Shown piece by piece: positions 1 through 64,000 of a DNA stretch of 64,000 nt. How positions within the stretch are numbered: position 1 is the stretch's first letter; each line of letters opens with the position of its first letter. Both the position numbers and the translations under genes were made by a program. The stretch is from Zobellia uliginosa (GTDB lineage Bacteria; Bacteroidota; Bacteroidia; Flavobacteriales; Flavobacteriaceae): positions 304,275-368,274 of the forward strand of contig NZ_FTOB01000002.1 in the NCBI RefSeq assembly GCF_900156625.1. Reading direction: 5' to 3'. Under the pieces are notes generated by a model. It was given only the letters and a program-made list of their open reading frames with translations. It did not search any database and was not told the DNA's origin.

Positions 1-1219
1 GCCCTTTTGGGATTTCGGTCTGCATATGCCCGTCGCGCTGATTGTTTCGAACTTCGGCAATGGGTTTGTTAATGGGGATTTGATGAAAATTGTGCGTTCC
101 TAATCGAGAGAGCTGTGTATCTCGGTAGGAAAATAATCTACCTTGTAACAGGGGATCGTTCGTAAAATCTATACCGGGCACTATGTTGCCCGGCAAGAAG
201 GCGACCTGTTCCGTTTCCGCAAAGAAATTTTCAGGGTTGCGGTTCAGTACCATTTTCCCGATTATGGTAACAGCTACCATTTCTTCGGGAATAAGTTTGG
301 TAGGGTCCAAAAGGTCAAAATCGAACTTATGTTCATCTTCTTCGGCAACTATTTGTAGTCCTAATTCCCATTCGGGATAGTGTCCTGCCTCAATGGCTTC
401 CCATAGATCCCTTCTGTGAAAATCGGAATCTGCCCCACTGATTTTTACAGCTTCGTCCCAAGTTACCGAGTGTACCCCAAGTTTTGGTTTCCAGTGAAAT
501 TTAACAAAATGCGCTTTTCCTTCCGCATTGATCAATCTGAAGGTATGTATACCGAAGCCTTCCATCATACGTAAACTACGCGGAATGGCGCGGTCGCTCA
601 TTACCCATATTTGGTTGTGTAAGGTTTCTGGTGTAAGCGAAACAAAATCATAGAAGGTGTCGTGTGCCGATGCCGCTTGTGGGATTTCGTTATTGGGTTC
701 GGGTTTGACCGAATGAATGAGGTCGGGGAACTTCATGGCGTCTTGAATAAAGAAAATGGGCATATTGTTGCCGACCAAATCCCAAGTGCCTTCCTCTGTA
801 TAAAATTTTACGGCAAAGCCGCGTACATCCCTCGCCAAATCTGTAGAGCCTTTTGAGCCTGCAACGGTAGAAAAACGTGCAAAAACCGGCGTTTTTCGGG
901 AAGTATCGGTAAAAATACCTGCCTTTGAGTATGCTTCGATACTATCGTATAATTCAAAATAGCCGTGGGCCCCACTCCCCCGAGCATGAACAATTCGTTC
1001 GGGAATGCGCTCGTGGTCGAAATTGTGGATCTTTTCCCGAAGAAGAAAATCTTCTAAAAGGGTAGCTCCCCTTGGGCCCGATTTCAATGAATTATTGGTG
1101 TCGTTTATTTTTAAACCTTGTTTTGTGGTCAAAGGTTGATTTGAATAATCGACCCTGTGCTTTTTAAGTTGCTCGTCTTTACGGGTCGATACTGTTTTGT
1201 GTGTGTCCTCAGATTTCAT
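1..1219 (-). CDS. Monofunctional heme catalase, 3' part cut by window edge
   Basis: Disproportionates hydrogen peroxide to water and oxygen. The reading frame opens at an ATG at 1219 and runs off the left edge after 406 codons. The N-terminal half carries the distal-histidine motif [14 protein letters not shown]. Further on come the catalase core segments [14 protein letters not shown] and the proximal heme-ligand motif RLFSYRDTQ. The long N-terminal extension and the fact that the frame is still open at 406 codons would fit either a small (about 480-500 residue) or a large-subunit (about 700 residue) clade-2 enzyme; the window does not decide. No signal peptide is visible, so a cytoplasmic enzyme is likely. 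It is transcribed away from the genes at 2.0 kb. Family assignment is very secure. Confidence 0.95.
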
Positions 1220-1299
1220 ATAAGTCCATTTTTGTAGTGGTGTTATAGGGGAATGCTTAGATGTTGCGCCAAAGGCCTGCATCGGTCTTGTGATAGCAT

Positions 1300-1695
1300 T
1301 TAAAAATGCTTTAGCGTAAATAGGTTTGCCTCTAACTTTACGGCCTGCTCAATAAACAGGGCGATAAGTTCTTCGGAAAGGTTCGAATGCATCATATATT
1401 GACAAATTTCGAAGGCTGTTTGGTCAAGCTGTGCTATGTTCAAATGATAGAAGGGCCTAGTGTTGAGGTAGTCCGTCCCATATAAATTCTTGTGCCAAGC
1501 AAGTAGGCCACCTATATCGATAGGTTGCTTCTTTCTTATGACCATTTGCCATATATCCATTATAAAATCGGAACGATCAAGTGCACATTGCTCCATAAAG
1601 GTGCGGATAAGTGGATTTTTCGAGCCGAGGGCCCTGTCGGTATACCGTATCTCACCAATAGCATAAACTTGCAAAAGACATTCAAGACCTTCCAT
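1300..1695 (-). CDS. Hypothetical protein, 131 aa
   Basis: I do not recognise this protein. It is predicted mostly helical, with no signal peptide, no membrane segment and no metal-binding motif. It lies 80 bp upstream of the catalase start on the same strand, so the two could be co-transcribed. The composition is plausible for a soluble protein ([28 protein letters not shown] look amphipathic). No competing gene fills this interval, and the antisense frame at 1525-1761 reads less like protein. It could still be a chance open frame; homologues in related genomes would decide. Confidence 0.45.
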
Positions 1696-2000
1696 AATTC
1701 AATAAGCTTTGTTTGTAGCGTGATAAAATTATCGGTGTGGGGAGAATTTCCTTGGCTGTAAAAAAAACATTATTAGTGCAATTGCCCATGATGCTCGGGT
1801 GTCTTCTTCGTTTGGAACGGACATGGTTTAATTTTGGCGGAAAGGGGACGGTTTCGAGGCTCCAATGGCCCCTATATAGTAATAAGGTAGGATGGTAGGG
1901 CGATAACCTACACATTTTTTTGTGTTAAGGATAAGTGCGATGTAATCGATCATAATGGAAGACTCCAAGTAAATTGGCCTAAACTTTAAAACGCAATAAC
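1696..2000. other. Intergenic region without recognisable gene
   Basis: About 305 bp between the start of the hypothetical gene and the VOC gene; the two diverge, so both promoters should lie here. I saw no strong hairpin, repeat or convincing small gene. A short open frame on the - strand (1682-1915) is rich in Pro, Arg and His and looks non-coding. Confidence 0.5.
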
Positions 2001-2405
2001 ATGAAGACACAAGCATACTTAGCCTTTGACGGTAATTGTCAGGAAGCCCTTAATTTTTATGCCGATTCCCTTGGGGCCGAAATCAAGAATAGACAGACCT
2101 ACGCCGATAAGAAAATAGATTTACCCGCATCGTATCGCGATCGCTTGCAACATGCCGAGTTAAAAGGAAAGGGAATACATTTTATGGCCTATGACGCCGC
2201 ACCCGACACGCCACTAACGGAAGGAACCAAGATACACCTAAGCATTGACCTGAACGATAAAAACGAAGCCGAGGAACTGTACGGGAAGCTTTCCGCTGGA
2301 GGACGTATACACCATGAACTAAGGGAGCGCGAATGGAATGCCCTTTTCGGACGTTTCACGGATCGTTACGGTATCAATTGGATGATCAATTGTGACTTGA
2401 ACTAG
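2001..2405 (+). CDS. VOC-superfamily (PhnB/glyoxalase-like) protein
   Basis: A 134-residue protein of the vicinal-oxygen-chelate fold, in the PhnB/3-demethylubiquinone-methyltransferase-like group. It opens with the typical strand-helix AYLAFDGNCQEALNFYADSLGAEI, that is, a beta strand followed by the E-A-xx-FY helix. It ends with the paired-module strand and the RFTDRYGINWMINC segment that closes this fold. These proteins are mostly uncharacterised and may bind a metal or small metabolite. No secretion signal is present, so it is cytoplasmic. It precedes the DUF421 gene by 32 bp on the same strand, so the two may form a small operon. Family is clear; substrate unknown. Confidence 0.85.
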   Translation: MKTQAYLAFDGNCQEALNFYADSLGAEIKNRQTYADKKIDLPASYRDRLQHAELKGKGIHFMAYDAAPDTPLTEGTKIHLSIDLNDKNEAEELYGKLSAGGRIHHELREREWNALFGRFTDRYGINWMINCDLN

Positions 2406-2437
2406 AAAGATCTTGAATCAGTTAAATAAAGAATAGT

Positions 2438-2959
2438 ATGGAGGAGTGGTTTAAATTTTCATGGGATGCCATTTTCGCAATAGGTCTGTCGGCGGTCGGT
2501 ATTTATGCGGCCGTAATTATCATGACCCGTATTTGCGGAAAGCGTAGTTTCTCAAAAATGTCGAGTTTCGATTTTGCCATGACCGTAGCCGTGGGTTCCA
2601 TAATTGCCACTACCATTCTTTCAAAATCGGTAAGCCTGGTGGATGGGATTGTAGGTATAGTGGCCGTATATCTTTTACAAATGGGGGCGGCCTTGGCCAG
2701 AAGGAACGACATGGTGAAAAAAATGATGGACAACACTCCATTATTGCTCATGGACGGAGCGATTATTTTAGAGGAAAACCTGCGAAAAGGCCGGGTTGCA
2801 AAGTCCGATTTACGGGCCAAATTAAGAGAGGCCAATATAACCGAGCTCTCGGAAGTAAAAGCAGTGGTATTTGAAACCACTGGCGATATTTCGGTACTCC
2901 ATAAAGAACATCAACGCCCGGTAGAGGATTTTCTACTCGAAGACGTTCAGCGTTCTTAG
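2438..2959 (+). CDS. DUF421 (YetF/YdfR-like) membrane protein
   Basis: A 173-residue inner-membrane protein. Residues about 10-30, 45-65 and 70-85 are hydrophobic and make three membrane spans. The motif RICGKRSFSKMSSFDFAMTV followed by VGSIIATTILS is the DUF421 hallmark. A soluble C-terminal YetF domain follows, with PLLLMDGAIILEENLRK and a helix-strand end (LREANITELSEVKAVVFETT). The family occurs in stress and sporulation contexts; its biochemical role is not settled. The gene sits after the VOC gene and is closed by a strong terminator at 2995-3025. Confident as to family, not function. Confidence 0.9.
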   Translation: MEEWFKFSWDAIFAIGLSAVGIYAAVIIMTRICGKRSFSKMSSFDFAMTVAVGSIIATTILSKSVSLVDGIVGIVAVYLLQMGAALARRNDMVKKMMDNTPLLLMDGAIILEENLRKGRVAKSDLRAKLREANITELSEVKAVVFETTGDISVLHKEHQRPVEDFLLEDVQRS

Positions 2960-2994
2960 TGTTTTTTTAAAATTACGATCGCGATAGAAATAAG

Positions 2995-3025
2995 AAGGGT
3001 ACACTAGGCAGGTGTACCCTTTTTT
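2995..3025 (+). terminator. Rho-independent terminator after the DUF421 gene
   Basis: A perfect 10-bp stem, AAGGGTACAC paired with GTGTACCCTT across a 7-nt loop, is followed at once by a run of T. It lies 36 bp after the DUF421 stop codon. Confidence 0.9.
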
Positions 3026-3185
3026 ATGGATGCTCAATCAAGTTCAAATTGCATTGAAAAGGGTTCATTTCAATTTTCATCACAAGTTATATTTGGCAGA
3101 GGTTTCAACGGATATGCACTCTGATAGGGCGTTGGCCCCTTTTGGGAAAAAGTAAATCCGAAGGTTAAATTAAAAAAGAAGAAAG

Positions 3186-3407
3186 ATGAACGATTTTAGT
3201 TATAAGTACACCATTATTTCCAAGAATACGGGGAAAACCCTTTTTAGGGGGATAACCGATTTAAGCAAAATAGGCGTCTTGCTTAACGATGATTTTTTCG
3301 AGTATATCGCGACCGAGGCCCAAATGAAACGTTTGGGTGAATGCAAGCTGGAAAATGAAGATTATATCTGTATAGTGAAGCTGACCCATAGTAAACGCGT
3401 GGCCTAG
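3186..3407 (+). CDS. Small hypothetical protein, 73 aa
   Basis: I do not recognise this 73-residue protein. It is acidic-to-neutral with a mixed alpha/beta pattern (YKYTIISKNTGKTLFRG, then DDFFEYIATEAQMKRL, then DYICIVKLTHSK), which reads like a compact folded domain. There is no signal peptide or membrane segment. It lies between a terminator and the PA2169-type gene on the same strand, in a neighbourhood of stress-type genes. The ATG at 3186 follows an A-rich stretch (AAAAAAGAAGAAAG) that is typical of Bacteroidota starts. Likely a real small gene; function unknown. Confidence 0.6.
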   Translation: MNDFSYKYTIISKNTGKTLFRGITDLSKIGVLLNDDFFEYIATEAQMKRLGECKLENEDYICIVKLTHSKRVA

Positions 3408-3526
3408 TACCAGTGATTTTTTTACGTTCATATGGTATGTTTATGAGTTGATCGGAATCGACCATAATGTATAAATTGAGAACATGCCAAACGGTAGGCA
3501 TTAGAGTTACCGCTAAAAATGAAAAT

Positions 3527-3976
3527 ATGAATAGTGATATAAAGGAGATTGAAGAAAGTATAAATGATATTATGCAAAAGAATGAAGACGCGATAAAAGG
3601 ATATGATCAGGCTGTGGAAAACTCCAAAGAAATCGGACTAAAAAGCTATTTCCAAAATAAGGCGATCGAAAGGCGAAATTTTCTTTTGGAGTTAAAGGCG
3701 GCAACCCCTGCATTGAAAACAAGGGAAGAGGTAGAAGGAAGCGTGACCGGAGCCTTGCATAGAGCATGGATGGACGTAAGGACTTTCTTTTCTGGTAACG
3801 ATGATAGGGCCATGTTGGAAGAGGCCATTCGAGGAGACAAGGCGGCCATAGATGAATACAACGAGGTGTTGGCAGACACCCATCTGCCCCTTAAAGCGGC
3901 GGCAGTAATCAGAAAGCAGAGAGATTGGTTGCTAGATGACTTGAAGGCCATAAAAACCTTGGAAGACGTAAGGTAA
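3527..3976 (+). CDS. PA2169-family four-helix-bundle protein (DUF2383)
   Basis: About 149 residues, almost entirely helical, with the arrangement of the ferritin-like DUF2383/PA2169 family. The first helix is IEESINDIMQKNEDAIKGYD, then YFQNKAIERRNFLLELK, then the conserved GSVTGALHRAWMDVRTFF loop, then AAIDEYNEVL and a final helix. Such proteins are often general-stress induced; whether they bind metal is unclear. I chose the ATG at 3527 rather than the in-frame ATG at 3467. The extra 20 residues (TCQTVGIRVTAKN) do not fit the family and the domain begins right at 3527. A strong terminator follows at 4000. Confidence 0.8.
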   Translation: MNSDIKEIEESINDIMQKNEDAIKGYDQAVENSKEIGLKSYFQNKAIERRNFLLELKAATPALKTREEVEGSVTGALHRAWMDVRTFFSGNDDRAMLEEAIRGDKAAIDEYNEVLADTHLPLKAAAVIRKQRDWLLDDLKAIKTLEDVR

Positions 3977-3999
3977 ATTCGTAATGAAATCCTGTAATG

Positions 4000-4026
4000 A
4001 AACAGCCCCTGACCAGGGGCTGTTTT
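4000..4026. terminator. Bidirectional terminator between convergent genes
   Basis: The stem AAACAGCCCCT / AGGGGCTGTTT with a 4-nt loop is flanked by T on the + side and by A on the left. It can therefore end both the DUF2383 gene and the convergent phospholipase gene. Confidence 0.85.
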
Positions 4027-4037
4027 ATATAACAAGG

Positions 4038-4886
4038 TCAAGGTCTTTTACGATTTCTTTTTAAGATGTCGAACTCATTGGTTTTTATGACATAGCCAAT
4101 CCGTAGCATGCTATGGTATTGTTTATAGTCGATAAGGTTTTCGCTATGACCACTGAACCATTCAAGCATTATGTATTGGTTGGAGCTATGCTTGAAAGGT
4201 CTGTAATGTAGGCGGCTTCGTATCATTCCTTTAAAGTCGTTGCTTAGACCCTTTCTGAGTTTGACTTCAAATATAAGCCTGTCGCGTATAAAGTCGTGCG
4301 AAAGGCTTACTTCCCCTAGGCCCACATAATCGATAAGATCGGGGTTTCCTGATTTATAGCCGTAGGGCAACCAGGCTTTAACGTGAAGCATGGTCCTTTC
4401 TGATAACAAGGTAGAGTATTGAAGGCTCAAACGGTTCCAGCTTCTGGAAAAGATACTATCACGTCCGTTTGATTCATGTTCGAACACCAAACTGGCCAGA
4501 CCCTTAATTCTGTCATCTGAATCGTAAAATGCCTTCCCAACGCCTATGGTAGGGTTAAAGTTGATTTCTTTGAACGGGTATGAATCTTTATAAATATCCC
4601 AAAACGCTTTTTGGCTATAGGTCAAATAGAGGTAGGTTTCCCAAGGCAGCATGCTTCGGGTAATAATCTGTTTAAAACTGATTTGGTACTTGGCATCGGC
4701 GGTTGAACTGTTGATCGGTTTGTTCGAGGGTACGCCGGTAATGAAATAATTGTCTTTATGTATCGTGAACCACGGTATGTGTTGCATGGTATCGCGCACT
4801 TCTTGTCGGGTAAGGGCTTGTGCGCTTAGGTCGGAAATAAGGAACAGTAGCCCCATTAATATCCATATCGAGCTTTTGGCTTTCAT
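4038..4886 (-). CDS. pldA: Outer-membrane phospholipase A (OMPLA/PldA family)
   Basis: A 282-residue beta-barrel lipase of the outer membrane that hydrolyses phospholipid acyl chains, normally as a calcium-dependent dimer. A signal peptide ends near SDLSAQA. The family motifs are in order: HKDNYFITG (about 43-51), a YxxxQxxFW segment (90-96), FNPTIG (110-115) and HESNGRDS (137-144), then SRSWNR (147-152). His137, Ser139 and Asn151 keep exactly the spacing of the E. coli catalytic triad His142, Ser144, Asn156. The length matches the family. The gene stands alone between two regulator/stress genes; its 3' end shares the terminator at 4000-4026. Very secure assignment; the flavobacterial role (membrane-lipid asymmetry or secretion) is unknown. 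Confidence 0.93.
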   Translation of the reverse strand: MKAKSSIWILMGLLFLISDLSAQALTRQEVRDTMQHIPWFTIHKDNYFITGVPSNKPINSSTADAKYQISFKQIITRSMLPWETYLYLTYSQKAFWDIYKDSYPFKEINFNPTIGVGKAFYDSDDRIKGLASLVFEHESNGRDSIFSRSWNRLSLQYSTLLSERTMLHVKAWLPYGYKSGNPDLIDYVGLGEVSLSHDFIRDRLIFEVKLRKGLSNDFKGMIRSRLHYRPFKHSSNQYIMLEWFSGHSENLIDYKQYHSMLRIGYVIKTNEFDILKRNRKRP

Positions 4887-5036
4887 AAGGGTGTTTTTTT
4901 ATCGGGATAAAAATAGATGCACAAAATTAACCCATCGGAGCGGCCATTGCCCTTTTGATACGATAAAATATTGGTTCAATTAAAAATGGGCGGTGCTCCT
5001 TCCCTAAAAAAAAATAGTGTTTATTTCAATTGTGGC

Positions 5037-6665
5037 TTATAGTGAAGCAATGAGCTCTTCCAAGTTGTCGCTGCGTTGTAGCCCCATTTTTTTACGTAAA
5101 CGATGTCGTGTGGTGTGTACCGACTTTGTTGAGATTCCCAATAGCCGTGCCATATCCTTGCTGCTAAGGTTGAGCTTGATCAGGGCACAGATTTTTTGGT
5201 CGGTTTGGCTCAGGTTGGGGTAGGTGCTGTTGAGCTTTTTGTAAAAGTCTTTGTTCACATCGGTAAACCTAAGTTTGAATTCTTCCCAGTTGTTCGCATT
5301 ACCCGCTGAAATCGACTTCAAGACCCTATTGATTTCAGAGATTTTTACACTGCCATCCTCGCCTTGTAATTCGGTTTTGAGCTTTTTTAAAAATTCTTCT
5401 TTTTCGACCAGCTGAAGTGTAGACGCCGCCAACTCTTTATTTTTGGTTTCCAGAAGTTCGTTCGCTTTCTGCATTTCAAGGGCCTTGGTTTTTTCTATCA
5501 ATCGTTTTTCGGCCCTGTGTTTTGAACGTATGTGCTTTACATAGACGAAACCAATGACTATCACGAATATGAGCGAAGTGGCCAATATAATGCGTTGAAG
5601 CATCAAGATTTTATCCTGCTGCTCCAATTTTTCCATACGTTGCTGCCTAATGATTTCTTGTTGACGTTCTTTTTCGAGCCTATATTCGTTTTTGATTTCC
5701 ATTAAGGAAATATTGTTTTTACTCCTACCGTCGAAAAATACACTGGTTAGCGCTTTTGCCTTGTATAGATGGTTGTAGCCTTCCTTGTAATTGCCCGAGA
5801 GTTTATAGATTTCCGCCAATTTTTCATGAATGTATGGGGTGAAATCCATATGGCTCTTGTGTTGGTCGGAAATATCAAGCGCCTTATGGTAATAAGATGC
5901 TGCTTTTTTCAATTGTCCGGTCTTTTTATAAATTACGGCCCAGTAGGCATATACCAGCACAAGGTATGAAGGAGCGTTTTCTTGAAACCACGGTTCAATT
6001 TCTTCTAGTATTTTTTCAGCTTCCCCATATTTCCCATCCTCCTGAAGCACATAAGCTTCTTCAAACTTTATATAGGGCATGTATACTTGTTCTTGCTTTT
6101 CGCTATAATAGATATAACAGCTATCTAAATACTTTTTTGCCATTTTAGGCTCTTCCAGACCTCGATAGGTGTAAGTGAAGGTATAGTAGTGGTTCAAAAG
6201 ATACTCCTCCTTCATTCTTCCTTTCTTGACAAGGTCTTTGATGATATCTAATGACAGTTGCAAATATTTTATAGACTCATCCTTTCTTTTACTAAAGCTG
6301 TACATAGCGCCAAGCCTTCGGTAAATATGCGATTTAACCACTTGGTTATCGTTCGTATCGGCTATACTAAGGGCTTTCCAGGCGGTTTCGTACGATTTGG
6401 CGTAATCGGCCCGGTGGCCATATTCTTCGGTAAGCTTGATCAAGGTATAGAGGGCCTTTGTCGATTCGCCTGCTTTGAGAAAGGCATCGATCTCGTTTTG
6501 GATAGCAACAATAACACTGTCTTGTTCAATGCTATCGAGCTCAGTTGTTATGGGGACAGGCGTACTTTCAGGAATGGAGGAGTCTTGGGCTCGAAGAGAA
6601 AAATTAATCAGGAGTGATAAAACAACAAGACCGTGAGTAGGGCTAAGTCTTTTTGATAATAACAT
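5037..6665 (-). CDS. TPR-containing membrane regulator with LuxR-type HTH
   Basis: A 542-residue regulator common in Bacteroidota. An N-terminal signal sequence (LVVLSLLINFSLRAQ) is followed by tetratricopeptide repeats over about 50-330. One transmembrane helix (ILATSLIFVIVIGFVYV, about 365-382) comes next, then a coiled coil rich in Glu, Lys and Leu (about 385-435). The C-terminal GerE/LuxR helix-turn-helix is NLSQTDQKICALIKLNLSSK with ARLLGISTKSVHTTRHRLRK. The layout predicts a periplasmic sensor with a cytoplasmic DNA-binding tail. It diverges from the GH29 gene across 495 bp, so it could act on itself, on that gene, or elsewhere. There is no kinase domain. Architecture is clear; target and ligand are unknown. 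Confidence 0.85.
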   Translation of the reverse strand: MLLSKRLSPTHGLVVLSLLINFSLRAQDSSIPESTPVPITTELDSIEQDSVIVAIQNEIDAFLKAGESTKALYTLIKLTEEYGHRADYAKSYETAWKALSIADTNDNQVVKSHIYRRLGAMYSFSKRKDESIKYLQLSLDIIKDLVKKGRMKEEYLLNHYYTFTYTYRGLEEPKMAKKYLDSCYIYYSEKQEQVYMPYIKFEEAYVLQEDGKYGEAEKILEEIEPWFQENAPSYLVLVYAYWAVIYKKTGQLKKAASYYHKALDISDQHKSHMDFTPYIHEKLAEIYKLSGNYKEGYNHLYKAKALTSVFFDGRSKNNISLMEIKNEYRLEKERQQEIIRQQRMEKLEQQDKILMLQRIILATSLIFVIVIGFVYVKHIRSKHRAEKRLIEKTKALEMQKANELLETKNKELAASTLQLVEKEEFLKKLKTELQGEDGSVKISEINRVLKSISAGNANNWEEFKLRFTDVNKDFYKKLNSTYPNLSQTDQKICALIKLNLSSKDMARLLGISTKSVHTTRHRLRKKMGLQRSDNLEELIASL

Positions 6666-7160
6666 TCAGTTCTATAATTTGTTAATACTGTCTTCTTTCA
6701 ATCGTATCGAAAGCTAGGGCTTTTAATCGTAAATAAACAATTCTTAAATAATGGATGATTATTGGGTAGTGTAGGGTCAAGTGTAACTAATTTCTTGCAT
6801 TTTTCAAAATTATCGAGGCCTTCGCTTTGGCCAAAACCAGGTTTGTAAAGAATTTCAATTTTGCAAAAATGTCACCTGTATAGTAGTTTCGGTAATAAAA
6901 TGATATGCTTTTATCTTAATTCTATAATTTAAAAGGATAGCTTGATTTGAGCGAACAAAAAAGTGCGAAATCAGGTGGATTAAAGAATGTTGGGTGGGGA
7001 TTTGACCTATATTTACTGGTAAATTATACTATACATGAACTCTACAAGTAGGTATAGGTACCCTATTTCTTAGTATTGGAGGTAAAAAGCCGTAATTTTC
7101 GGTTACCAATATTTCCCTCTTTTTGAGGGAAGCATAAACTTGATATAAATTTTAGGAAAA
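6666..7160. other. Divergent intergenic region upstream of GH29
   Basis: 495 bp separating the TPR-LuxR regulator and the GH29 gene; both promoters must lie here. It is A/T-rich and contains no convincing small gene. Just before the GH29 start there is a short perfect hairpin at 7113-7131 (TTCCCTC, 5-nt T loop, GAGGGAA), about 30 nt upstream of the ATG, which would lie in the mRNA leader. Confidence 0.5.
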
Positions 7161-8684
7161 ATGAGAAGGATTTATTTTGTTTTGGTATTGCTACTCGCCG
7201 GAAATTGGGGCGGCGCACAAGAGAAAAGATATGAGGCCGATTGGCAGTCTCTAAAGGAGTATAAAACCCCAGATTGGTTTCGCGATGCGAAGTTCGGTAT
7301 TTATTGTCATTGGGGGCCTTATTCGGTTCCGGAGTATGAAAACGAATGGTATTCACATTGGATGTATACTTCTCCGAACAATCCCGAACACAAACAGGGA
7401 AAACGATTTTATGAGCACCATATAAAAACCTATGGTCCTTTAAATGAGTTTGGTTATAAAGATTTTATACCCATGTTCAAGGCCGAAAAGTTCGACCCGG
7501 CGGAATGGGCCGATCTTTTTGAAAAGGCTGGCGCCAAATTTGCCGGGCCAGTATCGGAACACGCCGACGGCTTTGCCATGTGGGATAGTAAGCTCACACG
7601 TTGGAATGCTAAAAATATGGGGCCGAAGCGCGATATAATGGGAGAGCTCGCCCGGGAAATCAGAAAACGCGACATGAAATTCATTGCTACCTACCATCGA
7701 CAGTGGCTCTTCGGATGGTTTCCTACATGGGACGAATCGACCGATGCCGCCGACCCACAATATGCCGATCTCTATGGCCCGAAATTAAAAAAAGGCGATT
7801 TTCAATATCCGTATCGTACTAAAGAAATTGACGAAGGCGTAAAACGCTACTATCCTGTTGGCGATAAAAAGTTTAACGAAGAATGGTTGGCACGACTCAA
7901 AGAGATCATTGATAATTATAATCCTGATTTGGTATGGTTCGATAATAAGATGGATGTTATTGATGAAGCTTATAGAAAGGAGTTCCTGTCGTATTATTAC
8001 AATCACGCGCTAAAGAACGACCAAGAGGTAGTAGCTACCTATAAATTTTATGATTTTGCCAAGGGTACGGCCGTTTTAGATGTAGAACGGGCGCGGATGA
8101 GCGAAATGAAGAGTTTTCCATGGTTGACCGATGATTCTATCGATTGGAAGGCCTGGAGCCACATCAGTAATCCCGATTATAAATCGGCCAATCGTATTAT
8201 CGACTTTTTGGTAGATGTGGTAAGTAAAAATGGTTGTCTTCTATTGAATATTACCCCTAAGGCAAATGGTGAAATTCCCCTTCCGGTACAAGAGCGTTTA
8301 TTGGAAATAGGGGAGTGGCTAAAACAAAATGGGGAGGCTATCTATGGTACACGCCCCTGGCATGTATATGGCGAAGGATCAACCCGTGTGGTCGAAGGGC
8401 ATTTAAGTGAACGAAAGAATCCTGATAACACGGCAGATGATATCCGTTTTACGGTAAAAGGCGATGCGCTATATGCCATACAACTAGATTGGCCGAGTTC
8501 TGGTGAGACTGTTATTAGAACACTGGGCAAGGATAGCAAACGGCTTGACAAGAAAATCAAATCCATTGAGCTACTTGGGTCTTCTGAAAAACTGAAGTTT
8601 GATAGAAAACCTGACGGTCTATATATCTACTTGCCAAAGAAACCTGTAGGGAAACATGCCTTTGTTTTCAAGCTAACTTTCTGA
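7161..8684 (+). CDS. GH29 alpha-L-fucosidase / alpha-L-galactosidase-type enzyme
   Basis: A 507-residue secreted exo-glycosidase that removes terminal alpha-L-fucose or the related alpha-L-galactose. A signal peptide (FVLVLLLAGNWGGAQ) is followed by the GH29 barrel (about 25-390). It contains DWFRDAKFGIYCHWGPYSVP, the SEHADGFAMWDSKLTRWN segment and the nucleophile motif LVWFDNKMD with Asp261. LLLNITPKANGEI closes the barrel and a C-terminal beta-sandwich follows (about 400-507). It is the first gene of the carbohydrate block and is closed by its own terminator. GH29 members occur in porphyran-degrading loci, where one acts on L-galactose. With GH16 and GH117 in this window that is a reasonable alternative to fucosidase. 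The family is certain; the substrate is inferred. Confidence 0.92.
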   Translation: MRRIYFVLVLLLAGNWGGAQEKRYEADWQSLKEYKTPDWFRDAKFGIYCHWGPYSVPEYENEWYSHWMYTSPNNPEHKQGKRFYEHHIKTYGPLNEFGYKDFIPMFKAEKFDPAEWADLFEKAGAKFAGPVSEHADGFAMWDSKLTRWNAKNMGPKRDIMGELAREIRKRDMKFIATYHRQWLFGWFPTWDESTDAADPQYADLYGPKLKKGDFQYPYRTKEIDEGVKRYYPVGDKKFNEEWLARLKEIIDNYNPDLVWFDNKMDVIDEAYRKEFLSYYYNHALKNDQEVVATYKFYDFAKGTAVLDVERARMSEMKSFPWLTDDSIDWKAWSHISNPDYKSANRIIDFLVDVVSKNGCLLLNITPKANGEIPLPVQERLLEIGEWLKQNGEAIYGTRPWHVYGEGSTRVVEGHLSERKNPDNTADDIRFTVKGDALYAIQLDWPSSGETVIRTLGKDSKRLDKKIKSIELLGSSEKLKFDRKPDGLYIYLPKKPVGKHAFVFKLTF

Positions 8685-8712
8685 AAATAAAATGTACTTA
8701 TTGTTTTATTGG

Positions 8713-8766
8713 CTACGGCATCTGCTTTTCTAGAATCGAAGAAAAGGAGTTGCCGTAGATTTTTTC
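8713..8766 (+). terminator. Terminator after GH29
   Basis: A long two-part stem: CTACGGCA pairs with TGCCGTAG and an inner CTTTTCT pairs with AGAAAAG, followed by a run of T. It separates GH29 from the susC leader, so GH29 is probably monocistronic. Confidence 0.85.
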
Positions 8767-9035
8767 GTCTCCATTTTTGGGTCCCGATCCTTCTGTTTTG
8801 ATCATATGTTATACTCAAAACCATTTGTTCTATTCAAACTACAAAGGCTCCTATATTCCATTTTTGGAGTTATAGAAGGCAAAAAAAAGCGGAGTTGAAC
8901 AAGAGTTAAAAAAAAAGGTAAAAGACGGTGTATATGGGAGGATTCGTGAGCGGTGTCATTCCTATTTATGCGTATTTACCCCCTCTTCTTTGTGGTTTGT
9001 TCCCCTCTATTTTAACATTTTAAAAATTGGCCATT

Positions 9036-9140
9036 TTGTCAAGTTGTAGTTTCTTTTAACACTTACGAAAAGTAAAGTAAAATAGGGGGTTGCAGCGGTG
9101 TAATTGACGAATAAATTGGTTTTGTCAAGTTTTTGTCAAG
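9036..9140 (+). promoter_or_regulatory. Three TTGTCAAG repeats, candidate regulator sites
   Basis: TTGTCAAG occurs at 9036-9043, 9122-9129 and 9133-9140. The last two are 11 bp apart, one helical turn, as expected for side-by-side protein binding. Related TTGTCAAT copies lie upstream of the second susC (27023-27092). I did not see the motif upstream of the third susC. A site for the hybrid two-component regulator is an inference. Confidence 0.5.
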
Positions 9141-9269
9141 CGTTATTTTTAGGAGTAAATTAACAATATCTCTACTTTGGGCATCAATTAAAGGGTATAT
9201 GGAAATTAATGATGCTCTTAATTGATAATTCAATAAATAAACTTCACTCATTTTAAACCAACTCGTATT

Positions 9270-9386
9270 ATGAAAAGTAAAAATCACTTTCCTTCTAACC
9301 ATGCACCACCCAATCTATTGGGTGTTCCTCTGCGTGTATTCAAAAAAAATCACAACGGACATAATGTTGATTCCATTTTTGAATAG
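9270..9386 (+). CDS. Candidate 38-aa small ORF in the susC leader
   Basis: An ATG at 9270 opens a 38-codon frame that ends with TAG at 9384-9386. The peptide is basic and hydrophilic, rich in Asn and His (SNHAPPNLLGVPLRVF, then KKNHNGHNVDSIFE). It has no hydrophobic segment and no family I know. It lies 233 bp upstream of susC and spans the palindrome at 9307-9324. It could be a leader peptide, a small regulator, or a chance frame. Evidence is only the clean start and stop and the lack of any other gene in a long leader. Confidence 0.3.
   Translation: MKSKNHFPSNHAPPNLLGVPLRVFKKNHNGHNVDSIFE
9307..9324. repeat. 18-bp palindrome, arms of 8 bp
   Basis: CACCCAAT-CT-ATTGGGTG is a perfect inverted repeat with a 2-bp centre. 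It could be an operator for a dimeric regulator or a small mRNA hairpin. It lies inside the candidate small ORF. Confidence 0.55.
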
Positions 9387-9619
9387 GTGTTCAATACCGT
9401 GAATCTTACACCTCGATAGAAAATTAAAAATTTGGTTAGGTCGAGCCCGTCCGTAAAATAGAATAATAGCTCAACATATGAATCTATAGACGGGGTATTG
9501 GTCACTAGTTTTTTATCAAGGAGACCGTTTAAGTCAGGTTTGCTTACATGACTTTAGGGCTAAGATTCCCTCTTATTTTTTATTTCACTATGTCCATTTA
9601 AAATTTAACAAGAAACTAT

Positions 9620-12600
9620 ATGAATTTCAAACACATTTTTCATTTCGAATCCCACATTTTTCGCATGGGGTTGTTCTTGGTCTTTTGTATAAGTACAGTG
9701 GCCGCGCAATCTCAAACAGTAAGTGGAACGGTATCGGCCGATGATGCGCCCTTACCTGGAGTTAGTGTCGTGGTCAAAGGGACCAACAATGGGGTTGTAA
9801 CCGATTTTGATGGTCTTTATTCCATAAAGGCGGAATCTAGTGACGTCTTGGTCTTTAGTTATATCGGTTTTAAGACCAAAGAGGTAGCTATAAAAGGGAA
9901 TAAAACCCTAAACGTTATTTTACAGGAAGACGTATCTGAACTTGATGAAGTGGTGGTAGTAGGGTACGGTGCCCAAAAGAAAAAGGAATTGACCGGTGCG
10001 GTAGCGCAAGTGAAGTCGGAAGAGTTAATGAAAACTTCAACTTCCGATATAGGTGCCGCATTACAAGGTCAGATAGCCGGGGTAAACGTAACGGCAAGTT
10101 CAGGATCTCCGGGAGCGGAGGCTAACGTTCAGATTAGGGGGCTTACCTCGATCAATGGAGCTAACCGACCGCTTTATGTGGTAGATGGAATTCCTTTTGA
10201 AGGTGATCCTAGGTTGAGTATTAACGAAATAGAGACCATCGATGTTCTGAAAGATGCCGCATCTGCAGCGATTTACGGAACTCGTGGCGCCGCTGGGGTT
10301 ATCTTGATCACCACCAAGAAGGGTAAGGAAGGTCAAATGAAAATTGCCGTAGACAGTTATTACGGTCTACAGAATATTACTTCTGGAACCCCACTATTGA
10401 ACGTAGAGGATAAACTGTATGCCACTTTTGTTCAATCTGCCGCCTTGAGCGATAGAAGGTATGGTAACACATGGACGACCATAGAGCAGAGTCCGCATTT
10501 CCTTACCAATAACACTAATTTGATGGATGTGGTAGAGAACGATATGGCACCGATCCAGAACCATAGCCTTAGACTTTCAGGGGGTAAAGACGGACTCACC
10601 TATAACGTAACGGGAAACTATTTCGACCAAGAAGGGGTAGTAATTAAATCTGGATATGAAAGATTCAATGTAAGGGCCAATACCCAATTTAAAAAAGGTA
10701 GATGGGATATTTCTACGGCTATCTCATTTAGGGTAGAAGATAGGGAGTATGAGCCATGGGGCCTTTTGAGAAATGCCATTGGGTACAATGCGTATCAGCC
10801 TATTCTCGATCCGAGCACCAGCGTATTGGAAAATGCCGGTGATGGATCAGGTGCTAACAATCTCTCTTATCTCGGCTACCAGTTCTTGCAAGAAGACAAT
10901 CAAGAAAACCAGTATTTTGATGGTAATTTAAGTGCCACCTATAATATTACCGATAATCTTAAATTTACAACAAGGGTGGCGTCGAGTTATGATAATGGTA
11001 CAAGAATAACCATCAATCCTAAATTTATTGCTTACCGAGACGATGGTTCAGAAGTTTCTACCCAGCGTTCAAAAGTCAGAAACTTGAGTTTGTTGGCGAA
11101 GAAGTCTACTTTGGAGAGTATTATAAACTACAATAAAAGTTTTGGAGATCATAACATAAACTTTACGGGTGTTTATTCTTCCGAAAAATATACCTATTCC
11201 CAATTTTTTGCGGAAAAGAGCGATCTGGCTTCCAACGATATTACGGTGTTAAATGGAGCTACGTCCGACCCCAATGTGGGATCTGGTACTAATCCATGGA
11301 CGCAGAATAGGGAAAGTACATTGATCGGTATGTTGGCACGACTTCAGTACAACTACAAGGGAAAATACCTTTTGAACGCATTTGTAAGAAGGGACGGGTC
11401 TTCTAAATTCAAAGAAGAACCTTGGGGAGTTTTTCCTTCTGTATCCGCAGGATGGAACGTGTCGGATGAAGGGTTTTGGGATCCCATCAAAAATACGGTT
11501 TCCTCGTTTAAATTAAGAGGAAGTAGGGGAACCGCAGGTAACCAAGGTATCACCGATTATACCTATACGCCAACCATTACTCTAGATAATGATTATGTCT
11601 TTGGGGCCGATAAAAATGAGAACCTGGTTCTGGGAGCTATCCAAACGGGCTTTGCAAATCCTTTGGTAAGTTGGGAAACTTCGGTTTCATTGAACGGAGG
11701 TTTTGATTTGGGCTTTTTTGATAACAAGTTGACCTTTTCGGGAGATTTCTATGAAACTAAAAAGGAAGATATGTTGTTTCCCGTATTGTTACCGCCAACT
11801 GCAGGGGGTGGAACAAATGCCGAGGTGACCTTGAATGTTGGGGATATGACCAATAAGGGTGTGGAGTTTGCCATGAACTATCGCCACTCCGGTAAATTTT
11901 CGTGGAATGCAGGACTTACCTATACCAAGAATGACAACGTCATCACCAAAATGAGCGGTAGTAACAAAATCATTTATTTTGATGATAGTAGTATCTCCGG
12001 ACATGATAACGATCAAGATTTAATCTCTGCCTTGGCAGAAGGATATGAAGGAGGGGCCTTCTTTTTGGTAGAGACCGATGGGACCATTAAAAATGAAGAA
12101 GAACTAGCGGAATATCAGAAAATCGTCCCCGATGCCAAATTGGGGGATTTAAAATATGTTGATTTTGATAATAATGGAACCATTGATATCAATGATCGAC
12201 AGTATATGGGAAGCGGTACTCCTGAATTTGAAATGGGCTTTAATTTTTCCGCCTATTACAAATCACTTGATTTCTCCATGCAATGGTACGGATCCTTTGG
12301 GGCCGAAATTATAAATGGAAATAAAGCCTTGGCGTACAAGCTCGGGAACCATCAAGATATGGTATACCAATGGACACCTCAGAACAACACTTCCAATATT
12401 CCTGTTAACAGAAATGCCACCCATAACAATTACAGGGGACAGACGGACTATTGGTTGGATGATGGCACCTTTGTAAGGCTACGCAATATTTCCTTGGGTT
12501 ACACTATTCCTAGGGATTACACGGAAAAATTGGGGATTACAAAGTTCAGGATTTATGTAGCCGCCCAGAATCCACTTACGTTTACCAAATATGACGGATA

Positions 12601-12703
12601 CGATCCAGAGGTCGGTAATAACGGTCTTAGTACGAGAGGTATTGACAAGGGTACCTACCCCGTAAGCTCTCAAATACGAACCGGACTTCAAATCGAATTT
12701 TAA
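9620..12703 (+). CDS. SusC-like TonB-dependent glycan transporter (pair 1)
   Basis: A 1027-residue outer-membrane transporter that imports oligosaccharides using TonB energy. The signal peptide ends near STVAAQSQ. It is followed by the carboxypeptidase-D-like regulatory domain (VSGTVSADDAPLPGVSVVVK, about 33-110) and the TonB-box/plug start LDEVVVVGYGAQKKKELTGA. The plug continues with YVVDGIPFEG and AAIYGTRGAAGVILITTKKG. The 22-strand barrel runs to the C-terminal aromatic end TGLQIEF. The length is typical. It is followed by the SusD partner after 56 bp (to the preferred start), forming the transport core of the first carbohydrate block. Preceded by the long leader with TTGTCAAG repeats. 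The family is certain; an agar/porphyran-type cargo is inferred from neighbouring enzymes. Confidence 0.95.
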   Translation: MNFKHIFHFESHIFRMGLFLVFCISTVAAQSQTVSGTVSADDAPLPGVSVVVKGTNNGVVTDFDGLYSIKAESSDVLVFSYIGFKTKEVAIKGNKTLNVILQEDVSELDEVVVVGYGAQKKKELTGAVAQVKSEELMKTSTSDIGAALQGQIAGVNVTASSGSPGAEANVQIRGLTSINGANRPLYVVDGIPFEGDPRLSINEIETIDVLKDAASAAIYGTRGAAGVILITTKKGKEGQMKIAVDSYYGLQNITSGTPLLNVEDKLYATFVQSAALSDRRYGNTWTTIEQSPHFLTNNTNLMDVVENDMAPIQNHSLRLSGGKDGLTYNVTGNYFDQEGVVIKSGYERFNVRANTQFKKGRWDISTAISFRVEDREYEPWGLLRNAIGYNAYQPILDPSTSVLENAGDGSGANNLSYLGYQFLQEDNQENQYFDGNLSATYNITDNLKFTTRVASSYDNGTRITINPKFIAYRDDGSEVSTQRSKVRNLSLLAKKSTLESIINYNKSFGDHNINFTGVYSSEKYTYSQFFAEKSDLASNDITVLNGATSDPNVGSGTNPWTQNRESTLIGMLARLQYNYKGKYLLNAFVRRDGSSKFKEEPWGVFPSVSAGWNVSDEGFWDPIKNTVSSFKLRGSRGTAGNQGITDYTYTPTITLDNDYVFGADKNENLVLGAIQTGFANPLVSWETSVSLNGGFDLGFFDNKLTFSGDFYETKKEDMLFPVLLPPTAGGGTNAEVTLNVGDMTNKGVEFAMNYRHSGKFSWNAGLTYTKNDNVITKMSGSNKIIYFDDSSISGHDNDQDLISALAEGYEGGAFFLVETDGTIKNEEELAEYQKIVPDAKLGDLKYVDFDNNGTIDINDRQYMGSGTPEFEMGFNFSAYYKSLDFSMQWYGSFGAEIINGNKALAYKLGNHQDMVYQWTPQNNTSNIPVNRNATHNNYRGQTDYWLDDGTFVRLRNISLGYTIPRDYTEKLGITKFRIYVAAQNPLTFTKYDGYDPEVGNNGLSTRGIDKGTYPVSSQIRTGLQIEF

Positions 12704-12759
12704 TACAATTTGATATGAAGATGAATAATTCCGATAAAAAAAATGACAAAATAAGAGTT

Positions 12760-14526
12760 ATGAAAACAACGATAACAAAACGGTTATTTGCCATAATAGT
12801 ACCTATACTGGCATTTGTAGGCTGTTCTGACGATTTTCTTGAACAGACCAATCCCAATCAAATTTCTACGGAAACTTTTTGGAAAGACAATAAAGACCTT
12901 GAGCAAGGTCTAATTGGAACATATAAGGGTTTTGCAAATGCGAATAATATAAATTTGGTAGGTGAGCTTGCCAGAACCGATTTGGCTTGGGCAAGTGGGT
13001 ATCAGCGCCCCAACAATACAAATGAGTATTATCTACAGATATTTAACGATGCTTCTTCCGTACCCAATAATAAGTGGAGTGCAAACTATACCACTATATT
13101 CAGGGCCAACCAGGTTATTGAGGCGGCTGCAAAAATAAGCGAAACCTACACCACCGAAAAGGAGAAAGAAGAAGGGCTTATAATTCTTGCACAAGCTCGG
13201 TTTATAAGAGGATACATTTACTTTAATCTTTATAACACATTTAATAAAGGGGCGGTACCTATTTTTGATTTCGTACCGGTCAAAGAAAGTGAGTTTTATC
13301 AGCCCATTTCATCGGCCGAGGAAGTAAAGAAATTCTACATGGAAGATTTGAAGTTCGCTTCCGAAAACCTTCCTGTTAGTTGGGAAGATAAGGAAAAAGG
13401 ACGTGTAACCGCAGGTGCCGCCGTGGCCGTTATGGGGCAATCGTATCTCTATGAAGGCGATTACGAAACCGCATCGACTTATTTTAAGAGTGTAATCGAT
13501 GATTATGGGTATTCATTAACGCCCAATATTGGTAGCAATTTTACCACTATGGACGAGTTCAACGAAGAATCTATACTTGAAGTCGGTTATTCCCTGGATT
13601 TTAAGAACGAATTAGGCCCTTATGATGGAAGGGATGTTGCCAATCCGTCTTATGTTAGACAGTTTACAGGGGGTGATGGTAAATGGTTTGGGGCTGTGCT
13701 GGCCAACTGGTTGATATTGAAATATAGAAATGAGCCCTTAGATTTTTCAGACCCAAGAAACAAGATAATAGATGAGGAAGGTAATGAACGTTATCGAAAA
13801 TTTAGTTTAAGAACATCGTGGTCGGTTGCTTTGGTAGACGATGAGGATATGGGGTATTATTTAAGGGAAAAAACAGGGCAAGCTTCGAATTTTAACGTTA
13901 AAATGACTGCGTTTTGGAGAAAACACACGAATTGGGATATCACCCGGTCAGAAGAAGAATTATCGCCAGGAAAGGTCAGATCTGGTGTTAACGAACGTTT
14001 GATCCGTTTGGCCGAGATTTATCTTCAGTACGCCGAGTGTCAAATCAAATTAGGTAACATAGATGAGGCCTTGGTCTATATCAATAGGGTAAGGAGAAGG
14101 TCTGGTGTTCAGCTATTGGGGCTCAACGGTACAGGCGAGTTTCCTGCCAACGACCACGATAATAAAAGCTATGATGCCCAAAGCTTGATGGAACATCTTA
14201 TGTATACCGAATTGCCTTTGGAACTCTCTGCGGAAGGTGACGGAAACAGAAACATCGACTTGAGAAGATGGGGCGTTAAGGCGGATCGTTTTAAAGAATT
14301 GGCCCAAAGACGTTATTCGGCAGATCACTACAAATTGCTGGATGAAGATGGTAAAGAGGTTACCCGATGGGGTTCAATTGTTAAGGAACTACCTGTTGGT
14401 GATCCAGACATAGACGAAAATTGGAACGAATTTCAAGAAGCCGCCAACAACTATAACGATGATCTTCATGCCTATTGGCCATTGCCAAATTCTGAAATTA
14501 TATCCAACCCTCAATTAAATGACTAA
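12760..14526 (+). CDS. SusD-like surface glycan-binding lipoprotein (pair 1)
   Basis: A roughly 588-residue partner that forms the lid over SusC and captures glycan at the cell surface. I prefer the ATG at 12760 over the in-frame ATG at 12715, because it places a proper lipoprotein signal at the N-terminus (LFAIIVPILAFVGC, lipobox Cys about residue 20) followed by the acidic DDFLEQ export-type motif. TPR-like helices follow, with the family segments ARFIRGYIYFNLYNTF, RLIRLAEIYLQYAECQIKLG and INRVRRRSG. The C-terminus is the variant YWPLPNSEIISNPQL rather than the commoner PIP form. It lies directly after susC and before the glycan-binding protein. Family certain. Confidence 0.94.
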   Translation: MKTTITKRLFAIIVPILAFVGCSDDFLEQTNPNQISTETFWKDNKDLEQGLIGTYKGFANANNINLVGELARTDLAWASGYQRPNNTNEYYLQIFNDASSVPNNKWSANYTTIFRANQVIEAAAKISETYTTEKEKEEGLIILAQARFIRGYIYFNLYNTFNKGAVPIFDFVPVKESEFYQPISSAEEVKKFYMEDLKFASENLPVSWEDKEKGRVTAGAAVAVMGQSYLYEGDYETASTYFKSVIDDYGYSLTPNIGSNFTTMDEFNEESILEVGYSLDFKNELGPYDGRDVANPSYVRQFTGGDGKWFGAVLANWLILKYRNEPLDFSDPRNKIIDEEGNERYRKFSLRTSWSVALVDDEDMGYYLREKTGQASNFNVKMTAFWRKHTNWDITRSEEELSPGKVRSGVNERLIRLAEIYLQYAECQIKLGNIDEALVYINRVRRRSGVQLLGLNGTGEFPANDHDNKSYDAQSLMEHLMYTELPLELSAEGDGNRNIDLRRWGVKADRFKELAQRRYSADHYKLLDEDGKEVTRWGSIVKELPVGDPDIDENWNEFQEAANNYNDDLHAYWPLPNSEIISNPQLND

Positions 14527-14593
14527 TGTTCTAGAAGATATTAGGGTTAGATTATTGAAAATGCCTAAAAACAAGCAATTAAAATATCATAAA

Positions 14594-16204
14594 ATGAAAT
14601 ACGCAATAAGAATATTAGCGGTCTTGGCCATCCTGTTCGTGGGCTGCGACGATAATGAATACGAGGCGCCCTTCCCCTTTTCAGATATAGGGTTTTATAC
14701 GAGTAAGGGTACAGCCAATGATCTTCAGGTCAATATAGATGAATACTTGTCGTTTACCGATCTCTCACAAGGTGCCGTAAACCACAAATGGACCATAGAA
14801 ACATCGGATGCCTTTTTAGAGGGGCCAATCGATAGAAATGACACAATTTTGGAGAAATTCATTATTGAGCCTAGAACGACAACCTCGTACGAAAAGACGG
14901 TACATGTACTTTTTCAAACCTCGGGTATGAAAAAGGTAAGGCTGCACAATACCTTTAATGAAATGGTTGTCTTTAAAGGGAATCGTGGAGATGTAGATTA
15001 TGAAATGCCCGCGAAAAAAGAAGGGGACGTGTTTGTTATAGATACTACCTTTTTAGTGAAGGTTTATCCGAGATTGGTTCCTAAGATTAAAGTTAGAAAT
15101 GACGATGTCGTAGTAAACCACCAAGCTACCGATACGGTATATATAGAGGCCGGTAGTAGCTTAGAGTTTACCGACTTGACCACCATAGGTGAGCCTACTG
15201 GCCGAACATGGTCTGTACGTAAAGCTTTTAAGCCAGGAGATGAAGTGGCGGAAAATCCGGTTTTGAACAGTAGTGGTGATTCTATCGCAAATATAACCTT
15301 TAATTCCTTGGGAAGCTTTAGGGTAAGTATGAACTCGTCACGATCGGGACAAAATTTACCAGGTGCTTTTGCAAGTTACCAAATGACCGCACCTATAAAG
15401 GTTATACCCTCGTCTAAACCTTTTGAACTGACCGGAGTGATTCGGGAATTGGAAGATGAAACTATACAAGTACCCTATAATGGAGAATTCACACCTTTTG
15501 GTGGTCAAGAAGAGTTTTTTACGGTAAAGGTGAACGGAGAGGCTTTTGAGGTTGCCTCGGTTACCGTTAACGAAGATGATGCCACAAAAATGGATATTAA
15601 ATTGGCGGCACCTATTTACCGACCTGATGTAATTACCGTTTCTTATTCCGGAGGTACCATAGAGTCTACCGATACACGAGAGGCCTTGCCATTTACTGAT
15701 GAACCTGTTATCATGAGTACCGTGAACCTTGTGCCCGAGGCAATAGCAGGTTTGGAGACCGGTGCGGATAGCTGGGGTACATTTTGGAGTAATAAGGGAA
15801 CTGTAGAGTATTCAACTGAGCAAGCTTCAACCGGTAATTATAGCCTGAAACTCCAAATTGAACCGGGTCAAGATAATGCAGAGGCTAGTGCTATGTTTGA
15901 AAACCCAATCATTTTTGAAGAAGGTAAAACGTATATAGTTTCTTATGATATGTACGTGGAACCAGGTGTGGTAGGTGCAGCTGATGCGGAGATAGGCTTA
16001 TTCCTACTTCAGAACTGGAATTTCCAAGTACGCACGCTGTTTGAGCATCCTGAAGGCGTTTGGGTAACAATCACAAATGAATATGTCAATACTTCGTCTT
16101 TATCACAATTCTATCTTAGAATTCTTACTAATGCTGACAAAACTACGGCTGCAACCGTGTATTACGATAACTTCTCTATCATTGAAAAAGAAGAGAGGCC
16201 ATAA
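14594..16204 (+). CDS. Multi-domain surface glycan-binding lipoprotein (SusE-position)
   Basis: About 536 residues from the ATG at 14594, chosen because it begins a lipoprotein signal (IRILAVLAILFVGC) just before acidic residues. An earlier in-frame ATG at 14519 overlaps susD and would add a non-signal leader. Two PKD/Ig-like modules follow (about 30-150 and 170-295 by pattern: SLEFTDL, RVSMNSS), then an Ig-like module with VTVSYSGGTI (about 300-380). A C-terminal beta-sandwich resembles CBM4/9 modules (WGTFWSNKGTVEYSTEQ, ASTGNYSLKLQIEPG, YVSYDMYVEPG-like pattern). No catalytic motif is visible. Position after susD and before GH16 suggests it binds the target polysaccharide at the surface. 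Modular assignment is moderate; role by context. Confidence 0.75.
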   Translation: MKYAIRILAVLAILFVGCDDNEYEAPFPFSDIGFYTSKGTANDLQVNIDEYLSFTDLSQGAVNHKWTIETSDAFLEGPIDRNDTILEKFIIEPRTTTSYEKTVHVLFQTSGMKKVRLHNTFNEMVVFKGNRGDVDYEMPAKKEGDVFVIDTTFLVKVYPRLVPKIKVRNDDVVVNHQATDTVYIEAGSSLEFTDLTTIGEPTGRTWSVRKAFKPGDEVAENPVLNSSGDSIANITFNSLGSFRVSMNSSRSGQNLPGAFASYQMTAPIKVIPSSKPFELTGVIRELEDETIQVPYNGEFTPFGGQEEFFTVKVNGEAFEVASVTVNEDDATKMDIKLAAPIYRPDVITVSYSGGTIESTDTREALPFTDEPVIMSTVNLVPEAIAGLETGADSWGTFWSNKGTVEYSTEQASTGNYSLKLQIEPGQDNAEASAMFENPIIFEEGKTYIVSYDMYVEPGVVGAADAEIGLFLLQNWNFQVRTLFEHPEGVWVTITNEYVNTSSLSQFYLRILTNADKTTAATVYYDNFSIIEKEERP

Positions 16205-16229
16205 CAATTGTTGAGTTGTTTGAGTTAGA

Positions 16230-16256
16230 GGGAGAGTTGAAAGATTCTCCCTTTTT
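16230..16256 (+). terminator. Terminator or attenuator between the glycan-binding protein and GH16
   Basis: GGGAGA pairs with TCTCCC across a 10-nt loop and is followed by a T run. It lies in the 72-bp gap before GH16, so it may reduce read-through into GH16 rather than fully separate it. Confidence 0.6.
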
Positions 16257-16276
16257 ATTCCTTTTTAAAACTACGT

Positions 16277-17338
16277 ATGAACATGTATTTAATCCATCTG
16301 AGGTTGGTCTTTTGTTGTGCCCTTTTGTTGGGGTGTGGCGATAATTCAAAATTTGATAGTACAACGGATTTACCGGTTGAACAAGAACAGGAAACAGAAC
16401 AAGAGGGAGAACCCGAAGAAAGCTCGGAGCAAGACCTTGATAAGGAGGTTGACTGGAAGGATATTCCCGTACCCGCCGATGCAGGACCGGATATGAAGTG
16501 GGAGTTTCAAGAGATTTCCGATAATTTTGAATATGAGGCACCTGCCGATAATAAAGGGAGTGAATTTCTCGAAAAGTGGGACGATTTTTATCACAATGCC
16601 TGGGCAGGCCCAGGGCTGACTGAATGGAAACGTGACAGGTCTTATGTAGCCGATGGCGAGCTAAAAATGTGGGCGACAAGAAAACCGGATTCCGATAAAA
16701 TGAACATGGGGTGCGTTACGTCTAAGACCCGAGTGGTCTATCCTGTATATATCGAGGCAAGGGCAAAGGTCATGAACTCTACCTTGGCCTCCGATGTTTG
16801 GCTATTGAGTCCTGATGACACCCAAGAGATAGATATTCTAGAGGCATATGGGGCCGATTATTCCGAAAGTGCCGGAAAGGATCATTCGTATTTTTCTAAA
16901 AAGATACATATAAGCCATCACGTCTTTGTTCGAGACCCATTTCAAGATTATCAACCAAAGGATGCCGGTTCTTGGTTCGAAGACGGCACCGTCTGGAACA
17001 AAGAGTTCCATAGGTTTGGTGTGTATTGGAGGGATCCATGGCATCTAGAATATTACATAGACGGTGTTTTGGTGAGGACCGTTTCAGGAAAGGACATTAT
17101 CGACCCCAAACACTTTACGAATACAACGGATTCCGGTAATACGGAAATCGATACCCGCACCGGTCTCAATAAGGAAATGGATATCATTATCAATATAGAA
17201 GACCAAACTTGGCGGTCTTCACCGGCCTCGGGTTTACAATCCAGTACCTATACGCCTACGGACAATGAACTGGGCAATATAGAAAACAATACGTTTAGGG
17301 TCGATTGGATCAGGATCTATAAACCTGTAGAGAAATAA
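16277..17338 (+). CDS. GH16 beta-agarase-like lipoprotein
   Basis: A 353-residue endo-glycanase of the GH16 beta-jelly-roll fold that would cleave beta-1,4 bonds of agar-type galactan at the cell surface. The lipoprotein signal ends at LLLGC (Cys about 20) and is followed by a strikingly Glu/Gln-rich linker (about 30-65). The catalytic domain begins at WKDIPVPADAGPDMKWEF. The catalytic motif QEIDILEAYG gives nucleophile Glu184, assisting Asp186 and acid/base Glu189. Further agarase-like signatures are GPGLTEWKRDRSYVADG, HHVFVRDPFQDY and a VDWIRIYKPV end. These fit beta-agarases better than porphyranases in my reading, but subfamily needs a search. It follows the SusC/D block and is closed by a terminator at 17406. 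Confidence 0.88.
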   Translation: MNMYLIHLRLVFCCALLLGCGDNSKFDSTTDLPVEQEQETEQEGEPEESSEQDLDKEVDWKDIPVPADAGPDMKWEFQEISDNFEYEAPADNKGSEFLEKWDDFYHNAWAGPGLTEWKRDRSYVADGELKMWATRKPDSDKMNMGCVTSKTRVVYPVYIEARAKVMNSTLASDVWLLSPDDTQEIDILEAYGADYSESAGKDHSYFSKKIHISHHVFVRDPFQDYQPKDAGSWFEDGTVWNKEFHRFGVYWRDPWHLEYYIDGVLVRTVSGKDIIDPKHFTNTTDSGNTEIDTRTGLNKEMDIIINIEDQTWRSSPASGLQSSTYTPTDNELGNIENNTFRVDWIRIYKPVEK

Positions 17339-17405
17339 GAAAATCCTTCTTTTGCTTTGGTAGCGCCCGTGAGCTTATGATTCGGCGCTGTCTAAATAGT
17401 TTTAT

Positions 17406-17460
17406 AAAACCATAGGTAGTTCCCCCTTTTGTTCAAACTACTTGCCTATGGTTTTTTTTA
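17406..17460 (+). terminator. Terminator after GH16
   Basis: AAACCATAGG pairs with CCTATGGTTT, with an inner GTAGTT/AACTAC pairing, and ends in a long T run. It closes the first carbohydrate block before the chaperone pair. Confidence 0.85.
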
Positions 17461-17607
17461 TGTTTTATTCCAGAAAGATGACCGTGGTCATATGATGTTA
17501 TTTATCTTTTTCTTTCCGTAAAAACATTGCCCAAAAGGCTTGACCTAGCGCTGATTTTTGGTTAATTTCATGCTGAATTTCACGTCTTCGCTTAAATAAA
17601 CATCAAG

Positions 17608-18513
17608 ATGGAGTATATCGATTATTACAAGGTTTTGGGCGTACCCAGGAATGCTACTGAAAAGGAAATTAAAAAAGCATACAGAAAACTGGCAAGAAAG
17701 TACCATCCTGATGTAAATCCCAATGATGCGGCTGCCGAGAAAAAATTCAAGGAGGCCAACGAGGCGAATGAGGTTTTGGGCGATCCTGAAAAGCGAAAGA
17801 AATATGACCAGTACGGAAAAGACTGGATGCATGCCGAAGAATTTGAGAAAGCCAAGGCCCAACAACGGGGCTCTAGGGCAAGTTCAGGACAGCGCCAAGA
17901 TTTTGGTGGGGGCGATTTTTCCGATTTCTTCGAGTCTATGTTTGGTGGGGGTGGATTTTCCCAAGGAGGCTTTTCCTCTCGGGGCGGACAACAGGTACGG
18001 TACAGAGGGCAAGACCTGAACGCCGAACTCCGCTTAAATTTACATGATGCCTATAAAACCCAAAAGCAGACCCTGACCGTAAATGGAAAGAATATAAGAA
18101 TCACCATTCCCGCCGGAATCGAAAATGGCCAGACTATTAAAATTACAGGGCATGGTGGGCCAGGTCGTAATGGTGGGCCCAAAGGAGATCTTTATCTCAC
18201 CTTTATCATCGATAACAATACCCCGTTCAAAAGAGACGGGAACCATTTGTACAAGAACGTTGACCTAGACCTGTATACCGCCATCTTAGGGGGTGAAATT
18301 ACGGTCGATACTTTCGATGGAAAGGCAAAACTCAAGGTCAAACCTGAAACCCAAAGTGGTACTACGGTAAAATTAAAGGGTAAAGGTTTTCCTATCTATA
18401 AAAAGGAAGGTCAGTTCGGAGATTTGTTCATTACGTACAATGTGAAGACCCCTACCGGTCTTTCCGATCAAGAAAAGGAACTGTTCAAAAAATTGGCATC
18501 CCTTAAAAACTAA
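17608..18513 (+). CDS. cbpA: DnaJ-type co-chaperone of the CbpA class
   Basis: A 301-residue J-protein that stimulates DnaK ATPase. The J domain (5-70) carries the HPD motif in [11 protein letters not shown] Gly/Phe-rich stretch (about 100-135, [17 protein letters not shown]) and two C-terminal substrate-binding domains follow, with [20 protein letters not shown]-like sequence ([19 protein letters not shown]). No CxxCxGxG zinc repeats are present, which separates it from true DnaJ. Cytoplasmic. The CbpM gene follows 4 bp later and supports the CbpA call. It is out of place functionally between GH16 and the sugar-sensing regulator; it may be an older chromosomal landmark around which the carbohydrate genes were assembled. 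Confidence 0.92.
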
Positions 18514-18517
18514 GATT

Positions 18518-18808
18518 ATGCAGCAAGAAGAATATGTATCGGTTACCGAATTCTGTAACGGCCATAGTATTTCTACAACGGTCATTAGTCAGTTGAACGA
18601 GTTTGGACTTGTAAGGGTCATACAGCGTAGTGATAGCTTGTACATTCCTATGGAAGAGCTTCCCAAGGCCGAAAAAATACTGAGGTTGCACACTGATTTG
18701 AATATTAACCTTGAAGGGGTAGAGGTCATTACGCGGCTGCTTGAACGTATCGAACGAACCGAAGAAGAGCTCATAAGGCTTAAGAATAAATTGAGCTTCT
18801 ACGAGTAA
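18518..18808 (+). CDS. cbpM: CbpM-like chaperone modulator
   Basis: A 96-residue MerR-like helical protein. The N-terminus (EYVSVTEFCNGHSISTTVIS) resembles a winged-helix dimerisation motif and the C-terminus is a coiled coil (LLERIERTEEELIRLKNKL). CbpM proteins bind the J domain of CbpA and inhibit it. Position 4 bp behind cbpA is the classical arrangement. The 3' end converges with the hybrid regulator gene 36 bp away. No sign of truncation. Confidence 0.85.
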   Translation: MQQEEYVSVTEFCNGHSISTTVISQLNEFGLVRVIQRSDSLYIPMEELPKAEKILRLHTDLNINLEGVEVITRLLERIERTEEELIRLKNKLSFYE

Positions 18809-18844
18809 GGCCGTCTTTGTGTACTACGTGGTAAAAGCTTTCGA

Positions 18845-21800
18845 TCAAAGCAGGGGCTCCTTCTTAGGGTTGTCTTGTTGACGCCGTGAGGCCTGATATT
18901 CCTTAGGAAGTTCCCCGTATACCTTTTTAAAACATTTGGTAAAATACGAAGCCGTATTGAATCCTGACATGTATAGGATTTCTTTAACGGTCAGATCAGT
19001 GGTCTCCAATAACTGTTTCGCCCTTTTAAGCCTGAATCTTCTGATAAATTCCCCAGTCGATAGTCCGGTATATTCCTTGAACTTATTGTAAACGGCACTT
19101 CGGCTCATAGAAAGTGCGCTAGTGAGCGATTCTGCATTGAATTCGGCGTCCATTATATTCATTTCGAGCAGTTCTATAACACGGTTCAAGAATTCTTGGT
19201 CGGGTGATGTAACCATTATCTCACTTGGCGACAGCGAAACTTCACGTTGCATATAGTTTCTCAACTCCCTGCGGTACTTGAGAATGTTGTTTAGTTTTAC
19301 CTCTAAATGCTCAAGGTTGAAAGGCTTGGTCAGGTAATCGTCTACGCCTAGTTTTAGCCCTTCGAGCTGGCTCTTGTCGTCAGATTTTGCCGATAGGAAA
19401 ATAATGGGAATATGATTGTATTCCATCTCCTTTTTTAGTGCTTTGGCAAATGATATACCGTCCATTTTGGGCATCATAATATCACTGATAATAATATTGG
19501 GCGTGTGCTCCTTTAAAATTTCCAAGGCTTTATGGCCATTTTCAGCTTCTAAGATTTCGTATTTTTTATAAAGGCCACTTTTGATGAAGGTCCTCAGGTC
19601 TGTATTATCTTCAACGACCAATATTACGGGTTTTTTGTCCGTTGTGGTAATTTCGTCCTCCTCGGTTTCAAAACTAACTTCCTTTAAGTGGTCTAAGTTA
19701 GGGTGTACCATGGCCTTGGTCGATTCTGAGCCAATAATCTTATCGTCTTTGTAAAAATCGAATTTTTTAGGGAGGAAGAAGATAAAGTTGGCCCCTTTTT
19801 TCGTTCCTTTTTCCACTATAATCTCACCGTGGTGACGTTGTACAAGGCTTTTTGTGAGGGCAAGGCCAATACCCATGCCGTAGGTATTCCTATTTTCGGC
19901 GCTATCGTCATTAAAGAAACGGTCGAATATTTTTTCGAGACTGGAGGAGGAGATTCCGTTTCCGTTATCGCGAACCTCTATCTTAACGAATTCTTCCTTT
20001 GTGGTACCTACATATTTTGAAATGTTGCCGACCACTATGGAAATCTCACCACCATCGGGCGTAAACTTGAATGCATTGGATAGCAGGTTGTTCATGACTT
20101 TTTCCAAGGCATCTGGACTAAACCAGGTAATCAGTTCCTCCGTATCGCTGATAAGTGAGAATTGGATCGAACGGTTGGTCGCCAAAAAATCGAAAGAGGC
20201 TTTGATTTCCCTTATGTTCTGTAAAATATTGAAGTACCCCACTTCAAGAACCATCTTTTTTTGTTCGATTTTTTGAAAATCAAGAAGCTGGTTGACCAGC
20301 CGTAAGAGCAGGGATGAGTTTTTTTGCATGAGCCTGTATTGGTTCAGACGTTCTTTAGGCTCCATAATGTCGTTGTTTTTTTCAAGAAACTGCAAGGGGC
20401 CGTTGATCAACGAAAGTGGGGTTCTGAACTCGTGTGAGACATTGGTGAAGAATTCCAGTTTCATTTGGTTGAGTTCATGGGCCTTTTGTTTGGTAAGATG
20501 GTCCATGGTGAGTTGGTGTTTCTCCTCGATTCGAATCAGGGTAAATTTACCAAAGGCATAGAGTAATAAAATGACCAAGAGGGTATAAAGGGCATAGGCC
20601 CACGGGGTTTTCCAAAAAGGAGGGGTAATGGTTATCTGTAGCACATCGGGTTCTTGGTTCCAGAATCCGTCGCTATTGGCGGCCTTTACCTCAAAATAAT
20701 AGGTGCCCGGGGCCAAGTTGGTATAGGTAACCAGGTTTCTATTGCTCGGGCTCTCTGACCAATCGTCTTGAAAGCCCCTCAAGCGATATTGATATTGGTT
20801 TTTGTTCGGCGACGAAAAGTGAAGGGCCGAAAAACCTAACGATATGTTGTTTTCATTATACCGAAGTTTAAGTTTGTCAGAGGTCAGAATGGTTTGGTCT
20901 ATAATTTCCTTACCTTCTATTTTTCTATTGGGGGTCAGCTGCTTGTTGTTCAAAAAAAATCGGTCTATGTGTACATCGGGCGGAATGATATTTTGTTTGA
21001 TGTTCTCCGGATAAAACGTACTAATACCGTTGACACCGCCAAAAATCAGTTCGCCATCGGACCTTTTTAATGATGCCAGTTCATTAAATTCATTGCCCTG
21101 AAGGCCGTCTTTGCTGTCATAGTTTTTGAAGGTTTCCTTGATGGGGTCGAATTTAGAGATGCCGCTGTTGGTCGATATCCAGAGATTGCCCTCATGGTCT
21201 TCTTCAATGCTTTTAATGACATTGTTGGGGAGGCCATCGGCCTCGGTATAGGTTTTAAAATATTCCTTACCGCTAGCTTCATCTTTAATGTACCGGTTGA
21301 GCCCTCCACCTAGGGTTCCGATCCATATGATTCCTTTTGAACTCTCATAAATCGGCAAGATATAGTTGTGGCTTATACCAATGGAATCATTTTCGACTCG
21401 CTTATAAGAAACAAATTGGGGGGCGTCGGACAACAGTTGGTCGGCAGATAGTTTGTTCAAGCCTTTACCGGTACCCACCCATAGATTACCCTTACTATCT
21501 TCTACGATGTTTCTGATAATGTTACTGGAAATATTATGGCTACTGTCAAAATTTTTTAAAACTGGGTCTGAGGCAGACTTGGCCCGAAAGAGACCTTTGT
21601 TGTAGGTTCCGTACCAAACTTGCCCGAACCTATCGGTACACATGCTGAACACCGTGGCATTTGTTTTGTGACTGATTTTTAGCTTGGGGCTTTTTTCAGG
21701 GATGGTGATGTCTATTTGATATACCCCTTTGAAACCTGAGTTGCCCAATTCCAATATTTTTCGATTACCAATTTGAACCTCGTTCATACAAAGGGCCGAA

Positions 21801-23077
21801 CTCACTTCGCTTATTTGACGGAAATTAGAGAAAGTACCATCATTATCCTCCTTCAGAAGCATGTTTAATCCTCCTCGCGTGCCGAACCAAAGCGTACCGT
21901 TGCTGTCTTCGTAAATCGATTTTATAATATTGTTGCTTAGGGTCCCTTCCCGTAAATTGCCGACATAATGGTTGAACTGTTTACCGTTAAGGTCCAATTT
22001 ATTGATGCCGGTACCAAAGGTTCCGGCCCAGAGTACCCCTGTTTTGTCAATAAGCAATGACCGGATATAGTTGGAACTCAGGCTTGATGGGTTTTCAAAG
22101 CTGTTTTTATAATGCTTTTTCAACAAAAGGGTGTCGGATTTCAGCCAAAATTGGAATAGACCGTGTTTTGTTCCTCCCCATAGTCTGTTCTTGGCATCGA
22201 CAACCATTTTCACTAAGTTGTGGTCCGCTATTTTTTTAAGCTGTGCATCGTTCGGCCCCTCGGGCTCGATTTGGGTGTAGACCCCGTTCGCTGTAGCAAA
22301 GACCATCTGTCCGGAAGGACTTTGGGCAATACTTCGCGCTGGAAAGACATTTTTAAAGGCCTTAATGAGCTGAGGCCGTGGTGCCCGGTCTTGAGGTCTT
22401 GTTTTATAAATACCCGTAGCACTGCCCAACCAAACCGCACCGTCACGGTCTTTGAACAAAGAGGTGGGCACGGTTTTGAATATGGCTTGATTGTCGGATA
22501 AAGGTGAATTGAAAGCCAAATTTCTATGATCGGCCGAAGTCTGTGCCACTTGCAGGCCCTTGTCCGTTCCGACCCAAAGCCTATTTTTATTATCGACGAC
22601 CATATGCTTTATAAAGTCGGAAGCAAGCCCGCTATCGTCTTTCCCACCGGCCATATATGTATAGAACTTTCCGGTCTGCCGTTCATAGAGGTTAATGCCG
22701 TAACCGACCGTTCCGATCCATAGATTTCCTAAGGTGTCTTCTGCAATGGTACTGATTAAATTCCCGCTTATGGCGTATTCGTTGTTAAGTGAGGGTTTGA
22801 ATTTTTTGAAAGTGCGTCCATCGTATCGGTTCAGCCCATCGTCGGTACCGATCCAGATATATCCGTAAACATCTTGGTGAAGGGCGAGAACATCGTTTTG
22901 AGAGAGCCCGTCATTGCTGTTCAAGTGTTGAAAATAGGTTTCCGTCTGGGCAGTGGCGAACAATGAAATTAAGGAAAGGAACACGATAAGGGCTCTTTTG
23001 ATATTGCCTGGGCCAGACGGTTGCGATTTTAAAAATGTACCTGAGGTATGGATATTTATTTTTTTTGTTGGATGCAT
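18845..23077 (-). CDS. Hybrid two-component sensor-regulator (HTCS), AraC output
   Basis: A 1410-residue single-chain regulator that senses a specific oligosaccharide in the periplasm and activates carbohydrate genes. A signal/anchor (ALIVFLSLISLFATAQ) precedes about 14 Reg_prop propeller repeats (about 50-740; GYIWIGTDDGLNRYDG, GNLWIGT, GTLWFGTRGGLN). A Y_Y_Y domain follows (about 750-815), then a membrane helix (YALYTLLVILLLYAFG). The histidine-kinase core has FFTNVSHEFRTPLSLINGP and the HATPase motifs NNLLSNAFKFTPDGG and GMGIGLALTKSLV. The receiver has IISDIMMPKMDGI and the C-terminus is an AraC HTH (LYMSGFNTASYFTKCFKK). All catalytic boxes are intact. It diverges from the first sulfatase gene, so the sulfatase/SusC blocks are its likely targets. 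Confidence 0.95.
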   Translation of the reverse strand: MHPTKKINIHTSGTFLKSQPSGPGNIKRALIVFLSLISLFATAQTETYFQHLNSNDGLSQNDVLALHQDVYGYIWIGTDDGLNRYDGRTFKKFKPSLNNEYAISGNLISTIAEDTLGNLWIGTVGYGINLYERQTGKFYTYMAGGKDDSGLASDFIKHMVVDNKNRLWVGTDKGLQVAQTSADHRNLAFNSPLSDNQAIFKTVPTSLFKDRDGAVWLGSATGIYKTRPQDRAPRPQLIKAFKNVFPARSIAQSPSGQMVFATANGVYTQIEPEGPNDAQLKKIADHNLVKMVVDAKNRLWGGTKHGLFQFWLKSDTLLLKKHYKNSFENPSSLSSNYIRSLLIDKTGVLWAGTFGTGINKLDLNGKQFNHYVGNLREGTLSNNIIKSIYEDSNGTLWFGTRGGLNMLLKEDNDGTFSNFRQISEVSSALCMNEVQIGNRKILELGNSGFKGVYQIDITIPEKSPKLKISHKTNATVFSMCTDRFGQVWYGTYNKGLFRAKSASDPVLKNFDSSHNISSNIIRNIVEDSKGNLWVGTGKGLNKLSADQLLSDAPQFVSYKRVENDSIGISHNYILPIYESSKGIIWIGTLGGGLNRYIKDEASGKEYFKTYTEADGLPNNVIKSIEEDHEGNLWISTNSGISKFDPIKETFKNYDSKDGLQGNEFNELASLKRSDGELIFGGVNGISTFYPENIKQNIIPPDVHIDRFFLNNKQLTPNRKIEGKEIIDQTILTSDKLKLRYNENNISLGFSALHFSSPNKNQYQYRLRGFQDDWSESPSNRNLVTYTNLAPGTYYFEVKAANSDGFWNQEPDVLQITITPPFWKTPWAYALYTLLVILLLYAFGKFTLIRIEEKHQLTMDHLTKQKAHELNQMKLEFFTNVSHEFRTPLSLINGPLQFLEKNNDIMEPKERLNQYRLMQKNSSLLLRLVNQLLDFQKIEQKKMVLEVGYFNILQNIREIKASFDFLATNRSIQFSLISDTEELITWFSPDALEKVMNNLLSNAFKFTPDGGEISIVVGNISKYVGTTKEEFVKIEVRDNGNGISSSSLEKIFDRFFNDDSAENRNTYGMGIGLALTKSLVQRHHGEIIVEKGTKKGANFIFFLPKKFDFYKDDKIIGSESTKAMVHPNLDHLKEVSFETEEDEITTTDKKPVILVVEDNTDLRTFIKSGLYKKYEILEAENGHKALEILKEHTPNIIISDIMMPKMDGISFAKALKKEMEYNHIPIIFLSAKSDDKSQLEGLKLGVDDYLTKPFNLEHLEVKLNNILKYRRELRNYMQREVSLSPSEIMVTSPDQEFLNRVIELLEMNIMDAEFNAESLTSALSMSRSAVYNKFKEYTGLSTGEFIRRFRLKRAKQLLETTDLTVKEILYMSGFNTASYFTKCFKKVYGELPKEYQASRRQQDNPKKEPLL

Positions 23078-23446
23078 TCTTTCCTTATTGGTGCCAAAAG
23101 GATTCTTTATTTGAGGTGCTCAAACAATAAGTAACGAATAAATTTAATCGAACCCATCTATTTTGCCAGCTTTTATCCTTAAAAAAATCAAAAGTGTTAT
23201 GGTTTTAAACATTTGTTTCGATCCCTACGATCGAAAATAACCTGTAGGGAAGAACAAATGAATTAAAAGGAGAGGGGATTATCTGCTGTTTAGGGTAAAA
23301 CAACTCTACGATTTCTATACAAAAGACTTTTGTTCTATAATTAAGAGTGATAGTTTTATGGAATACGAAAGATTAATGACATTTTTGGAGAAGGGTTAAA
23401 GCACGTCATTTTTAAATTCGATTCTTATTTCAAATATAAAAAACAT
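23078..23446. promoter_or_regulatory. Divergent region between HTCS and sulfatase operon
   Basis: 369 bp, A/T-rich, with no gene that I can support. It should hold both promoters. I did not see a TTGTCAA motif of the kind found before the first two susC genes, and no strong hairpin. Confidence 0.5.
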
Positions 23447-25315
23447 ATGAAGTTACACCTTGTATTTCCCGTACTTGCCATATTACTTAATCTGTGCTGT
23501 AAGGAGGAAGAAAAAGTCGATCAAAAACCACCGAATATTGTCTGGATCGTTTCGGAGGATAATTCAAAACACTATTTGAAGTTGTTTGATGCTAACGGAA
23601 TAGAGACGCCTAATATCGAAGCCTTGGCAGAACATGGTATACAATTCGATCGTGCGTTTTCGAACGCCCCCGTTTGCAGTGTGGCACGGTCTACTATCAT
23701 ATCGGGTTGCTATGCACCTAGAATCGGTGCACAGTTCCATAGGCGTTCAAAATTGGTGCCTATGCCCGATAGCTTACGAATGTTTCCGGCCTATCTCCGT
23801 GATGCAGGCTATTATACGGCCAATAATAGCAAGGAAGACTACAACCTTGTAAAAAGTGATGATGCTTGGGACGAATCGTCAGGAAAGGCCACATGGAAAA
23901 AACGCAAGGGAGACCAGCCCTTTTTTTATGTACATAATATAGGGACTACCCATGAATCGCGGGTACACTTTCCGGAAAGCGATATGGAAAATGTACCGAC
24001 CATCGCCCAAGGCGAAAAATTTAAGGTGCAGCCGAATCATCCTGATACTGAGCTTTTCCATTATACGAACGCACGTTATCGCGATAAAATTAAGGAAATG
24101 GACGGTCAGTTGGGAGAAGTGGTCAAGGCTCTTGAAGCAGATGGTCTCTTGGAAGACACCTTCATTTTCTATTACGGAGACCATGGCGGGGTATTGCCGG
24201 GCAGTAAAGGCTATCTCTATGAAACTGGATTACACGTGCCTATGGTGGTTCGTATTCCCGAGAACTATAAAGATTGGGTCGACTTAAAAATAGGGAGTAA
24301 AACCGATCGTTTCGTCAGCTTTATTGATTTGGCGCCAACGGTACTGAACTTGGCGGGCGTTCAAATACCCGAACAAATAGACGGCAAACCGATTTTGGGA
24401 AATGGGGTAGACACAAAACAACTAAATCAAGAAAATGTCACTTATGGATATGCCGATCGGTTCGATGAAAAATACGATATGGTACGCTCGCTGCGCAAGG
24501 GTAAATACAAGTATATAAGAAATTATCAGCCCTTTAATTTTGATGGTTTGATGAATGAGTATCGTTATAAACAGGCGGCTTACGGCGAATGGGAGAGAAT
24601 GTACGAAGAGGGAAAGTTAAACGGGCAACAGTCCGCTTTTTTCAAATCGCGGACCCCAGAAATGCTCTACGATGTAGAAGGCGACCCTTATGAAACCGTC
24701 AATTTGGCCGGTGACCCTAAATTTGAAGCCAAGCTACAAGAAATGCGCGGTCTACTGAACGACTGGGTCGAAGGTATGCCCGACCTGTCGTTTTATCCTG
24801 AATTTTATTTGATAGAAAACGCCTTTGATGCGCCCGTAGAATTTGGGAGGGCACATCAAAAAGAGATTCAAGCGTATATAGCAACGGCCAACTTAATGTT
24901 GGAAGATGCAGCGGGTGTACAAGCACAATTAAAAGACTTGCTGCAATCTTCAGATCCATGGCAACGGTATTGGGCATTGATCGTCTGCAGTAGTTTCGGT
25001 GACGGCGTAAAGGCCCTTGTCCCCGATATTAAGGAAATAGCAAAAAATGATGGGCAAGCGGTCAATAGGGTAAGGGCTGCGGAGTTTCTGGGAATAACGA
25101 AAAGCGGCAATCCGGTTCCTATTATGCTAGAGGCACTTTATTCGGCCCAATACGAGACCGAAGCCCTACTGATCTTAAACTCCATTGTGCTTTTGGGATC
25201 ACATGACTACGGATATAACTTCCCAATTGACGAGAGTAAGATTTCCCCTGATTTCAGGAAAAAGAAATCGGAGGTCGTCCGCCGATTGAATTTTTTGAAA
25301 ACCCAATTACGCTAA
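23447..25315 (+). CDS. S1-family formylglycine sulfatase with C-terminal helical domain
   Basis: A 622-residue lipoprotein or secreted sulfatase that removes ester sulfate from an algal glycan. The N-terminus ends in LLNLCCKEEEK, a lipobox-like signal. PNIVWIVSEDNSKHYLKLF begins the alkaline-phosphatase-like fold with metal-binding Asp. The maturation motif is Cys77-Ser-Val-Ala-Arg (PVCSVARSTIISG); Val occupies the position that is usually Pro or Ala. YYGDHGGVLPGSKG supplies the second metal cluster. After about residue 460 a helical, HEAT-like tail follows (LLQSSDPWQRYWALIVCSSF). It is the first gene of a two-sulfatase operon, 3 bp before the next gene. The S1 family is sure; subfamily and position specificity are not. 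Confidence 0.9.
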   Translation: MKLHLVFPVLAILLNLCCKEEEKVDQKPPNIVWIVSEDNSKHYLKLFDANGIETPNIEALAEHGIQFDRAFSNAPVCSVARSTIISGCYAPRIGAQFHRRSKLVPMPDSLRMFPAYLRDAGYYTANNSKEDYNLVKSDDAWDESSGKATWKKRKGDQPFFYVHNIGTTHESRVHFPESDMENVPTIAQGEKFKVQPNHPDTELFHYTNARYRDKIKEMDGQLGEVVKALEADGLLEDTFIFYYGDHGGVLPGSKGYLYETGLHVPMVVRIPENYKDWVDLKIGSKTDRFVSFIDLAPTVLNLAGVQIPEQIDGKPILGNGVDTKQLNQENVTYGYADRFDEKYDMVRSLRKGKYKYIRNYQPFNFDGLMNEYRYKQAAYGEWERMYEEGKLNGQQSAFFKSRTPEMLYDVEGDPYETVNLAGDPKFEAKLQEMRGLLNDWVEGMPDLSFYPEFYLIENAFDAPVEFGRAHQKEIQAYIATANLMLEDAAGVQAQLKDLLQSSDPWQRYWALIVCSSFGDGVKALVPDIKEIAKNDGQAVNRVRAAEFLGITKSGNPVPIMLEALYSAQYETEALLILNSIVLLGSHDYGYNFPIDESKISPDFRKKKSEVVRRLNFLKTQLR

Positions 25316-25318
25316 TCT

Positions 25319-26827
25319 ATGGGGTATTGTACATTCGTTATAAAACAAGTATTGCAGGGTAAGAATTTAACCGTTTTTTTCGTACTTATTTTACTTGCGG
25401 CAGGAACAATAGGTAGGGCGCAAAAAAAGAAAAAATCGCAAGAGCCGCTCAAGCGCCCTAATGTGATTTTGATTAATGTGGATGATTTGGGATATGGCGA
25501 TTTATCCTCTTACGGAGGCGAGCTTTTTGAAACACCCAATATTGACAGATTGGCAAAAGAAGGAGTTCGTTTTACCGATGGCTATGTATCGGCCCCGGTT
25601 TGTTCACCCAGTAGACATGGTTTGTTATCGGGCGCATATCAACAACGCTTTGGAGTGCAATGGAATCATGATACCTGGAAAATGAAGCATCGTGAAAACG
25701 AAGAGGTTGTTCCTAGGTCTCATAAGTTCATCAATCAAGCTTTTTCAGATGCGGGCTATGTTACCGCTATGGCGGGAAAAATCAACTTGCAAGGCTATCC
25801 TAAAACAACGTTTGACCATAATTATTCACTTACGGCATCGGGCTCTAATTATTTTCCGGTACCGACCGGAAAGTATTTGGGGGTAGATGATAAACCCGGG
25901 GAGAATTCTAAACCTAAAGGAGGTTGGACGCCGATGTTGTGGGGTCCTGAAAGGCCAGGGGAAGAATATCTTACAGACCGTTGTGGAAGGCAATGTATAG
26001 AGTTTATAGAAGAACATAAAGATCAACCTTTTTTCTTTTACTTGGCCTTCAATGCGCCACATACGCCACTTCAGGCTAAAAAATCGGACCTGCCTAGGGT
26101 AAGCCATATTAAGTCTGAGGTAATGAAATTGTATGCAGCTATGGTTCTTGCTATTGATGATAATGTGGGGCGTATTTTAGATTACCTCGAGAAAGAAAAA
26201 TTACGGGACAATACCATTGTTGTGTTCGTAAGTGATAACGGCCCAGCCAACCCTATTCACTTGTCGTTACCAACTTGGTGGCCCGAAGATACGCCATATC
26301 ACCTCTTAGGGCAGCGGGGGCCTCTTTCGGGGTTCAAAGGAAATATGTGGGAAGCGGGAATACGTGTGCCCTACATTATAAGTTGGCCTGCACAATTAGA
26401 GCGAGGGCTGGTCTTTAAAAAACCGGTAAGTACCCTTGATCTATATCCGACGCTATGTGCCGCGGCAGATGTCAAAATACCCGATCATACGACCTTGGAC
26501 GGGGAGAACCTTTTACCCTTTCTCAAAGGAGGATATGAAGAAGATCCCCATCAAGCATTGTTTTGGTATGCCAATAGAATGGGGGCGGCCCGTATGGGAA
26601 AATGGAAATTCTTGGTAGAGGATAATAAGCATTATTTATTTGACCTAGAAAATGATATAGCCGAAACTACCGATGTCAGCAGGAAGAATCCAGTGGTGAT
26701 GCAAACTATTTTTGAAGCCTATATTAATTTTAGGAACGAGATGCCGGCCATGCGTAACCCATTTTTAAGACCTTTGGACCTACCTTCGTCAGATGTGACC
26801 GATTTACCCGTTGTGGAAGGGGAATAA
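25319..26827 (+). CDS. S1-family formylglycine sulfatase
   Basis: A 502-residue sulfatase. A hydrophobic N-terminal segment (LTVFFVLILLAAGTIGRAQ) is preceded by about 17 residues, so the true start may be internal. PNVILINVDDLGYGDLSSYG contains the metal-binding aspartate pair. The maturation motif Cys95-Ser-Pro-Ser-Arg (APVCSPSRHGLLSG) is canonical. FVSDNGPANP provides the distal Asp-Asn metal ligands, and a typical AlkP-like C-terminus ends the protein. It is co-transcribed with the preceding sulfatase (3-bp gap) and is closed by the terminator at 26857. It probably acts on a sulfated galactan unit different from that of its partner. Confidence 0.92.
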   Translation: MGYCTFVIKQVLQGKNLTVFFVLILLAAGTIGRAQKKKKSQEPLKRPNVILINVDDLGYGDLSSYGGELFETPNIDRLAKEGVRFTDGYVSAPVCSPSRHGLLSGAYQQRFGVQWNHDTWKMKHRENEEVVPRSHKFINQAFSDAGYVTAMAGKINLQGYPKTTFDHNYSLTASGSNYFPVPTGKYLGVDDKPGENSKPKGGWTPMLWGPERPGEEYLTDRCGRQCIEFIEEHKDQPFFFYLAFNAPHTPLQAKKSDLPRVSHIKSEVMKLYAAMVLAIDDNVGRILDYLEKEKLRDNTIVVFVSDNGPANPIHLSLPTWWPEDTPYHLLGQRGPLSGFKGNMWEAGIRVPYIISWPAQLERGLVFKKPVSTLDLYPTLCAAADVKIPDHTTLDGENLLPFLKGGYEEDPHQALFWYANRMGAARMGKWKFLVEDNKHYLFDLENDIAETTDVSRKNPVVMQTIFEAYINFRNEMPAMRNPFLRPLDLPSSDVTDLPVVEGE

Positions 26828-26856
26828 AGAAGGGAGGGGCTTCCACAAAAAAATAG

Positions 26857-26888
26857 AGGGCTTTGCTATTTAGGCAAGGCCCTTTTTG
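26857..26888 (+). terminator. Terminator after the first sulfatase pair
   Basis: A GGGCTTTGC arm pairs with GCAAGGCCC, followed by TTTTT. It separates the sulfatase operon from the second susC leader. Confidence 0.8.
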
Positions 26889-26917
26889 TTTCTCTGTGAT
26901 CGTGAAAAGTAAATATT

Positions 26918-27001
26918 ATGGAAAAAAATCCTGAATTTTATATCTCAAGGAAAAAGAGTGTGTCGAGATCCTTGGTTTTCTATATGTCAAGCGCCGAATA
27001 A
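26918..27001 (+). CDS. Candidate 27-aa small ORF before second susC
   Basis: ATG at 26918 to TAA at 26999-27001, encoding a short basic peptide (YISRKKSVSRSLVFYMSS). It parallels the small frame in the first susC leader but shows no sequence similarity to it. There is little beyond the open frame to support it; it may well be chance. Confidence 0.15.
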   Translation: MEKNPEFYISRKKSVSRSLVFYMSSAE

Positions 27002-27095
27002 GGGCTGGTGTTTTATCTAGGATTGTCAATTTGATAAATTGTTCTAAGGATAAAAACAACTGTTGCATTTTTCTACTAGCAATATTGTCAATTTG
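26984..27095 (+). promoter_or_regulatory. TTGTCAAT repeats upstream of second susC
   Basis: The 12-mer ATTGTCAATTTG occurs twice, at 27022-27033 and 27084-27095. A related ATGTCAAGCG lies at 26984-26993 and resembles TTGTCAAGCG at 9133-9142 in the first susC leader. The downstream copy lies only about 20 bp before the susC start. Candidate shared regulator sites; binding protein inferred, not shown. Confidence 0.5.
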
Positions 27096-27115
27096 GTCGG
27101 AACAAAAAACAACAA

Positions 27116-30100
27116 ATGACAACTCTTATGAAAACCACTAATTTTTTTGGGAAAAACATTCGTTTTTCTAGTCAATTTTGGTGCCTTTTTATGTTGTGCT
27201 TTTTAGGTGCATTTGCACAAGCGCAAACTGTAAAAGGAACCGTTTCCGATGCCCAAGGACCATTACCGGGGGTCAACGTAATTTTAAAGGAATCATCAAA
27301 TGGTACCACTACTGATTTTGATGGTAATTTTGTACTTCAAGGTGTATCTAAAGGAGCCACTTTGGTCTTTTCGTACATTGGTTATAAGTCTCAAGAAATA
27401 ACCGTAACCGGTGCAGACCTTAAGGTAACTATGGAAGAGGATGCACAGGCCTTGGAAGAGGTCGTCGTCGTGGGGTATGGGGTACAGAAAAAGAAAGACC
27501 TGACCGGTTCAATTTCTTCCATTAATACCGATGATATTCAAAAGACAAATACCGTTTCGTTAGACCAAGCCATACAAGGTAGGGCGGCAGGGGTGTCGGT
27601 ATCTGGAACTTCAGGGGCTCCGGGAGCTAGTCCAACCGTTAGGATTAGGGGTACGGGAACCGTAAACAACTCAGACCCCTTATACGTTATTGATGGAGTG
27701 CCCATCAACGATATTGCCAACTTCAACATGGCAGATGCGGCATCCATAGATGTGCTTAAAGATGCTTCGGCTACTGCAATTTATGGTTCAAGAGGGGCGA
27801 ACGGGGTTATTTTGATAGAGACGAAAAAGGGATCGAAGCGAAAGACCACGGTGTCGTACAACGTATATACAGGGGTACAGAACAAAATAGACAATTTAGA
27901 TGTACTGACGGGGCCGCAGTGGGCTATGTTGGTCAATGAGGCCAATACGAACGACGGGACACCCTTAAATCCTGAATTGGCAAATACAGGGGCATTGCCC
28001 ACGTATAATTGGAAAGATGCCGCTTACCGTTCCGGTTTTATTCAAGACCATCAATTATCCGTTTCAGGTGGGAGTGAAAAATCGACCTATTACATCTCCT
28101 ATGGATATATTTCGCAAGACGGTATCCTTAAGGAGTCAGGCTATAGCCGTCACAATTTTAGGGTAAACAATACGTACCAAGTAGGTAAAAAAATTAAAGT
28201 AGGTCATAACATTCAATACTCTAATTCAGACAGGACCTCCGTTCCCGAGGTGGGCGGTAACCCTTGGCAGCGTGCGGCTTTTGTAGGCTACGTTACTGAT
28301 CCCGTTTCCCCGATTTATGCACCTGATGGTAGTTTAGGCATTCCTGGTTATTCTAGTGCCATTAATGCATTAGGACTGGTCGAATACGGAAAAAGAGACC
28401 GTATGAAGGAGAGTTTTTTCGGCAACTTATTTGTTGAGCTAGACTTGGCAAAAGGTCTAAAGTTCAAGTCTAATTACGGGTTGGAAATCACAAACGTAAA
28501 AAGTGATAATTACGTGCCTGAATATTTTGTGGGACCCACCTATAACAGTCCGGTAAGTCGATATATTCTGAGCCGTTCGGAAAACAGGGTTATGGTACTT
28601 TCCAATACTCTTAATTACCTAAAGGTTTTTAAGGATAAACATAATTTTAATGGCTTGCTGGGACAAGAAATCCAAAACCTAAACTCTAACAATGTACAAG
28701 CAGAGCGTAGTGAAATCCCTTCAAGTGTAGCTAATCCGACCTTAGGTTCTGGAAATGTATCTACCTCTACCAACAATGGTGGCATCTCCGAATCTAAACT
28801 CTTATCCTTCTTCGGTAGACTCAACTATAACTATGATGAGCGCTACCTGATAACCGCTACGTATAGGTTTGATGGGTCTTCACGTTTCGGGGAAAACCAA
28901 CGCTGGGGTAAGTTTCCTTCCGTGGCTTTAGGCTGGAACGTTCACAACGAACGCTTTTATAATATTGGCTTCTTGGACCAGTTGAAATTTAGAGCAGGTT
29001 GGGGAGAAACCGGTAACCAAAATATTCCCAATTCGGCAACCTTCAATACCCTTAACCTGAATACCAATTATATGTATGGTGCCGACGAGACTACTACGGT
29101 AGGGGCGGCTCCATTAAGACCCGGTAATCAAGATTTAAAATGGGAAACTACGGTAACGAAGAATATTGGTGTCGACTTAGGACTTTTCAATAACTCGCTT
29201 ACCCTTACCGCCGATTATTTTATCAAGAATACTACTGACTTGCTTTTGGCCATACCTATTCTTAATACAGCGGGTTATAAGACAAGTCCTTACGGAAATG
29301 CAGGTAATATAGAGAACAAAGGTTTTGAACTTACCGCAAATTACAGAAAGAGTTTTGGTGATTTTTCGTTCAGCTTAGGAGGGAACATCTCCTTTGTGAA
29401 GAACAAGGTCATTTCTTTGGCCGATGATGGTATCTTGATCGGTAGTAACCGTTCTAAGGATTATAGCCGTACAGAGGCCGGTCACCCTATAGCTTCTTTC
29501 TACGGATATGAAATGATCGGTATTTTTCAGACGCAAGATGAGGTCGATAACAGCGCAGTGCTTCCTAAGACCCAACCGGGCGATGTAAAATACAGGGACC
29601 TTAACGATGATGGAATTATTAATGATGACGACCGAAAGTATATTGGCTCGCCTTTTCCAGATTACACTTATGGTATAAACCTCGATATGAACTACAAACA
29701 GTTCGACTTTTCAATGTTCTTTCAAGGAAGCCAAGGGAACGATATTTTGAACCATACGATTTACTGGTTGGAAGCGGATTTAGGTACCAATATGTCTAGC
29801 AATATGTTGAACCGGTGGACAGGGGAAGGAACGTCCAATACTTTGCCTAGGGTAACTTTTGCCAATAACGGTGTAAATATGCCAAAATCTTCTAGTAGAT
29901 ATGTTAAGGACGGTTCTTATTTGAGATTGAAGAATGTACAATTGGGCTATTCCTTACCGCAAGATATGCTTGACAAAACACCAATTTCCAACCTTCGTAT
30001 TTATTTAGCCGCACAGAATTTGCTCACTTTTACCAAATATGAAGGTATGGATCCAGAAGTAGGTGTAGATACATCTGACAACGGTACCAGTCCTTTAGAC

Positions 30101-30169
30101 ATAGGGATTGACAATGGGTTATATCCTTCCGCAAGAACTTTCACATTGGGCTTGAATATTAAATTTTAA
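27116..30169 (+). CDS. SusC-like TonB-dependent glycan transporter (pair 2)
   Basis: A 1017-residue outer-membrane transporter. The signal peptide ends at GAFAQAQT. The carboxypeptidase-D-like domain is VKGTVSDAQGPLPGVNVIL with ATLVFSYIGYKSQEITV. The plug starts at LEEVVVVGYGVQKKKDLTG and contains YVIDGVPIND and ATAIYGSRGANGVILIETKK. The barrel ends in TFTLGLNIKF. Its start could be the ATG at 27116 or at 27128; both leave the signal intact. The gene overlaps nothing and SusD follows within a few bases. It lies between two sulfatase pairs on the same strand, so a sulfated oligosaccharide is the likely cargo. Family certain, cargo inferred. Confidence 0.95.
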   Translation: MTTLMKTTNFFGKNIRFSSQFWCLFMLCFLGAFAQAQTVKGTVSDAQGPLPGVNVILKESSNGTTTDFDGNFVLQGVSKGATLVFSYIGYKSQEITVTGADLKVTMEEDAQALEEVVVVGYGVQKKKDLTGSISSINTDDIQKTNTVSLDQAIQGRAAGVSVSGTSGAPGASPTVRIRGTGTVNNSDPLYVIDGVPINDIANFNMADAASIDVLKDASATAIYGSRGANGVILIETKKGSKRKTTVSYNVYTGVQNKIDNLDVLTGPQWAMLVNEANTNDGTPLNPELANTGALPTYNWKDAAYRSGFIQDHQLSVSGGSEKSTYYISYGYISQDGILKESGYSRHNFRVNNTYQVGKKIKVGHNIQYSNSDRTSVPEVGGNPWQRAAFVGYVTDPVSPIYAPDGSLGIPGYSSAINALGLVEYGKRDRMKESFFGNLFVELDLAKGLKFKSNYGLEITNVKSDNYVPEYFVGPTYNSPVSRYILSRSENRVMVLSNTLNYLKVFKDKHNFNGLLGQEIQNLNSNNVQAERSEIPSSVANPTLGSGNVSTSTNNGGISESKLLSFFGRLNYNYDERYLITATYRFDGSSRFGENQRWGKFPSVALGWNVHNERFYNIGFLDQLKFRAGWGETGNQNIPNSATFNTLNLNTNYMYGADETTTVGAAPLRPGNQDLKWETTVTKNIGVDLGLFNNSLTLTADYFIKNTTDLLLAIPILNTAGYKTSPYGNAGNIENKGFELTANYRKSFGDFSFSLGGNISFVKNKVISLADDGILIGSNRSKDYSRTEAGHPIASFYGYEMIGIFQTQDEVDNSAVLPKTQPGDVKYRDLNDDGIINDDDRKYIGSPFPDYTYGINLDMNYKQFDFSMFFQGSQGNDILNHTIYWLEADLGTNMSSNMLNRWTGEGTSNTLPRVTFANNGVNMPKSSSRYVKDGSYLRLKNVQLGYSLPQDMLDKTPISNLRIYLAAQNLLTFTKYEGMDPEVGVDTSDNGTSPLDIGIDNGLYPSARTFTLGLNIKF

Positions 30170-30183
30170 AAATGACATTTATT

Positions 30184-31656
30184 ATGATACGATATAGAAT
30201 GATTAAAAACGGACTCAAGTCTTGTTCCGTGGCCTTGGTCTTTGCGTTAAGTTCATGTAGTAAAGATTATCTTGAAGTAGAACCATCGGGAGAGCCGACT
30301 ATCGCGAATTTTTATAAAACCCCAGTAGATGCCGAGCAGGCCCTGACGGCAGCCTATTCCCCAATGCGTGAAATGTATTCCCGCGAAAATTTTGGGGCGG
30401 CCAATGCAAATGATCTCGTTTTTGGCGATGTAGGTACCGATGACATATTAAAAGGAGGCGCAAGGGTAAATGATGGCCCACACCTGTATGAAAAGGAAAT
30501 ATTTAGTCTTACGACCTCTAATTCCGCTGTAGAGAAACTATGGCAAGTGAATTATAAAGGGGTACTTTATGCCAATTTGGTTCTAGAAAATGTGCCTCTT
30601 ATAGAATTTGACGATGAAGAGAGGAAAAAGGATATTATTGCCGAAGCCCATTTTTTGCGGGCCTACTATTATTTTGACCTGGTAAATACTTTTGGAGGTG
30701 TACCAATAATAGATAAACCATTAGAGCCTGGGGAATACAACGTAGCACGTTCCTCAACCGAAGAAACATACAACTTTATTGAAGAGGACTTGAAAAAAGC
30801 AATTACTGAATTGCCTTCCAGGTTCGATAAAGGAGCTGATTATTTGGGGCATGCCGACAAAGGTGCCGCCCTGGGGCTAATGATGCGTGTAGCGCTCTAC
30901 CAGAATAAAATGGACCAAGTTAAAACCTATGGGGAACAGTTATTTGAATTACCTTACGTACTAGCAGATTATGCTACGATCTTTGAGCCTTCCGGTGAGT
31001 GGAATACAGGGTCAATATTTGAAGTTAATTTTTCGTCGAATTCAGACAAATTGGGAACTCTAATTCCTCGTATGATCGGTGCAAGAAAGAAGGGTGGCGT
31101 TGGTTTTTCCCAGATTAAAGAAGACTTAAGAAATGAGTTTGAACCTAACGACCCTAGATTTGACGCCTCTTTTTATAACGTCCCGGGTGGGTATGGAACG
31201 GAGTGGTATATTAGGAAGTATTCCATAGCTCCATTTAGTGAAAACCCGAAACCTTCGGTGGGTGGAAATGGAAATAGTGGCAATAACATTAGAATCATCC
31301 GTTTGTCCGATGCTTATTTAATGTATGCCGAAGCTATTTACGATACCGACCCCACAACCGCTATAGGCTATGTAAATAAGGTAAGGCAGAGGGCAAGGGG
31401 CGATAATGACGCTTCCGTTGTGCCGGATTTGGACGGCAGTCTAAGCGGACAAGCTTTGTTGGATGCCATTTATCACGAGCGCAGGGTTGAATTGGCAGGC
31501 GAAGGCTTCCGGTATCATGATCTAATTAGAACCGACAGGGCGGAGGCTTTGTTGGGGCCCTTGGGCTTTAAAAAAGGACTGCATGAGATTATGCCTATAC
31601 CTTTGTCACAAATAGATTTGTCACAGGGCGTGTTAACACAGAACCCTGGATATTAA
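30184..31656 (+). CDS. SusD-like surface glycan-binding lipoprotein (pair 2)
   Basis: About 490 residues, partner of the preceding SusC. Starts at 30172, 30184 and 30199 are all in frame; each gives a lipoprotein signal ending at FALSSC followed by KDYLEVEP. The SusD/RagB features are in order: the N-terminal TIANFYKTPVDAEQALTAAY, AEAHFLRAYYYFDLVNTFGG, IIRLSDAYLMYAEAIYD, NKVRQRARG and the HERRVELAGEGFRYHDLIRT box. The C-terminus is HEIMPIPLSQIDLS with a closing NPGY. Translation is probably coupled to susC. A hairpin at 31670 lies between it and the next sulfatase gene. Confidence 0.94.
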   Translation: MIRYRMIKNGLKSCSVALVFALSSCSKDYLEVEPSGEPTIANFYKTPVDAEQALTAAYSPMREMYSRENFGAANANDLVFGDVGTDDILKGGARVNDGPHLYEKEIFSLTTSNSAVEKLWQVNYKGVLYANLVLENVPLIEFDDEERKKDIIAEAHFLRAYYYFDLVNTFGGVPIIDKPLEPGEYNVARSSTEETYNFIEEDLKKAITELPSRFDKGADYLGHADKGAALGLMMRVALYQNKMDQVKTYGEQLFELPYVLADYATIFEPSGEWNTGSIFEVNFSSNSDKLGTLIPRMIGARKKGGVGFSQIKEDLRNEFEPNDPRFDASFYNVPGGYGTEWYIRKYSIAPFSENPKPSVGGNGNSGNNIRIIRLSDAYLMYAEAIYDTDPTTAIGYVNKVRQRARGDNDASVVPDLDGSLSGQALLDAIYHERRVELAGEGFRYHDLIRTDRAEALLGPLGFKKGLHEIMPIPLSQIDLSQGVLTQNPGY

Positions 31657-31669
31657 AAATGAAAGTATG

Positions 31670-31707
31670 AATGCACCTTTTCTGGGTAAAGACAAGAGAG
31701 GTGCATT
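31670..31707 (+). terminator. Weak terminator-like hairpin after pair-2 susD
   Basis: AATGCACCT pairs with AGGTGCATT across a 20-nt loop, 13 bp after the susD stop. The T-tract is poor (TTTCATTC), so it may be a processing or partial-termination site rather than a full stop. Confidence 0.45.
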
Positions 31708-31788
31708 TCATTCAAATAAATCGCATAATCCCTTACTTTGCGAAACTATCGATAACTGAAGAAGGCTTATGTATAAATTCGTTGAGAT

Positions 31789-33357
31789 ATGAAAAATAAA
31801 GGTACGTTGATGTTAATTTTTCTGGTTGTGTTCATGGTTGGAAAACGTGTTTTGGGACAGAGTGATGATAGGCCCAATATCATATTTCTTCTTTCAGATG
31901 ACCAGACCAGTGTGGCTACCGGTTGTTACGGAAATGACCAAGTGAAAACGCCCAATATGGACCGGCTGGCCAAAGATGGTGTGCTATTTCTCAATCATTA
32001 TAATACGACCTCTATATGTATGGCCAGTAGGGCCAATATTTTAACGGGGATGTATGAGTACAAAACCGGGTGTAATTTTATGCATGGTGATTTAGCCGTT
32101 GATAAGTTCGAAAATTCCTATCCGGTTTTGTTGAAAGAAGCGGGATATTTTACGGGCTTTGCGGGCAAGGTTGGATTTGTTCTTGAAGGGGAAGGTTCAG
32201 AAAAAATTGAAGATGGATTGCCAGTAGGTTATTTTGACAAATGGGGCGGAGGACCCGGACAGACCATTTATGAGACGGTCAAGAACCCGACTATAGCGGA
32301 ATATGCCGAAGAATATCCGCACAGCACACGGGCCTATGGCGCATGGGCGGGCGACTTTATCAAGGAAGCAAAAAGCTCGGGAAAGCCCTTCTGCATGTCC
32401 ATTAGTTTTAAGGCGCCTCATTTGCCTTTTACACCCGATCCTTTCTTTGACGGGGTCTATGCCGGACAAACCTATAAAAAACCCGATAATTACGGAGCGG
32501 AAAATGCTACCCATTTGGCACCCCAGGCAAAATCGGGGCGACAGTATAATTCATATAATTTTTGGAGGGAGTCGGAAGCTTCCTATCAAGAAGCGATCAG
32601 AAAATACAACCAATTGATCCATGGTGTGGATTATGCTATCGGAATGATTCGTAAATCCTTGGTAGAACAGGGCCTCGATAAAAATACCATCATCATATTT
32701 ACCAGTGATAATGGTTATAGCTGTGGAGCCCATAACCTAGGGGGAAAGGTACTGCCGTATGAGGAGGCTTCCAGGTCGCCATTTATTATTTACGATCCAC
32801 GAACGCCCCAAAGTCAACGCGGCATTAAAAGGAAGACCGTAACGGCCAATATAGACGTAGCTCCAACTATCCTAACGTATGCGGGAGTCGATATTCCCAA
32901 AAATATGGATGGCGAAAACTTGTTGCCTCTAATAGATAGGGAAGGGGGAATCAAAAGAGACCATATTGCGCTGACCAATATGTGGGGAAACGATGAAATT
33001 CAAGCGCTATCGGTGGTTACCGAAGACTATAAATACATTTACTGGCAATATACCGATGAACGCATGCAGCCCACGGAAGAGCTCTTTCATATTGCCGTAG
33101 ATAAACTGGAAATGCACAACTTGGCACAAGACGAAGCGTATAAGGCAGAGTTGAAGAAAATGCGCAAACTTTACGATAAACGATATCGACACTTGGTAAA
33201 AGAAGGTATGAAAGCCAACGATTACGGAAAATACACTGTTTTATTCGATAGAAAAGCTCCAGAGAGTCAGAAGAACCAGTATCGTCAACTTACCTATGCG
33301 AAGTTGCTTGAGCAAGAAGCCGAAAAGAAGAAAAACAAGAACACTCATAAAAATTAA
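31789..33357 (+). CDS. S1-family formylglycine sulfatase
   Basis: A 522-residue secreted sulfatase. The signal peptide ends at KRVLGQS. PNIIFLLSDDQTSVATGCYG gives the Asp-Asp metal pair. The maturation motif is Cys77-Met-Ala-Ser-Arg (SICMASRANILTG), the C-x-A-x-R variant. KAPHLPFTPDP and FTSDNGYSCGAHNLGGK supply the substrate/metal loops. The C-terminus is Lys-rich (KKKNKNTHKN). It lies 3 bp before the next sulfatase, so the two are co-transcribed, and it follows the second SusC/D pair. S1 family secure. Which sulfate position it removes cannot be read from sequence alone. Confidence 0.92.
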   Translation: MKNKGTLMLIFLVVFMVGKRVLGQSDDRPNIIFLLSDDQTSVATGCYGNDQVKTPNMDRLAKDGVLFLNHYNTTSICMASRANILTGMYEYKTGCNFMHGDLAVDKFENSYPVLLKEAGYFTGFAGKVGFVLEGEGSEKIEDGLPVGYFDKWGGGPGQTIYETVKNPTIAEYAEEYPHSTRAYGAWAGDFIKEAKSSGKPFCMSISFKAPHLPFTPDPFFDGVYAGQTYKKPDNYGAENATHLAPQAKSGRQYNSYNFWRESEASYQEAIRKYNQLIHGVDYAIGMIRKSLVEQGLDKNTIIIFTSDNGYSCGAHNLGGKVLPYEEASRSPFIIYDPRTPQSQRGIKRKTVTANIDVAPTILTYAGVDIPKNMDGENLLPLIDREGGIKRDHIALTNMWGNDEIQALSVVTEDYKYIYWQYTDERMQPTEELFHIAVDKLEMHNLAQDEAYKAELKKMRKLYDKRYRHLVKEGMKANDYGKYTVLFDRKAPESQKNQYRQLTYAKLLEQEAEKKKNKNTHKN

Positions 33358-33360
33358 TAA

Positions 33361-35205
33361 ATGGGAATATTAAGTAAAGTAATGTACGCATGGGCCTTAG
33401 GTTCTAGCCTTTTGGGTACGATGGCAATGGCACAAACAGATAAAAAGCCAAATGTGATTATAATTTTGACCGATGATCAAGGCTATGGGGATATTGCGGC
33501 CCATGGTAACAAGGTCATTCAAACGCCGACAATGGACAAGCTGCACGATGAAGGCGTCCGTTTCACGAATTTTCATAGTGGAACGACCTGCGCGCCGAGC
33601 CGGTCGGGCTTATTAACGGGAGCGGACGGTAACCGTGCGGGAGTATGGCATACCATTGGTGGCGCCAGTTTGCTTCGTGAGAAGTTTGTATTGATGCCCC
33701 AGGTCTTTGAGGATAACGGATATGCTACCGGAATGTACGGAAAATGGCATTTGGGCGATGCCTATCCGTACCGTCCCCAAGATAGAGGGTTTCAAGAAAC
33801 CGTAGTACACGGTGGTGGAGGTGTAGGCCAAACACCCGATTATTGGCAGAACAATTATTTTGATGATACCTACTGGCGAAACGGGGTTCCAGAGAAGTTT
33901 GAAGGCTATTGCACCGATATCTTTTTCTCGGAGGCAATGGATTTTATGGAAAGAAAAAAAGACCATCCTTTTTTCCTCTATATCTCATTGAACGCCCCTC
34001 ATGGTCCATTGAACGTACCCCAAAAGTATTACGATATGTACAAGGGCGAAAAGACCATCAACGATGACCAAAAGGCCTATTATGGTATGATCACCAACAT
34101 AGATGACAATATTGCCCTTCTAGATAAAAAACTGGAGGTTTTAGGTTTGAAAGACAATACCATTTTGATTTTCATGACCGATAACGGTACCCAGACGGGA
34201 CATAAAGTGGTTAAAGGAAAAGTTCAAGGTTATAACGCAGGTATGCGTGGGCATAAGGGTTCACAATATGAAGGCGGACATCGTGTCCCTTTCTTAATGC
34301 GTTGGAAAGACGGTAAGCTAACAGGGGGGCGCTCGATCGATCAACTGGCTATGAATTTTGATGTGCTTCCTACCTTGATCGACCTATGTGATTTGGGGAA
34401 AGTTCCAAATCTAGGTTATGATGGAAAAAGCTTGGCGCCCTTGTTGAACAAGGAAGTGGAGAAGCTTCCGCACCGCTATTGCGTAGTAGACAACAATCGT
34501 TTACAGCAACCTGTAAAATGGAGGATGAGTGCTGTTATGGATGACGATTGGAGACTTATAGATGGCAAAGAACTATATCATATTAGGAAAGATCCCGGAC
34601 AAGAAAAAGACATCGCTTCAAAACATCCTGAAAAGGTAAGGGAGATGCGTGAAGCCTATGAAAAGTGGTGGGACTATACGTCTCGGGATTTTTCGCACTA
34701 TGAGGCTTATAAAATTGGAGTGCCTACCATTCAAGAAACCGCGATTACCGTTCATGACCTGCATAGTTCGGATCCCATAGCATGGAACCAATCGTATATC
34801 CGAAATCCTGAATCTGGTAAAAAGCCGGCTTTTGCCGATGGGTTTTATATGATAGACGTACAACGCGACGGATATTATGAAATTGAGTTGCGAAGATGGC
34901 CCAAGGAATCGAACTTGGCATTTAATGCTACACCACCACAGCTCGGACAGGCCGAAAAATGGTACAACGTTCGGCCAGAAGGGGTGTCGTATCCGCTAAA
35001 AAGTGCAAGTCTAGATATTGACGCACTGCATCTGGATAGTCCCGTTGACATGAAGTCAACTAACGTAACCTTTAAGACGTATTTGGTGAAAGGCCGTAAG
35101 CATTTAAAAGCGAATTTTACTAGGGAAGATGGTGTTCGTTTTGGAGCGTTTTATGTCTATTTGAGAAAGGTAGGGGCCTTATCTGACCAAAAGGATACCA
35201 AATAG
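33361..35205 (+). CDS. S1-family arylsulfatase-like sulfatase with C-terminal extension
   Basis: A 614-residue secreted sulfatase. After a short signal (LLGTMAMAQT) the fold opens with PNVIIILTDDQGYGDIAAHG. The maturation motif Cys77-Ala-Pro-Ser-Arg (TTCAPSRSGLLTG) is canonical. The arylsulfatase-A-like YGKWHLGD and FMTDNGTQTG motifs follow. Beyond about residue 470 there is an extra beta-rich domain (YYEIELRRWPKESNLAFNA, then VTFKTYLVKGRKHLKANF) found in some polysaccharide sulfatases. It is the last gene of the + strand block and ends before the terminator at 35241. Confidence 0.92.
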   Translation: MGILSKVMYAWALGSSLLGTMAMAQTDKKPNVIIILTDDQGYGDIAAHGNKVIQTPTMDKLHDEGVRFTNFHSGTTCAPSRSGLLTGADGNRAGVWHTIGGASLLREKFVLMPQVFEDNGYATGMYGKWHLGDAYPYRPQDRGFQETVVHGGGGVGQTPDYWQNNYFDDTYWRNGVPEKFEGYCTDIFFSEAMDFMERKKDHPFFLYISLNAPHGPLNVPQKYYDMYKGEKTINDDQKAYYGMITNIDDNIALLDKKLEVLGLKDNTILIFMTDNGTQTGHKVVKGKVQGYNAGMRGHKGSQYEGGHRVPFLMRWKDGKLTGGRSIDQLAMNFDVLPTLIDLCDLGKVPNLGYDGKSLAPLLNKEVEKLPHRYCVVDNNRLQQPVKWRMSAVMDDDWRLIDGKELYHIRKDPGQEKDIASKHPEKVREMREAYEKWWDYTSRDFSHYEAYKIGVPTIQETAITVHDLHSSDPIAWNQSYIRNPESGKKPAFADGFYMIDVQRDGYYEIELRRWPKESNLAFNATPPQLGQAEKWYNVRPEGVSYPLKSASLDIDALHLDSPVDMKSTNVTFKTYLVKGRKHLKANFTREDGVRFGAFYVYLRKVGALSDQKDTK

Positions 35206-35240
35206 TGAAGAGATTGTATTAGGGTATTGTAATATATGAA

Positions 35241-35280
35241 AACAGGGAGCCGATTTATAAAAGGAGGCTCCCTGTTTTTA
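35241..35280 (+). terminator. Terminator of the + strand sulfatase block
   Basis: AACAGGGAGCC pairs with GGCTCCCTGTT across a 14-nt loop and ends in TTTTATTTT. It lies 35 bp after the last sulfatase stop. Confidence 0.88.
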
Positions 35281-35311
35281 TTTTGTGCTTTTTGGGTTCT
35301 TCTATTTTAGG

Positions 35312-35345
35312 CAAAAAAAGCCAGGGAACCCTAAGGCTCCCTGGC
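35312..35345 (-). terminator. Terminator of the - strand SusC/D block
   Basis: On the - strand GCCAGGGA and TCCCTGGC form the stem, followed by a T7 tract. It lies downstream of both the third susD and the susD remnant, so the remnant sits inside the resident transcription unit. Confidence 0.8.
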
Positions 35346-35402
35346 AACAAACTAACTCAACAAACAACTCAATATAAATTTTTTATAAGGTGTTCAATAC
35401 TT

Positions 35403-35544
35403 TTAGTAACCGGCGTTTTGAAGCATTGAAGGAGCTTTTTCAACCTCGGACTGTGGTATGGGCAGGTAATATTGCCGGATGAACCATGGTCGTTGTATTA
35501 TATTCTTCATTGGTCAAATTACCGTCTGCAGCCTTAAGTTTTAA
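35403..35544 (-). pseudogene. SusD C-terminal remnant with frameshift
   Basis: Directly downstream of the third susD stop codon, the same strand encodes another SusD tail. The first part reads ADGNLTNEEYNT in one frame. A one-base shift then gives RPWFIRQYYLPIPQSE, continuing VEKAPSMLQNAGY and a TAA at 35403-35405. The intact upstream SusD ends RPFDKKQYYLPIPQSE, then INRTEALIQNEGY, so the two tails align across their whole length. Over the ten codons for QYYLPIPQSE the DNA differs at seven positions, all synonymous, and five of the seven are G or C in the remnant and A or T in the intact gene. This is a relic of a replaced or deleted susD, not a simple recent duplication. Confidence 0.88.
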
Positions 35545-37296
35545 TTAATAACCTTCGTTTTGAATAAGCGCCTCGGTTCTATTTATTTCTGATTGTGGTA
35601 TTGGCAAGTAGTACTGTTTTTTATCAAATGGTCTTGTTTCAATTGTAAATTCTTCAAAAGAAACATTTTCATCAAGATCTTTTGTCCAGCGCAGACCTTT
35701 TACGTCAAAACCAAGATTATCTTCATTTAACCAACGTCTTTCGTCAAAGAAGTTATGACCTTCAAAGGCAAGCTCTACCCGTCGCTCTCTTTTTATTGCT
35801 TCTAATAGTTCTGGACCACTAGCTGTAATAGCTGGTTGCAAGGCCCTTTCAGAAACCCTACTTACATATCTTCTTGCCGTCTCTTCATCACCAGCTCTAA
35901 AGGAAGCCTCTGCATAATTTAGATAAATTTCTGCAAGTCGATAGATGATATAGGGTCTACCCGGGCTAGCTTGTTTTACATCTGTACCCAATGCCTCATT
36001 TTGAAATTTACGTATTCCATATCCAGTTGTAGATCCGTGTCTAAAGTTTCCTAAGGTCTGCTGGTCTTGTGAAAAAGAATCTAAACCATCTGGGACAACG
36101 GTGTTATCTAAAGAAATAGCGTAATCAATAGGTCTTCCTCTAAATATAGCTCCTTGGTAATTGATATTGGCGTAAAAACGCATTTCGCGATTCTCGTAAG
36201 GGTTTGCTGCATCATAGGAAGGACTATCCGTAGTATTACCGTCATCCATATTATAAATTAAGGTGTGGTTGTGCAATGGTGTAGAAAGATTCCATCCATC
36301 AAAACCTCTAGGCGATTGCGCATTGTCAGGTTGGGTCGTTACATCGGTGCCGAAGCCAAAAACAGTTCCCCCAAACGGTCTTGCGAATAAGATATCTTGA
36401 TTTGCTGATAAAAATAGATCTTGATAAGCCTTAGCATCGGGAGTACTTATCAAATCTCGATCCCCTACCAAATCAATGACTGCTTTAGCAGCATCCGCAG
36501 CATCTTGCCATTTGTTGGCCTTGTCATAGGTGTACAATTCCAAATTAGATGTTTGCGGAGCCATAGACGGGTCGTGCAAATCACTCGCTGCATATAACAA
36601 AGTTCTAGATTTCAATGCCAACGCAGCCAATCTTGTAGCTCTGCCAAATTCTCCACTTTCTCTAGTTAGTGGTAAAAGTGGGGCGATTTCATCAATTTCA
36701 CTAACAATAAAATCTACGACTTCTTGATAACTATTACGTGGAATATTAAAGTCGTCATCTAGCGTTGTAGCCGAGGTTAATAATGGTACGCCCCCAAAGA
36801 ACTTTAATAGTTTTGAATACTGATTAGCCCGTAAAAAACGCATCTCAGCCTTTAAGGCTTCTATTTCATCAGGATGATTTATTTGGGCCTCGCTACCTTC
36901 AACCAATTCTAAGAATACATTGGCTTGTCTTACATAGGTGTAAAGGTCTTGCCATTTTTGACCTAACTGTCCTACATTTTGAGAAGACCAACCCCTAAGA
37001 ACTCTAAAGATGTCCAAGGCTTGTGTTGCTGCGTTGAAATTCATTCTAGCTTCAATGGATGCTATTTCCACATTCATGTAACGTGCCCAAAACTGGGAGC
37101 CAGCCCCAAATGACTCTGTACTGTTATAAGTAGTAAGTAATAACAGTTCAACTTGTTCTGGTGTACTCAATACCAAATCACTGGCAAATGAGTCCCTTAC
37201 GTCTATATCCAAGCTTTCTTCACAACTGCTAAAGGTCATAAAGAATGCTATCAGCATGATAATGCTTATTTTTTTTATTGCTTTAATATTTCTCAT
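35545..37296 (-). CDS. SusD-like surface glycan-binding lipoprotein (pair 3)
   Basis: About 583 residues from the ATG at 37296, chosen because it follows the susC stop by 10 bp and starts a good lipoprotein signal (IIMLIAFFMTFSSC, then EESLDIDV). An ATG at 37326 would overlap susC. SusD/RagB features are AEMRFLRANQYSKLLKFFGG, YIIYRLAEIYLNYAEASFR, YVSRVSERALQ and KRERRVELAFEGHNFFDERR, ending QYYLPIPQSE. Codon choice is more A/T-rich than in the neighbouring sulfatase genes by eye (TTA, AGA and AAT are frequent). It is transcribed against the preceding block and has a relic of a second SusD tail directly behind it. Partner of the following SusC; probable foreign or exchanged allele. Confidence 0.94.
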   Translation of the reverse strand: MRNIKAIKKISIIMLIAFFMTFSSCEESLDIDVRDSFASDLVLSTPEQVELLLLTTYNSTESFGAGSQFWARYMNVEIASIEARMNFNAATQALDIFRVLRGWSSQNVGQLGQKWQDLYTYVRQANVFLELVEGSEAQINHPDEIEALKAEMRFLRANQYSKLLKFFGGVPLLTSATTLDDDFNIPRNSYQEVVDFIVSEIDEIAPLLPLTRESGEFGRATRLAALALKSRTLLYAASDLHDPSMAPQTSNLELYTYDKANKWQDAADAAKAVIDLVGDRDLISTPDAKAYQDLFLSANQDILFARPFGGTVFGFGTDVTTQPDNAQSPRGFDGWNLSTPLHNHTLIYNMDDGNTTDSPSYDAANPYENREMRFYANINYQGAIFRGRPIDYAISLDNTVVPDGLDSFSQDQQTLGNFRHGSTTGYGIRKFQNEALGTDVKQASPGRPYIIYRLAEIYLNYAEASFRAGDEETARRYVSRVSERALQPAITASGPELLEAIKRERRVELAFEGHNFFDERRWLNEDNLGFDVKGLRWTKDLDENVSFEEFTIETRPFDKKQYYLPIPQSEINRTEALIQNEGY

Positions 37297-37306
37297 AATT
37301 CTTTTT

Positions 37307-40300
37307 TTAGAAACTAAAATTAACACCCAAAGTATATGTTTTTAGAGGAGTATATTGTGCTCCCCTAAAATTGTTATACCCTGTAGCTTCAGGATCGAGG
37401 CCCAAGTCCCAGATATCTGAGAAGAAAGTGGCTAGGTTAAACCCTCTGGCAAACAGGCGAACATCAGCAAATTTGATAACATCGCTTTTTAAGGTGTACG
37501 AAAGTTCCACTTCTTTTAGGCGCACAAAAGAGGCGTCAAAATAGTAAAGGTCAGCAAAACCATCAGTACCGTCTATTTGCCCTCCACTAATGGCATCTCC
37601 TTGTGCAAACGCTCTTGGATAGATTGAGTTAGTGTTGTTTGGCGTCCATCTTTCATTGAATACAAATTCTGGTTTTGCGCCTGATTGATCAAAGAATACC
37701 AATGTTTCTGCTTCAGCTTGCCCTTGAAACAAGAAATTAAAACCAAAAGATTTGTAATTGAAGCCCCCATATATACCGTATTGTATTTGTGGAATGTTTG
37801 AAGTTGATGTTCTGATAAAATCATTTCCATCAACTACACCATCATCATTTACATCTATGTAAATCGGTTCTCCCGGCACAGTGCCCTCTCTTTTAATGGA
37901 AGTAGCATCAACCTGGGCTTGGTCTTTAAAGATTCCATTTGTCGGGAAGACCCTATTATAGGAGTCTATGGGTTTACCTGCTTGCTTTTGGGAATCTAAG
38001 ATATTTTCTCCCTCAGGCAAAGAAACTACTTCGTTACGAGCATTTGTAAAATTCACTCCTAAATTATAAGAGAAGTTATCGGTTACTTCGTCATTCCAGG
38101 CTAATTCAAATTCGTAACCCCAGCTTCTGGTCTTACCTATGTTTTCAGCCGGAATTTGACTGTTCTGTAACCCTATAAACCCAGGAATAGCTCCTGATCT
38201 ATTCACTAAAATATCTGATCTATCTTGTTCGTAGTAGTTGAAATCACCTGATAATTTATTGTCGAACAATGTAAAGTTCAAACCAATATTCCATAGCTGT
38301 GCAGTCTCCCAAGTAACATCGGGGTTAGCTAGCCTAGCAAGATTGTAGGTATTGACAAAACTTTCACCACCTTCTCCCAATACGTAATAATTTGGGAACC
38401 TTGTGCCTAATGGATTAATTGCGTTACCTGTATTCGTTCCAAGATCGAACAAGGAAAGGAATTGGTTCGCACCAATACGGTCGTTACCCATTTTTGACAA
38501 AGAAGCCCTAAGTTTTAAACCATCGATCCAAGCTACATTCTCTAAAAAACTTTCTTTATCCATCGCCCATGAGACTGCAGCACTTGGAAATGTCCCATAA
38601 CGATTGCCTTCACCAAATCTACTGGACCCATCATATCGCATTGTGAAGTCAATAAAGTATTTTTTCTTAAAATCATATGATAGGGACCCAAAGAAATCTT
38701 GTCTTTTGAACTCAGAACTTGTTCCGCCTGAAGCCTGTCTATCATCATTATTACCTTGAAATAATTCTCCTCTTCTAGCATCAGGAAATCCACCAACTTT
38801 AGTAGCAAAGAAATTGTTTGAAGCATTATTCAATCTTTCCATTCCTATGAAGGTGCTTATAGAGTGCACGCCGAAGGTGTTATCGTAATGTAAACGTGCA
38901 TTATAGATTTGTTCATCAAATTTGCTAAATCTCTCTGTCAAGATACGTTCAGTTCCTTGTTGGTTGGATCCAATTCTTGGCTCAAAAGTACCATCATCCA
39001 ATTGCGCATAAAAAGTCCATGGCGAATACCAAGATTTTGAATTGGTTTCAATTTTCCTGAATCCTGTAAATCCTTTTATACTTAAACCCTTTAAAACTTT
39101 ATCCAAGTTCCAATCTGCCGTGAAACGACCTGTTGTCGTGTTTGTAAAATTATCTTCAAAACCAGAGGCGTTGCTTGAAGTTAAAATAGGGTTACCTTCA
39201 TCACCTCCCCGTGCAGGAAGACCATTAGGGTATCTTGCAATTTCATTTGGCGGTAGAGCAAAAATTAATTTATAAATATTATTTGCGTTAACACCTGGCG
39301 CCGTCCTTTTACCAAAACGTGTAGCCAAATCTACTCCTAGTTTAAAGCTGTCCGATAAATTGACATCTATATTAGAACGTAGTTGGTATTGCTTAAAACC
39401 TAAAGCACCTGATTTATATAAACCTTTTTGGTCTATAAAATCACCACTTACAAAATACTTTGCTTTTTCGGCACCTCCAGAAACAGAAAGAGAGGTTCTA
39501 GATTCGGGAGAAGTCTTTGCCAATACCTCATCGGCCCAATCCGTATTTGGAAAACCTGCAATATCCTCAGGTGTAAATACAAGATCTGCATCAGCACCAT
39601 TAACTCTTGCATTTATTTCATTCTCGTAGGTTGCAAACTGGTTTACATCCATCAATTCTGGCCGTTTGGTAAATGATGAAACGTTGTAAGCATGAGAGAA
39701 ATTGATTTTCGGCTTTCCTGATTTACCTCTTTTCGTAGTTACCAAAATTACCCCGTTGGCTGCTCTAGAACCATAAATTGCAGCGGCACCATCTTTAAGT
39801 ACCGTAAGTGATTCAATATCTTGCGGTGCTAATTGAGAGAATGAACCTGAGGGAACACCATCTATAAGAATCAACGGAGTGTTATTACCTAAGGTAGATT
39901 TTCCCCTGATCAAGATCGTAGTAGCATCATCGTCTGTACTGCCACCGCCGCCATTGCCTGCACCTGGTACACCACCACGGTCACTAATAATTAGACCAGA
40001 AGCCCTACCTGCCAGGGATTTGGCAACATCTTTACTTGAGGATTGTTCAATTGCTTTGTTATCAATAGTACTTACCGATCCTGTTACTTCTCCTTTTTTC
40101 TTGGTTGAATACCCCAATACAACCACTTCTTCAAGTTTGGCCGCATCTTCTTCTAGTGTAACGTTAATTTCAGTTTGGCTACCAACTTTAATTTCTTTTG
40201 AAGAATATCCTATATATGAGTATACTAGGGTAGTTTCCGCATCTACTTCTATGTTATAATTACCATCAAAATCTGTAGAAGTACCTTTGGTACTTCCTTT

Positions 40301-40534
40301 AACAAGAATGGTTACACCGGCCAATGGTCCCATGGCATCCGATACGGTACCGGATACCGTCCGTTGGACTGGGGGGGCGGTGAGGTCGTTTTCTAAAGGC
40401 GATTCCGTAGTCTTCGAAAATGCGTGTGATTGCATTGGAATCGTTACTGCTAAGATTATCGCGAATTTGAGAACGAGTAATCTTTTGATGGAGTTGCTTG
40501 GGCAGCCCGCATCAGTAAACCATTTGATTTTCAT
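37307..40534 (-). CDS. SusC-like TonB-dependent glycan transporter (pair 3)
   Basis: A 1075-residue outer-membrane transporter. The signal segment is VLKFAIILAVTIPMQSHAFS, followed by an acidic linker and the carboxypeptidase-D-like domain (VSGTVSDAMGPLAGVTILVK). The plug starts at LEEVVVLGYSTKKKGEVTGS and has a Gly-rich insertion (GAGNGGGGSTDDD). It continues with LILIDGVPSGSF and AAIYGSRAANGVILVTTKRG; the barrel ends in YTLGVNFSF. By eye, roughly the first 75 codons use more G/C-ending codons than the rest, suggesting a chimeric join near 40300. The gene lacks the TTGTCAA motif seen upstream of pairs 1 and 2. Family certain; substrate may differ from the other pairs. Confidence 0.94.
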   Translation of the reverse strand: MKIKWFTDAGCPSNSIKRLLVLKFAIILAVTIPMQSHAFSKTTESPLENDLTAPPVQRTVSGTVSDAMGPLAGVTILVKGSTKGTSTDFDGNYNIEVDAETTLVYSYIGYSSKEIKVGSQTEINVTLEEDAAKLEEVVVLGYSTKKKGEVTGSVSTIDNKAIEQSSSKDVAKSLAGRASGLIISDRGGVPGAGNGGGGSTDDDATTILIRGKSTLGNNTPLILIDGVPSGSFSQLAPQDIESLTVLKDGAAAIYGSRAANGVILVTTKRGKSGKPKINFSHAYNVSSFTKRPELMDVNQFATYENEINARVNGADADLVFTPEDIAGFPNTDWADEVLAKTSPESRTSLSVSGGAEKAKYFVSGDFIDQKGLYKSGALGFKQYQLRSNIDVNLSDSFKLGVDLATRFGKRTAPGVNANNIYKLIFALPPNEIARYPNGLPARGGDEGNPILTSSNASGFEDNFTNTTTGRFTADWNLDKVLKGLSIKGFTGFRKIETNSKSWYSPWTFYAQLDDGTFEPRIGSNQQGTERILTERFSKFDEQIYNARLHYDNTFGVHSISTFIGMERLNNASNNFFATKVGGFPDARRGELFQGNNDDRQASGGTSSEFKRQDFFGSLSYDFKKKYFIDFTMRYDGSSRFGEGNRYGTFPSAAVSWAMDKESFLENVAWIDGLKLRASLSKMGNDRIGANQFLSLFDLGTNTGNAINPLGTRFPNYYVLGEGGESFVNTYNLARLANPDVTWETAQLWNIGLNFTLFDNKLSGDFNYYEQDRSDILVNRSGAIPGFIGLQNSQIPAENIGKTRSWGYEFELAWNDEVTDNFSYNLGVNFTNARNEVVSLPEGENILDSQKQAGKPIDSYNRVFPTNGIFKDQAQVDATSIKREGTVPGEPIYIDVNDDGVVDGNDFIRTSTSNIPQIQYGIYGGFNYKSFGFNFLFQGQAEAETLVFFDQSGAKPEFVFNERWTPNNTNSIYPRAFAQGDAISGGQIDGTDGFADLYYFDASFVRLKEVELSYTLKSDVIKFADVRLFARGFNLATFFSDIWDLGLDPEATGYNNFRGAQYTPLKTYTLGVNFSF

Positions 40535-41069
40535 AAATTTGAATTAGTTAGAGTTAAACATGCCCCAGGATCAATGGGGTAATACTTTACATCATGCTTG
40601 GCATGAAATTCTAAAGGGGAATGTTGGCGCATTCTCCTTTTTTTGGTCGGTTACATCTTGTGTTTTTTTTTCTTAGGGTTCAACATTTTAATGTGTTAGG
40701 TCGAAATATGAATTTGATAATATGCAATTGAATTTTACAAAAGAAGCATAAAAAAAGAGGGAAGCATTTGCGAAATTTAACTAGCGGTAACACTATTTTA
40801 CCATTTTTTGGGTTAGATGATGGTAATAGTGTTAAAAATTCAGTTTATGAAGGGGAATGGAAGCCTTAATCGTTTGGTAGATTTCTATTTTTTGAAGAAA
40901 AGTCTTTCTTCGCGCTTATCGGTCGAAGGGTAGGGGAGGTGTTCCTTTAAACAAAGAAAGCTGACCAGAAAGGCTTGATGACCTTCTAGTTAGCTTTGTT
41001 GTGATCTTTATAAAACGATAGGGCCTGATATAGGCGAAAATGGATAAGCAGCTTAATATAGGTTTAAAG
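40535..41069. other. Region between third susC and response regulator
   Basis: 535 bp upstream of the - strand susC and downstream of the kinase/regulator pair. It contains a terminator-like hairpin at 40950-41000. It also has a short imperfect hairpin around 40619-40640 in what would be the susC leader (GGAGAATG and CATTCCCC on the - strand). No supported gene and no TTGTCAA motif. Confidence 0.5.
40950..41000 (-). terminator. Terminator-like hairpin after the kinase/regulator pair
   Basis: On the - strand AACAAAGCT pairs with an AGCTTTCTTTGTT arm and CTAGAAGG pairs with CCTTTCTGG, with small mismatches. The sequence after it is T-rich but not a clean tract. Confidence 0.5.
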
Positions 41070-41477
41070 CTAGCTGGCTTTCAGTTGGGTAAATACGAGT
41101 TCGAGCTGTTCGGTTTTTATGGGTTTTACAAAATAGTCGCAAATTTCATTTGCCCTTTTCGCCCTGTCGATGTCAATGGGGTCCAAGGAAGAAGAAATCA
41201 TATAGATGCTTATCTTCTTTTTGAGTTGGTGCCTGATCTTATCGAACTCCTTTAAAAACTGAAATCCATCCATAACCGGCATATCGATGTCAAGAAAAAT
41301 AACATCGGGTAATTCGGTGTCACTATCAAGGTGGTCGGTTATATAATTGAGGGCCTCTTCTCCATCCTCAAAGTCTAGGGTTTTTGCGTCTAAACGCATA
41401 TTTTCCATTTTTTTCACAACGGTATATCGATAGATGTAATCATCATCGATAATACAGATTTTCGGGGTTTTACTCAT
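41070..41477 (-). CDS. Single-domain response regulator
   Basis: A 135-residue CheY-like receiver with no output domain. The acidic pocket is in ICIIDDDYIYRY, the phosphoacceptor is in VIFLDIDMPVMDGFQFL, and the conserved Lys is in DYFVKPIK. It starts 9 bp after the multi-PAS kinase stop, so the pair is co-transcribed and the kinase is its likely phosphodonor. Stand-alone receivers of this kind in Bacteroidota usually act in phosphorelays or by protein contact. The output is unknown. Confidence 0.92.
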   Translation of the reverse strand: MSKTPKICIIDDDYIYRYTVVKKMENMRLDAKTLDFEDGEEALNYITDHLDSDTELPDVIFLDIDMPVMDGFQFLKEFDKIRHQLKKKISIYMISSSLDPIDIDRAKRANEICDYFVKPIKTEQLELVFTQLKAS

Positions 41478-41486
41478 GTGTTATAC

Positions 41487-44153
41487 TCAATTAAAATTTA
41501 TTGTGAAAGTAGTTCCGACATCTACCTGACTGGTAGCGGTAATAGTCCCCCCCATAGCTTCTACCTGTGATTTGGTCAAGAATAGTCCTACGCCTTTGGC
41601 TTCGGGATGTCTATGGAATACTTTGTTAAGACCGAAAAGTTTGTTACCGTGCTTTTCGAGGTCAATGCCCAGGCCATTGTCCTTGAATTGCAGCATTATT
41701 TTACCATTTACTGTCATTGATTTTATCTCTAATTCAAGAGTGCGTTCTTCACTTCTGTATTTTATGGCATTGCTTATTAAATTCAAGAATATGCTTTTTA
41801 AATATATGGTATGGTAACGTATAACTTGACATTCCGAAAAATCAGCGGTAATTCGGGCTCCCGATTTTAATATTTCACCTGCTAAAATTTCCTCTGTTCG
41901 GTGAAGCACCTGTTTAAACTTAATATCGGCAATATCGTCTTCATTATGTTCACTTTTAATTTTTAACGTTTCAACTAGAGTATTTAGTGTTGTGGTAAGG
42001 TGATTTATTACCATTTCGAATTTGTCGAATAAGCTTTCACGTAAGATTTTGCTATCTGTAGTTTTGTAAATGTCTAGTAATGAGTTTAGATTGCTTACCG
42101 GGGCACGAAGGTTATGTGAGGTGATATGGGTGAAGTCGGCCAGTTGTTGGTTTTTGTCGGTAAGTGTTTTGGCCAGTATTTCAAGGTTTTCCTTTGCTTT
42201 TATAATTTTTCGTTGTGCCGCCTTTTGCTTGGTGATATCACGAACGGCCAGTGAAACCAAGGTGCCTTCTTCGGTTTGTAAAGGGGCCATGTTTATTTGA
42301 ACCGGTATTTTTTGACCTGTTTTTCGAATGCCGAAAAGCGGTTCGGTTATGCCTAGTTGCTTCACTTTTGAACCGTTGAAGAATGAACTTATATTTTTCT
42401 TGCTGAGAGGTAAGATCTCTTGAGGTATGATTTTGGAAACGGGCTGGTCCAACAATTCTTCTGAGGTAAACTGAAATAGGTGTTCGGTTTGCTTGTTGGT
42501 GAGTTGGATATAACCGGAGCTGTTAATGATGACCATGGCATCAGGGGCTGATTCTAAAAGCCCCTTAAATTTCTTTTCGGCCATTTTGAGTTCGGTAACG
42601 TCTTGGGCCGTACCGATCAATTCTACCACATTTCCTTCCGTATTTAGAACTACCTCGCCAATATTATTTATAATTTTTATATTGCCCTTGGCCGTAATGA
42701 TACGATGTGTGTAGTTTTTAAACTCTTTATTTACGACACTTTCTTCATTATGGGTCACTACCGATTCACGGTCTTCAGGGTGGATGTAGCTCAGGAAATC
42801 TTCGAAGGTAAGCATGGTACTGCTGTTTTCGATTTCAAGTATTCTCAATAGGTTTTTCGAATGAAAGGTCTCGCCGGTATATGGCTTATAACGCCAGTTA
42901 CTTATTTTGGTAAGTTGTTCGGCATAGTTCAAACGCTCGTTTTTAATGACGAGTCTGCGTTCTATTTTCTTTAATCTTGAAATGTCGGTAGCTACTACGG
43001 TAAAACCGATATTTATTCCTTCGTCGTTTCTAAGGTTGGATACCGTGGCCTGAACAGGTACACTTGTACCATCTTTTCGGATATAGTTCCATTCCCTTGT
43101 ATCACTGAGTTCTTCGTAGGTGATATCGGAATAGTGGTTGAAATTTGCGGGTGATTTTCCGATCAGGGTAGCTACATCATACTTGAATTTTTTTACTTCT
43201 TCTAAAGGCAGGAAATCGGCCGGTGTTTTTTTGCCGATCATTTCTTCGGCCGAATAGCCTAAAAGCCTTTCTGCCCCTTTGTTAAAATGGTCGATAAAGC
43301 CCGATTCGCCCGTAGAGAAAATTACGTTGTGGTTCGAATTGAAAATAGATCTTAACTGGGCATGGGCCTTGTTTAGTTCTAATTTTGAAAATGTAACATC
43401 ACTGATATCTTGAACGAGACCGACCACACTTTTAAACTGGCCATCTATGATTTCGGGTTTCCCAATGACACGGACCCATCGGCGATTCCCCTTGGCGGTA
43501 ATAAGTTCAAAATTAAGGTCAAAGGAAATCTTCTTCTCAATGGCGTCTTGAATATGGGCGCTGAGTCTGGGGCGACTGTACTTTTCTTCAAAGAAATTTA
43601 TGGCCTCCTCAAGACTAGGGGTGTATTCGTCTTGAATCTCATGTATTTCACGGGTTATTTTACTCCAATATACCTTATTGTCGGTTAAACTGATTTCCCA
43701 AGTGCCCAATCGGGCCACTTCCTTGGTTTGTGCAAAAATATCTTCGGTCCGTTCTTTTTTGAGTTCATTTTCCTTTTGTGGGGTAATGTCTATGGTATTG
43801 ATAAAGAGGCCCCCGACCTCTCCTTCAGAAATGAACCAAGGGAAAATCTCCCAATGGAGCCATTTTACCTTCCCGCTTTTATTCATAAAGCTGGCTTCAT
43901 CGGTTGTATTGACCCCCTCGGTAAGACATTTTTGGTGGACTTCTTTTGAGCTTTTACTTATTTTAGGAAATAAATCATAGTAGCTAGATCCCACTATTTC
44001 TACGCCTTGCAAATTATATTCTTTTATCCAACGTTGTGATGCGGCAATACAATGCATATTCTTATCGAGCATTACAATAGTAGTAGGCGCCTGCTCGATA
44101 AATATTTTATGGTATGGTATTTTTGATTCCGCTTTTTCGGTTGATTTCTCCAA
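41487..44153 (-). CDS. Multi-PAS sensor histidine kinase
   Basis: An 888-residue kinase without a signal peptide or clear membrane helix, so probably cytoplasmic. Five PAS modules run in tandem at about 18-130, 150-250, 265-395, 405-515 and 525-650. They include PAC-type ends such as KWLHWEIFPWFISEGEVGGL, REWNYIRKDGTSVPVQATV and GQKIPVQINMAPLQ. A coiled linker leads to the H-box ADFTHITSHNLRAPVSNLNS. The ATPase domain has FLNLISNAIKYRSEE and a KGVGLFLTKSQVEAMGG G-box. Several PAS cores resemble ligand- or redox-sensing types but no flavin or heme signature stands out. It heads a two-gene unit with the receiver at 41070. Good family confidence, unknown signal. Confidence 0.92.
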   Translation of the reverse strand: MEKSTEKAESKIPYHKIFIEQAPTTIVMLDKNMHCIAASQRWIKEYNLQGVEIVGSSYYDLFPKISKSSKEVHQKCLTEGVNTTDEASFMNKSGKVKWLHWEIFPWFISEGEVGGLFINTIDITPQKENELKKERTEDIFAQTKEVARLGTWEISLTDNKVYWSKITREIHEIQDEYTPSLEEAINFFEEKYSRPRLSAHIQDAIEKKISFDLNFELITAKGNRRWVRVIGKPEIIDGQFKSVVGLVQDISDVTFSKLELNKAHAQLRSIFNSNHNVIFSTGESGFIDHFNKGAERLLGYSAEEMIGKKTPADFLPLEEVKKFKYDVATLIGKSPANFNHYSDITYEELSDTREWNYIRKDGTSVPVQATVSNLRNDEGINIGFTVVATDISRLKKIERRLVIKNERLNYAEQLTKISNWRYKPYTGETFHSKNLLRILEIENSSTMLTFEDFLSYIHPEDRESVVTHNEESVVNKEFKNYTHRIITAKGNIKIINNIGEVVLNTEGNVVELIGTAQDVTELKMAEKKFKGLLESAPDAMVIINSSGYIQLTNKQTEHLFQFTSEELLDQPVSKIIPQEILPLSKKNISSFFNGSKVKQLGITEPLFGIRKTGQKIPVQINMAPLQTEEGTLVSLAVRDITKQKAAQRKIIKAKENLEILAKTLTDKNQQLADFTHITSHNLRAPVSNLNSLLDIYKTTDSKILRESLFDKFEMVINHLTTTLNTLVETLKIKSEHNEDDIADIKFKQVLHRTEEILAGEILKSGARITADFSECQVIRYHTIYLKSIFLNLISNAIKYRSEERTLELEIKSMTVNGKIMLQFKDNGLGIDLEKHGNKLFGLNKVFHRHPEAKGVGLFLTKSQVEAMGGTITATSQVDVGTTFTINFN

Positions 44154-44325
44154 ATTGGTTAGGTTTATAAGAATATACCTTCAAGATAGTTATAATTTAC
44201 TGATGAAGGCTTTGGCTTTTCGTTTTTTTATGCGTAAAAAATGAAAATGGCCCAATCGCGCCCTAAAAACATGTGAATATTCCGTAAATCCCGTGATTTT
44301 AAGCTATTATGGGAATTTTTTGGGC

Positions 44326-45189
44326 CTATTTCATTTGGTAACGTTCTTTGTATGCTGTAGGGGTGTGGTTGGTAGCGGCCTTAAACTGTCGGTTAAAGTT
44401 AGACAAGGTTCTAAACCCACTTTGGTAACAGGCTTGTGAAGCGGTCATTTTTTTATCGATAAGTAATTTACAGGCATGGCCAATCCGTATTTCGTTTACG
44501 AATTCAGAGAAGGTTTTATTGGCGTGGGTCTTAAAATACCTGCTGAAAGACGTTGGGGTCATATTGGTGAGCTCGGCCATCTCGGTTATACCAATTTTTC
44601 GCGTAAAGTGTTTCATGACATGGGCATAGACCCGGTTCATCCGTTCGGTATCGCCTTCCCTTAAGGTATTGGTGTAACCGGAACTTGCCAAGACTTGCAA
44701 ATCTTCGGTCTTGGCAAGAAGGTTTAAAATGTGAAGGAGGCCGAGAACAGAATCAAATCCTTCCAAATCAGGGAGCTTCATTATTTTCTGTTGAATGATC
44801 GGTGCCGTTTGCCCTATAACATCAAAGCCCCGTAGGCTCTTTTTTAAAAGCTGTCGCAGTTCAATGTACTCTTCCTTGTTCAGAAGCGATTCGCTGATGA
44901 AATCGTGGTCAAAGTAAACCACTATGCCTTCTGCCTTAGCTTCTTGATCGGATTCTACAGGGTCGCTCTTCCATAGATGGGGTAGGTTTGGCCCGGTAAA
45001 GGTAATATCGCCCTGCTGAAATTGTTTTACATGATCGCCTACAAAACGCGTGCCTTTTCCTTTCAATACCATGAATAATTGATATTCAGGATGAAAGTGC
45101 CAGTTCGGGTCAAAAACAGGTTGCTTCAGGCGTTGAACGACGAAGGCATGGGTTTTGGGTATGGGCGATTTTTTTAGGGCAGATTTCAT
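44326..45189 (-). CDS. AraC-family regulator with cupin sensor domain
   Basis: A 287-residue regulator. The N-terminal cupin-like arm (DPNWHFHPEYQLFMVLKGKG, GDITFTGPNLPHLW) would bind a sugar or related ligand. The C-terminal double helix-turn-helix is GITEMAELTNMTPTSFSRYF and ACYQSGFRTLSNFNRQFK, ending in the family's TPTAYKERY. No signal peptide; cytoplasmic. It diverges from the ThuA-fusion gene across about 160 bp (45190-45350), the usual layout for a local activator of the catabolic operon at 45.3-50.9 kb. The target is inferred from position. Confidence 0.92.
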   Translation of the reverse strand: MKSALKKSPIPKTHAFVVQRLKQPVFDPNWHFHPEYQLFMVLKGKGTRFVGDHVKQFQQGDITFTGPNLPHLWKSDPVESDQEAKAEGIVVYFDHDFISESLLNKEEYIELRQLLKKSLRGFDVIGQTAPIIQQKIMKLPDLEGFDSVLGLLHILNLLAKTEDLQVLASSGYTNTLREGDTERMNRVYAHVMKHFTRKIGITEMAELTNMTPTSFSRYFKTHANKTFSEFVNEIRIGHACKLLIDKKMTASQACYQSGFRTLSNFNRQFKAATNHTPTAYKERYQMK

Positions 45190-45350
45190 AACACAATAAG
45201 GGCTGAATCTTTATCGATACGATACTAATTTATCGATAAAAATGCATTTATGGGCATATAATGATATATTTCAGTCAATATCTGACAATAGACAGTCTTT
45301 GTCGCCTTCAATAAATTCATAAAATTGAATTGTATTTAGAATTCATACTT

Positions 45351-48300
45351 ATGAAAGCCGCGATGAAATTGTTTTTTAAGTTTTTAGTAACGAGCCTTTT
45401 ATTGGTTTCGTGCCACACCGAAAACAATCGAAAGATGTCTCTTGACGACCAACCAAGAAAGATAGAACTGTTGTTTTTGGGGCACGATCAAGAGAATCAT
45501 GATTCAAGGGCATACATGCCGGTACTGGCCTCGGCCCTGGCCAAGGATGGAATCAATATTACCTATTCTGAAGATGTGGACGATATTAATGCCGAGAACC
45601 TCGGTCTGTACGACGGACTGATCCTTTACGCCAATCACGAGCACATCGATACCGACCAAGAGAAGGCTTTGTTAAATTTTGTAGCGGACGGGAAGGGATT
45701 CATTCCCATTCATTCGGCCAGCTTTTGTTTTAAGAATTCCGAGGCCTATATCGATTTGGTAGGAGGCCAGTTCTCTAGCCATAAAACCGGAAGGTTTACG
45801 GCAAGTATTGTCGACTCTACACATGCGATAATGAAGAATATAGAGGAGTTCGAAACCTGGGATGAAACCTATGTACACGATAAAATAGCCGATGATATTA
45901 AGATCCTGATGGAACGTGTTGAAGCAAAACATCGAGAACCGTACACATGGGTAAAAAACTATGGGGAAGGAAAGGTGTTCTATACGGCTTTGGGCCATGA
46001 TGCACGTACGTGGGAAAATCCTAAATTCCACAAGCTTCTTAGGGAGGGAATTCTTTGGGCCGTAAACGATAAGGTAAAACAGAACTGGAAGGCCTTTGTA
46101 AAAGAAATGCCCGAATTGAAATATGAAGAAAGGGAGAATATACCCAATTATGAAAAACGCGACCCGCCATTAAAGTATCAATTGCCCCTATCGGCAGCGG
46201 AGTCGGCTAAGCTGATACAGGTTCCACCGGGTTTTGAGTTGCAATTATTTGCTTCCGAACCCGATATTGTGAACCCCATAGCTGCAAATTGGGACGAAAG
46301 GGGAAGGCTGTGGGTCATAGAAACGGTCGATTACCCCAATACCGTCCGCAACGATAAGGGCCAGGGCGATGATCGTATCAAAATATTGGAAGATACCGAT
46401 GGCGATGGCCGGGCGGATAAGGTTACGGTTTTTGCCGATAAATTGAATATCCCTACCAGTTTTACATTTTATAATGGGGGAATTATAGTTTCCCAAGCCC
46501 CCCAATTCTTGTTTTTAAAAGATGTCGATGGCGATGATAGGGCCGATATCAAAGAAACCTTGATAGACGGATGGGGCGTTTTTGATACCCATGCCGGCCC
46601 TTCCAATCTCCAAAGGGGAATAGATAATAAAATATATGGCGTTGTCGGATATTCGGGTTTTAAGGGGGAGATCTTTGATGAAGAATACCAATTTTCACAA
46701 GGCATGTATCGCTTTGATCCCAAAAAGGAAACCTTTGAGTTTTTAACGCGAACCAGTAACAATACCTGGGGCTTGGGGATAACCGAAGATAATTCCCTTT
46801 TTGCCTCTACCGCGAACAATACCCACAGTGTGTATCTGGGTATTCCCGATAAAAATTTAAAAGGTGTAGAAGGAATTCCTTTAAACGGAAGCCTAAAGAT
46901 AGATGGGCATTACGATATACGGCCCATAACAAAAAACATAAGACAGGTAGATGTTTTTGGCGGATTTACCGCCGCTGCGGGACATCACTTCTATACGGCA
47001 AGGGATTACCCTAGCAGTTACTTTAATAAGGTTGCCTTTGTATGCGAACCTACGGGAGGTATCGTTCATATGGCCAAAATTCACCAAGAAGGGGCTGGCT
47101 ATGTTGAAACCGATGGAGGGAACCTATTGGCCAGTTCCGATGAATGGGTATCACCCGTAGAAGCCAAAGTGGGGCCTGATGGCGCCGTTTGGGTTTTAGA
47201 TTGGTACAATTTTATCATTCAGCACAATCCCACTCCCAATATCGAAAGAGGGGGATACGATGCCGTAAACGGAAAGGGAAATGCCTACGAAAATCCGCTT
47301 AGGGATAAATCAAGAGGCCGTATCTACAGGGTGGTTTCACGAATGAACGGTGTGGGACAAAAAATGGACTTAGATTCAACTGATCCCAAGGCCTTGGTAA
47401 AGGCGCTTTCGCATAGCAATATGTTCTGGCGTATGACGGCACAACGGCTATTGGTAGAAAGAGGAAAGCGCGACGTAGTGAAGCCACTCGCCAAATTGGT
47501 CGCCAAAAATAAGGTAGACGAGCTGAATATGAATCCGGCGGCCCTTCATGCGCTATGGACCCTGGAAGGCTTGGGCGCTTTGGAGGCCACCCCTGAATTG
47601 TACGAACTGGTGGAAAAGGCCCTAAAGCATCCGGCCCCATCCGTGCGAAAGGCGGCCCTACAGATCTTGCCTAAAAATAAAGGAAGCGATGAGGCGATTT
47701 TAAAGGGAGGGATGTTGAACGATAAGGACCCGAAGGTACGTTTGGCCGCCTTGCTGTATTTTTCCGAAAGGCCGGAGTCCGTAAAAATCGGAAACTTGCT
47801 CTACCAGTTGAGCAAGGAAGCGGAAATTGTAGAAGATACTTGGTTGTCAAAGGCCTTATATGTCGCCGCTAGTGCACACGCCAAGGGCTTTATGCAAAAG
47901 GTAAAATTACAAAGGCCCAATTTGCATGAGACCAAAAGGGAAGTAAAAAGGTTTGTCATAGACTATGATGACAGTCATTGGAAAACGATGGAACTTCCAC
48001 AACTTATTGAGGATGCCGGTCTCGATATGGATGGAATCATTTGGTTTAGGAAAGAGGTGGTGATTTCAAGTGATGTTTCCATTGGCACGGCAACAATTTC
48101 CCTAGGGCCCATCGACGATTCCGACGTGGTTTATCTCAATGGGGAAAGAGTTGGGGGAATTGAACAGAGATATGACATAGACCGGGTATATAAGATTCCT
48201 AAAGGGGTTTTAAGAAAGGGGAGGAACAGTATTGCCGTTCGTGTCGAGGATACCGGAGGAGGCGGTGGAATTTATGGAAAGGAAAGCCAAATGTTCTTAC

Positions 48301-48854
48301 AGTTCGGAAAACAGAAAATACCATTGTCTGGAAAATGGGGCTATGAAGTCGAAAAAAAACTATTGGGGAATACCGATGAGATTTTTGCCACTTCAAGCAT
48401 TGCCGAAGTTTTTGCCAAGGCCTATATCGACAAAATCGATATGGTAGAAAATAAAACGGACATAGATGAAGGGCGTTTGGTGGTCACCATGCAAACCGTC
48501 AAGAACGAAATGAAATACGACCTGTCGGAATTTGTGGTGACTGCGGGAGAGTCGGTTGAATTGATTCTTGAAAACGTCGATTTTATGCAGCATAATTTGG
48601 TAATCGTAAAGCCCGGTGCAATGGAGAAAGTGGGACTGGCTTCTGATAAGCTTGCCGCCGACCCTAAAGGTGCCGAACAAAATTACGTGCCAAAAATGGA
48701 CGAAGTGCTTTTTGCTACGACCTTGGTCGATCCCGAACAAACGGTGAGCTTAAAATTTACCGCTCCCAGCGAGCCGGGGGAATATCCCTTTATCTGTACG
48801 TTTCCGGGGCATTGGCGCATTATGAAAGGTGTAATGAAGGTCGTACCGAACTAA
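45351..48854 (+). CDS. ThuA / PVC-type dehydrogenase-like / HEAT / cupredoxin fusion lipoprotein
   Basis: About 1167 residues. I prefer the ATG at 45351 over 45330 because it sits directly before a lipoprotein signal (FLVTSLLLVSC, then HTENN). Domains in order: ThuA (about 35-240; LLFLGHDQENHDSRAYMP-like start, IPIHSASFCFKNS, YTALGHDARTW). Next comes a PVC-type membrane-bound dehydrogenase/NHL propeller (about 270-640; FASEPDIVNPIAANWDERGR, EDTDGDGRADKVTVFAD). HEAT repeats follow (about 655-830), then a beta-sandwich (about 925-1020, LGPIDDSDVVYLNGERVGG). The C-terminus is a type-1 copper domain with His in MQHNLVIVKPG and CTFPGHWRIM, which has the azurin spacing Cys-x4-His-x3-Met. No CxxCH cytochrome c motif is present. 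Likely a surface/periplasmic sugar-oxidising or electron-transfer protein. Confidence 0.85.
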   Translation: MKAAMKLFFKFLVTSLLLVSCHTENNRKMSLDDQPRKIELLFLGHDQENHDSRAYMPVLASALAKDGINITYSEDVDDINAENLGLYDGLILYANHEHIDTDQEKALLNFVADGKGFIPIHSASFCFKNSEAYIDLVGGQFSSHKTGRFTASIVDSTHAIMKNIEEFETWDETYVHDKIADDIKILMERVEAKHREPYTWVKNYGEGKVFYTALGHDARTWENPKFHKLLREGILWAVNDKVKQNWKAFVKEMPELKYEERENIPNYEKRDPPLKYQLPLSAAESAKLIQVPPGFELQLFASEPDIVNPIAANWDERGRLWVIETVDYPNTVRNDKGQGDDRIKILEDTDGDGRADKVTVFADKLNIPTSFTFYNGGIIVSQAPQFLFLKDVDGDDRADIKETLIDGWGVFDTHAGPSNLQRGIDNKIYGVVGYSGFKGEIFDEEYQFSQGMYRFDPKKETFEFLTRTSNNTWGLGITEDNSLFASTANNTHSVYLGIPDKNLKGVEGIPLNGSLKIDGHYDIRPITKNIRQVDVFGGFTAAAGHHFYTARDYPSSYFNKVAFVCEPTGGIVHMAKIHQEGAGYVETDGGNLLASSDEWVSPVEAKVGPDGAVWVLDWYNFIIQHNPTPNIERGGYDAVNGKGNAYENPLRDKSRGRIYRVVSRMNGVGQKMDLDSTDPKALVKALSHSNMFWRMTAQRLLVERGKRDVVKPLAKLVAKNKVDELNMNPAALHALWTLEGLGALEATPELYELVEKALKHPAPSVRKAALQILPKNKGSDEAILKGGMLNDKDPKVRLAALLYFSERPESVKIGNLLYQLSKEAEIVEDTWLSKALYVAASAHAKGFMQKVKLQRPNLHETKREVKRFVIDYDDSHWKTMELPQLIEDAGLDMDGIIWFRKEVVISSDVSIGTATISLGPIDDSDVVYLNGERVGGIEQRYDIDRVYKIPKGVLRKGRNSIAVRVEDTGGGGGIYGKESQMFLQFGKQKIPLSGKWGYEVEKKLLGNTDEIFATSSIAEVFAKAYIDKIDMVENKTDIDEGRLVVTMQTVKNEMKYDLSEFVVTAGESVELILENVDFMQHNLVIVKPGAMEKVGLASDKLAADPKGAEQNYVPKMDEVLFATTLVDPEQTVSLKFTAPSEPGEYPFICTFPGHWRIMKGVMKVVPN

Positions 48855-48873
48855 CCCATATAAAAAGAAATAC

Positions 48874-49731
48874 GTGAACGATAAAATACAATTTGGTGTC
48901 AGCACCTGGTTATGGCAATCCCCTTTTACTTCAGAATCGGTATCCCTCTTTCCCAAGATAAAAAAGATGGGATTCGATATAGTGGAGATCCCGGTCGAGA
49001 TGCCTTCTAAAATCGATGGAAAACTGGTGAAAAAGGCCCTTGATGATAACGGGCTTCGGGCAACGGTCTGTGGGGCCTTTGGTCCGACCAAAGACTTGAC
49101 GGCAGACGATACGGCCTTGCATAAAAACTGTTTTGACTATGTGGCGGATTGTTTTGCCCTCTGTAACCTTTTGGAAATCGACTTCTTGGCCGGACCCATG
49201 TATTCGGCCGTAGGAAAGGCACGTATGGTCTCTCAGGAACAACGCAAGGTGGAATGGGGGCGAGCGGTGGGCAATTTGTACCGGGTATGTGAAATGGCCC
49301 AAACGTATGGGCTATCTATCGCCTTGGAACCTTTGAACCGGTTTGAATCGGACCTGGTCAATACGGCAAAAGATGTGATGCGATTAATTCATGACATCAA
49401 CCAGCCCAATGCAAAGGTCTTGCTTGACGGATTTCATATGACCATTGAAGAAGGAAATATCAGGGAGGCCATACAATTGGTAGGCGACAAATTGATACAC
49501 CTTCAGGTTTCCGAGAATCACCGTGGAATACCCGGAACGGGACTCACCCCTTGGTCCGATTTTAAAAAGGGGCTCGACGATATAGCGTATACAGGGGCGG
49601 TGGTCATAGAGAGTTTCACCCCTGAAATAGAAGAACTGGCCGGAGCGGTATGTATATGGAAAAACCTAGCCGAAAGCCAAGATCGATTTGCCTCCGAAGG
49701 CATCCATTTTTTAAAGCAAACATTTGCATAA
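48874..49731 (+). CDS. Sugar-phosphate isomerase/epimerase (TIM-barrel, AP-endonuclease-2 fold)
   Basis: A 285-residue TIM barrel with a GTG start at 48874, 20 bp after the preceding stop. FGVSTWLWQSPFT opens the barrel. The metal/substrate residues are in ALEPLNRFESDLVNTAKD, KVLLDGFHMTIEEGNI and HLQVSENHRGIPGTG. This pattern matches the sugar-phosphate/keto-sugar isomerase family including D-psicose/tagatose 3-epimerase-like proteins. No signal peptide; cytoplasmic. The middle gene of a three-gene unit with a dehydrogenase-like fusion and a Gfo/Idh/MocA enzyme, the usual set for oxidising, epimerising and reducing an unusual sugar. Exact substrate unknown. Confidence 0.88.
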   Translation: MNDKIQFGVSTWLWQSPFTSESVSLFPKIKKMGFDIVEIPVEMPSKIDGKLVKKALDDNGLRATVCGAFGPTKDLTADDTALHKNCFDYVADCFALCNLLEIDFLAGPMYSAVGKARMVSQEQRKVEWGRAVGNLYRVCEMAQTYGLSIALEPLNRFESDLVNTAKDVMRLIHDINQPNAKVLLDGFHMTIEEGNIREAIQLVGDKLIHLQVSENHRGIPGTGLTPWSDFKKGLDDIAYTGAVVIESFTPEIEELAGAVCIWKNLAESQDRFASEGIHFLKQTFA

Positions 49732-49743
49732 CACATTAGAGCC

Positions 49744-50874
49744 ATGAATAAACAAAAAATCAATATTGCCATTGTCGGACTCGGTTTCGGGGCCGAATTC
49801 ATTCCTATTTATCAGAAACATCCCCATGCCGATTTGGTGGCCGTATGTCAGCGAAATGAAGAAAAGCTCAATCAATTGGCCGATACTTTTGGTATCGAAA
49901 AAAGATACACTTCTTACGAAGCTTTGTTGGAAGACCCCGAAATCGATGCGGTACATATCAACACGCCCATTCCCGATCACGGAAGGCAATCGATATTGGC
50001 CCTTAAGGCCGGAAAACATGTGGCGTGTACCGTACCCATGGCTACCACCCTCGAAGAATGTGAGGAAATCGTTCGTCTGACCGAAGAAAGCGGACTTACC
50101 TATATGATGATGGAAACCGTGGTATATGCCCGTGAGTTCTTGTTCATGAAAGAATTGTACGAGAACGGTGAATTAGGCAAGGTTCAATTTGTAAAGGCGA
50201 GCCATCAGCAAGATATGGACGGCTGGCCCAATTATTGGCCGGGTCTTCCTCCCATGCATTATGCCACACACTGTGTGGGGCCCGTTTTGGCACTGACCCG
50301 TGGGGAGGCGGAATATGTTTCCTGTTTCGGTTCGGGTACCATTCGCGAAGAATTGATACCGCATTACAACTCCACCTTTGCGGTAGAAACCACCCATATC
50401 AAATTCAGGAATTCCGATTTGAGCGCACAGGTCTACCGTTCCCTCTTCGATGTGGCCCGACAGTACAGGGAGAGTTTTGAGGTATACGGCTCAAAGAAAT
50501 CCGTAGAATGGCCCCTTATTGAAGGAAGACCATTGGTAGTGCATACCGCTAAAAAACCGGAGCCTGAAATCCCGGAAGAAATCGAGAGTCCCGATTTCGC
50601 AAAATTGTTGCCGGAAGAAATCCAACATTTTACTACCAAAGGGGTCTACGATTCCGAAGAACATCAACACTTAAGTTTTACCCAAGGCGCCGGCCACGGA
50701 GGTTCGCATCCGCATTTGGTGCACGAGTTTGTCAATGCCCTGGTCGAATGGAAGGCCCCCTATCCGAATGCCAGGCAATCGGCCAATATAACCTGTGTCG
50801 GAATCTTGGCCCATGAGTCGGCCCTAAAGGGCGGCGAACTTATAAAGCTACCCGATTTTACGTTTGAGAAATAA
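49744..50874 (+). CDS. Gfo/Idh/MocA-family NAD(P)-dependent oxidoreductase
   Basis: A 376-residue dehydrogenase. The N-terminal Rossmann fold has IAIVGLGFGAEFIPIYQKHP and the EKLNQLADTFGIEKRYTSYE cofactor strand. HINTPIPDHGRQSILALKAG and KHVACTVPMATTLEEC are family hallmarks; the usual EKP motif is replaced by TVPMA, so the conserved catalytic Lys of many members is absent here. The C-terminal alpha/beta domain contains MHYATHCVGPVLALTRGEA and a His-rich HQHLSFTQGAGHGGSHPHLV. It ends the operon begun at 45.35 kb and is closed by the terminator at 50904. Substrate unknown. Confidence 0.92.
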   Translation: MNKQKINIAIVGLGFGAEFIPIYQKHPHADLVAVCQRNEEKLNQLADTFGIEKRYTSYEALLEDPEIDAVHINTPIPDHGRQSILALKAGKHVACTVPMATTLEECEEIVRLTEESGLTYMMMETVVYAREFLFMKELYENGELGKVQFVKASHQQDMDGWPNYWPGLPPMHYATHCVGPVLALTRGEAEYVSCFGSGTIREELIPHYNSTFAVETTHIKFRNSDLSAQVYRSLFDVARQYRESFEVYGSKKSVEWPLIEGRPLVVHTAKKPEPEIPEEIESPDFAKLLPEEIQHFTTKGVYDSEEHQHLSFTQGAGHGGSHPHLVHEFVNALVEWKAPYPNARQSANITCVGILAHESALKGGELIKLPDFTFEK

Positions 50875-50903
50875 CCTGTACCGACCCATTGGTTATTTTT
50901 TTT

Positions 50904-50945
50904 AAGTTGAGACCGCCCCCATTTTGTACGGTCTCAACTTTTTTT
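50904..50945 (+). terminator. Terminator of the ThuA/isomerase/oxidoreductase unit
   Basis: AAGTTGAGACCG pairs perfectly with CGGTCTCAACTT across a 13-nt loop and is followed by a T run. Confidence 0.93.
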
Positions 50946-51007
50946 GTTTATACTTCGACGAAGTCTACTATAAATGTGATCTTTGTAAATAGAACTATTT
51001 CTGAAGT

Positions 51008-52096
51008 ATGGCTACGATCAAACACAAATTAAAAGAACGCATCAAGGAGTTGACCTGTCTCTATGAGGTAACTTCCATAATTGTAAATTCAGATTTTGAC
51101 CAGCTTGAAACCTCATTGGAGGCTATTGTACATTCGCTTAAAAAGGCTTTGCAGTTCAACAATGTGGCGGAGGCCTACCTAAATTTGGAAGACTATTCGG
51201 TACAGACCGAAGGTTTTCATTCCAAGATGACCATTATGCACGCCGACATCAAGGTGTTCAATAAGGTCAGTGGGGTAATAGAAGTCGGTTATCCGGAGGA
51301 TAGGTATTTTTATGTGGACTTTCTTGAGGAAGAAAAAGACCTGCTGAACAATGTGGCCATTGCGATAGGAAGCCTACTCGAGCGAAAACAGATCAGGGAT
51401 AGCGAGGCCAAGGTGAAACGCCAAATGGAACGGACCGACAGGCTGCACATATTGGGCGAGATTACGGCCGGCATCGCTCATGAACTCAATACCCCCTTGG
51501 CAAATATTTTAGGCTTTACCGAATTGCTCAAAGAGCGGGTAAAAGATAAAGGAGCCTTGAGAGATCTTGATAAAATTGTTGAAAATGCCATCTACAGTAG
51601 GGAGATAGTCAAGAAGCTGATGTTCTTTGCCTGCGAAATGCCGCAAGAGATGAAAATGGTGGAACTGAACCCCATTGTAGAAAGCACCCTAAAATTGTTG
51701 ACCCCCTCGTTACGCGCCAAGAACATTCGCCTGACCAAAAAAATCAGTTCAAAGTCCATTCAACTGCGGGCCGATAAGGTGCAGCTTACCCAGGTACTCT
51801 TTAACCTGGTGATGAACGCTATCTATTATTCACCCGTGAAGGGAGAGGTGGTTGTATCGGTCGAAGAAAAGGGTAAGACAATTCAAATCGGTATTTCAGA
51901 TCAGGGAGAAGGCATAGGGGCACAGATAGAAGATAAGATCTTTGAACCTTTCTTTACTACTAAGCCCTTGGGTGAGGGTTCCGGTTTGGGGTTAAGTGTG
52001 GTGCACGGTATTATCAGTAGCCATAAAGGTAGCATCGAACACAGGCCGAACAAACCCAAAGGAACGATTTTCATTCTAGATTTTCCTAAATTGTAG
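51008..52096 (+). CDS. Soluble sensor histidine kinase, NtrB-like
   Basis: A 362-residue kinase without membrane segments. A GAF-like N-terminal domain (about 10-125, LTCLYEVTSIIVNSDFDQLE) leads into a coiled linker. The HisKA motif is ITAGIAHELNTPLANILGF; the ATPase domain has FNLVMNAIYYSPVKGE, SDQGEGIGAQIEDKIFEPFF and GSGLGLSVVHGIISSHKG. It lies 2 bp before the NtrC-type regulator, its obvious partner. Together they form a cytoplasmic two-component pair for sigma-54-dependent promoters. The signal is not evident from sequence. Confidence 0.92.
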   Translation: MATIKHKLKERIKELTCLYEVTSIIVNSDFDQLETSLEAIVHSLKKALQFNNVAEAYLNLEDYSVQTEGFHSKMTIMHADIKVFNKVSGVIEVGYPEDRYFYVDFLEEEKDLLNNVAIAIGSLLERKQIRDSEAKVKRQMERTDRLHILGEITAGIAHELNTPLANILGFTELLKERVKDKGALRDLDKIVENAIYSREIVKKLMFFACEMPQEMKMVELNPIVESTLKLLTPSLRAKNIRLTKKISSKSIQLRADKVQLTQVLFNLVMNAIYYSPVKGEVVVSVEEKGKTIQIGISDQGEGIGAQIEDKIFEPFFTTKPLGEGSGLGLSVVHGIISSHKGSIEHRPNKPKGTIFILDFPKL

Positions 52097-52098
52097 AC

Positions 52099-53421
52099 AT
52101 GCTTCAAAAAGAGAACATTTTATTGGTCGATGACGACATCAATATCCTAGAGTTATTACAACGTCATCTTCAGTCGATGAACTATCATACCTACAAGGCG
52201 GTTTCGGTCAAGGAAGCCCTACATGTGATGAAAGATACGTTTATAGACCTCCTCATCACCGATATTCAAATGCCCGAGGTAGATGGCTTGCAATTGTTGA
52301 AGTTTGCAGATGAGCATTACCCTGAAGTGCCAAAGTTGGTGATTACGGGATATCCTTCGGTAGATGGGGGCTTAGAGGTGATTAAGTCGGGGGCCATCGA
52401 TTATTTGACCAAGCCCTTTACCAAGGAAGAGCTGCGTCAGGCGGTAGAAAAAGCTTTCGAGCATGGTGAAAGCCGAAGGGCTAAAAAAATCAATAAGCCC
52501 GGAGCACAAAAGTTCGTAAATAATGAAATGATCGGTGAATCGGAAGCATTTCAGAAGATTACCGATGTAATCGAGAGGGTCAAAGACAATAAGGCGACGG
52601 TCTTGGTAAAAGGCGAAAGTGGTACCGGTAAAGAACTTGTGGCCCGGGCCATTCATTATTCGGGCAAGTTTTCCCGCTCTCCTTTTGTGGCCGTCAATTG
52701 CGGGGCCATACCCGAAAATTTATTGGAGGCCGAACTTTTTGGTTATGTAAAAGGGGCCTTTACGGGAGCCAATGACAATAGGGATGGTTTCTTTCAGGCC
52801 GCAGAGGGCGGCACCTTGTTTCTAGATGAAATAGGAACGGCGCCCTTGAGTGTACAGACCAAGTTGTTGCGGGTACTTCAAGAGAAAGAGCTGACCAAGG
52901 TGGGTTCTAGAAAAACGGAAGCAGTGGATATTCGTGTGATTGCGGCTACAAATTCCGATTTGCAACAAGACATTAAGGACCATAAATTTCGAGAAGACCT
53001 ATATTACCGTCTAACGGTAGTGGAAATAGATGTTCCGCCATTACGTGAACGGAAGTCCGATATCCCCCTTTTGGTCGATAAGTTTTTAAGAAAGTACGGG
53101 GTAGAGTACAAGGACCGTTTGCTAAAGATCACTCCAGACGCCCTAGAGGTGTTAAAACGCTACGATTGGCCGGGTAACATCAGGGAGCTGGAAAACGTGA
53201 TCCAACGGGCCGTTATCATGTCTAACGGGGCCATAACGGTCAAAGAACTTCCCGATACGCTAAAGTTTAAAATCGATTTTCCGCAGACCTCCTTTCCTCC
53301 CTTAAAACAAATGGAAAAGGAATATATACAACGTGTACTGCTACATACACAGGGCAATAAGACCAAGGCGGCCGAAATTCTTCAAATAGACCGTAAGACC
53401 TTACGTGAAAAGCTTAAGTAA
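52099..53421 (+). CDS. NtrC-family sigma-54-dependent response regulator
   Basis: A 440-residue regulator. The receiver (5-120) has ILLVDDDINILELLQ and the phosphoacceptor in LLITDIQMPEVDGLQLL. The AAA+ domain (about 145-370) has Walker A GESGTGKELVARAIHYSG, the GAFTGA sigma-54 contact loop in YVKGAFTGANDN, Walker B GGTLFLDEIGTAPL and the arginine-finger region FREDLYYRLTVVEIDVPPLR. A Fis-type HTH closes the protein (TKAAEILQIDRKTLREKLK). Only 2 bp separate it from its kinase. The genes just downstream (Rnk/GreA-like and glutamate dehydrogenase) are candidate targets by position. Confidence 0.94.
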   Translation: MLQKENILLVDDDINILELLQRHLQSMNYHTYKAVSVKEALHVMKDTFIDLLITDIQMPEVDGLQLLKFADEHYPEVPKLVITGYPSVDGGLEVIKSGAIDYLTKPFTKEELRQAVEKAFEHGESRRAKKINKPGAQKFVNNEMIGESEAFQKITDVIERVKDNKATVLVKGESGTGKELVARAIHYSGKFSRSPFVAVNCGAIPENLLEAELFGYVKGAFTGANDNRDGFFQAAEGGTLFLDEIGTAPLSVQTKLLRVLQEKELTKVGSRKTEAVDIRVIAATNSDLQQDIKDHKFREDLYYRLTVVEIDVPPLRERKSDIPLLVDKFLRKYGVEYKDRLLKITPDALEVLKRYDWPGNIRELENVIQRAVIMSNGAITVKELPDTLKFKIDFPQTSFPPLKQMEKEYIQRVLLHTQGNKTKAAEILQIDRKTLREKLK

Positions 53422-53615
53422 GGAGGTGGGGAGTTTTTCTCCCAATGGGTAAATTCTCCTCGGTTCGTTTTTCTTCACTTTCAAAACAATTAATTGTTTG
53501 TGGTTGATTGTCAATCATTTGTATTTATTTTTTGGTTTTGGCCTACGTATGGGTATGGCTTTTGCTCAAGTCTTGGCACAAGAAATTTGAGCGGACACTT
53601 AAAAAGCAAATACAT

Positions 53616-54050
53616 ATGAAGTACGGTAGTTTGGTGTTCGTCAAGAACGATTTTAAAGAGGTTAAAAAATGCCTTGAACGAAATAAGTATATAGAGGATT
53701 ACAGCCATAAGGATGTGCTCGAGGTTTTTGAAGGGAATTTAGCGACCGCCTTGGTGGTCGAGGCCGAGGATATGCCACAAGATGTGGTACGGTTGAATTC
53801 CATGGTTACGGTGAGCAGCATATTCGGATGGGAGAAAATATTTCAAGTGGTTCGGCCCAAGGATGCATGCATTGAAAACGAAAGATTTTCCCTGTGCAGT
53901 AAGATTGGGGCTTCCGTTTTGGGGCTTTCCGAAGATGATGTTTTTCAATATGGTTCCCCTGCAGATAGTATTTCGTTGAAAATCGTAAAGGTAGACCACT
54001 ATCACGATGAGTTGAAAGGGGCTATGGAAATAGAAAATCTACCGGTTTAA
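53616..54050 (+). CDS. Rnk/GreA-C-terminal-like protein, copy 1
   Basis: About 144 residues from the ATG at 53616. An in-frame ATG at 53508 would add a hydrophobic leader; I prefer 53616 because the second copy in this window starts with the same MKYG. A helical N-terminus (KEVKKCLERNKY) is followed by the FKBP-like GreA/GreB C-terminal domain. It contains the family signature AEDMPQDVVRLNSMV, VVRPKDA and GASVLGLSEDDVFQYGSP. Rnk-type proteins contact RNA polymerase or nucleotide-kinase functions. The copy at 56069 shares this layout and they flank the glutamate dehydrogenase gene. The protein is more diverged and contains four cysteines. Confidence 0.82.
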   Translation: MKYGSLVFVKNDFKEVKKCLERNKYIEDYSHKDVLEVFEGNLATALVVEAEDMPQDVVRLNSMVTVSSIFGWEKIFQVVRPKDACIENERFSLCSKIGASVLGLSEDDVFQYGSPADSISLKIVKVDHYHDELKGAMEIENLPV

Positions 54051-54084
54051 AACTTAGAATTATTAACCTTAAAAAGAGTAAAGG

Positions 54085-54447
54085 ATGATTAAATATATAG
54101 TAGTGTTTTTCTTTTCGGCGAATCTGTTGCATGCACAGGGAGATATCCATAAGGAAGGAGAGCAAGTGAAGGTGGGCGATGTACTTGAAATAGGAGTGCC
54201 TACGAGCCATAAATACAAGCATATAGAATTTCCTAGGGCCAATTTCATTATAAAAAGGGGAGGTTTGGCCAATTATAAGTCTTTAAAAGGAAACAAGGTA
54301 GTGGTAACGTCTATTGAAGAAGGAAAAGACGGCGCTACCGAGATAAAAATAAAGCGCAAAGATGGCGGTCGTTTCTTCGGGAGCCATACGCTCATCTCCG
54401 CAGATATCGACGATGCATTGGCATCGGGCGAGTTGCTTACAAATTAG
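54085..54447 (+). CDS. Small secreted hypothetical protein
   Basis: A 120-residue protein with a signal peptide (YIVVFFFSANLLHAQG). The mature part is small and beta-rich (VKVGDVLEIGVPTS, GNKVVVTSIEEG, TEIKIKRKDGG), and I do not recognise a family. It lies 34 bp after the first Rnk-like gene on the same strand and may be in its operon. Location is periplasmic or outer surface by its signal; it is not an obvious lipoprotein. Function unknown. Confidence 0.65.
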   Translation: MIKYIVVFFFSANLLHAQGDIHKEGEQVKVGDVLEIGVPTSHKYKHIEFPRANFIIKRGGLANYKSLKGNKVVVTSIEEGKDGATEIKIKRKDGGRFFGSHTLISADIDDALASGELLTN

Positions 54448-54470
54448 TTTTGATAGTTGGTTATGAAAAT

Positions 54471-54524
54471 CTGCCCGGTTGTCCGCGCCTTATGGTTTAC
54501 CCTATAAGGTTATCGGGCAGGTTT
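54471..54524 (+). terminator. Hairpin between the secreted protein and Cys-rich gene
   Basis: CTGCCCG pairs with CGGGCAG and an inner CCTTAT with ATAAGG. Only a weak T stretch follows. It could be a terminator or a structured mRNA leader for the small gene at 54557. Confidence 0.55.
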
Positions 54525-54556
54525 CATTGGTTGTTAATCTAAAAAACTAGCATCGT

Positions 54557-54754
54557 ATGAACTTATTTACCAGAAGTATTTGCAATACGTGTCAACATGT
54601 AAATAGTTGCGTAGTTACATCCAACAAACATTTTATCCGTTCGTGTAGTGAATATATGCATGTACACGACCAAACTCAAGCGGATAACGGTAATCTCAAA
54701 CCGAAAACGCAACGCCACAAGAGAAATCGCAAGGCCGAAGAGGTCTTATTTTAA
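54557..54754 (+). CDS. Small Cys-rich protein, 65 aa
   Basis: A 65-residue cytoplasmic protein beginning MNLFTRSICNTCQHVNSC; four cysteines fall as C-x2-C-x5-C, then later CSEY. The CSEY end after SNKHFIRS is a pattern I associate with short conserved Bacteroidota proteins of unknown role. The C-terminal half is basic and low-complexity (KPKTQRHKRNRK). It ends 10 bp before the glutamate dehydrogenase ATG, so the two are probably co-transcribed. Four Cys in this order could bind zinc or an iron-sulfur cluster; that is inference. Confidence is moderate as the gene is short. Confidence 0.6.
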   Translation: MNLFTRSICNTCQHVNSCVVTSNKHFIRSCSEYMHVHDQTQADNGNLKPKTQRHKRNRKAEEVLF

Positions 54755-54764
54755 GTATACAAAT

Positions 54765-56057
54765 ATGATAGTTAAAACACCCGAGCAAAAAAAAGCTTTA
54801 AAACAAGGCATGCTCGCAAACGTGATGCGACAGTTCGATAACGTTGCCGACATCATTGATCTTAACCCAAATATCAGAAAGATATTAGAGGTGACCAACA
54901 ACGAACTCGTTGTTCATTTTCCGGTACGGATGGATGATGGCGAAGTTGAAATCTTTACAGGGTACAGGGTGCAGCACAACAATTCGTTGGGCCCTTATAA
55001 AGGGGGACTTCGCTATCACCCTACGGTAGATATCGATGCAGCACGTGCCTTGGCTATGTGGATGACCTGGAAAACTTCATTGGCAGGTTTGCCGTACGGC
55101 GGTGCCAAGGGAGGTATTCAATTAGATCCTACCAAATATTCGAATGACGAGTTGCAGCGCATCACGCGCAGGTTTACGTATGCCTTGGGCGATAATATCG
55201 GTCCAGAGCTCGATATACCCGCTCCAGATGTGAACACAAACCCCCAGACCATGGCGTGGATCTTAGACACGTACATGTCTACAAAATCACCGGCAGAGCG
55301 GTCGACCAATATGCATGTGGTTACGGGTAAGCCAATTGGGGCCGGAGGTTCACAAGGGCGTGACCGGGCTACGGGCTACGGCGTGTTCTTAAATATCAAA
55401 TTTTGGGCGGAGCACAAGAACATAGACCTGAAAGACAAACGGTTTATTGTTCAAGGCTTCGGTAATGTAGGGTATTGGGCTGCGCATTTTCTGGAAAAGG
55501 AAGGCGCTTCAATGATCGCCGTTCAAGATGCCTACGGCAGTATCGTAAACGAAGATGGTATTTCTGTAGAAGACCTCTTGGCATACACCAAGGCCAATAA
55601 AGGCAGTATCATGGGATTTGCAAAGGCAGAAACCTTAGATAATGTCGCCTTCTTTGGATTGGATTGTGATATCTGTATCCCTGCCGCATTGGGCAACCAA
55701 ATTACGGAGGCCAATGCATCTTCGGTCAAAGCCTATTTGATTGCCGAGGGAGCCAATGGTCCGACCGATGTTGCCGCAGAAGAGATCCTATTGAAAAAAG
55801 GAGTGGCTATTTTACCGGATATCCTTTGTAATTCAGGAGGGGTTATCGGAAGCTATTTTGAATGGCTTCAAAACCGCAACGGTGAGATTTGGCAATTGGA
55901 TGAAGTGCTTCAAAAGCTAGAGAAAAAGCTTAGGGAGTCTTTTATCAAAGTAGTGGAAACTTCCGAAAGCCGGAAGATAGATATGCGTACTGCGGCTTTT
56001 ATCATAGCCATAGAACGCTTAGAAGAAGCTTATGTTCAACGAGGTATTTTTCCATAA
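54765..56057 (+). CDS. Glutamate dehydrogenase (Glu/Leu/Phe/Val dehydrogenase family)
   Basis: A 430-residue enzyme for reversible oxidative deamination of glutamate to 2-oxoglutarate. I chose the ATG at 54765; an in-frame ATG at 54648 overlaps the small Cys-rich gene and would add a non-family leader. The N-terminal substrate domain has NNSLGPYKGGLRYHPTVD and the catalytic-lysine motif GLPYGGAKGGIQLDP. The Rossmann domain has FIVQGFGNVGYWAAHFLEKE. The EGANGPTD segment and C-terminal LCNSGGVIGSYFEW are also typical. Length fits the small hexameric class. Cytoplasmic. It sits between two Rnk-like genes. Confidence 0.95.
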   Translation: MIVKTPEQKKALKQGMLANVMRQFDNVADIIDLNPNIRKILEVTNNELVVHFPVRMDDGEVEIFTGYRVQHNNSLGPYKGGLRYHPTVDIDAARALAMWMTWKTSLAGLPYGGAKGGIQLDPTKYSNDELQRITRRFTYALGDNIGPELDIPAPDVNTNPQTMAWILDTYMSTKSPAERSTNMHVVTGKPIGAGGSQGRDRATGYGVFLNIKFWAEHKNIDLKDKRFIVQGFGNVGYWAAHFLEKEGASMIAVQDAYGSIVNEDGISVEDLLAYTKANKGSIMGFAKAETLDNVAFFGLDCDICIPAALGNQITEANASSVKAYLIAEGANGPTDVAAEEILLKKGVAILPDILCNSGGVIGSYFEWLQNRNGEIWQLDEVLQKLEKKLRESFIKVVETSESRKIDMRTAAFIIAIERLEEAYVQRGIFP

Positions 56058-56068
56058 ATAATAGAATC

Positions 56069-56485
56069 ATGAAGTATGGTGGCTTAGTAATAGAGAAGAA
56101 AGAGTATGTGCTGTTGAAAAGGTTCATGAACCTGACGGGCTATTATAAAGACAAGACGCTTCGCAAATCGGTCGAGAAGTTAGTAGGCGAATTAGAGTCT
56201 GCCCAAATTCGGGACGAAGCCGAGATGCCGGAAGATGTTATTCGTTTTAATTCGACCGTTAGCATTGTATCTGAAACGGGGTGGCGCAAAAAGTTCAAAC
56301 TGGTAGTGCCCACCGAGAGCGATGTGAACAGTAATAAAATTTCAATTTTGACCCCCATGGGTGCAGCCGTAATCGGTTATGCCCAAGGCGATACTTTAAT
56401 ATGGGACTTTCCTGCCGGAGAGCAGCGAATGGTCATAGAAGAAGTAGATCAAGAACATAAGTATATCAATCTAGATATAATTTAG
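56069..56485 (+). CDS. Rnk/GreA-C-terminal-like protein, copy 2
   Basis: A 138-residue protein. A helical N-terminus (RKSVEKLVGELESAQIR) is followed by the GreA/GreB C-terminal-type domain. It contains DEAEMPEDVIRFNSTVSI, KFKLVVPTESD and LTPMGAAVIGYAQGDTLIW, which together resemble Rnk closely. The conserved EMPEDVIRFNS aligns with EDMPQDVVRLNS of the copy at 53616. Cytoplasmic. It starts 11 bp after the glutamate dehydrogenase stop, likely in one transcript. It may modulate transcription elongation; direct evidence is lacking. Confidence 0.85.
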   Translation: MKYGGLVIEKKEYVLLKRFMNLTGYYKDKTLRKSVEKLVGELESAQIRDEAEMPEDVIRFNSTVSIVSETGWRKKFKLVVPTESDVNSNKISILTPMGAAVIGYAQGDTLIWDFPAGEQRMVIEEVDQEHKYINLDII

Positions 56486-56507
56486 AAAGCACGGATAGTT
56501 AGTTTTA

Positions 56508-56573
56508 CTCTCTCCTTTTGGCGACACGTAAATCCATGGCAATTTTTTTACATTTATCGGCCAAGAGGAGAGA
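56508..56573. terminator. Bidirectional terminator between convergent operons
   Basis: CTCTCTCC-TTTTGGC pairs imperfectly with GGCCAAGAGGAGAGA across a loop of about 36 nt. It lies between the + strand Rnk-like gene and the - strand lactonase gene, so it may serve both. No clean T-tract. Confidence 0.5.
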
Positions 56574-56577
56574 ATAA

Positions 56578-57729
56578 CTATCTGAATTTAAGGCATACCG
56601 GTTGAGGTAGGCCTATTTTTTTTCCTGTAAATGATAGCAAGCCGGAGTCTTTGTCCCGTTTAAATACGGCAATGTCGTCGGTTTTTCTATTGGCGACGAG
56701 CAGAAAATTATTGCCAGGCGACAAAGTAAAATTACGAGGCCAGTCCCCTTGAACGGGTTCGGTGCCCAAGGAGGTCATATGCCCATCGTCCGATACCGAA
56801 AAAATAGCAATACTGTTATGTCCGCGATTACTGGCGTATAAAAACTTACCGTCATCGCTCAAATGGATATCGGCACAGGCATTCGGGCCGTCATATCCTA
56901 AGGGAAGCGTGCTCTTTTTGTCAATGGTCGTAAAAGTACCCGTCTTGGTATCCATTTCCACCGAAATTACCGAGCTGAAGAGCTCATTGATGATAAAGGC
57001 CCTATTTTTCGTGGGGTGAAATATCAAATGACGCGGTCCGTCACCCGGTTCTAATTGTAAGGCCACATGTGCTTTTTCCAGTGCACCGTTATTGGAGACG
57101 GGGTAGGCCAAAATTTGGTCGGTACCAAGGTCTACCGCATAGAGAAAATCGCCCGACTTACTGAATTTTACACAATGCGCATGGGCCGATTTTTGATTGG
57201 GGTGTGGACCATCGCCTTCGTGCTGTCGGGCTACGGGCTTTCCGCTTATTTCCCCGTTTTCGTCAACGGCATACATAACAATGCTTCCCGAACCGTAGTT
57301 GGCGGCAGCTAGAAGGTCTTCATTTGAACTCAATTCAATATAGCAGGCACCATCGCCTTCACTTGGTAAATTCGAAATTTTTTCCAATTGGTTTCCGTCT
57401 TCGTTCCATACAAAGGCCGAAACGCTTCCAGGTTTTGTACCGTTGGAAGAGTACACCCTTTTGTCGTCCTTTGATAGGTAGAGGTAACCGGATTTTCCTT
57501 CCTTGGCCACATGTTGTATATTGGATAGTTCACCCGTTAAGGTGTTGAAGTTTAGTTGGTATATGCCGGCGTCATCCCCGTCGGCATGAGTGCCGACCAA
57601 CAATTTTATATTAGGCTCAAGAACTACTTGTTTTACCTCGCTCATGGTCATTTTTTTAGATGTCTTCTTGCAGGATACCGCTGCTATTATGAGGATAAAA
57701 AAAACTGAATAATCTAAAAAATGTTTCAT
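56578..57729 (-). CDS. Lactonase-like seven-bladed propeller lipoprotein
   Basis: A 383-residue protein of the 6-phosphogluconolactonase/YkgB (cycloisomerase 2) propeller family. The signal ends FFILIIAAVSC, followed by KKTSKK, so it is a lipoprotein rather than a cytoplasmic enzyme. Propeller motifs repeat: LYLSKDDKRVYSSNG, AHAHCVKFSKSGDFLYAVDL, GPRHLIFHPTKNRAFIINE and FLYASNRGHNSIAIFSV. It is the last gene of the GH117/sulfatase operon, 18 bp behind the GH9-like gene. A surface or periplasmic lactonase acting on an oxidised sugar from the galactan is plausible, but the family also contains non-lactonase members. Terminated near 56508-56573. Confidence 0.88.
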   Translation of the reverse strand: MKHFLDYSVFFILIIAAVSCKKTSKKMTMSEVKQVVLEPNIKLLVGTHADGDDAGIYQLNFNTLTGELSNIQHVAKEGKSGYLYLSKDDKRVYSSNGTKPGSVSAFVWNEDGNQLEKISNLPSEGDGACYIELSSNEDLLAAANYGSGSIVMYAVDENGEISGKPVARQHEGDGPHPNQKSAHAHCVKFSKSGDFLYAVDLGTDQILAYPVSNNGALEKAHVALQLEPGDGPRHLIFHPTKNRAFIINELFSSVISVEMDTKTGTFTTIDKKSTLPLGYDGPNACADIHLSDDGKFLYASNRGHNSIAIFSVSDDGHMTSLGTEPVQGDWPRNFTLSPGNNFLLVANRKTDDIAVFKRDKDSGLLSFTGKKIGLPQPVCLKFR

Positions 57730-57747
57730 GTTAAAAGAGGTGTTGGT

Positions 57748-59691
57748 TTAGTTTTTTACGTCTAGCCTGACCGATTTGTCAAGGCCTAGATAGCCGTAAG
57801 ATAAAACTAAAAAGCTTACCGACGAATTTTTCGGTATTTTGAAGCTGCCAACAAAGGTCCCGGTATTGGCTCCGCTTTCCTTCAAGTTGATCTTTTCGGT
57901 TTCCTCCCCATGCTTTAACAACACCCATCCTTGGTCAATAGCATTTCGGTCAAGGTTTAGGGCCGCCTTCAATTGAATGGTAATGCTTTGGCCCGGTTTT
58001 ACACTTGATATTTCCTCTTTGTATTTCGCATCAAAAACTTTGAGGCTATGGCTTCCTAAGGTAGAGAAGGTGACTGTGGCCTGCCAACCTCGATTGGAGA
58101 TGCCCCAACCTTCCGTCGCGTAGGCATTTTTTCCAAAAACGCGACCGTCGTTTTTCCCTTCAATAGCTTCGAGCTTTTCGGCAATGGGAAATTGTCCGTC
58201 TAAGGGAGAGCCATCTAGGGCGCCCCTTACCTTACCGAGTTCGCCATAGCCATGAGGATGCGACTGTGGCCATCCTTTTTCGACCCCTGCCCAATAGCCT
58301 CCGATTTTTACGCGATCCTCACTTTTGTTGCTAAGATGGGTTCCTACGGGATTCACTCCGAAAACAAAATCGGTTTGGGCCCAGCCTAAGGCACGTAAAT
58401 CAGGATCGTTCAGTAAATGGGCCACGGCGAACATGGAGCCTCCTAAGGCCGGTGCCCCGCCCAATTCCTTGGTTTTGGGGTGGGCCCATTCGGTTTCGCT
58501 ATGTTTGCGGTATTTCCAGAAGTTGTTGCTCTTTTGTTTCATATGAAGCGCCCAGGCTTCCAGTTTTTCCTTTATGCCTTCAGGGGCCTTGTCGGGTGCC
58601 AATAATAGAAAGAACGACAGGGCCTGTGGCGTTATGTGTTCGGCATTTCTAATCCACCACATATGACGGGGGTTATTAAAGTCCCAATTGGTAATAATAT
58701 CTGAGGCACCTGATTGCGCCCATTTCAAAAACTTTTCGGGATTACCGTCTTTTTCATGTCTTTCGCATTCGTACATGAAGAGGTTACGAAAGACCGATTG
58801 CCCGTAGGCATTGCCCATTTCATTGAATTCTTGAAAGCCTTTATCGACCCATTTTGTACTGTACGTCCAAAATCGAACAACCTTATGACGGTCATAAGCT
58901 TCCCAATTGTCTAAACAGGCTTTTCGATATTTTTGATAGGTTTCTTCGGGCAAGTATGGTTTTAAGAAGGAATGATAGGCGGCACAAACGGCAGCCAGTT
59001 GGTCTAAGGTATTCCAATAATCGTATGTCATTCTCGGTTGTCCTTGATAGCCCAAGGTGCCGTGACGGGTTTTTACGGGGCCATTATAGTCAATGTATTT
59101 ATAGGCAAATTCGGCGTGCCAAAGAATAAGGTCGATAAGATCGGCCACTTTTTTGTCGCCCAGTTCCGTTTTCCAATTATCGAAGAGGGCCGGGTTGCTG
59201 GCATATTGTAAAACTTCAAAGACCGCTTCGAGTCCGTATGCCCCGACGTCACGAGTGGGCCCGCCCCCATAGACCGAAGCCATGTCATAGGTTTCCAAAT
59301 CGGCAAATCCCCTGGCATCGACAAAAAAGTCATAGGCCAATTTTGAAGATGCGGTTTCCAAAAGGTGGTCCGCTACGGAAAATGGAACCGAATTTCCATG
59401 GCCCTCGACCTTGATGATATATTCATCGTTTGAACCTGTGGGGTCAAACCCTGAAAACCATCCTTCATTATTCAATATTTTACCTTCAAATACCGTTTTT
59501 GACGTACGGGTATTTATAATCTGAAAGGGAGTGTCGTCTTCGGCGCCATAGCAGACAAAGCGTTTAGATTCGCCCATATTATACCCCAATTGGTTCACAT
59601 AGGGTTCTAATTTTTTTGGGTCAGGTGTTGATTCTTGCGCAGAACCATAGGCTGAAGCGCACAACAAGACGGCCAGTAGTATTTTTTTCAT
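57748..59691 (-). CDS. GH9-like glycoside-hydrolase-fold protein, catalytic motif altered
   Basis: A 647-residue secreted protein. The signal peptide ends at YGSAQES. An Ig-like cap follows (about 28-120) with the YVNQLGYNMGESKRFV start typical of GH9/CelD N-termini. The rest reads as an (alpha/alpha)6 barrel (about 130-540; FFVDARGFADL, GQPRMTYDYWNTLDQL, WAQTDFVFGVNPVGTH, HPHGYGELG). At the place of the GH9 DAGD motif I read TRDVGAYG, so the first Asp is kept and the second is Ala. The C-terminal 100 residues form another beta domain (SLKVFDAKYKEEISSVKPGQ). It lies between a sulfatase and the lactonase. It may be a divergent galactan-active enzyme or a binding protein. Fold moderate; activity uncertain. 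Confidence 0.7.
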   Translation of the reverse strand: MKKILLAVLLCASAYGSAQESTPDPKKLEPYVNQLGYNMGESKRFVCYGAEDDTPFQIINTRTSKTVFEGKILNNEGWFSGFDPTGSNDEYIIKVEGHGNSVPFSVADHLLETASSKLAYDFFVDARGFADLETYDMASVYGGGPTRDVGAYGLEAVFEVLQYASNPALFDNWKTELGDKKVADLIDLILWHAEFAYKYIDYNGPVKTRHGTLGYQGQPRMTYDYWNTLDQLAAVCAAYHSFLKPYLPEETYQKYRKACLDNWEAYDRHKVVRFWTYSTKWVDKGFQEFNEMGNAYGQSVFRNLFMYECERHEKDGNPEKFLKWAQSGASDIITNWDFNNPRHMWWIRNAEHITPQALSFFLLLAPDKAPEGIKEKLEAWALHMKQKSNNFWKYRKHSETEWAHPKTKELGGAPALGGSMFAVAHLLNDPDLRALGWAQTDFVFGVNPVGTHLSNKSEDRVKIGGYWAGVEKGWPQSHPHGYGELGKVRGALDGSPLDGQFPIAEKLEAIEGKNDGRVFGKNAYATEGWGISNRGWQATVTFSTLGSHSLKVFDAKYKEEISSVKPGQSITIQLKAALNLDRNAIDQGWVLLKHGEETEKINLKESGANTGTFVGSFKIPKNSSVSFLVLSYGYLGLDKSVRLDVKN

Positions 59692-59721
59692 TTTCTATTT
59701 TCTTTGTAACTGCAATTTTAT

Positions 59722-61209
59722 TTACTCGGATACGGCATATTGAACCTTCAATTTGGCGAGCTCTTTTTTCATTTTTGAAATTTGCTTTGCTACCGTAGAT
59801 ACGCCATATAGGTTGTTCATTTCCGAAGGGTCTTTCTCTAAGTCGTAAAATTCCCATTCTTCCCCATTGGGCACATCTTCCCCATAAAAACGAATCAGTT
59901 TGTAACGTTGGTTGGCCACACCTTCATGGCGGCGGACCGCATGTGCCCCGGGGTATTCATAATAGTGGTAGTAGATAGATTTACGCCATTTCTTAGGGGC
60001 TTTGCCCTTTAATAGGGGTACGACACTCTTTCCTTGCATATCATCTGGAATGGGTGCGTCGGCCAAGTCAAGAAAGGTTTCTGCAAAATCGATGTTCTGT
60101 ACCAAGTCGGTGTTTACGCTTCCTGGTTTTACCGTTCCCGGCCATTTAACGATTAGGGGTGTACGAAACGACTCCTCGTACATAAAACGCTTGTCGAACC
60201 ATCCGTGTTCGCCCATGTAAAAACCTTGATCAGAGGAGTAGATGACGATGGTGTTTTCGTCTAGACCTTGTTCTTTAAGCGATTGCATTATCTGGCCCAC
60301 ACTTTCATCTACTGACCAGATACAACGTAAATAGTCTTTCATATAGGTTTGATATTTCCATTTGACCAAGGCTTCTCCCTTAAGGTTGGCTGCGGCGAAT
60401 TTAGCATATCGCTCCTTATATCTTGGGTCATTGGCATAGCGGTCACCTTCGGCCTTTAGGTCAATATGGGTATTCATGCTGGTAGCAATGTCCATCTCTT
60501 GTTTATGGGCCGCTGTAGTGCGGGTGGCATAGTCGTCAAAAAAATTGTCGGGCTCGGGTATTTCTACATTTTCGTATTTGCTCATATAGCGTTCTGCCGG
60601 ATCCCAGTTACGATGAGGGGCCTTATGGTGTACCATCATCATAAAGGGTTTGTCTTGGTCGCGTTCATTTTCTAACCAATTCAGGGCACGGTCGGTAATA
60701 ACATCGGTAACGTATTCGCCTTTGTAGTTTGTATCACCTTCCTCGGTAATAAAATCGGGGTTGTAATATTTGCCTTGTCCAGGAAGTACCTCCCAATAAT
60801 CAAACCCCTGCATTTTTCCGGGAAGATGGATTTTACCGATCATGGCCGTTTGGTAGCCGTTCTGACGAAGAATTTTTTGAAACTGTTGTTGGTCGTGGTC
60901 AAATACGGTTTTTTTGGTGTTGTCCTTTTTTTTGTGGAGGTGGCTCATTTTTCCCGTTAATAACGTGGCCCTACTGGGGGCGCAAATTGAGTTTTCAACA
61001 TAGGCTTTGTCAAAGCGCATACCTTCCGCAGCCAATTTATCGATGTTGGGCGTTGGGTTCAGACTTTGTAGCCTACCACCGTAGGCACCAATGGTTTGAT
61101 AGGAATGGTCATCGGAAAAAATCCAGACGATGTTAGGCTTCTTTTCTTGGGCGATGGAAATCAAGGGTAGAAGATAGGCCAGCAAGCAGATGAGTCGATT
61201 CAGTTTCAT
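59722..61209 (-). CDS. S1-family formylglycine sulfatase
   Basis: About 495 residues from the ATG at 61209, chosen because it begins a signal peptide (ICLLAYLLPLISIAQE); the earlier ATG at 61248 adds 13 residues before it. PNIVWIFSDDHSYQTIGAYG gives the metal Asp pair. The maturation motif is Cys76-Ala-Pro-Ser-Arg (NSICAPSRATLLTG), canonical. HHKAPHRNWDPAERYM and IYSSDQGFYMGEHGWFDKRF complete the active site. The latter resembles iduronate/choline-type sulfatases more than arylsulfatase A. Third gene of the operon behind GH117. Position specificity unknown. Confidence 0.92.
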   Translation of the reverse strand: MKLNRLICLLAYLLPLISIAQEKKPNIVWIFSDDHSYQTIGAYGGRLQSLNPTPNIDKLAAEGMRFDKAYVENSICAPSRATLLTGKMSHLHKKKDNTKKTVFDHDQQQFQKILRQNGYQTAMIGKIHLPGKMQGFDYWEVLPGQGKYYNPDFITEEGDTNYKGEYVTDVITDRALNWLENERDQDKPFMMMVHHKAPHRNWDPAERYMSKYENVEIPEPDNFFDDYATRTTAAHKQEMDIATSMNTHIDLKAEGDRYANDPRYKERYAKFAAANLKGEALVKWKYQTYMKDYLRCIWSVDESVGQIMQSLKEQGLDENTIVIYSSDQGFYMGEHGWFDKRFMYEESFRTPLIVKWPGTVKPGSVNTDLVQNIDFAETFLDLADAPIPDDMQGKSVVPLLKGKAPKKWRKSIYYHYYEYPGAHAVRRHEGVANQRYKLIRFYGEDVPNGEEWEFYDLEKDPSEMNNLYGVSTVAKQISKMKKELAKLKVQYAVSE

Positions 61210-61257
61210 ATAAATGTCATTTTGGGTTTGGTAAATTACGGATGTCAAAAATGTTCT

Positions 61258-62709
61258 TTAGAGTTTGCCGATTTCCCTGTTTTCAGTTCCTCTTTCAATG
61301 CCGACGTTCAGGTCGCCCAATGCTTTACGGGCCTTTTCTACTTCTAGCATCAGCTCTTTTACTTTTTCGGGATGATAGGCGATTACGTTATATCTTTCCC
61401 CCGGATCGCGCATCATATTATAGAGTTCGGGCTGCTCTACTACGGTTTTTATTCTTTTTCCTCCTATGCCATCATTGCCGGGTTCGGTATTATAGCTACT
61501 GTAGGTGTGGGGCAATACCAGTTTCCAATTGCCTTTTCGAACTCCGTTCAAGTTGTTCTTTCCGTAATAATATAATATGGTATTACGAGGTGTTTCTGAA
61601 AATTGTCCCTTCCAAAGCGATGATATGTCTACGCCGTCTATTTTATTATCGGATAGTTTCCCATTGATAATCGCGGCGAAGGTAGGAAGCAAATCAATGG
61701 CACAGGCCAATTTGTCCGACATCGTTCCTTCTGGGGTCTTTCCTGGCCAGCGAATGATAAAGGGCACTCTTTGTCCACCCTCCCAGCTTGTGGTTTTACC
61801 TTCGCGAAGACCTCCGGAAGAGCCCGCATGGTTTCCGAAATTCAACCAAGGTCCGTTATCCGTTGTAAAAATAAAAATAGTGTTGTCGGCAATGCCGTTC
61901 TGTTTTAGGGCCTTATCGATTTCGCCTACCGACCAATCGATTTCCATCATGACATCGCCATAAAGACCTTGTTCGCTTTTGCCCCTAAATTTATCGGATA
62001 CGCCCAGTGGAATATGTCCCATAGTATGCGGTACATATAGAAAAAAAGGTTCGTTAGCATTTCGGTTTATAAAATCTACTGCTTTTTCAGTGTAAAGCGT
62101 CGTTAATTTATCTTGGTCTTTTAAGCTTTTGATATAGGATGTAGTTGTATTTCCTTCAATTAGAGGTAAGTCTGGGAAGTTGGCCCTATTCATTTTATCA
62201 GAAAGGTTTTCGCCGGTAACATTGTCCTGCGGCCACATATCATTGGAGTAGGGCAGGCCAACAAATTCATCGAACCCGTGTTGTAAGGGCAAGAATTCTT
62301 TTTGCCAACCCATATGCCATTTGCCGAAGCAGGCCGTTTTATAATCTTGCTCCTTGAACATTTCCGCCATGGTAAGTTCATCTTTGTTTAAACCGATCTC
62401 ATGTCGTGGGAAAAGTGCTCCCGAGAACCCTATGCGATTTGGATAACAGCCGGTCATTAGTCCCGCCCTGGAAGCACTACAAACAGGTTGTGCCGAGTAA
62501 TAGTTGGTAAAGCGTGTGCCTTGTGCGGCCAATTGGTCGATATGGGGCGTTTTAAACCCAGTGGCGCCATAAACGCCAACATCACCATAACCTTCATCAT
62601 CAATAAATATGAGAACAACATTAGGATGCTCTTTATCTTTATTTTGGGCATTGGAAAAATGAAAAGAAAAAAAGAGAATCAGAGCGATAAAAATTGATGC
62701 ATTTTTCAT
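61258..62709 (-). CDS. S1-family formylglycine sulfatase
   Basis: A 483-residue secreted sulfatase. The signal is ASIFIALILFFSFHFSNAQ. PNVVLIFIDDEGYGDVGVYG gives the metal pair. The maturation motif is Cys77-Ser-Ala-Ser-Arg (QPVCSASRAGLMTG), a C-x-A-x-R form. FGKWHMGWQKEFLPLQHGFD and FTTDNGPWLNFGNHAGSSGG match the arylsulfatase-A/galactose-6-sulfatase-like group. The next sulfatase follows after 48 bp. The GH117 gene lies 173 bp upstream, with a long inverted repeat in the gap. Plausibly removes sulfate from galactose units. Confidence 0.92.
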   Translation of the reverse strand: MKNASIFIALILFFSFHFSNAQNKDKEHPNVVLIFIDDEGYGDVGVYGATGFKTPHIDQLAAQGTRFTNYYSAQPVCSASRAGLMTGCYPNRIGFSGALFPRHEIGLNKDELTMAEMFKEQDYKTACFGKWHMGWQKEFLPLQHGFDEFVGLPYSNDMWPQDNVTGENLSDKMNRANFPDLPLIEGNTTTSYIKSLKDQDKLTTLYTEKAVDFINRNANEPFFLYVPHTMGHIPLGVSDKFRGKSEQGLYGDVMMEIDWSVGEIDKALKQNGIADNTIFIFTTDNGPWLNFGNHAGSSGGLREGKTTSWEGGQRVPFIIRWPGKTPEGTMSDKLACAIDLLPTFAAIINGKLSDNKIDGVDISSLWKGQFSETPRNTILYYYGKNNLNGVRKGNWKLVLPHTYSSYNTEPGNDGIGGKRIKTVVEQPELYNMMRDPGERYNVIAYHPEKVKELMLEVEKARKALGDLNVGIERGTENREIGKL

Positions 62710-62743
62710 GTACGTAGCGGTTTGGTAGTTGAAGTTCTTAATA

Positions 62744-62797
62744 TGGTGTTATGGTATTGGAAAGGAAAATCAATATTTTACCAATGCCATAACACCA
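62744..62797 (-). repeat. 17-bp inverted repeat between GH117 and sulfatase
   Basis: Arms at 62744-62760 (TGGTGTTATGGTATTGG) and 62781-62797 are complementary over 17 positions with one G-T wobble; the loop is 20 nt. It has no T-tract on either strand. In the mRNA it would form a strong hairpin about 35 nt before the sulfatase ATG and 85 nt after GH117. It may stabilise or process the transcript, or lower downstream expression. Confidence 0.8.
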
Positions 62798-62882
62798 AGT
62801 TAAATGTAAGATAATAATTAAATTCCCGCTATCGTTTAACAAGTGTATATTGTACTGTTATAATTTTGTTTTGTAGCTGGTT

Positions 62883-64000
62883 CTAACGTCCTTCAGGGTT
62901 TCTGTTTTCATTAGGCTTCTGTGCAAAATATACCTCTGGGTCGTGGTACACCCCTGTTTTTTTATAGGATGGAATATCAACATCAAGACTCAGGTCACAA
63001 TCAAAACGTGCCATTATGGAATAGGCTTTTTTACTACTTTTCCCTGCATTGGTAAAATGAGAAAGTCCCCAAGTAACCCCTCTTCCGTTACCCGAATCGG
63101 TAAAGGCATCCGCGGCGAAAGGAGCGGCTGCCGTTGGGGCCAGAGAAACTACCGAGGCAATTTCAAAATTGACACCGTCTTTGGCGTATTGCATGGTATA
63201 TCGTTCGTTACCATCCTTTATGGCCAATGTGGCCACTCCTTCTTTAAAAGGAAAATACGTGGTTTCGTGTCCCGAGGTCATTACGGGGTTCAAGGGGTGT
63301 TTTTCAAATGGCCCTAAAGGATCATCTGCAATAACAAGACCATGGCCAACAGCATATTTATCTCGTATATCTGGCCATTTATTATAAGCAGCTTTATAGT
63401 ACAGATATATTTTTCCTTTGTAAACAATAGGTTGTGGGTCATGGGTGGCATCTTGGTCCCATTCCCCTTTTTTACCAAAGGGAATTACGGCATCCTTGCC
63501 ATGCGTCCATGGTCCGTCGGGAGAATCTGCATAGGAAACCGAAACGGGACACCAATCGCCTCTTAGTCCGCTCGGCTCGTTAAAGGCTTGGTAGTATAAA
63601 TAGTATTTTCCCTTCCAAACCAGGATATCGGGTGTGGCTACGGAGCGCCATCCGGGCTTGGGCTTTTCCGGTCTTGCAATGGCAACGCCCTCTTCTTTCC
63701 ATGTTGTTCCATCTTCACTGGTAGCGTACCAAATATCACATAGGTCCCAATCGGTAGACGGAATCTCATCGGTAGCTTCTTTGGCACGGTTCCAACCAAT
63801 GGGGGGCACTTTGGTATCTCTTTTAGTGTAGTAGATATAATATTTTCCATTTACTAAAATGGGCCTTGAGGGGTCTCGCCTAGAAATGGTTCCATCGCCA
63901 TTATTGTAGTCGAAGCCTTTAAGACGGGTATATTTGAACTGTGAAAAAAGCTCGTTATCCTGTACTCTGGGAGCGGGATAGCTGAACATGCGTTCCGCGG
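62883..64000 (-). CDS. GH117 alpha-1,3-(3,6-anhydro)-L-galactosidase, 5' end outside window
   Basis: At least 372 residues of a five-bladed propeller exo-enzyme that releases 3,6-anhydro-L-galactose from agar oligosaccharides. The frame is open to the window edge, and the residues before the first ATG (AER, then MFSYPAP) fit the family, so the true start lies beyond 64000. Signatures are FKYTRLKGFDYNNGDGTISR with the proposed catalytic-base Asp in RRDPS. TPDILVWKGKYYLYYQ, THDPQPIVYKGKIYLYYK and the proposed acid His in SGHETTYFPFKEG follow. The C-terminus with ARFDCDLSLDVDIPSY and a short charged tail matches known members. Operon partners are two sulfatases. Subclade (agar-type or other) needs a tree. 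Confidence 0.93.
   Translation of the reverse strand, partial: AERMFSYPAPRVQDNELFSQFKYTRLKGFDYNNGDGTISRRDPSRPILVNGKYYIYYTKRDTKVPPIGWNRAKEATDEIPSTDWDLCDIWYATSEDGTTWKEEGVAIARPEKPKPGWRSVATPDILVWKGKYYLYYQAFNEPSGLRGDWCPVSVSYADSPDGPWTHGKDAVIPFGKKGEWDQDATHDPQPIVYKGKIYLYYKAAYNKWPDIRDKYAVGHGLVIADDPLGPFEKHPLNPVMTSGHETTYFPFKEGVATLAIKDGNERYTMQYAKDGVNFEIASVVSLAPTAAAPFAADAFTDSGNGRGVTWGLSHFTNAGKSSKKAYSIMARFDCDLSLDVDIPSYKKTGVYHDPEVYFAQKPNENRNPEGR

Follow-up and report, generated by a model that had tools for sequence, protein, structure and literature searches.

The carrageenan SusCD pair of Zobellia galactanivorans is CgtA/CgtB, encoded by ZGAL_3581/ZGAL_3580 (PMC5698469). The passages of that study dealing with the pair report that CgtB is retarded by kappa-carrageenan and furcellaran, and slightly by iota-carrageenan, and that double deletion of the cgtA/cgtB pair leads to poor growth on both kappa- and iota-carrageenan (PMC5698469). 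The substrate of the system has in this way been tested with gel shifts and a gene deletion, in a species that is very probably sister to the one analyzed here. Movement of PULs between bacteria is already known. For the displacement of T6SS modules in Vibrio, the authors of PMC5361080 suggest that a process similar to homology-facilitated illegitimate recombination may be at work; the latter is described in PMC3240628.

We analyzed a stretch of 64,000 nucleotides from Zobellia uliginosa, referred to as the window, which carries a pair of this kind. The locus is very likely the product of an in-place replacement, that is, a mosaic operon in which part of a resident type-B susC–susD was exchanged for a Maribacter-type segment. 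The exchanged unit is smaller than in the known movement of PULs, and would be the part of the transporter expected to contact the sugar. Among the open-licence PubMed Central papers listed by a literature search, we recognized no description of such a swap; a search for zgal_3581 gave one paper naming the gene.

Two alleles at the susCD locus

Nine Zobellia genomes, one per species, were compared (G000 is the genome of the window), and all of them have one susCD pair at the locus. The pair occurs in two types. Type A is carried by four of the nine (G000, G006, G002 and G007), with SusD proteins 92–96% identical to each other; the SusD of the window is 96, 94 and 93% identical to those of G006, G002 and G007, respectively. 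The other five (G001, G003, G004, G005 and G008) carry type B and are 90–97% identical to each other, and the identity between the two types is 56–58% for SusD and 59–61% for SusC. G002 and its sister Z. barbeyronii are 95.4% identical in the core, yet their importers share 57% (SusD) and 60% (SusC) identity; thus, the carrageenan preference of A and B could be compared directly in these two sisters. We found no second copy of the A or B pair in the genome of the window, where the next SusD by E-value, leaving aside the stub described below, is 31% identical (E = 2.5e-43). Among the matches listed for the nine Zobellia genomes there is likewise no second pair, the best further match having an E-value of 6.7e-71, compared with at most 1.4e-210 for the A or B gene.

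In the window, the type-A susD (35545..37326, minus strand) is intact and encodes a CgtB-like protein of 593 aa (Pfam SusD_RagB, E = 1.8e-48), which scores 166.2 and 77.7 bits against the SusD_RagB and SusD-like_3 models (cut-offs of 23.1 and 27, respectively). Its ORF overlaps the end of susC, whose product contains a CarbopepD_reg_2 domain (residues 60–139) and a Plug domain (residues 147–262) and qualifies as a SusC-like TonB-dependent transporter.

The connection with carrageenan comes from gene order. G006 has the run in its published order (two sulfatases, two GH28, GH2, GH29, susC and susD), and its type-A pair lies 45–48 ORFs before the first GH28, where the published numbering gives 51. 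G006 has 62 SusD matches, only one other of which (4180806) lies in between, 23–24 ORFs away. Judged by this gene order, G006 is very probably Z. galactanivorans, although the ORF count falls short of the published numbering, and by gene order the pair of the window is most likely cgtA/cgtB. A second connection is the GH127 gene, which is present in the flank of 25 of the 53 related loci and absent from that of 28, a count in which some flanks are cut and four loci are Zobellia. It flanks all five Maribacter loci nearest to type A (four at 90–91% and M. vaceletii at 72%) and also the type-B locus of Pseudozobellia. None of the eight 20-kb regions of Zobellia contains it; the GH127 genes of Zobellia lie elsewhere, matching the published distal position. 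Taken together, the gene order in G006 and the GH127 neighbours make it most likely that a single carrageenan importer exists in the two forms A and B. The cassette did not bring along the GH127 enzymes examined. A quick tree was calculated from 30 of the 35 strong GH127 matches; it has a long branch (G018a) and was used only for who groups with whom. In it, the genes of type-A Zobellia group with those of other Zobellia and not with Maribacter. In the same tree, G007 stands beside G003 in three paralogues (support 99–100), G002 stands beside G004 in one (support 85) with the other fork open, and G000 and G006 are not resolved as sisters.

The susD remnant and the boundaries of the exchanged segment

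The intact SusD of the window ends in FDKKQYYLPIPQSEINRTEALIQNEGY, with its stop at 35545. Translation past this stop gives LKLKAADGNLTNEEYNT in the same frame and RPWFIRQYYLPIPQSEVEKAPSMLQNAGY in the next frame, followed by a stop ending at 35403. Aligned to the intact type-B tails of G001, G003, G004, G005 and G008, this stub is the displaced 3′ end of a type-B susD, comprising approximately 44 codons (~35403..35535, minus strand). The initial annotation had placed a frameshifted SusD tail directly behind an intact susD and in front of the operon terminator, and both the translation and the position are borne out: the terminator, a hairpin with a T run (35313..35345, minus strand; hairpin 35345–35320), lies beyond the stub. 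A resident block of the 3′ flank, GTTGTTTGTTGAGTTAGTTTG (35348..35368, minus strand), stands behind susD in all nine Zobellia genomes. With respect to the B alleles and to G006, the stub of the window has a 5-base gap near 35500, the net effect of which is a one-base shift; the stub of the sister genome G006 has the same start directly after the susD stop and is still a single open frame.

The stub DNA scores 67–85 against the type-B susD tails of the five congeners, with a maximum of 19 in 1000 dinucleotide shuffles per tail. Against the window's own intact susD tail it scores 23, which is above the same shuffle maximum, and the two are 53% identical as proteins over 32 residues (E = 4.4e-4). 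The Pfam SusD model picks up the stub of G006 directly (E = 2.4e-4, profile positions 262–297), and all five type-B SusD C-termini have the form.DG.L.NEEYTVVERPWFERQYYLPIPQSEVEKAPSMVQN.GY, as in the stub. Since the type-B scores are high and the own-tail score is low, the stub is the tail of a different susD and not a copy of its neighbour. The same difference in DNA score ruled out that the stub stems from a recent local duplication of its intact neighbour. The ten shared codons for QYYLPIPQSE, checked by eye, differ at seven positions, all synonymously, in agreement with the initial annotation. The larger share of G/C-ending codons that it ascribed to the remnant holds numerically (GC3 over 30 codons of 0.47, compared with 0.27 for the intact tail) but fails as a diagnostic, the intact B tails ranging from 0.23 to 0.37. 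Codon composition was also rejected as a marker of origin, the GC3 of the cassette being 0.27–0.34 across the nine Zobellia genomes. The further proposal, of an overwritten original susD with the stub at one of the boundaries, is supported by the five of nine genomes that have, at this very place, an intact susD ending like the stub; the refuting outcome set beforehand, a stub with neither an intact counterpart nor SusD similarity, was absent in the relatives. Three points are new relative to that annotation, namely that the plug and barrel of susC were also swapped, that a boundary lies within susC and that type A is spread over three lineages.

The boundary in susC divides the gene into two parts. 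First, the 5′ part (40128..40534, minus strand), approximately 136 codons for the N-terminus and the CarboxypepD_reg domain, is resident Zobellia sequence according to the identity per window of 25 residues: SusC residues 1–125 are 64–96% identical to the five type-B Zobellia and 0–60% identical to four type-A Maribacter loci. Residues 126–150 are similar across all of the compared sequences. Second, from residue 151 onward, Maribacter is closer (72–100%) than type B (28–92%) in every window, so that the CgtA-like plug and barrel (37307..40100, minus strand) are donor-type and Maribacter-like from nt ~434 of susC. The junction interval is placed by maximum chi-square and by the Pfam domain limits of 139 and 147 at nt 408–434 of susC (40101..40127, minus strand), at EEVVVLGYSTKKK. 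The maximum chi-square of the window susC with three donors is 316–471, with a shuffle maximum of 26 (500 shuffles each). The values for G000 and G006 with three donors each are 309–496, with switch points at nt 405–437, and those for G002 and G007 are 350–489, with switch points at nt 351–436; the shuffle maxima across the four type-A genomes do not exceed 28. The switch site is the linker from the CarboxypepD_reg domain to the plug, where the aligned sequences have a conserved motif.

Upstream of susC, approximately 275–324 of the 600 bases in the window match seven other Zobellia at 74–80%, and nearly all of them match G006, whereas the same 600 bases have no match at E 1e-3 in five Maribacter stretches and Pseudozobellia. 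The switch in SusC and these upstream matches show that the upstream region, the N-terminal domain and the 3′ flank are resident and that the plug, the barrel and SusD are donor-type. A response regulator (41070..41477, minus strand; Pfam Response_reg, E = 4.1e-15) and a PAS-domain histidine kinase (41487..44153, minus strand) follow upstream, the latter being resident context common to type-A and type-B Zobellia. As a separate observation, this kinase beside the importer is 75% identical in amino acids between G002 and G004, despite their core DNA being 95.4% identical, and residues 401–500 of the window kinase are only about 28–46% identical to those of seven congeners; its sensor part may have been exchanged too or may be diversifying fast. 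An AraC-type regulator (44326–45189) has an 83–86% counterpart in the 20-kb regions of G005, G008, G001 and G003, and no counterpart was found in the regions examined of G006, G002, G007, G004 and G018.

At the 3′ boundary (35536..35547, minus strand), the TAA stop and the following TTA are as in the donor type, and after a short ambiguous stretch the resident remnant begins. TAATTA is common to three of the four donor-type Maribacter genes, and the junction is shared by the window and G006. Two hairpins, 35236–35281 and 35320–35345, lie within 35205–35345, where the sulfatase gene and the susD operon converge; judged by eye, there is one per direction. Elsewhere in the genome of the window there is a lone SusD C-terminal fragment (L047:1564-1992 / L260:7622-8050; G000:C13 ~875,560-876,050) of 142 codons counted from its first start (175 open); no full-length susD immediately precedes it. 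Its neighbours look by eye like a cytochrome c assembly gene on one side and, on the other, a sigma factor with ORFs of susC and susD size behind it. The fragment may be a further susD that was displaced or is decaying.

The remnant shows which way the exchange went: a B remnant behind a type-A susD argues that A replaced B, and a decayed B tail in G002, described below, adds evidence of its own. The segment that begins with the SusC plug and ends shortly after the SusD stop would have replaced the matching resident type-B stretch, with the upstream region, the signal peptide, the CarboxypepD_reg domain and the 3′ flank being kept. The left crossover would lie at the linker between the two domains, within a conserved motif of SusC. 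At the right end, donor DNA behind its stop would have been joined to the resident susD ~44 codons before its end, which would have been left as an untranslated fossil and have lost 5 bases since. The data show the mosaic itself, its two boundaries, which allele was lost and how unevenly type A is spread over the genus; from them we infer an act of recombination, with homologous pairing on the left and short-homology joining on the right. This course would fit homology-facilitated illegitimate recombination, the conserved susC motif serving as the homologous anchor on the left. The right-hand homology amounts to ~4–5 bases at most (TTAA/TTAAA) at a partly eroded junction, so the joining mechanism is suggested with caution. 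The predicted effect is that, with regulation left as it was, another module binds and translocates the glycan, and we read the event as a probable exchange of a specificity module by recombination. If the pair is cgtA/cgtB, as is most likely, the choice of carrageenan oligosaccharides that are imported may have been retuned.

Spread over the genus and competing histories

Type A is unevenly distributed on the species tree, which was calculated from concatenated gyrB, parE and rpoB (7,617 columns) and in which three of the eleven inner branches are open. The single-gene trees disagree at deep branches (support down to 17, with varying placement of G007), so the concatenated tree and AU tests were used; G002 and G004 are grouped with a support of 100 in each of the three single-gene trees. 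G000 is placed with G006, G002 with type-B G004, and G007 with type-B G003 and G001 (90/99). This distribution needs three changes. A single clade of the four type-A carriers is rejected by the AU test (p-AU = 5e-12), as is a grouping of G002 with G007 (1e-5). The differences at four-fold sites also depart from those of the core genes. For five pairs across the three A lineages, they are 0.15–0.34 in the cassette compared with 0.36–0.50 in the core, whereas B–B pairs (five of ten computed) give 0.36–0.48 and 0.27–0.39, and G000–G006 gives 0.24 and 0.13, respectively. The smaller cassette differences across the A lineages indicate that type A crossed between Zobellia lineages after their split.

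Three distinct 3′ ends are found among the three type-A lineages. In G000 and G006, the stub stands directly behind the susD stop. G002 has a donor-like 3′ flank with a hairpin, 77% identical over 118 nt spanning the stop to that of Maribacter sp. 1_MG-2023, followed by a short decayed B tail and then by the block common to all nine Zobellia. None of 1000 shuffles was as good as this tail against G004 or against G000; the p-values are 0.005–0.011 against G005, G008, G003 and G006, and the match to G001 is not significant (p = 0.2). G007 has no stub behind its type-A susD, and the gene runs straight into a resident-type flank. This flank (L073) matches G005 and G008 almost exactly, unlike the core-gene relatives G003/G001, which points to more recombination at G007 than the simple model says.

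As to the donor, 21 of the 397 genomes of the family have a SusD match at E ≤ 1e-80, and outside Zobellia only G315 (90%) and G363 (72%) exceed 60% SusD identity. The genome collection contains 89 stretches encoding a relative, 80 of which were kept. Among these 80, the relatives at 90–91% outside Zobellia belong to Maribacter huludaoensis, a Maribacter MAG, Maribacter sp. 1_MG-2023 and strain 4-528, the last of which bears the name Maribacter algarum in a passage of PMC12313589. None of the four is close enough to be the direct donor. The four type-A cassettes of Zobellia cluster together to the exclusion of the sampled Maribacter (support 100), from which they are separated by a four-fold distance of 0.43–0.55; thus, either the import happened long ago or its direct source lies outside the sample. 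The donor would be Maribacter or a near relative.

Within the replacement reading, two histories compete. The first, a single import followed by spread through recombination in shared flanks, with the junctions trimmed later, has in our estimate an even chance. It agrees with the single cassette group in Zobellia, for which reason we favour it, and with the sequence that G002 and G007 share from susC nt ~385, upstream of the G000/G006 switch; the three distinct 3′ ends would fit separate imports equally well and leave room for repeated import. The second, a number of separate imports whose unsampled donors were the same or closely related, is a serious contender that falls somewhat short of even odds: 3′ junctions that differ and 5′ switch points that vary somewhat from lineage to lineage speak for it, and the common branch of the four Zobellia cassettes is set against it. 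An ancestral tandem duplication, with A and B side by side, one of them deleted in each lineage and the stub as the leftover of B, is a very improbable account of the locus. It would explain a piece of the B susD directly behind the A susD, as well as the presence of both types in the genus; however, A is nested in B (a B-like susC start, then A, then a B-like susD end), which a single deletion would not give, no second pair is present among the matches listed for the nine Zobellia, and cassettes that differ less between the A lineages than core genes do speak against an ancient paralogue. Lastly, a programmed DNA inversion or shufflon has next to no chance of having made the mosaic, for although SusC/SusD alleles are also exchanged in Bacteroides fragilis according to the relevant text of PMC11852207, none of the nine inverted-repeat pairs in 35200–41600 has arms at both cassette ends (the pair nearest in layout, 35642–35663 / 40192–40213 at 86%, has one arm inside susD and the other 65 bases outside the 5′ junction) and the genome lacks another pair of the lost type.

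The core claim is that the segment was replaced in place and that the stub is the scar at its right end. It is independent of the limits of the sample, the trees and the naming, and of who the donor was and whether A and B differ in function. Beyond it, we tentatively suggest that the SusC linker could be a recurrent exchange point, at which carrageenan-importer modules (plug, barrel and SusD) have been swapped repeatedly between genera, retuning the glycan imported. Under the same suggestion, which we hold with equal reserve, the regulation, the signal peptide and the enzymes would stay resident, and the 3′ susD fossils would be a readable record of the swaps.

Comparison with known systems

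The type-A pair of G006 is, by position, the pair of the CgtA/CgtB study, and the SusD of the window is 96% identical to it; the passages of that study on the pair describe neither two alleles nor a mosaic SusC or a remnant (PMC5698469). The SusC/SusD shufflon of B. fragilis (Tsr0667), as far as its description in PMC11852207 goes, resembles this locus in having alternative SusC/SusD proteins in one gene cluster. However, a recombinase shuffles them there within one genome, whereas the replacement here would have come from another genome. Glycan genes are thought to move between Flavobacteriia, as stated in the corresponding part of PMC6298971; here, only the plug and barrel of the importer and SusD moved, their target was an operon already resident, and the boundary lies inside a gene. 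In the T6SS effector modules of Vibrio cholerae, which displace one another sequentially as outlined in parts of PMC5361080, a constant 5′ part is likewise combined with an exchanged 3′ module, and the old leftover is pushed downstream. The leftovers in that system are orphan immunity genes, whereas the leftover at this locus is a dead susD tail.
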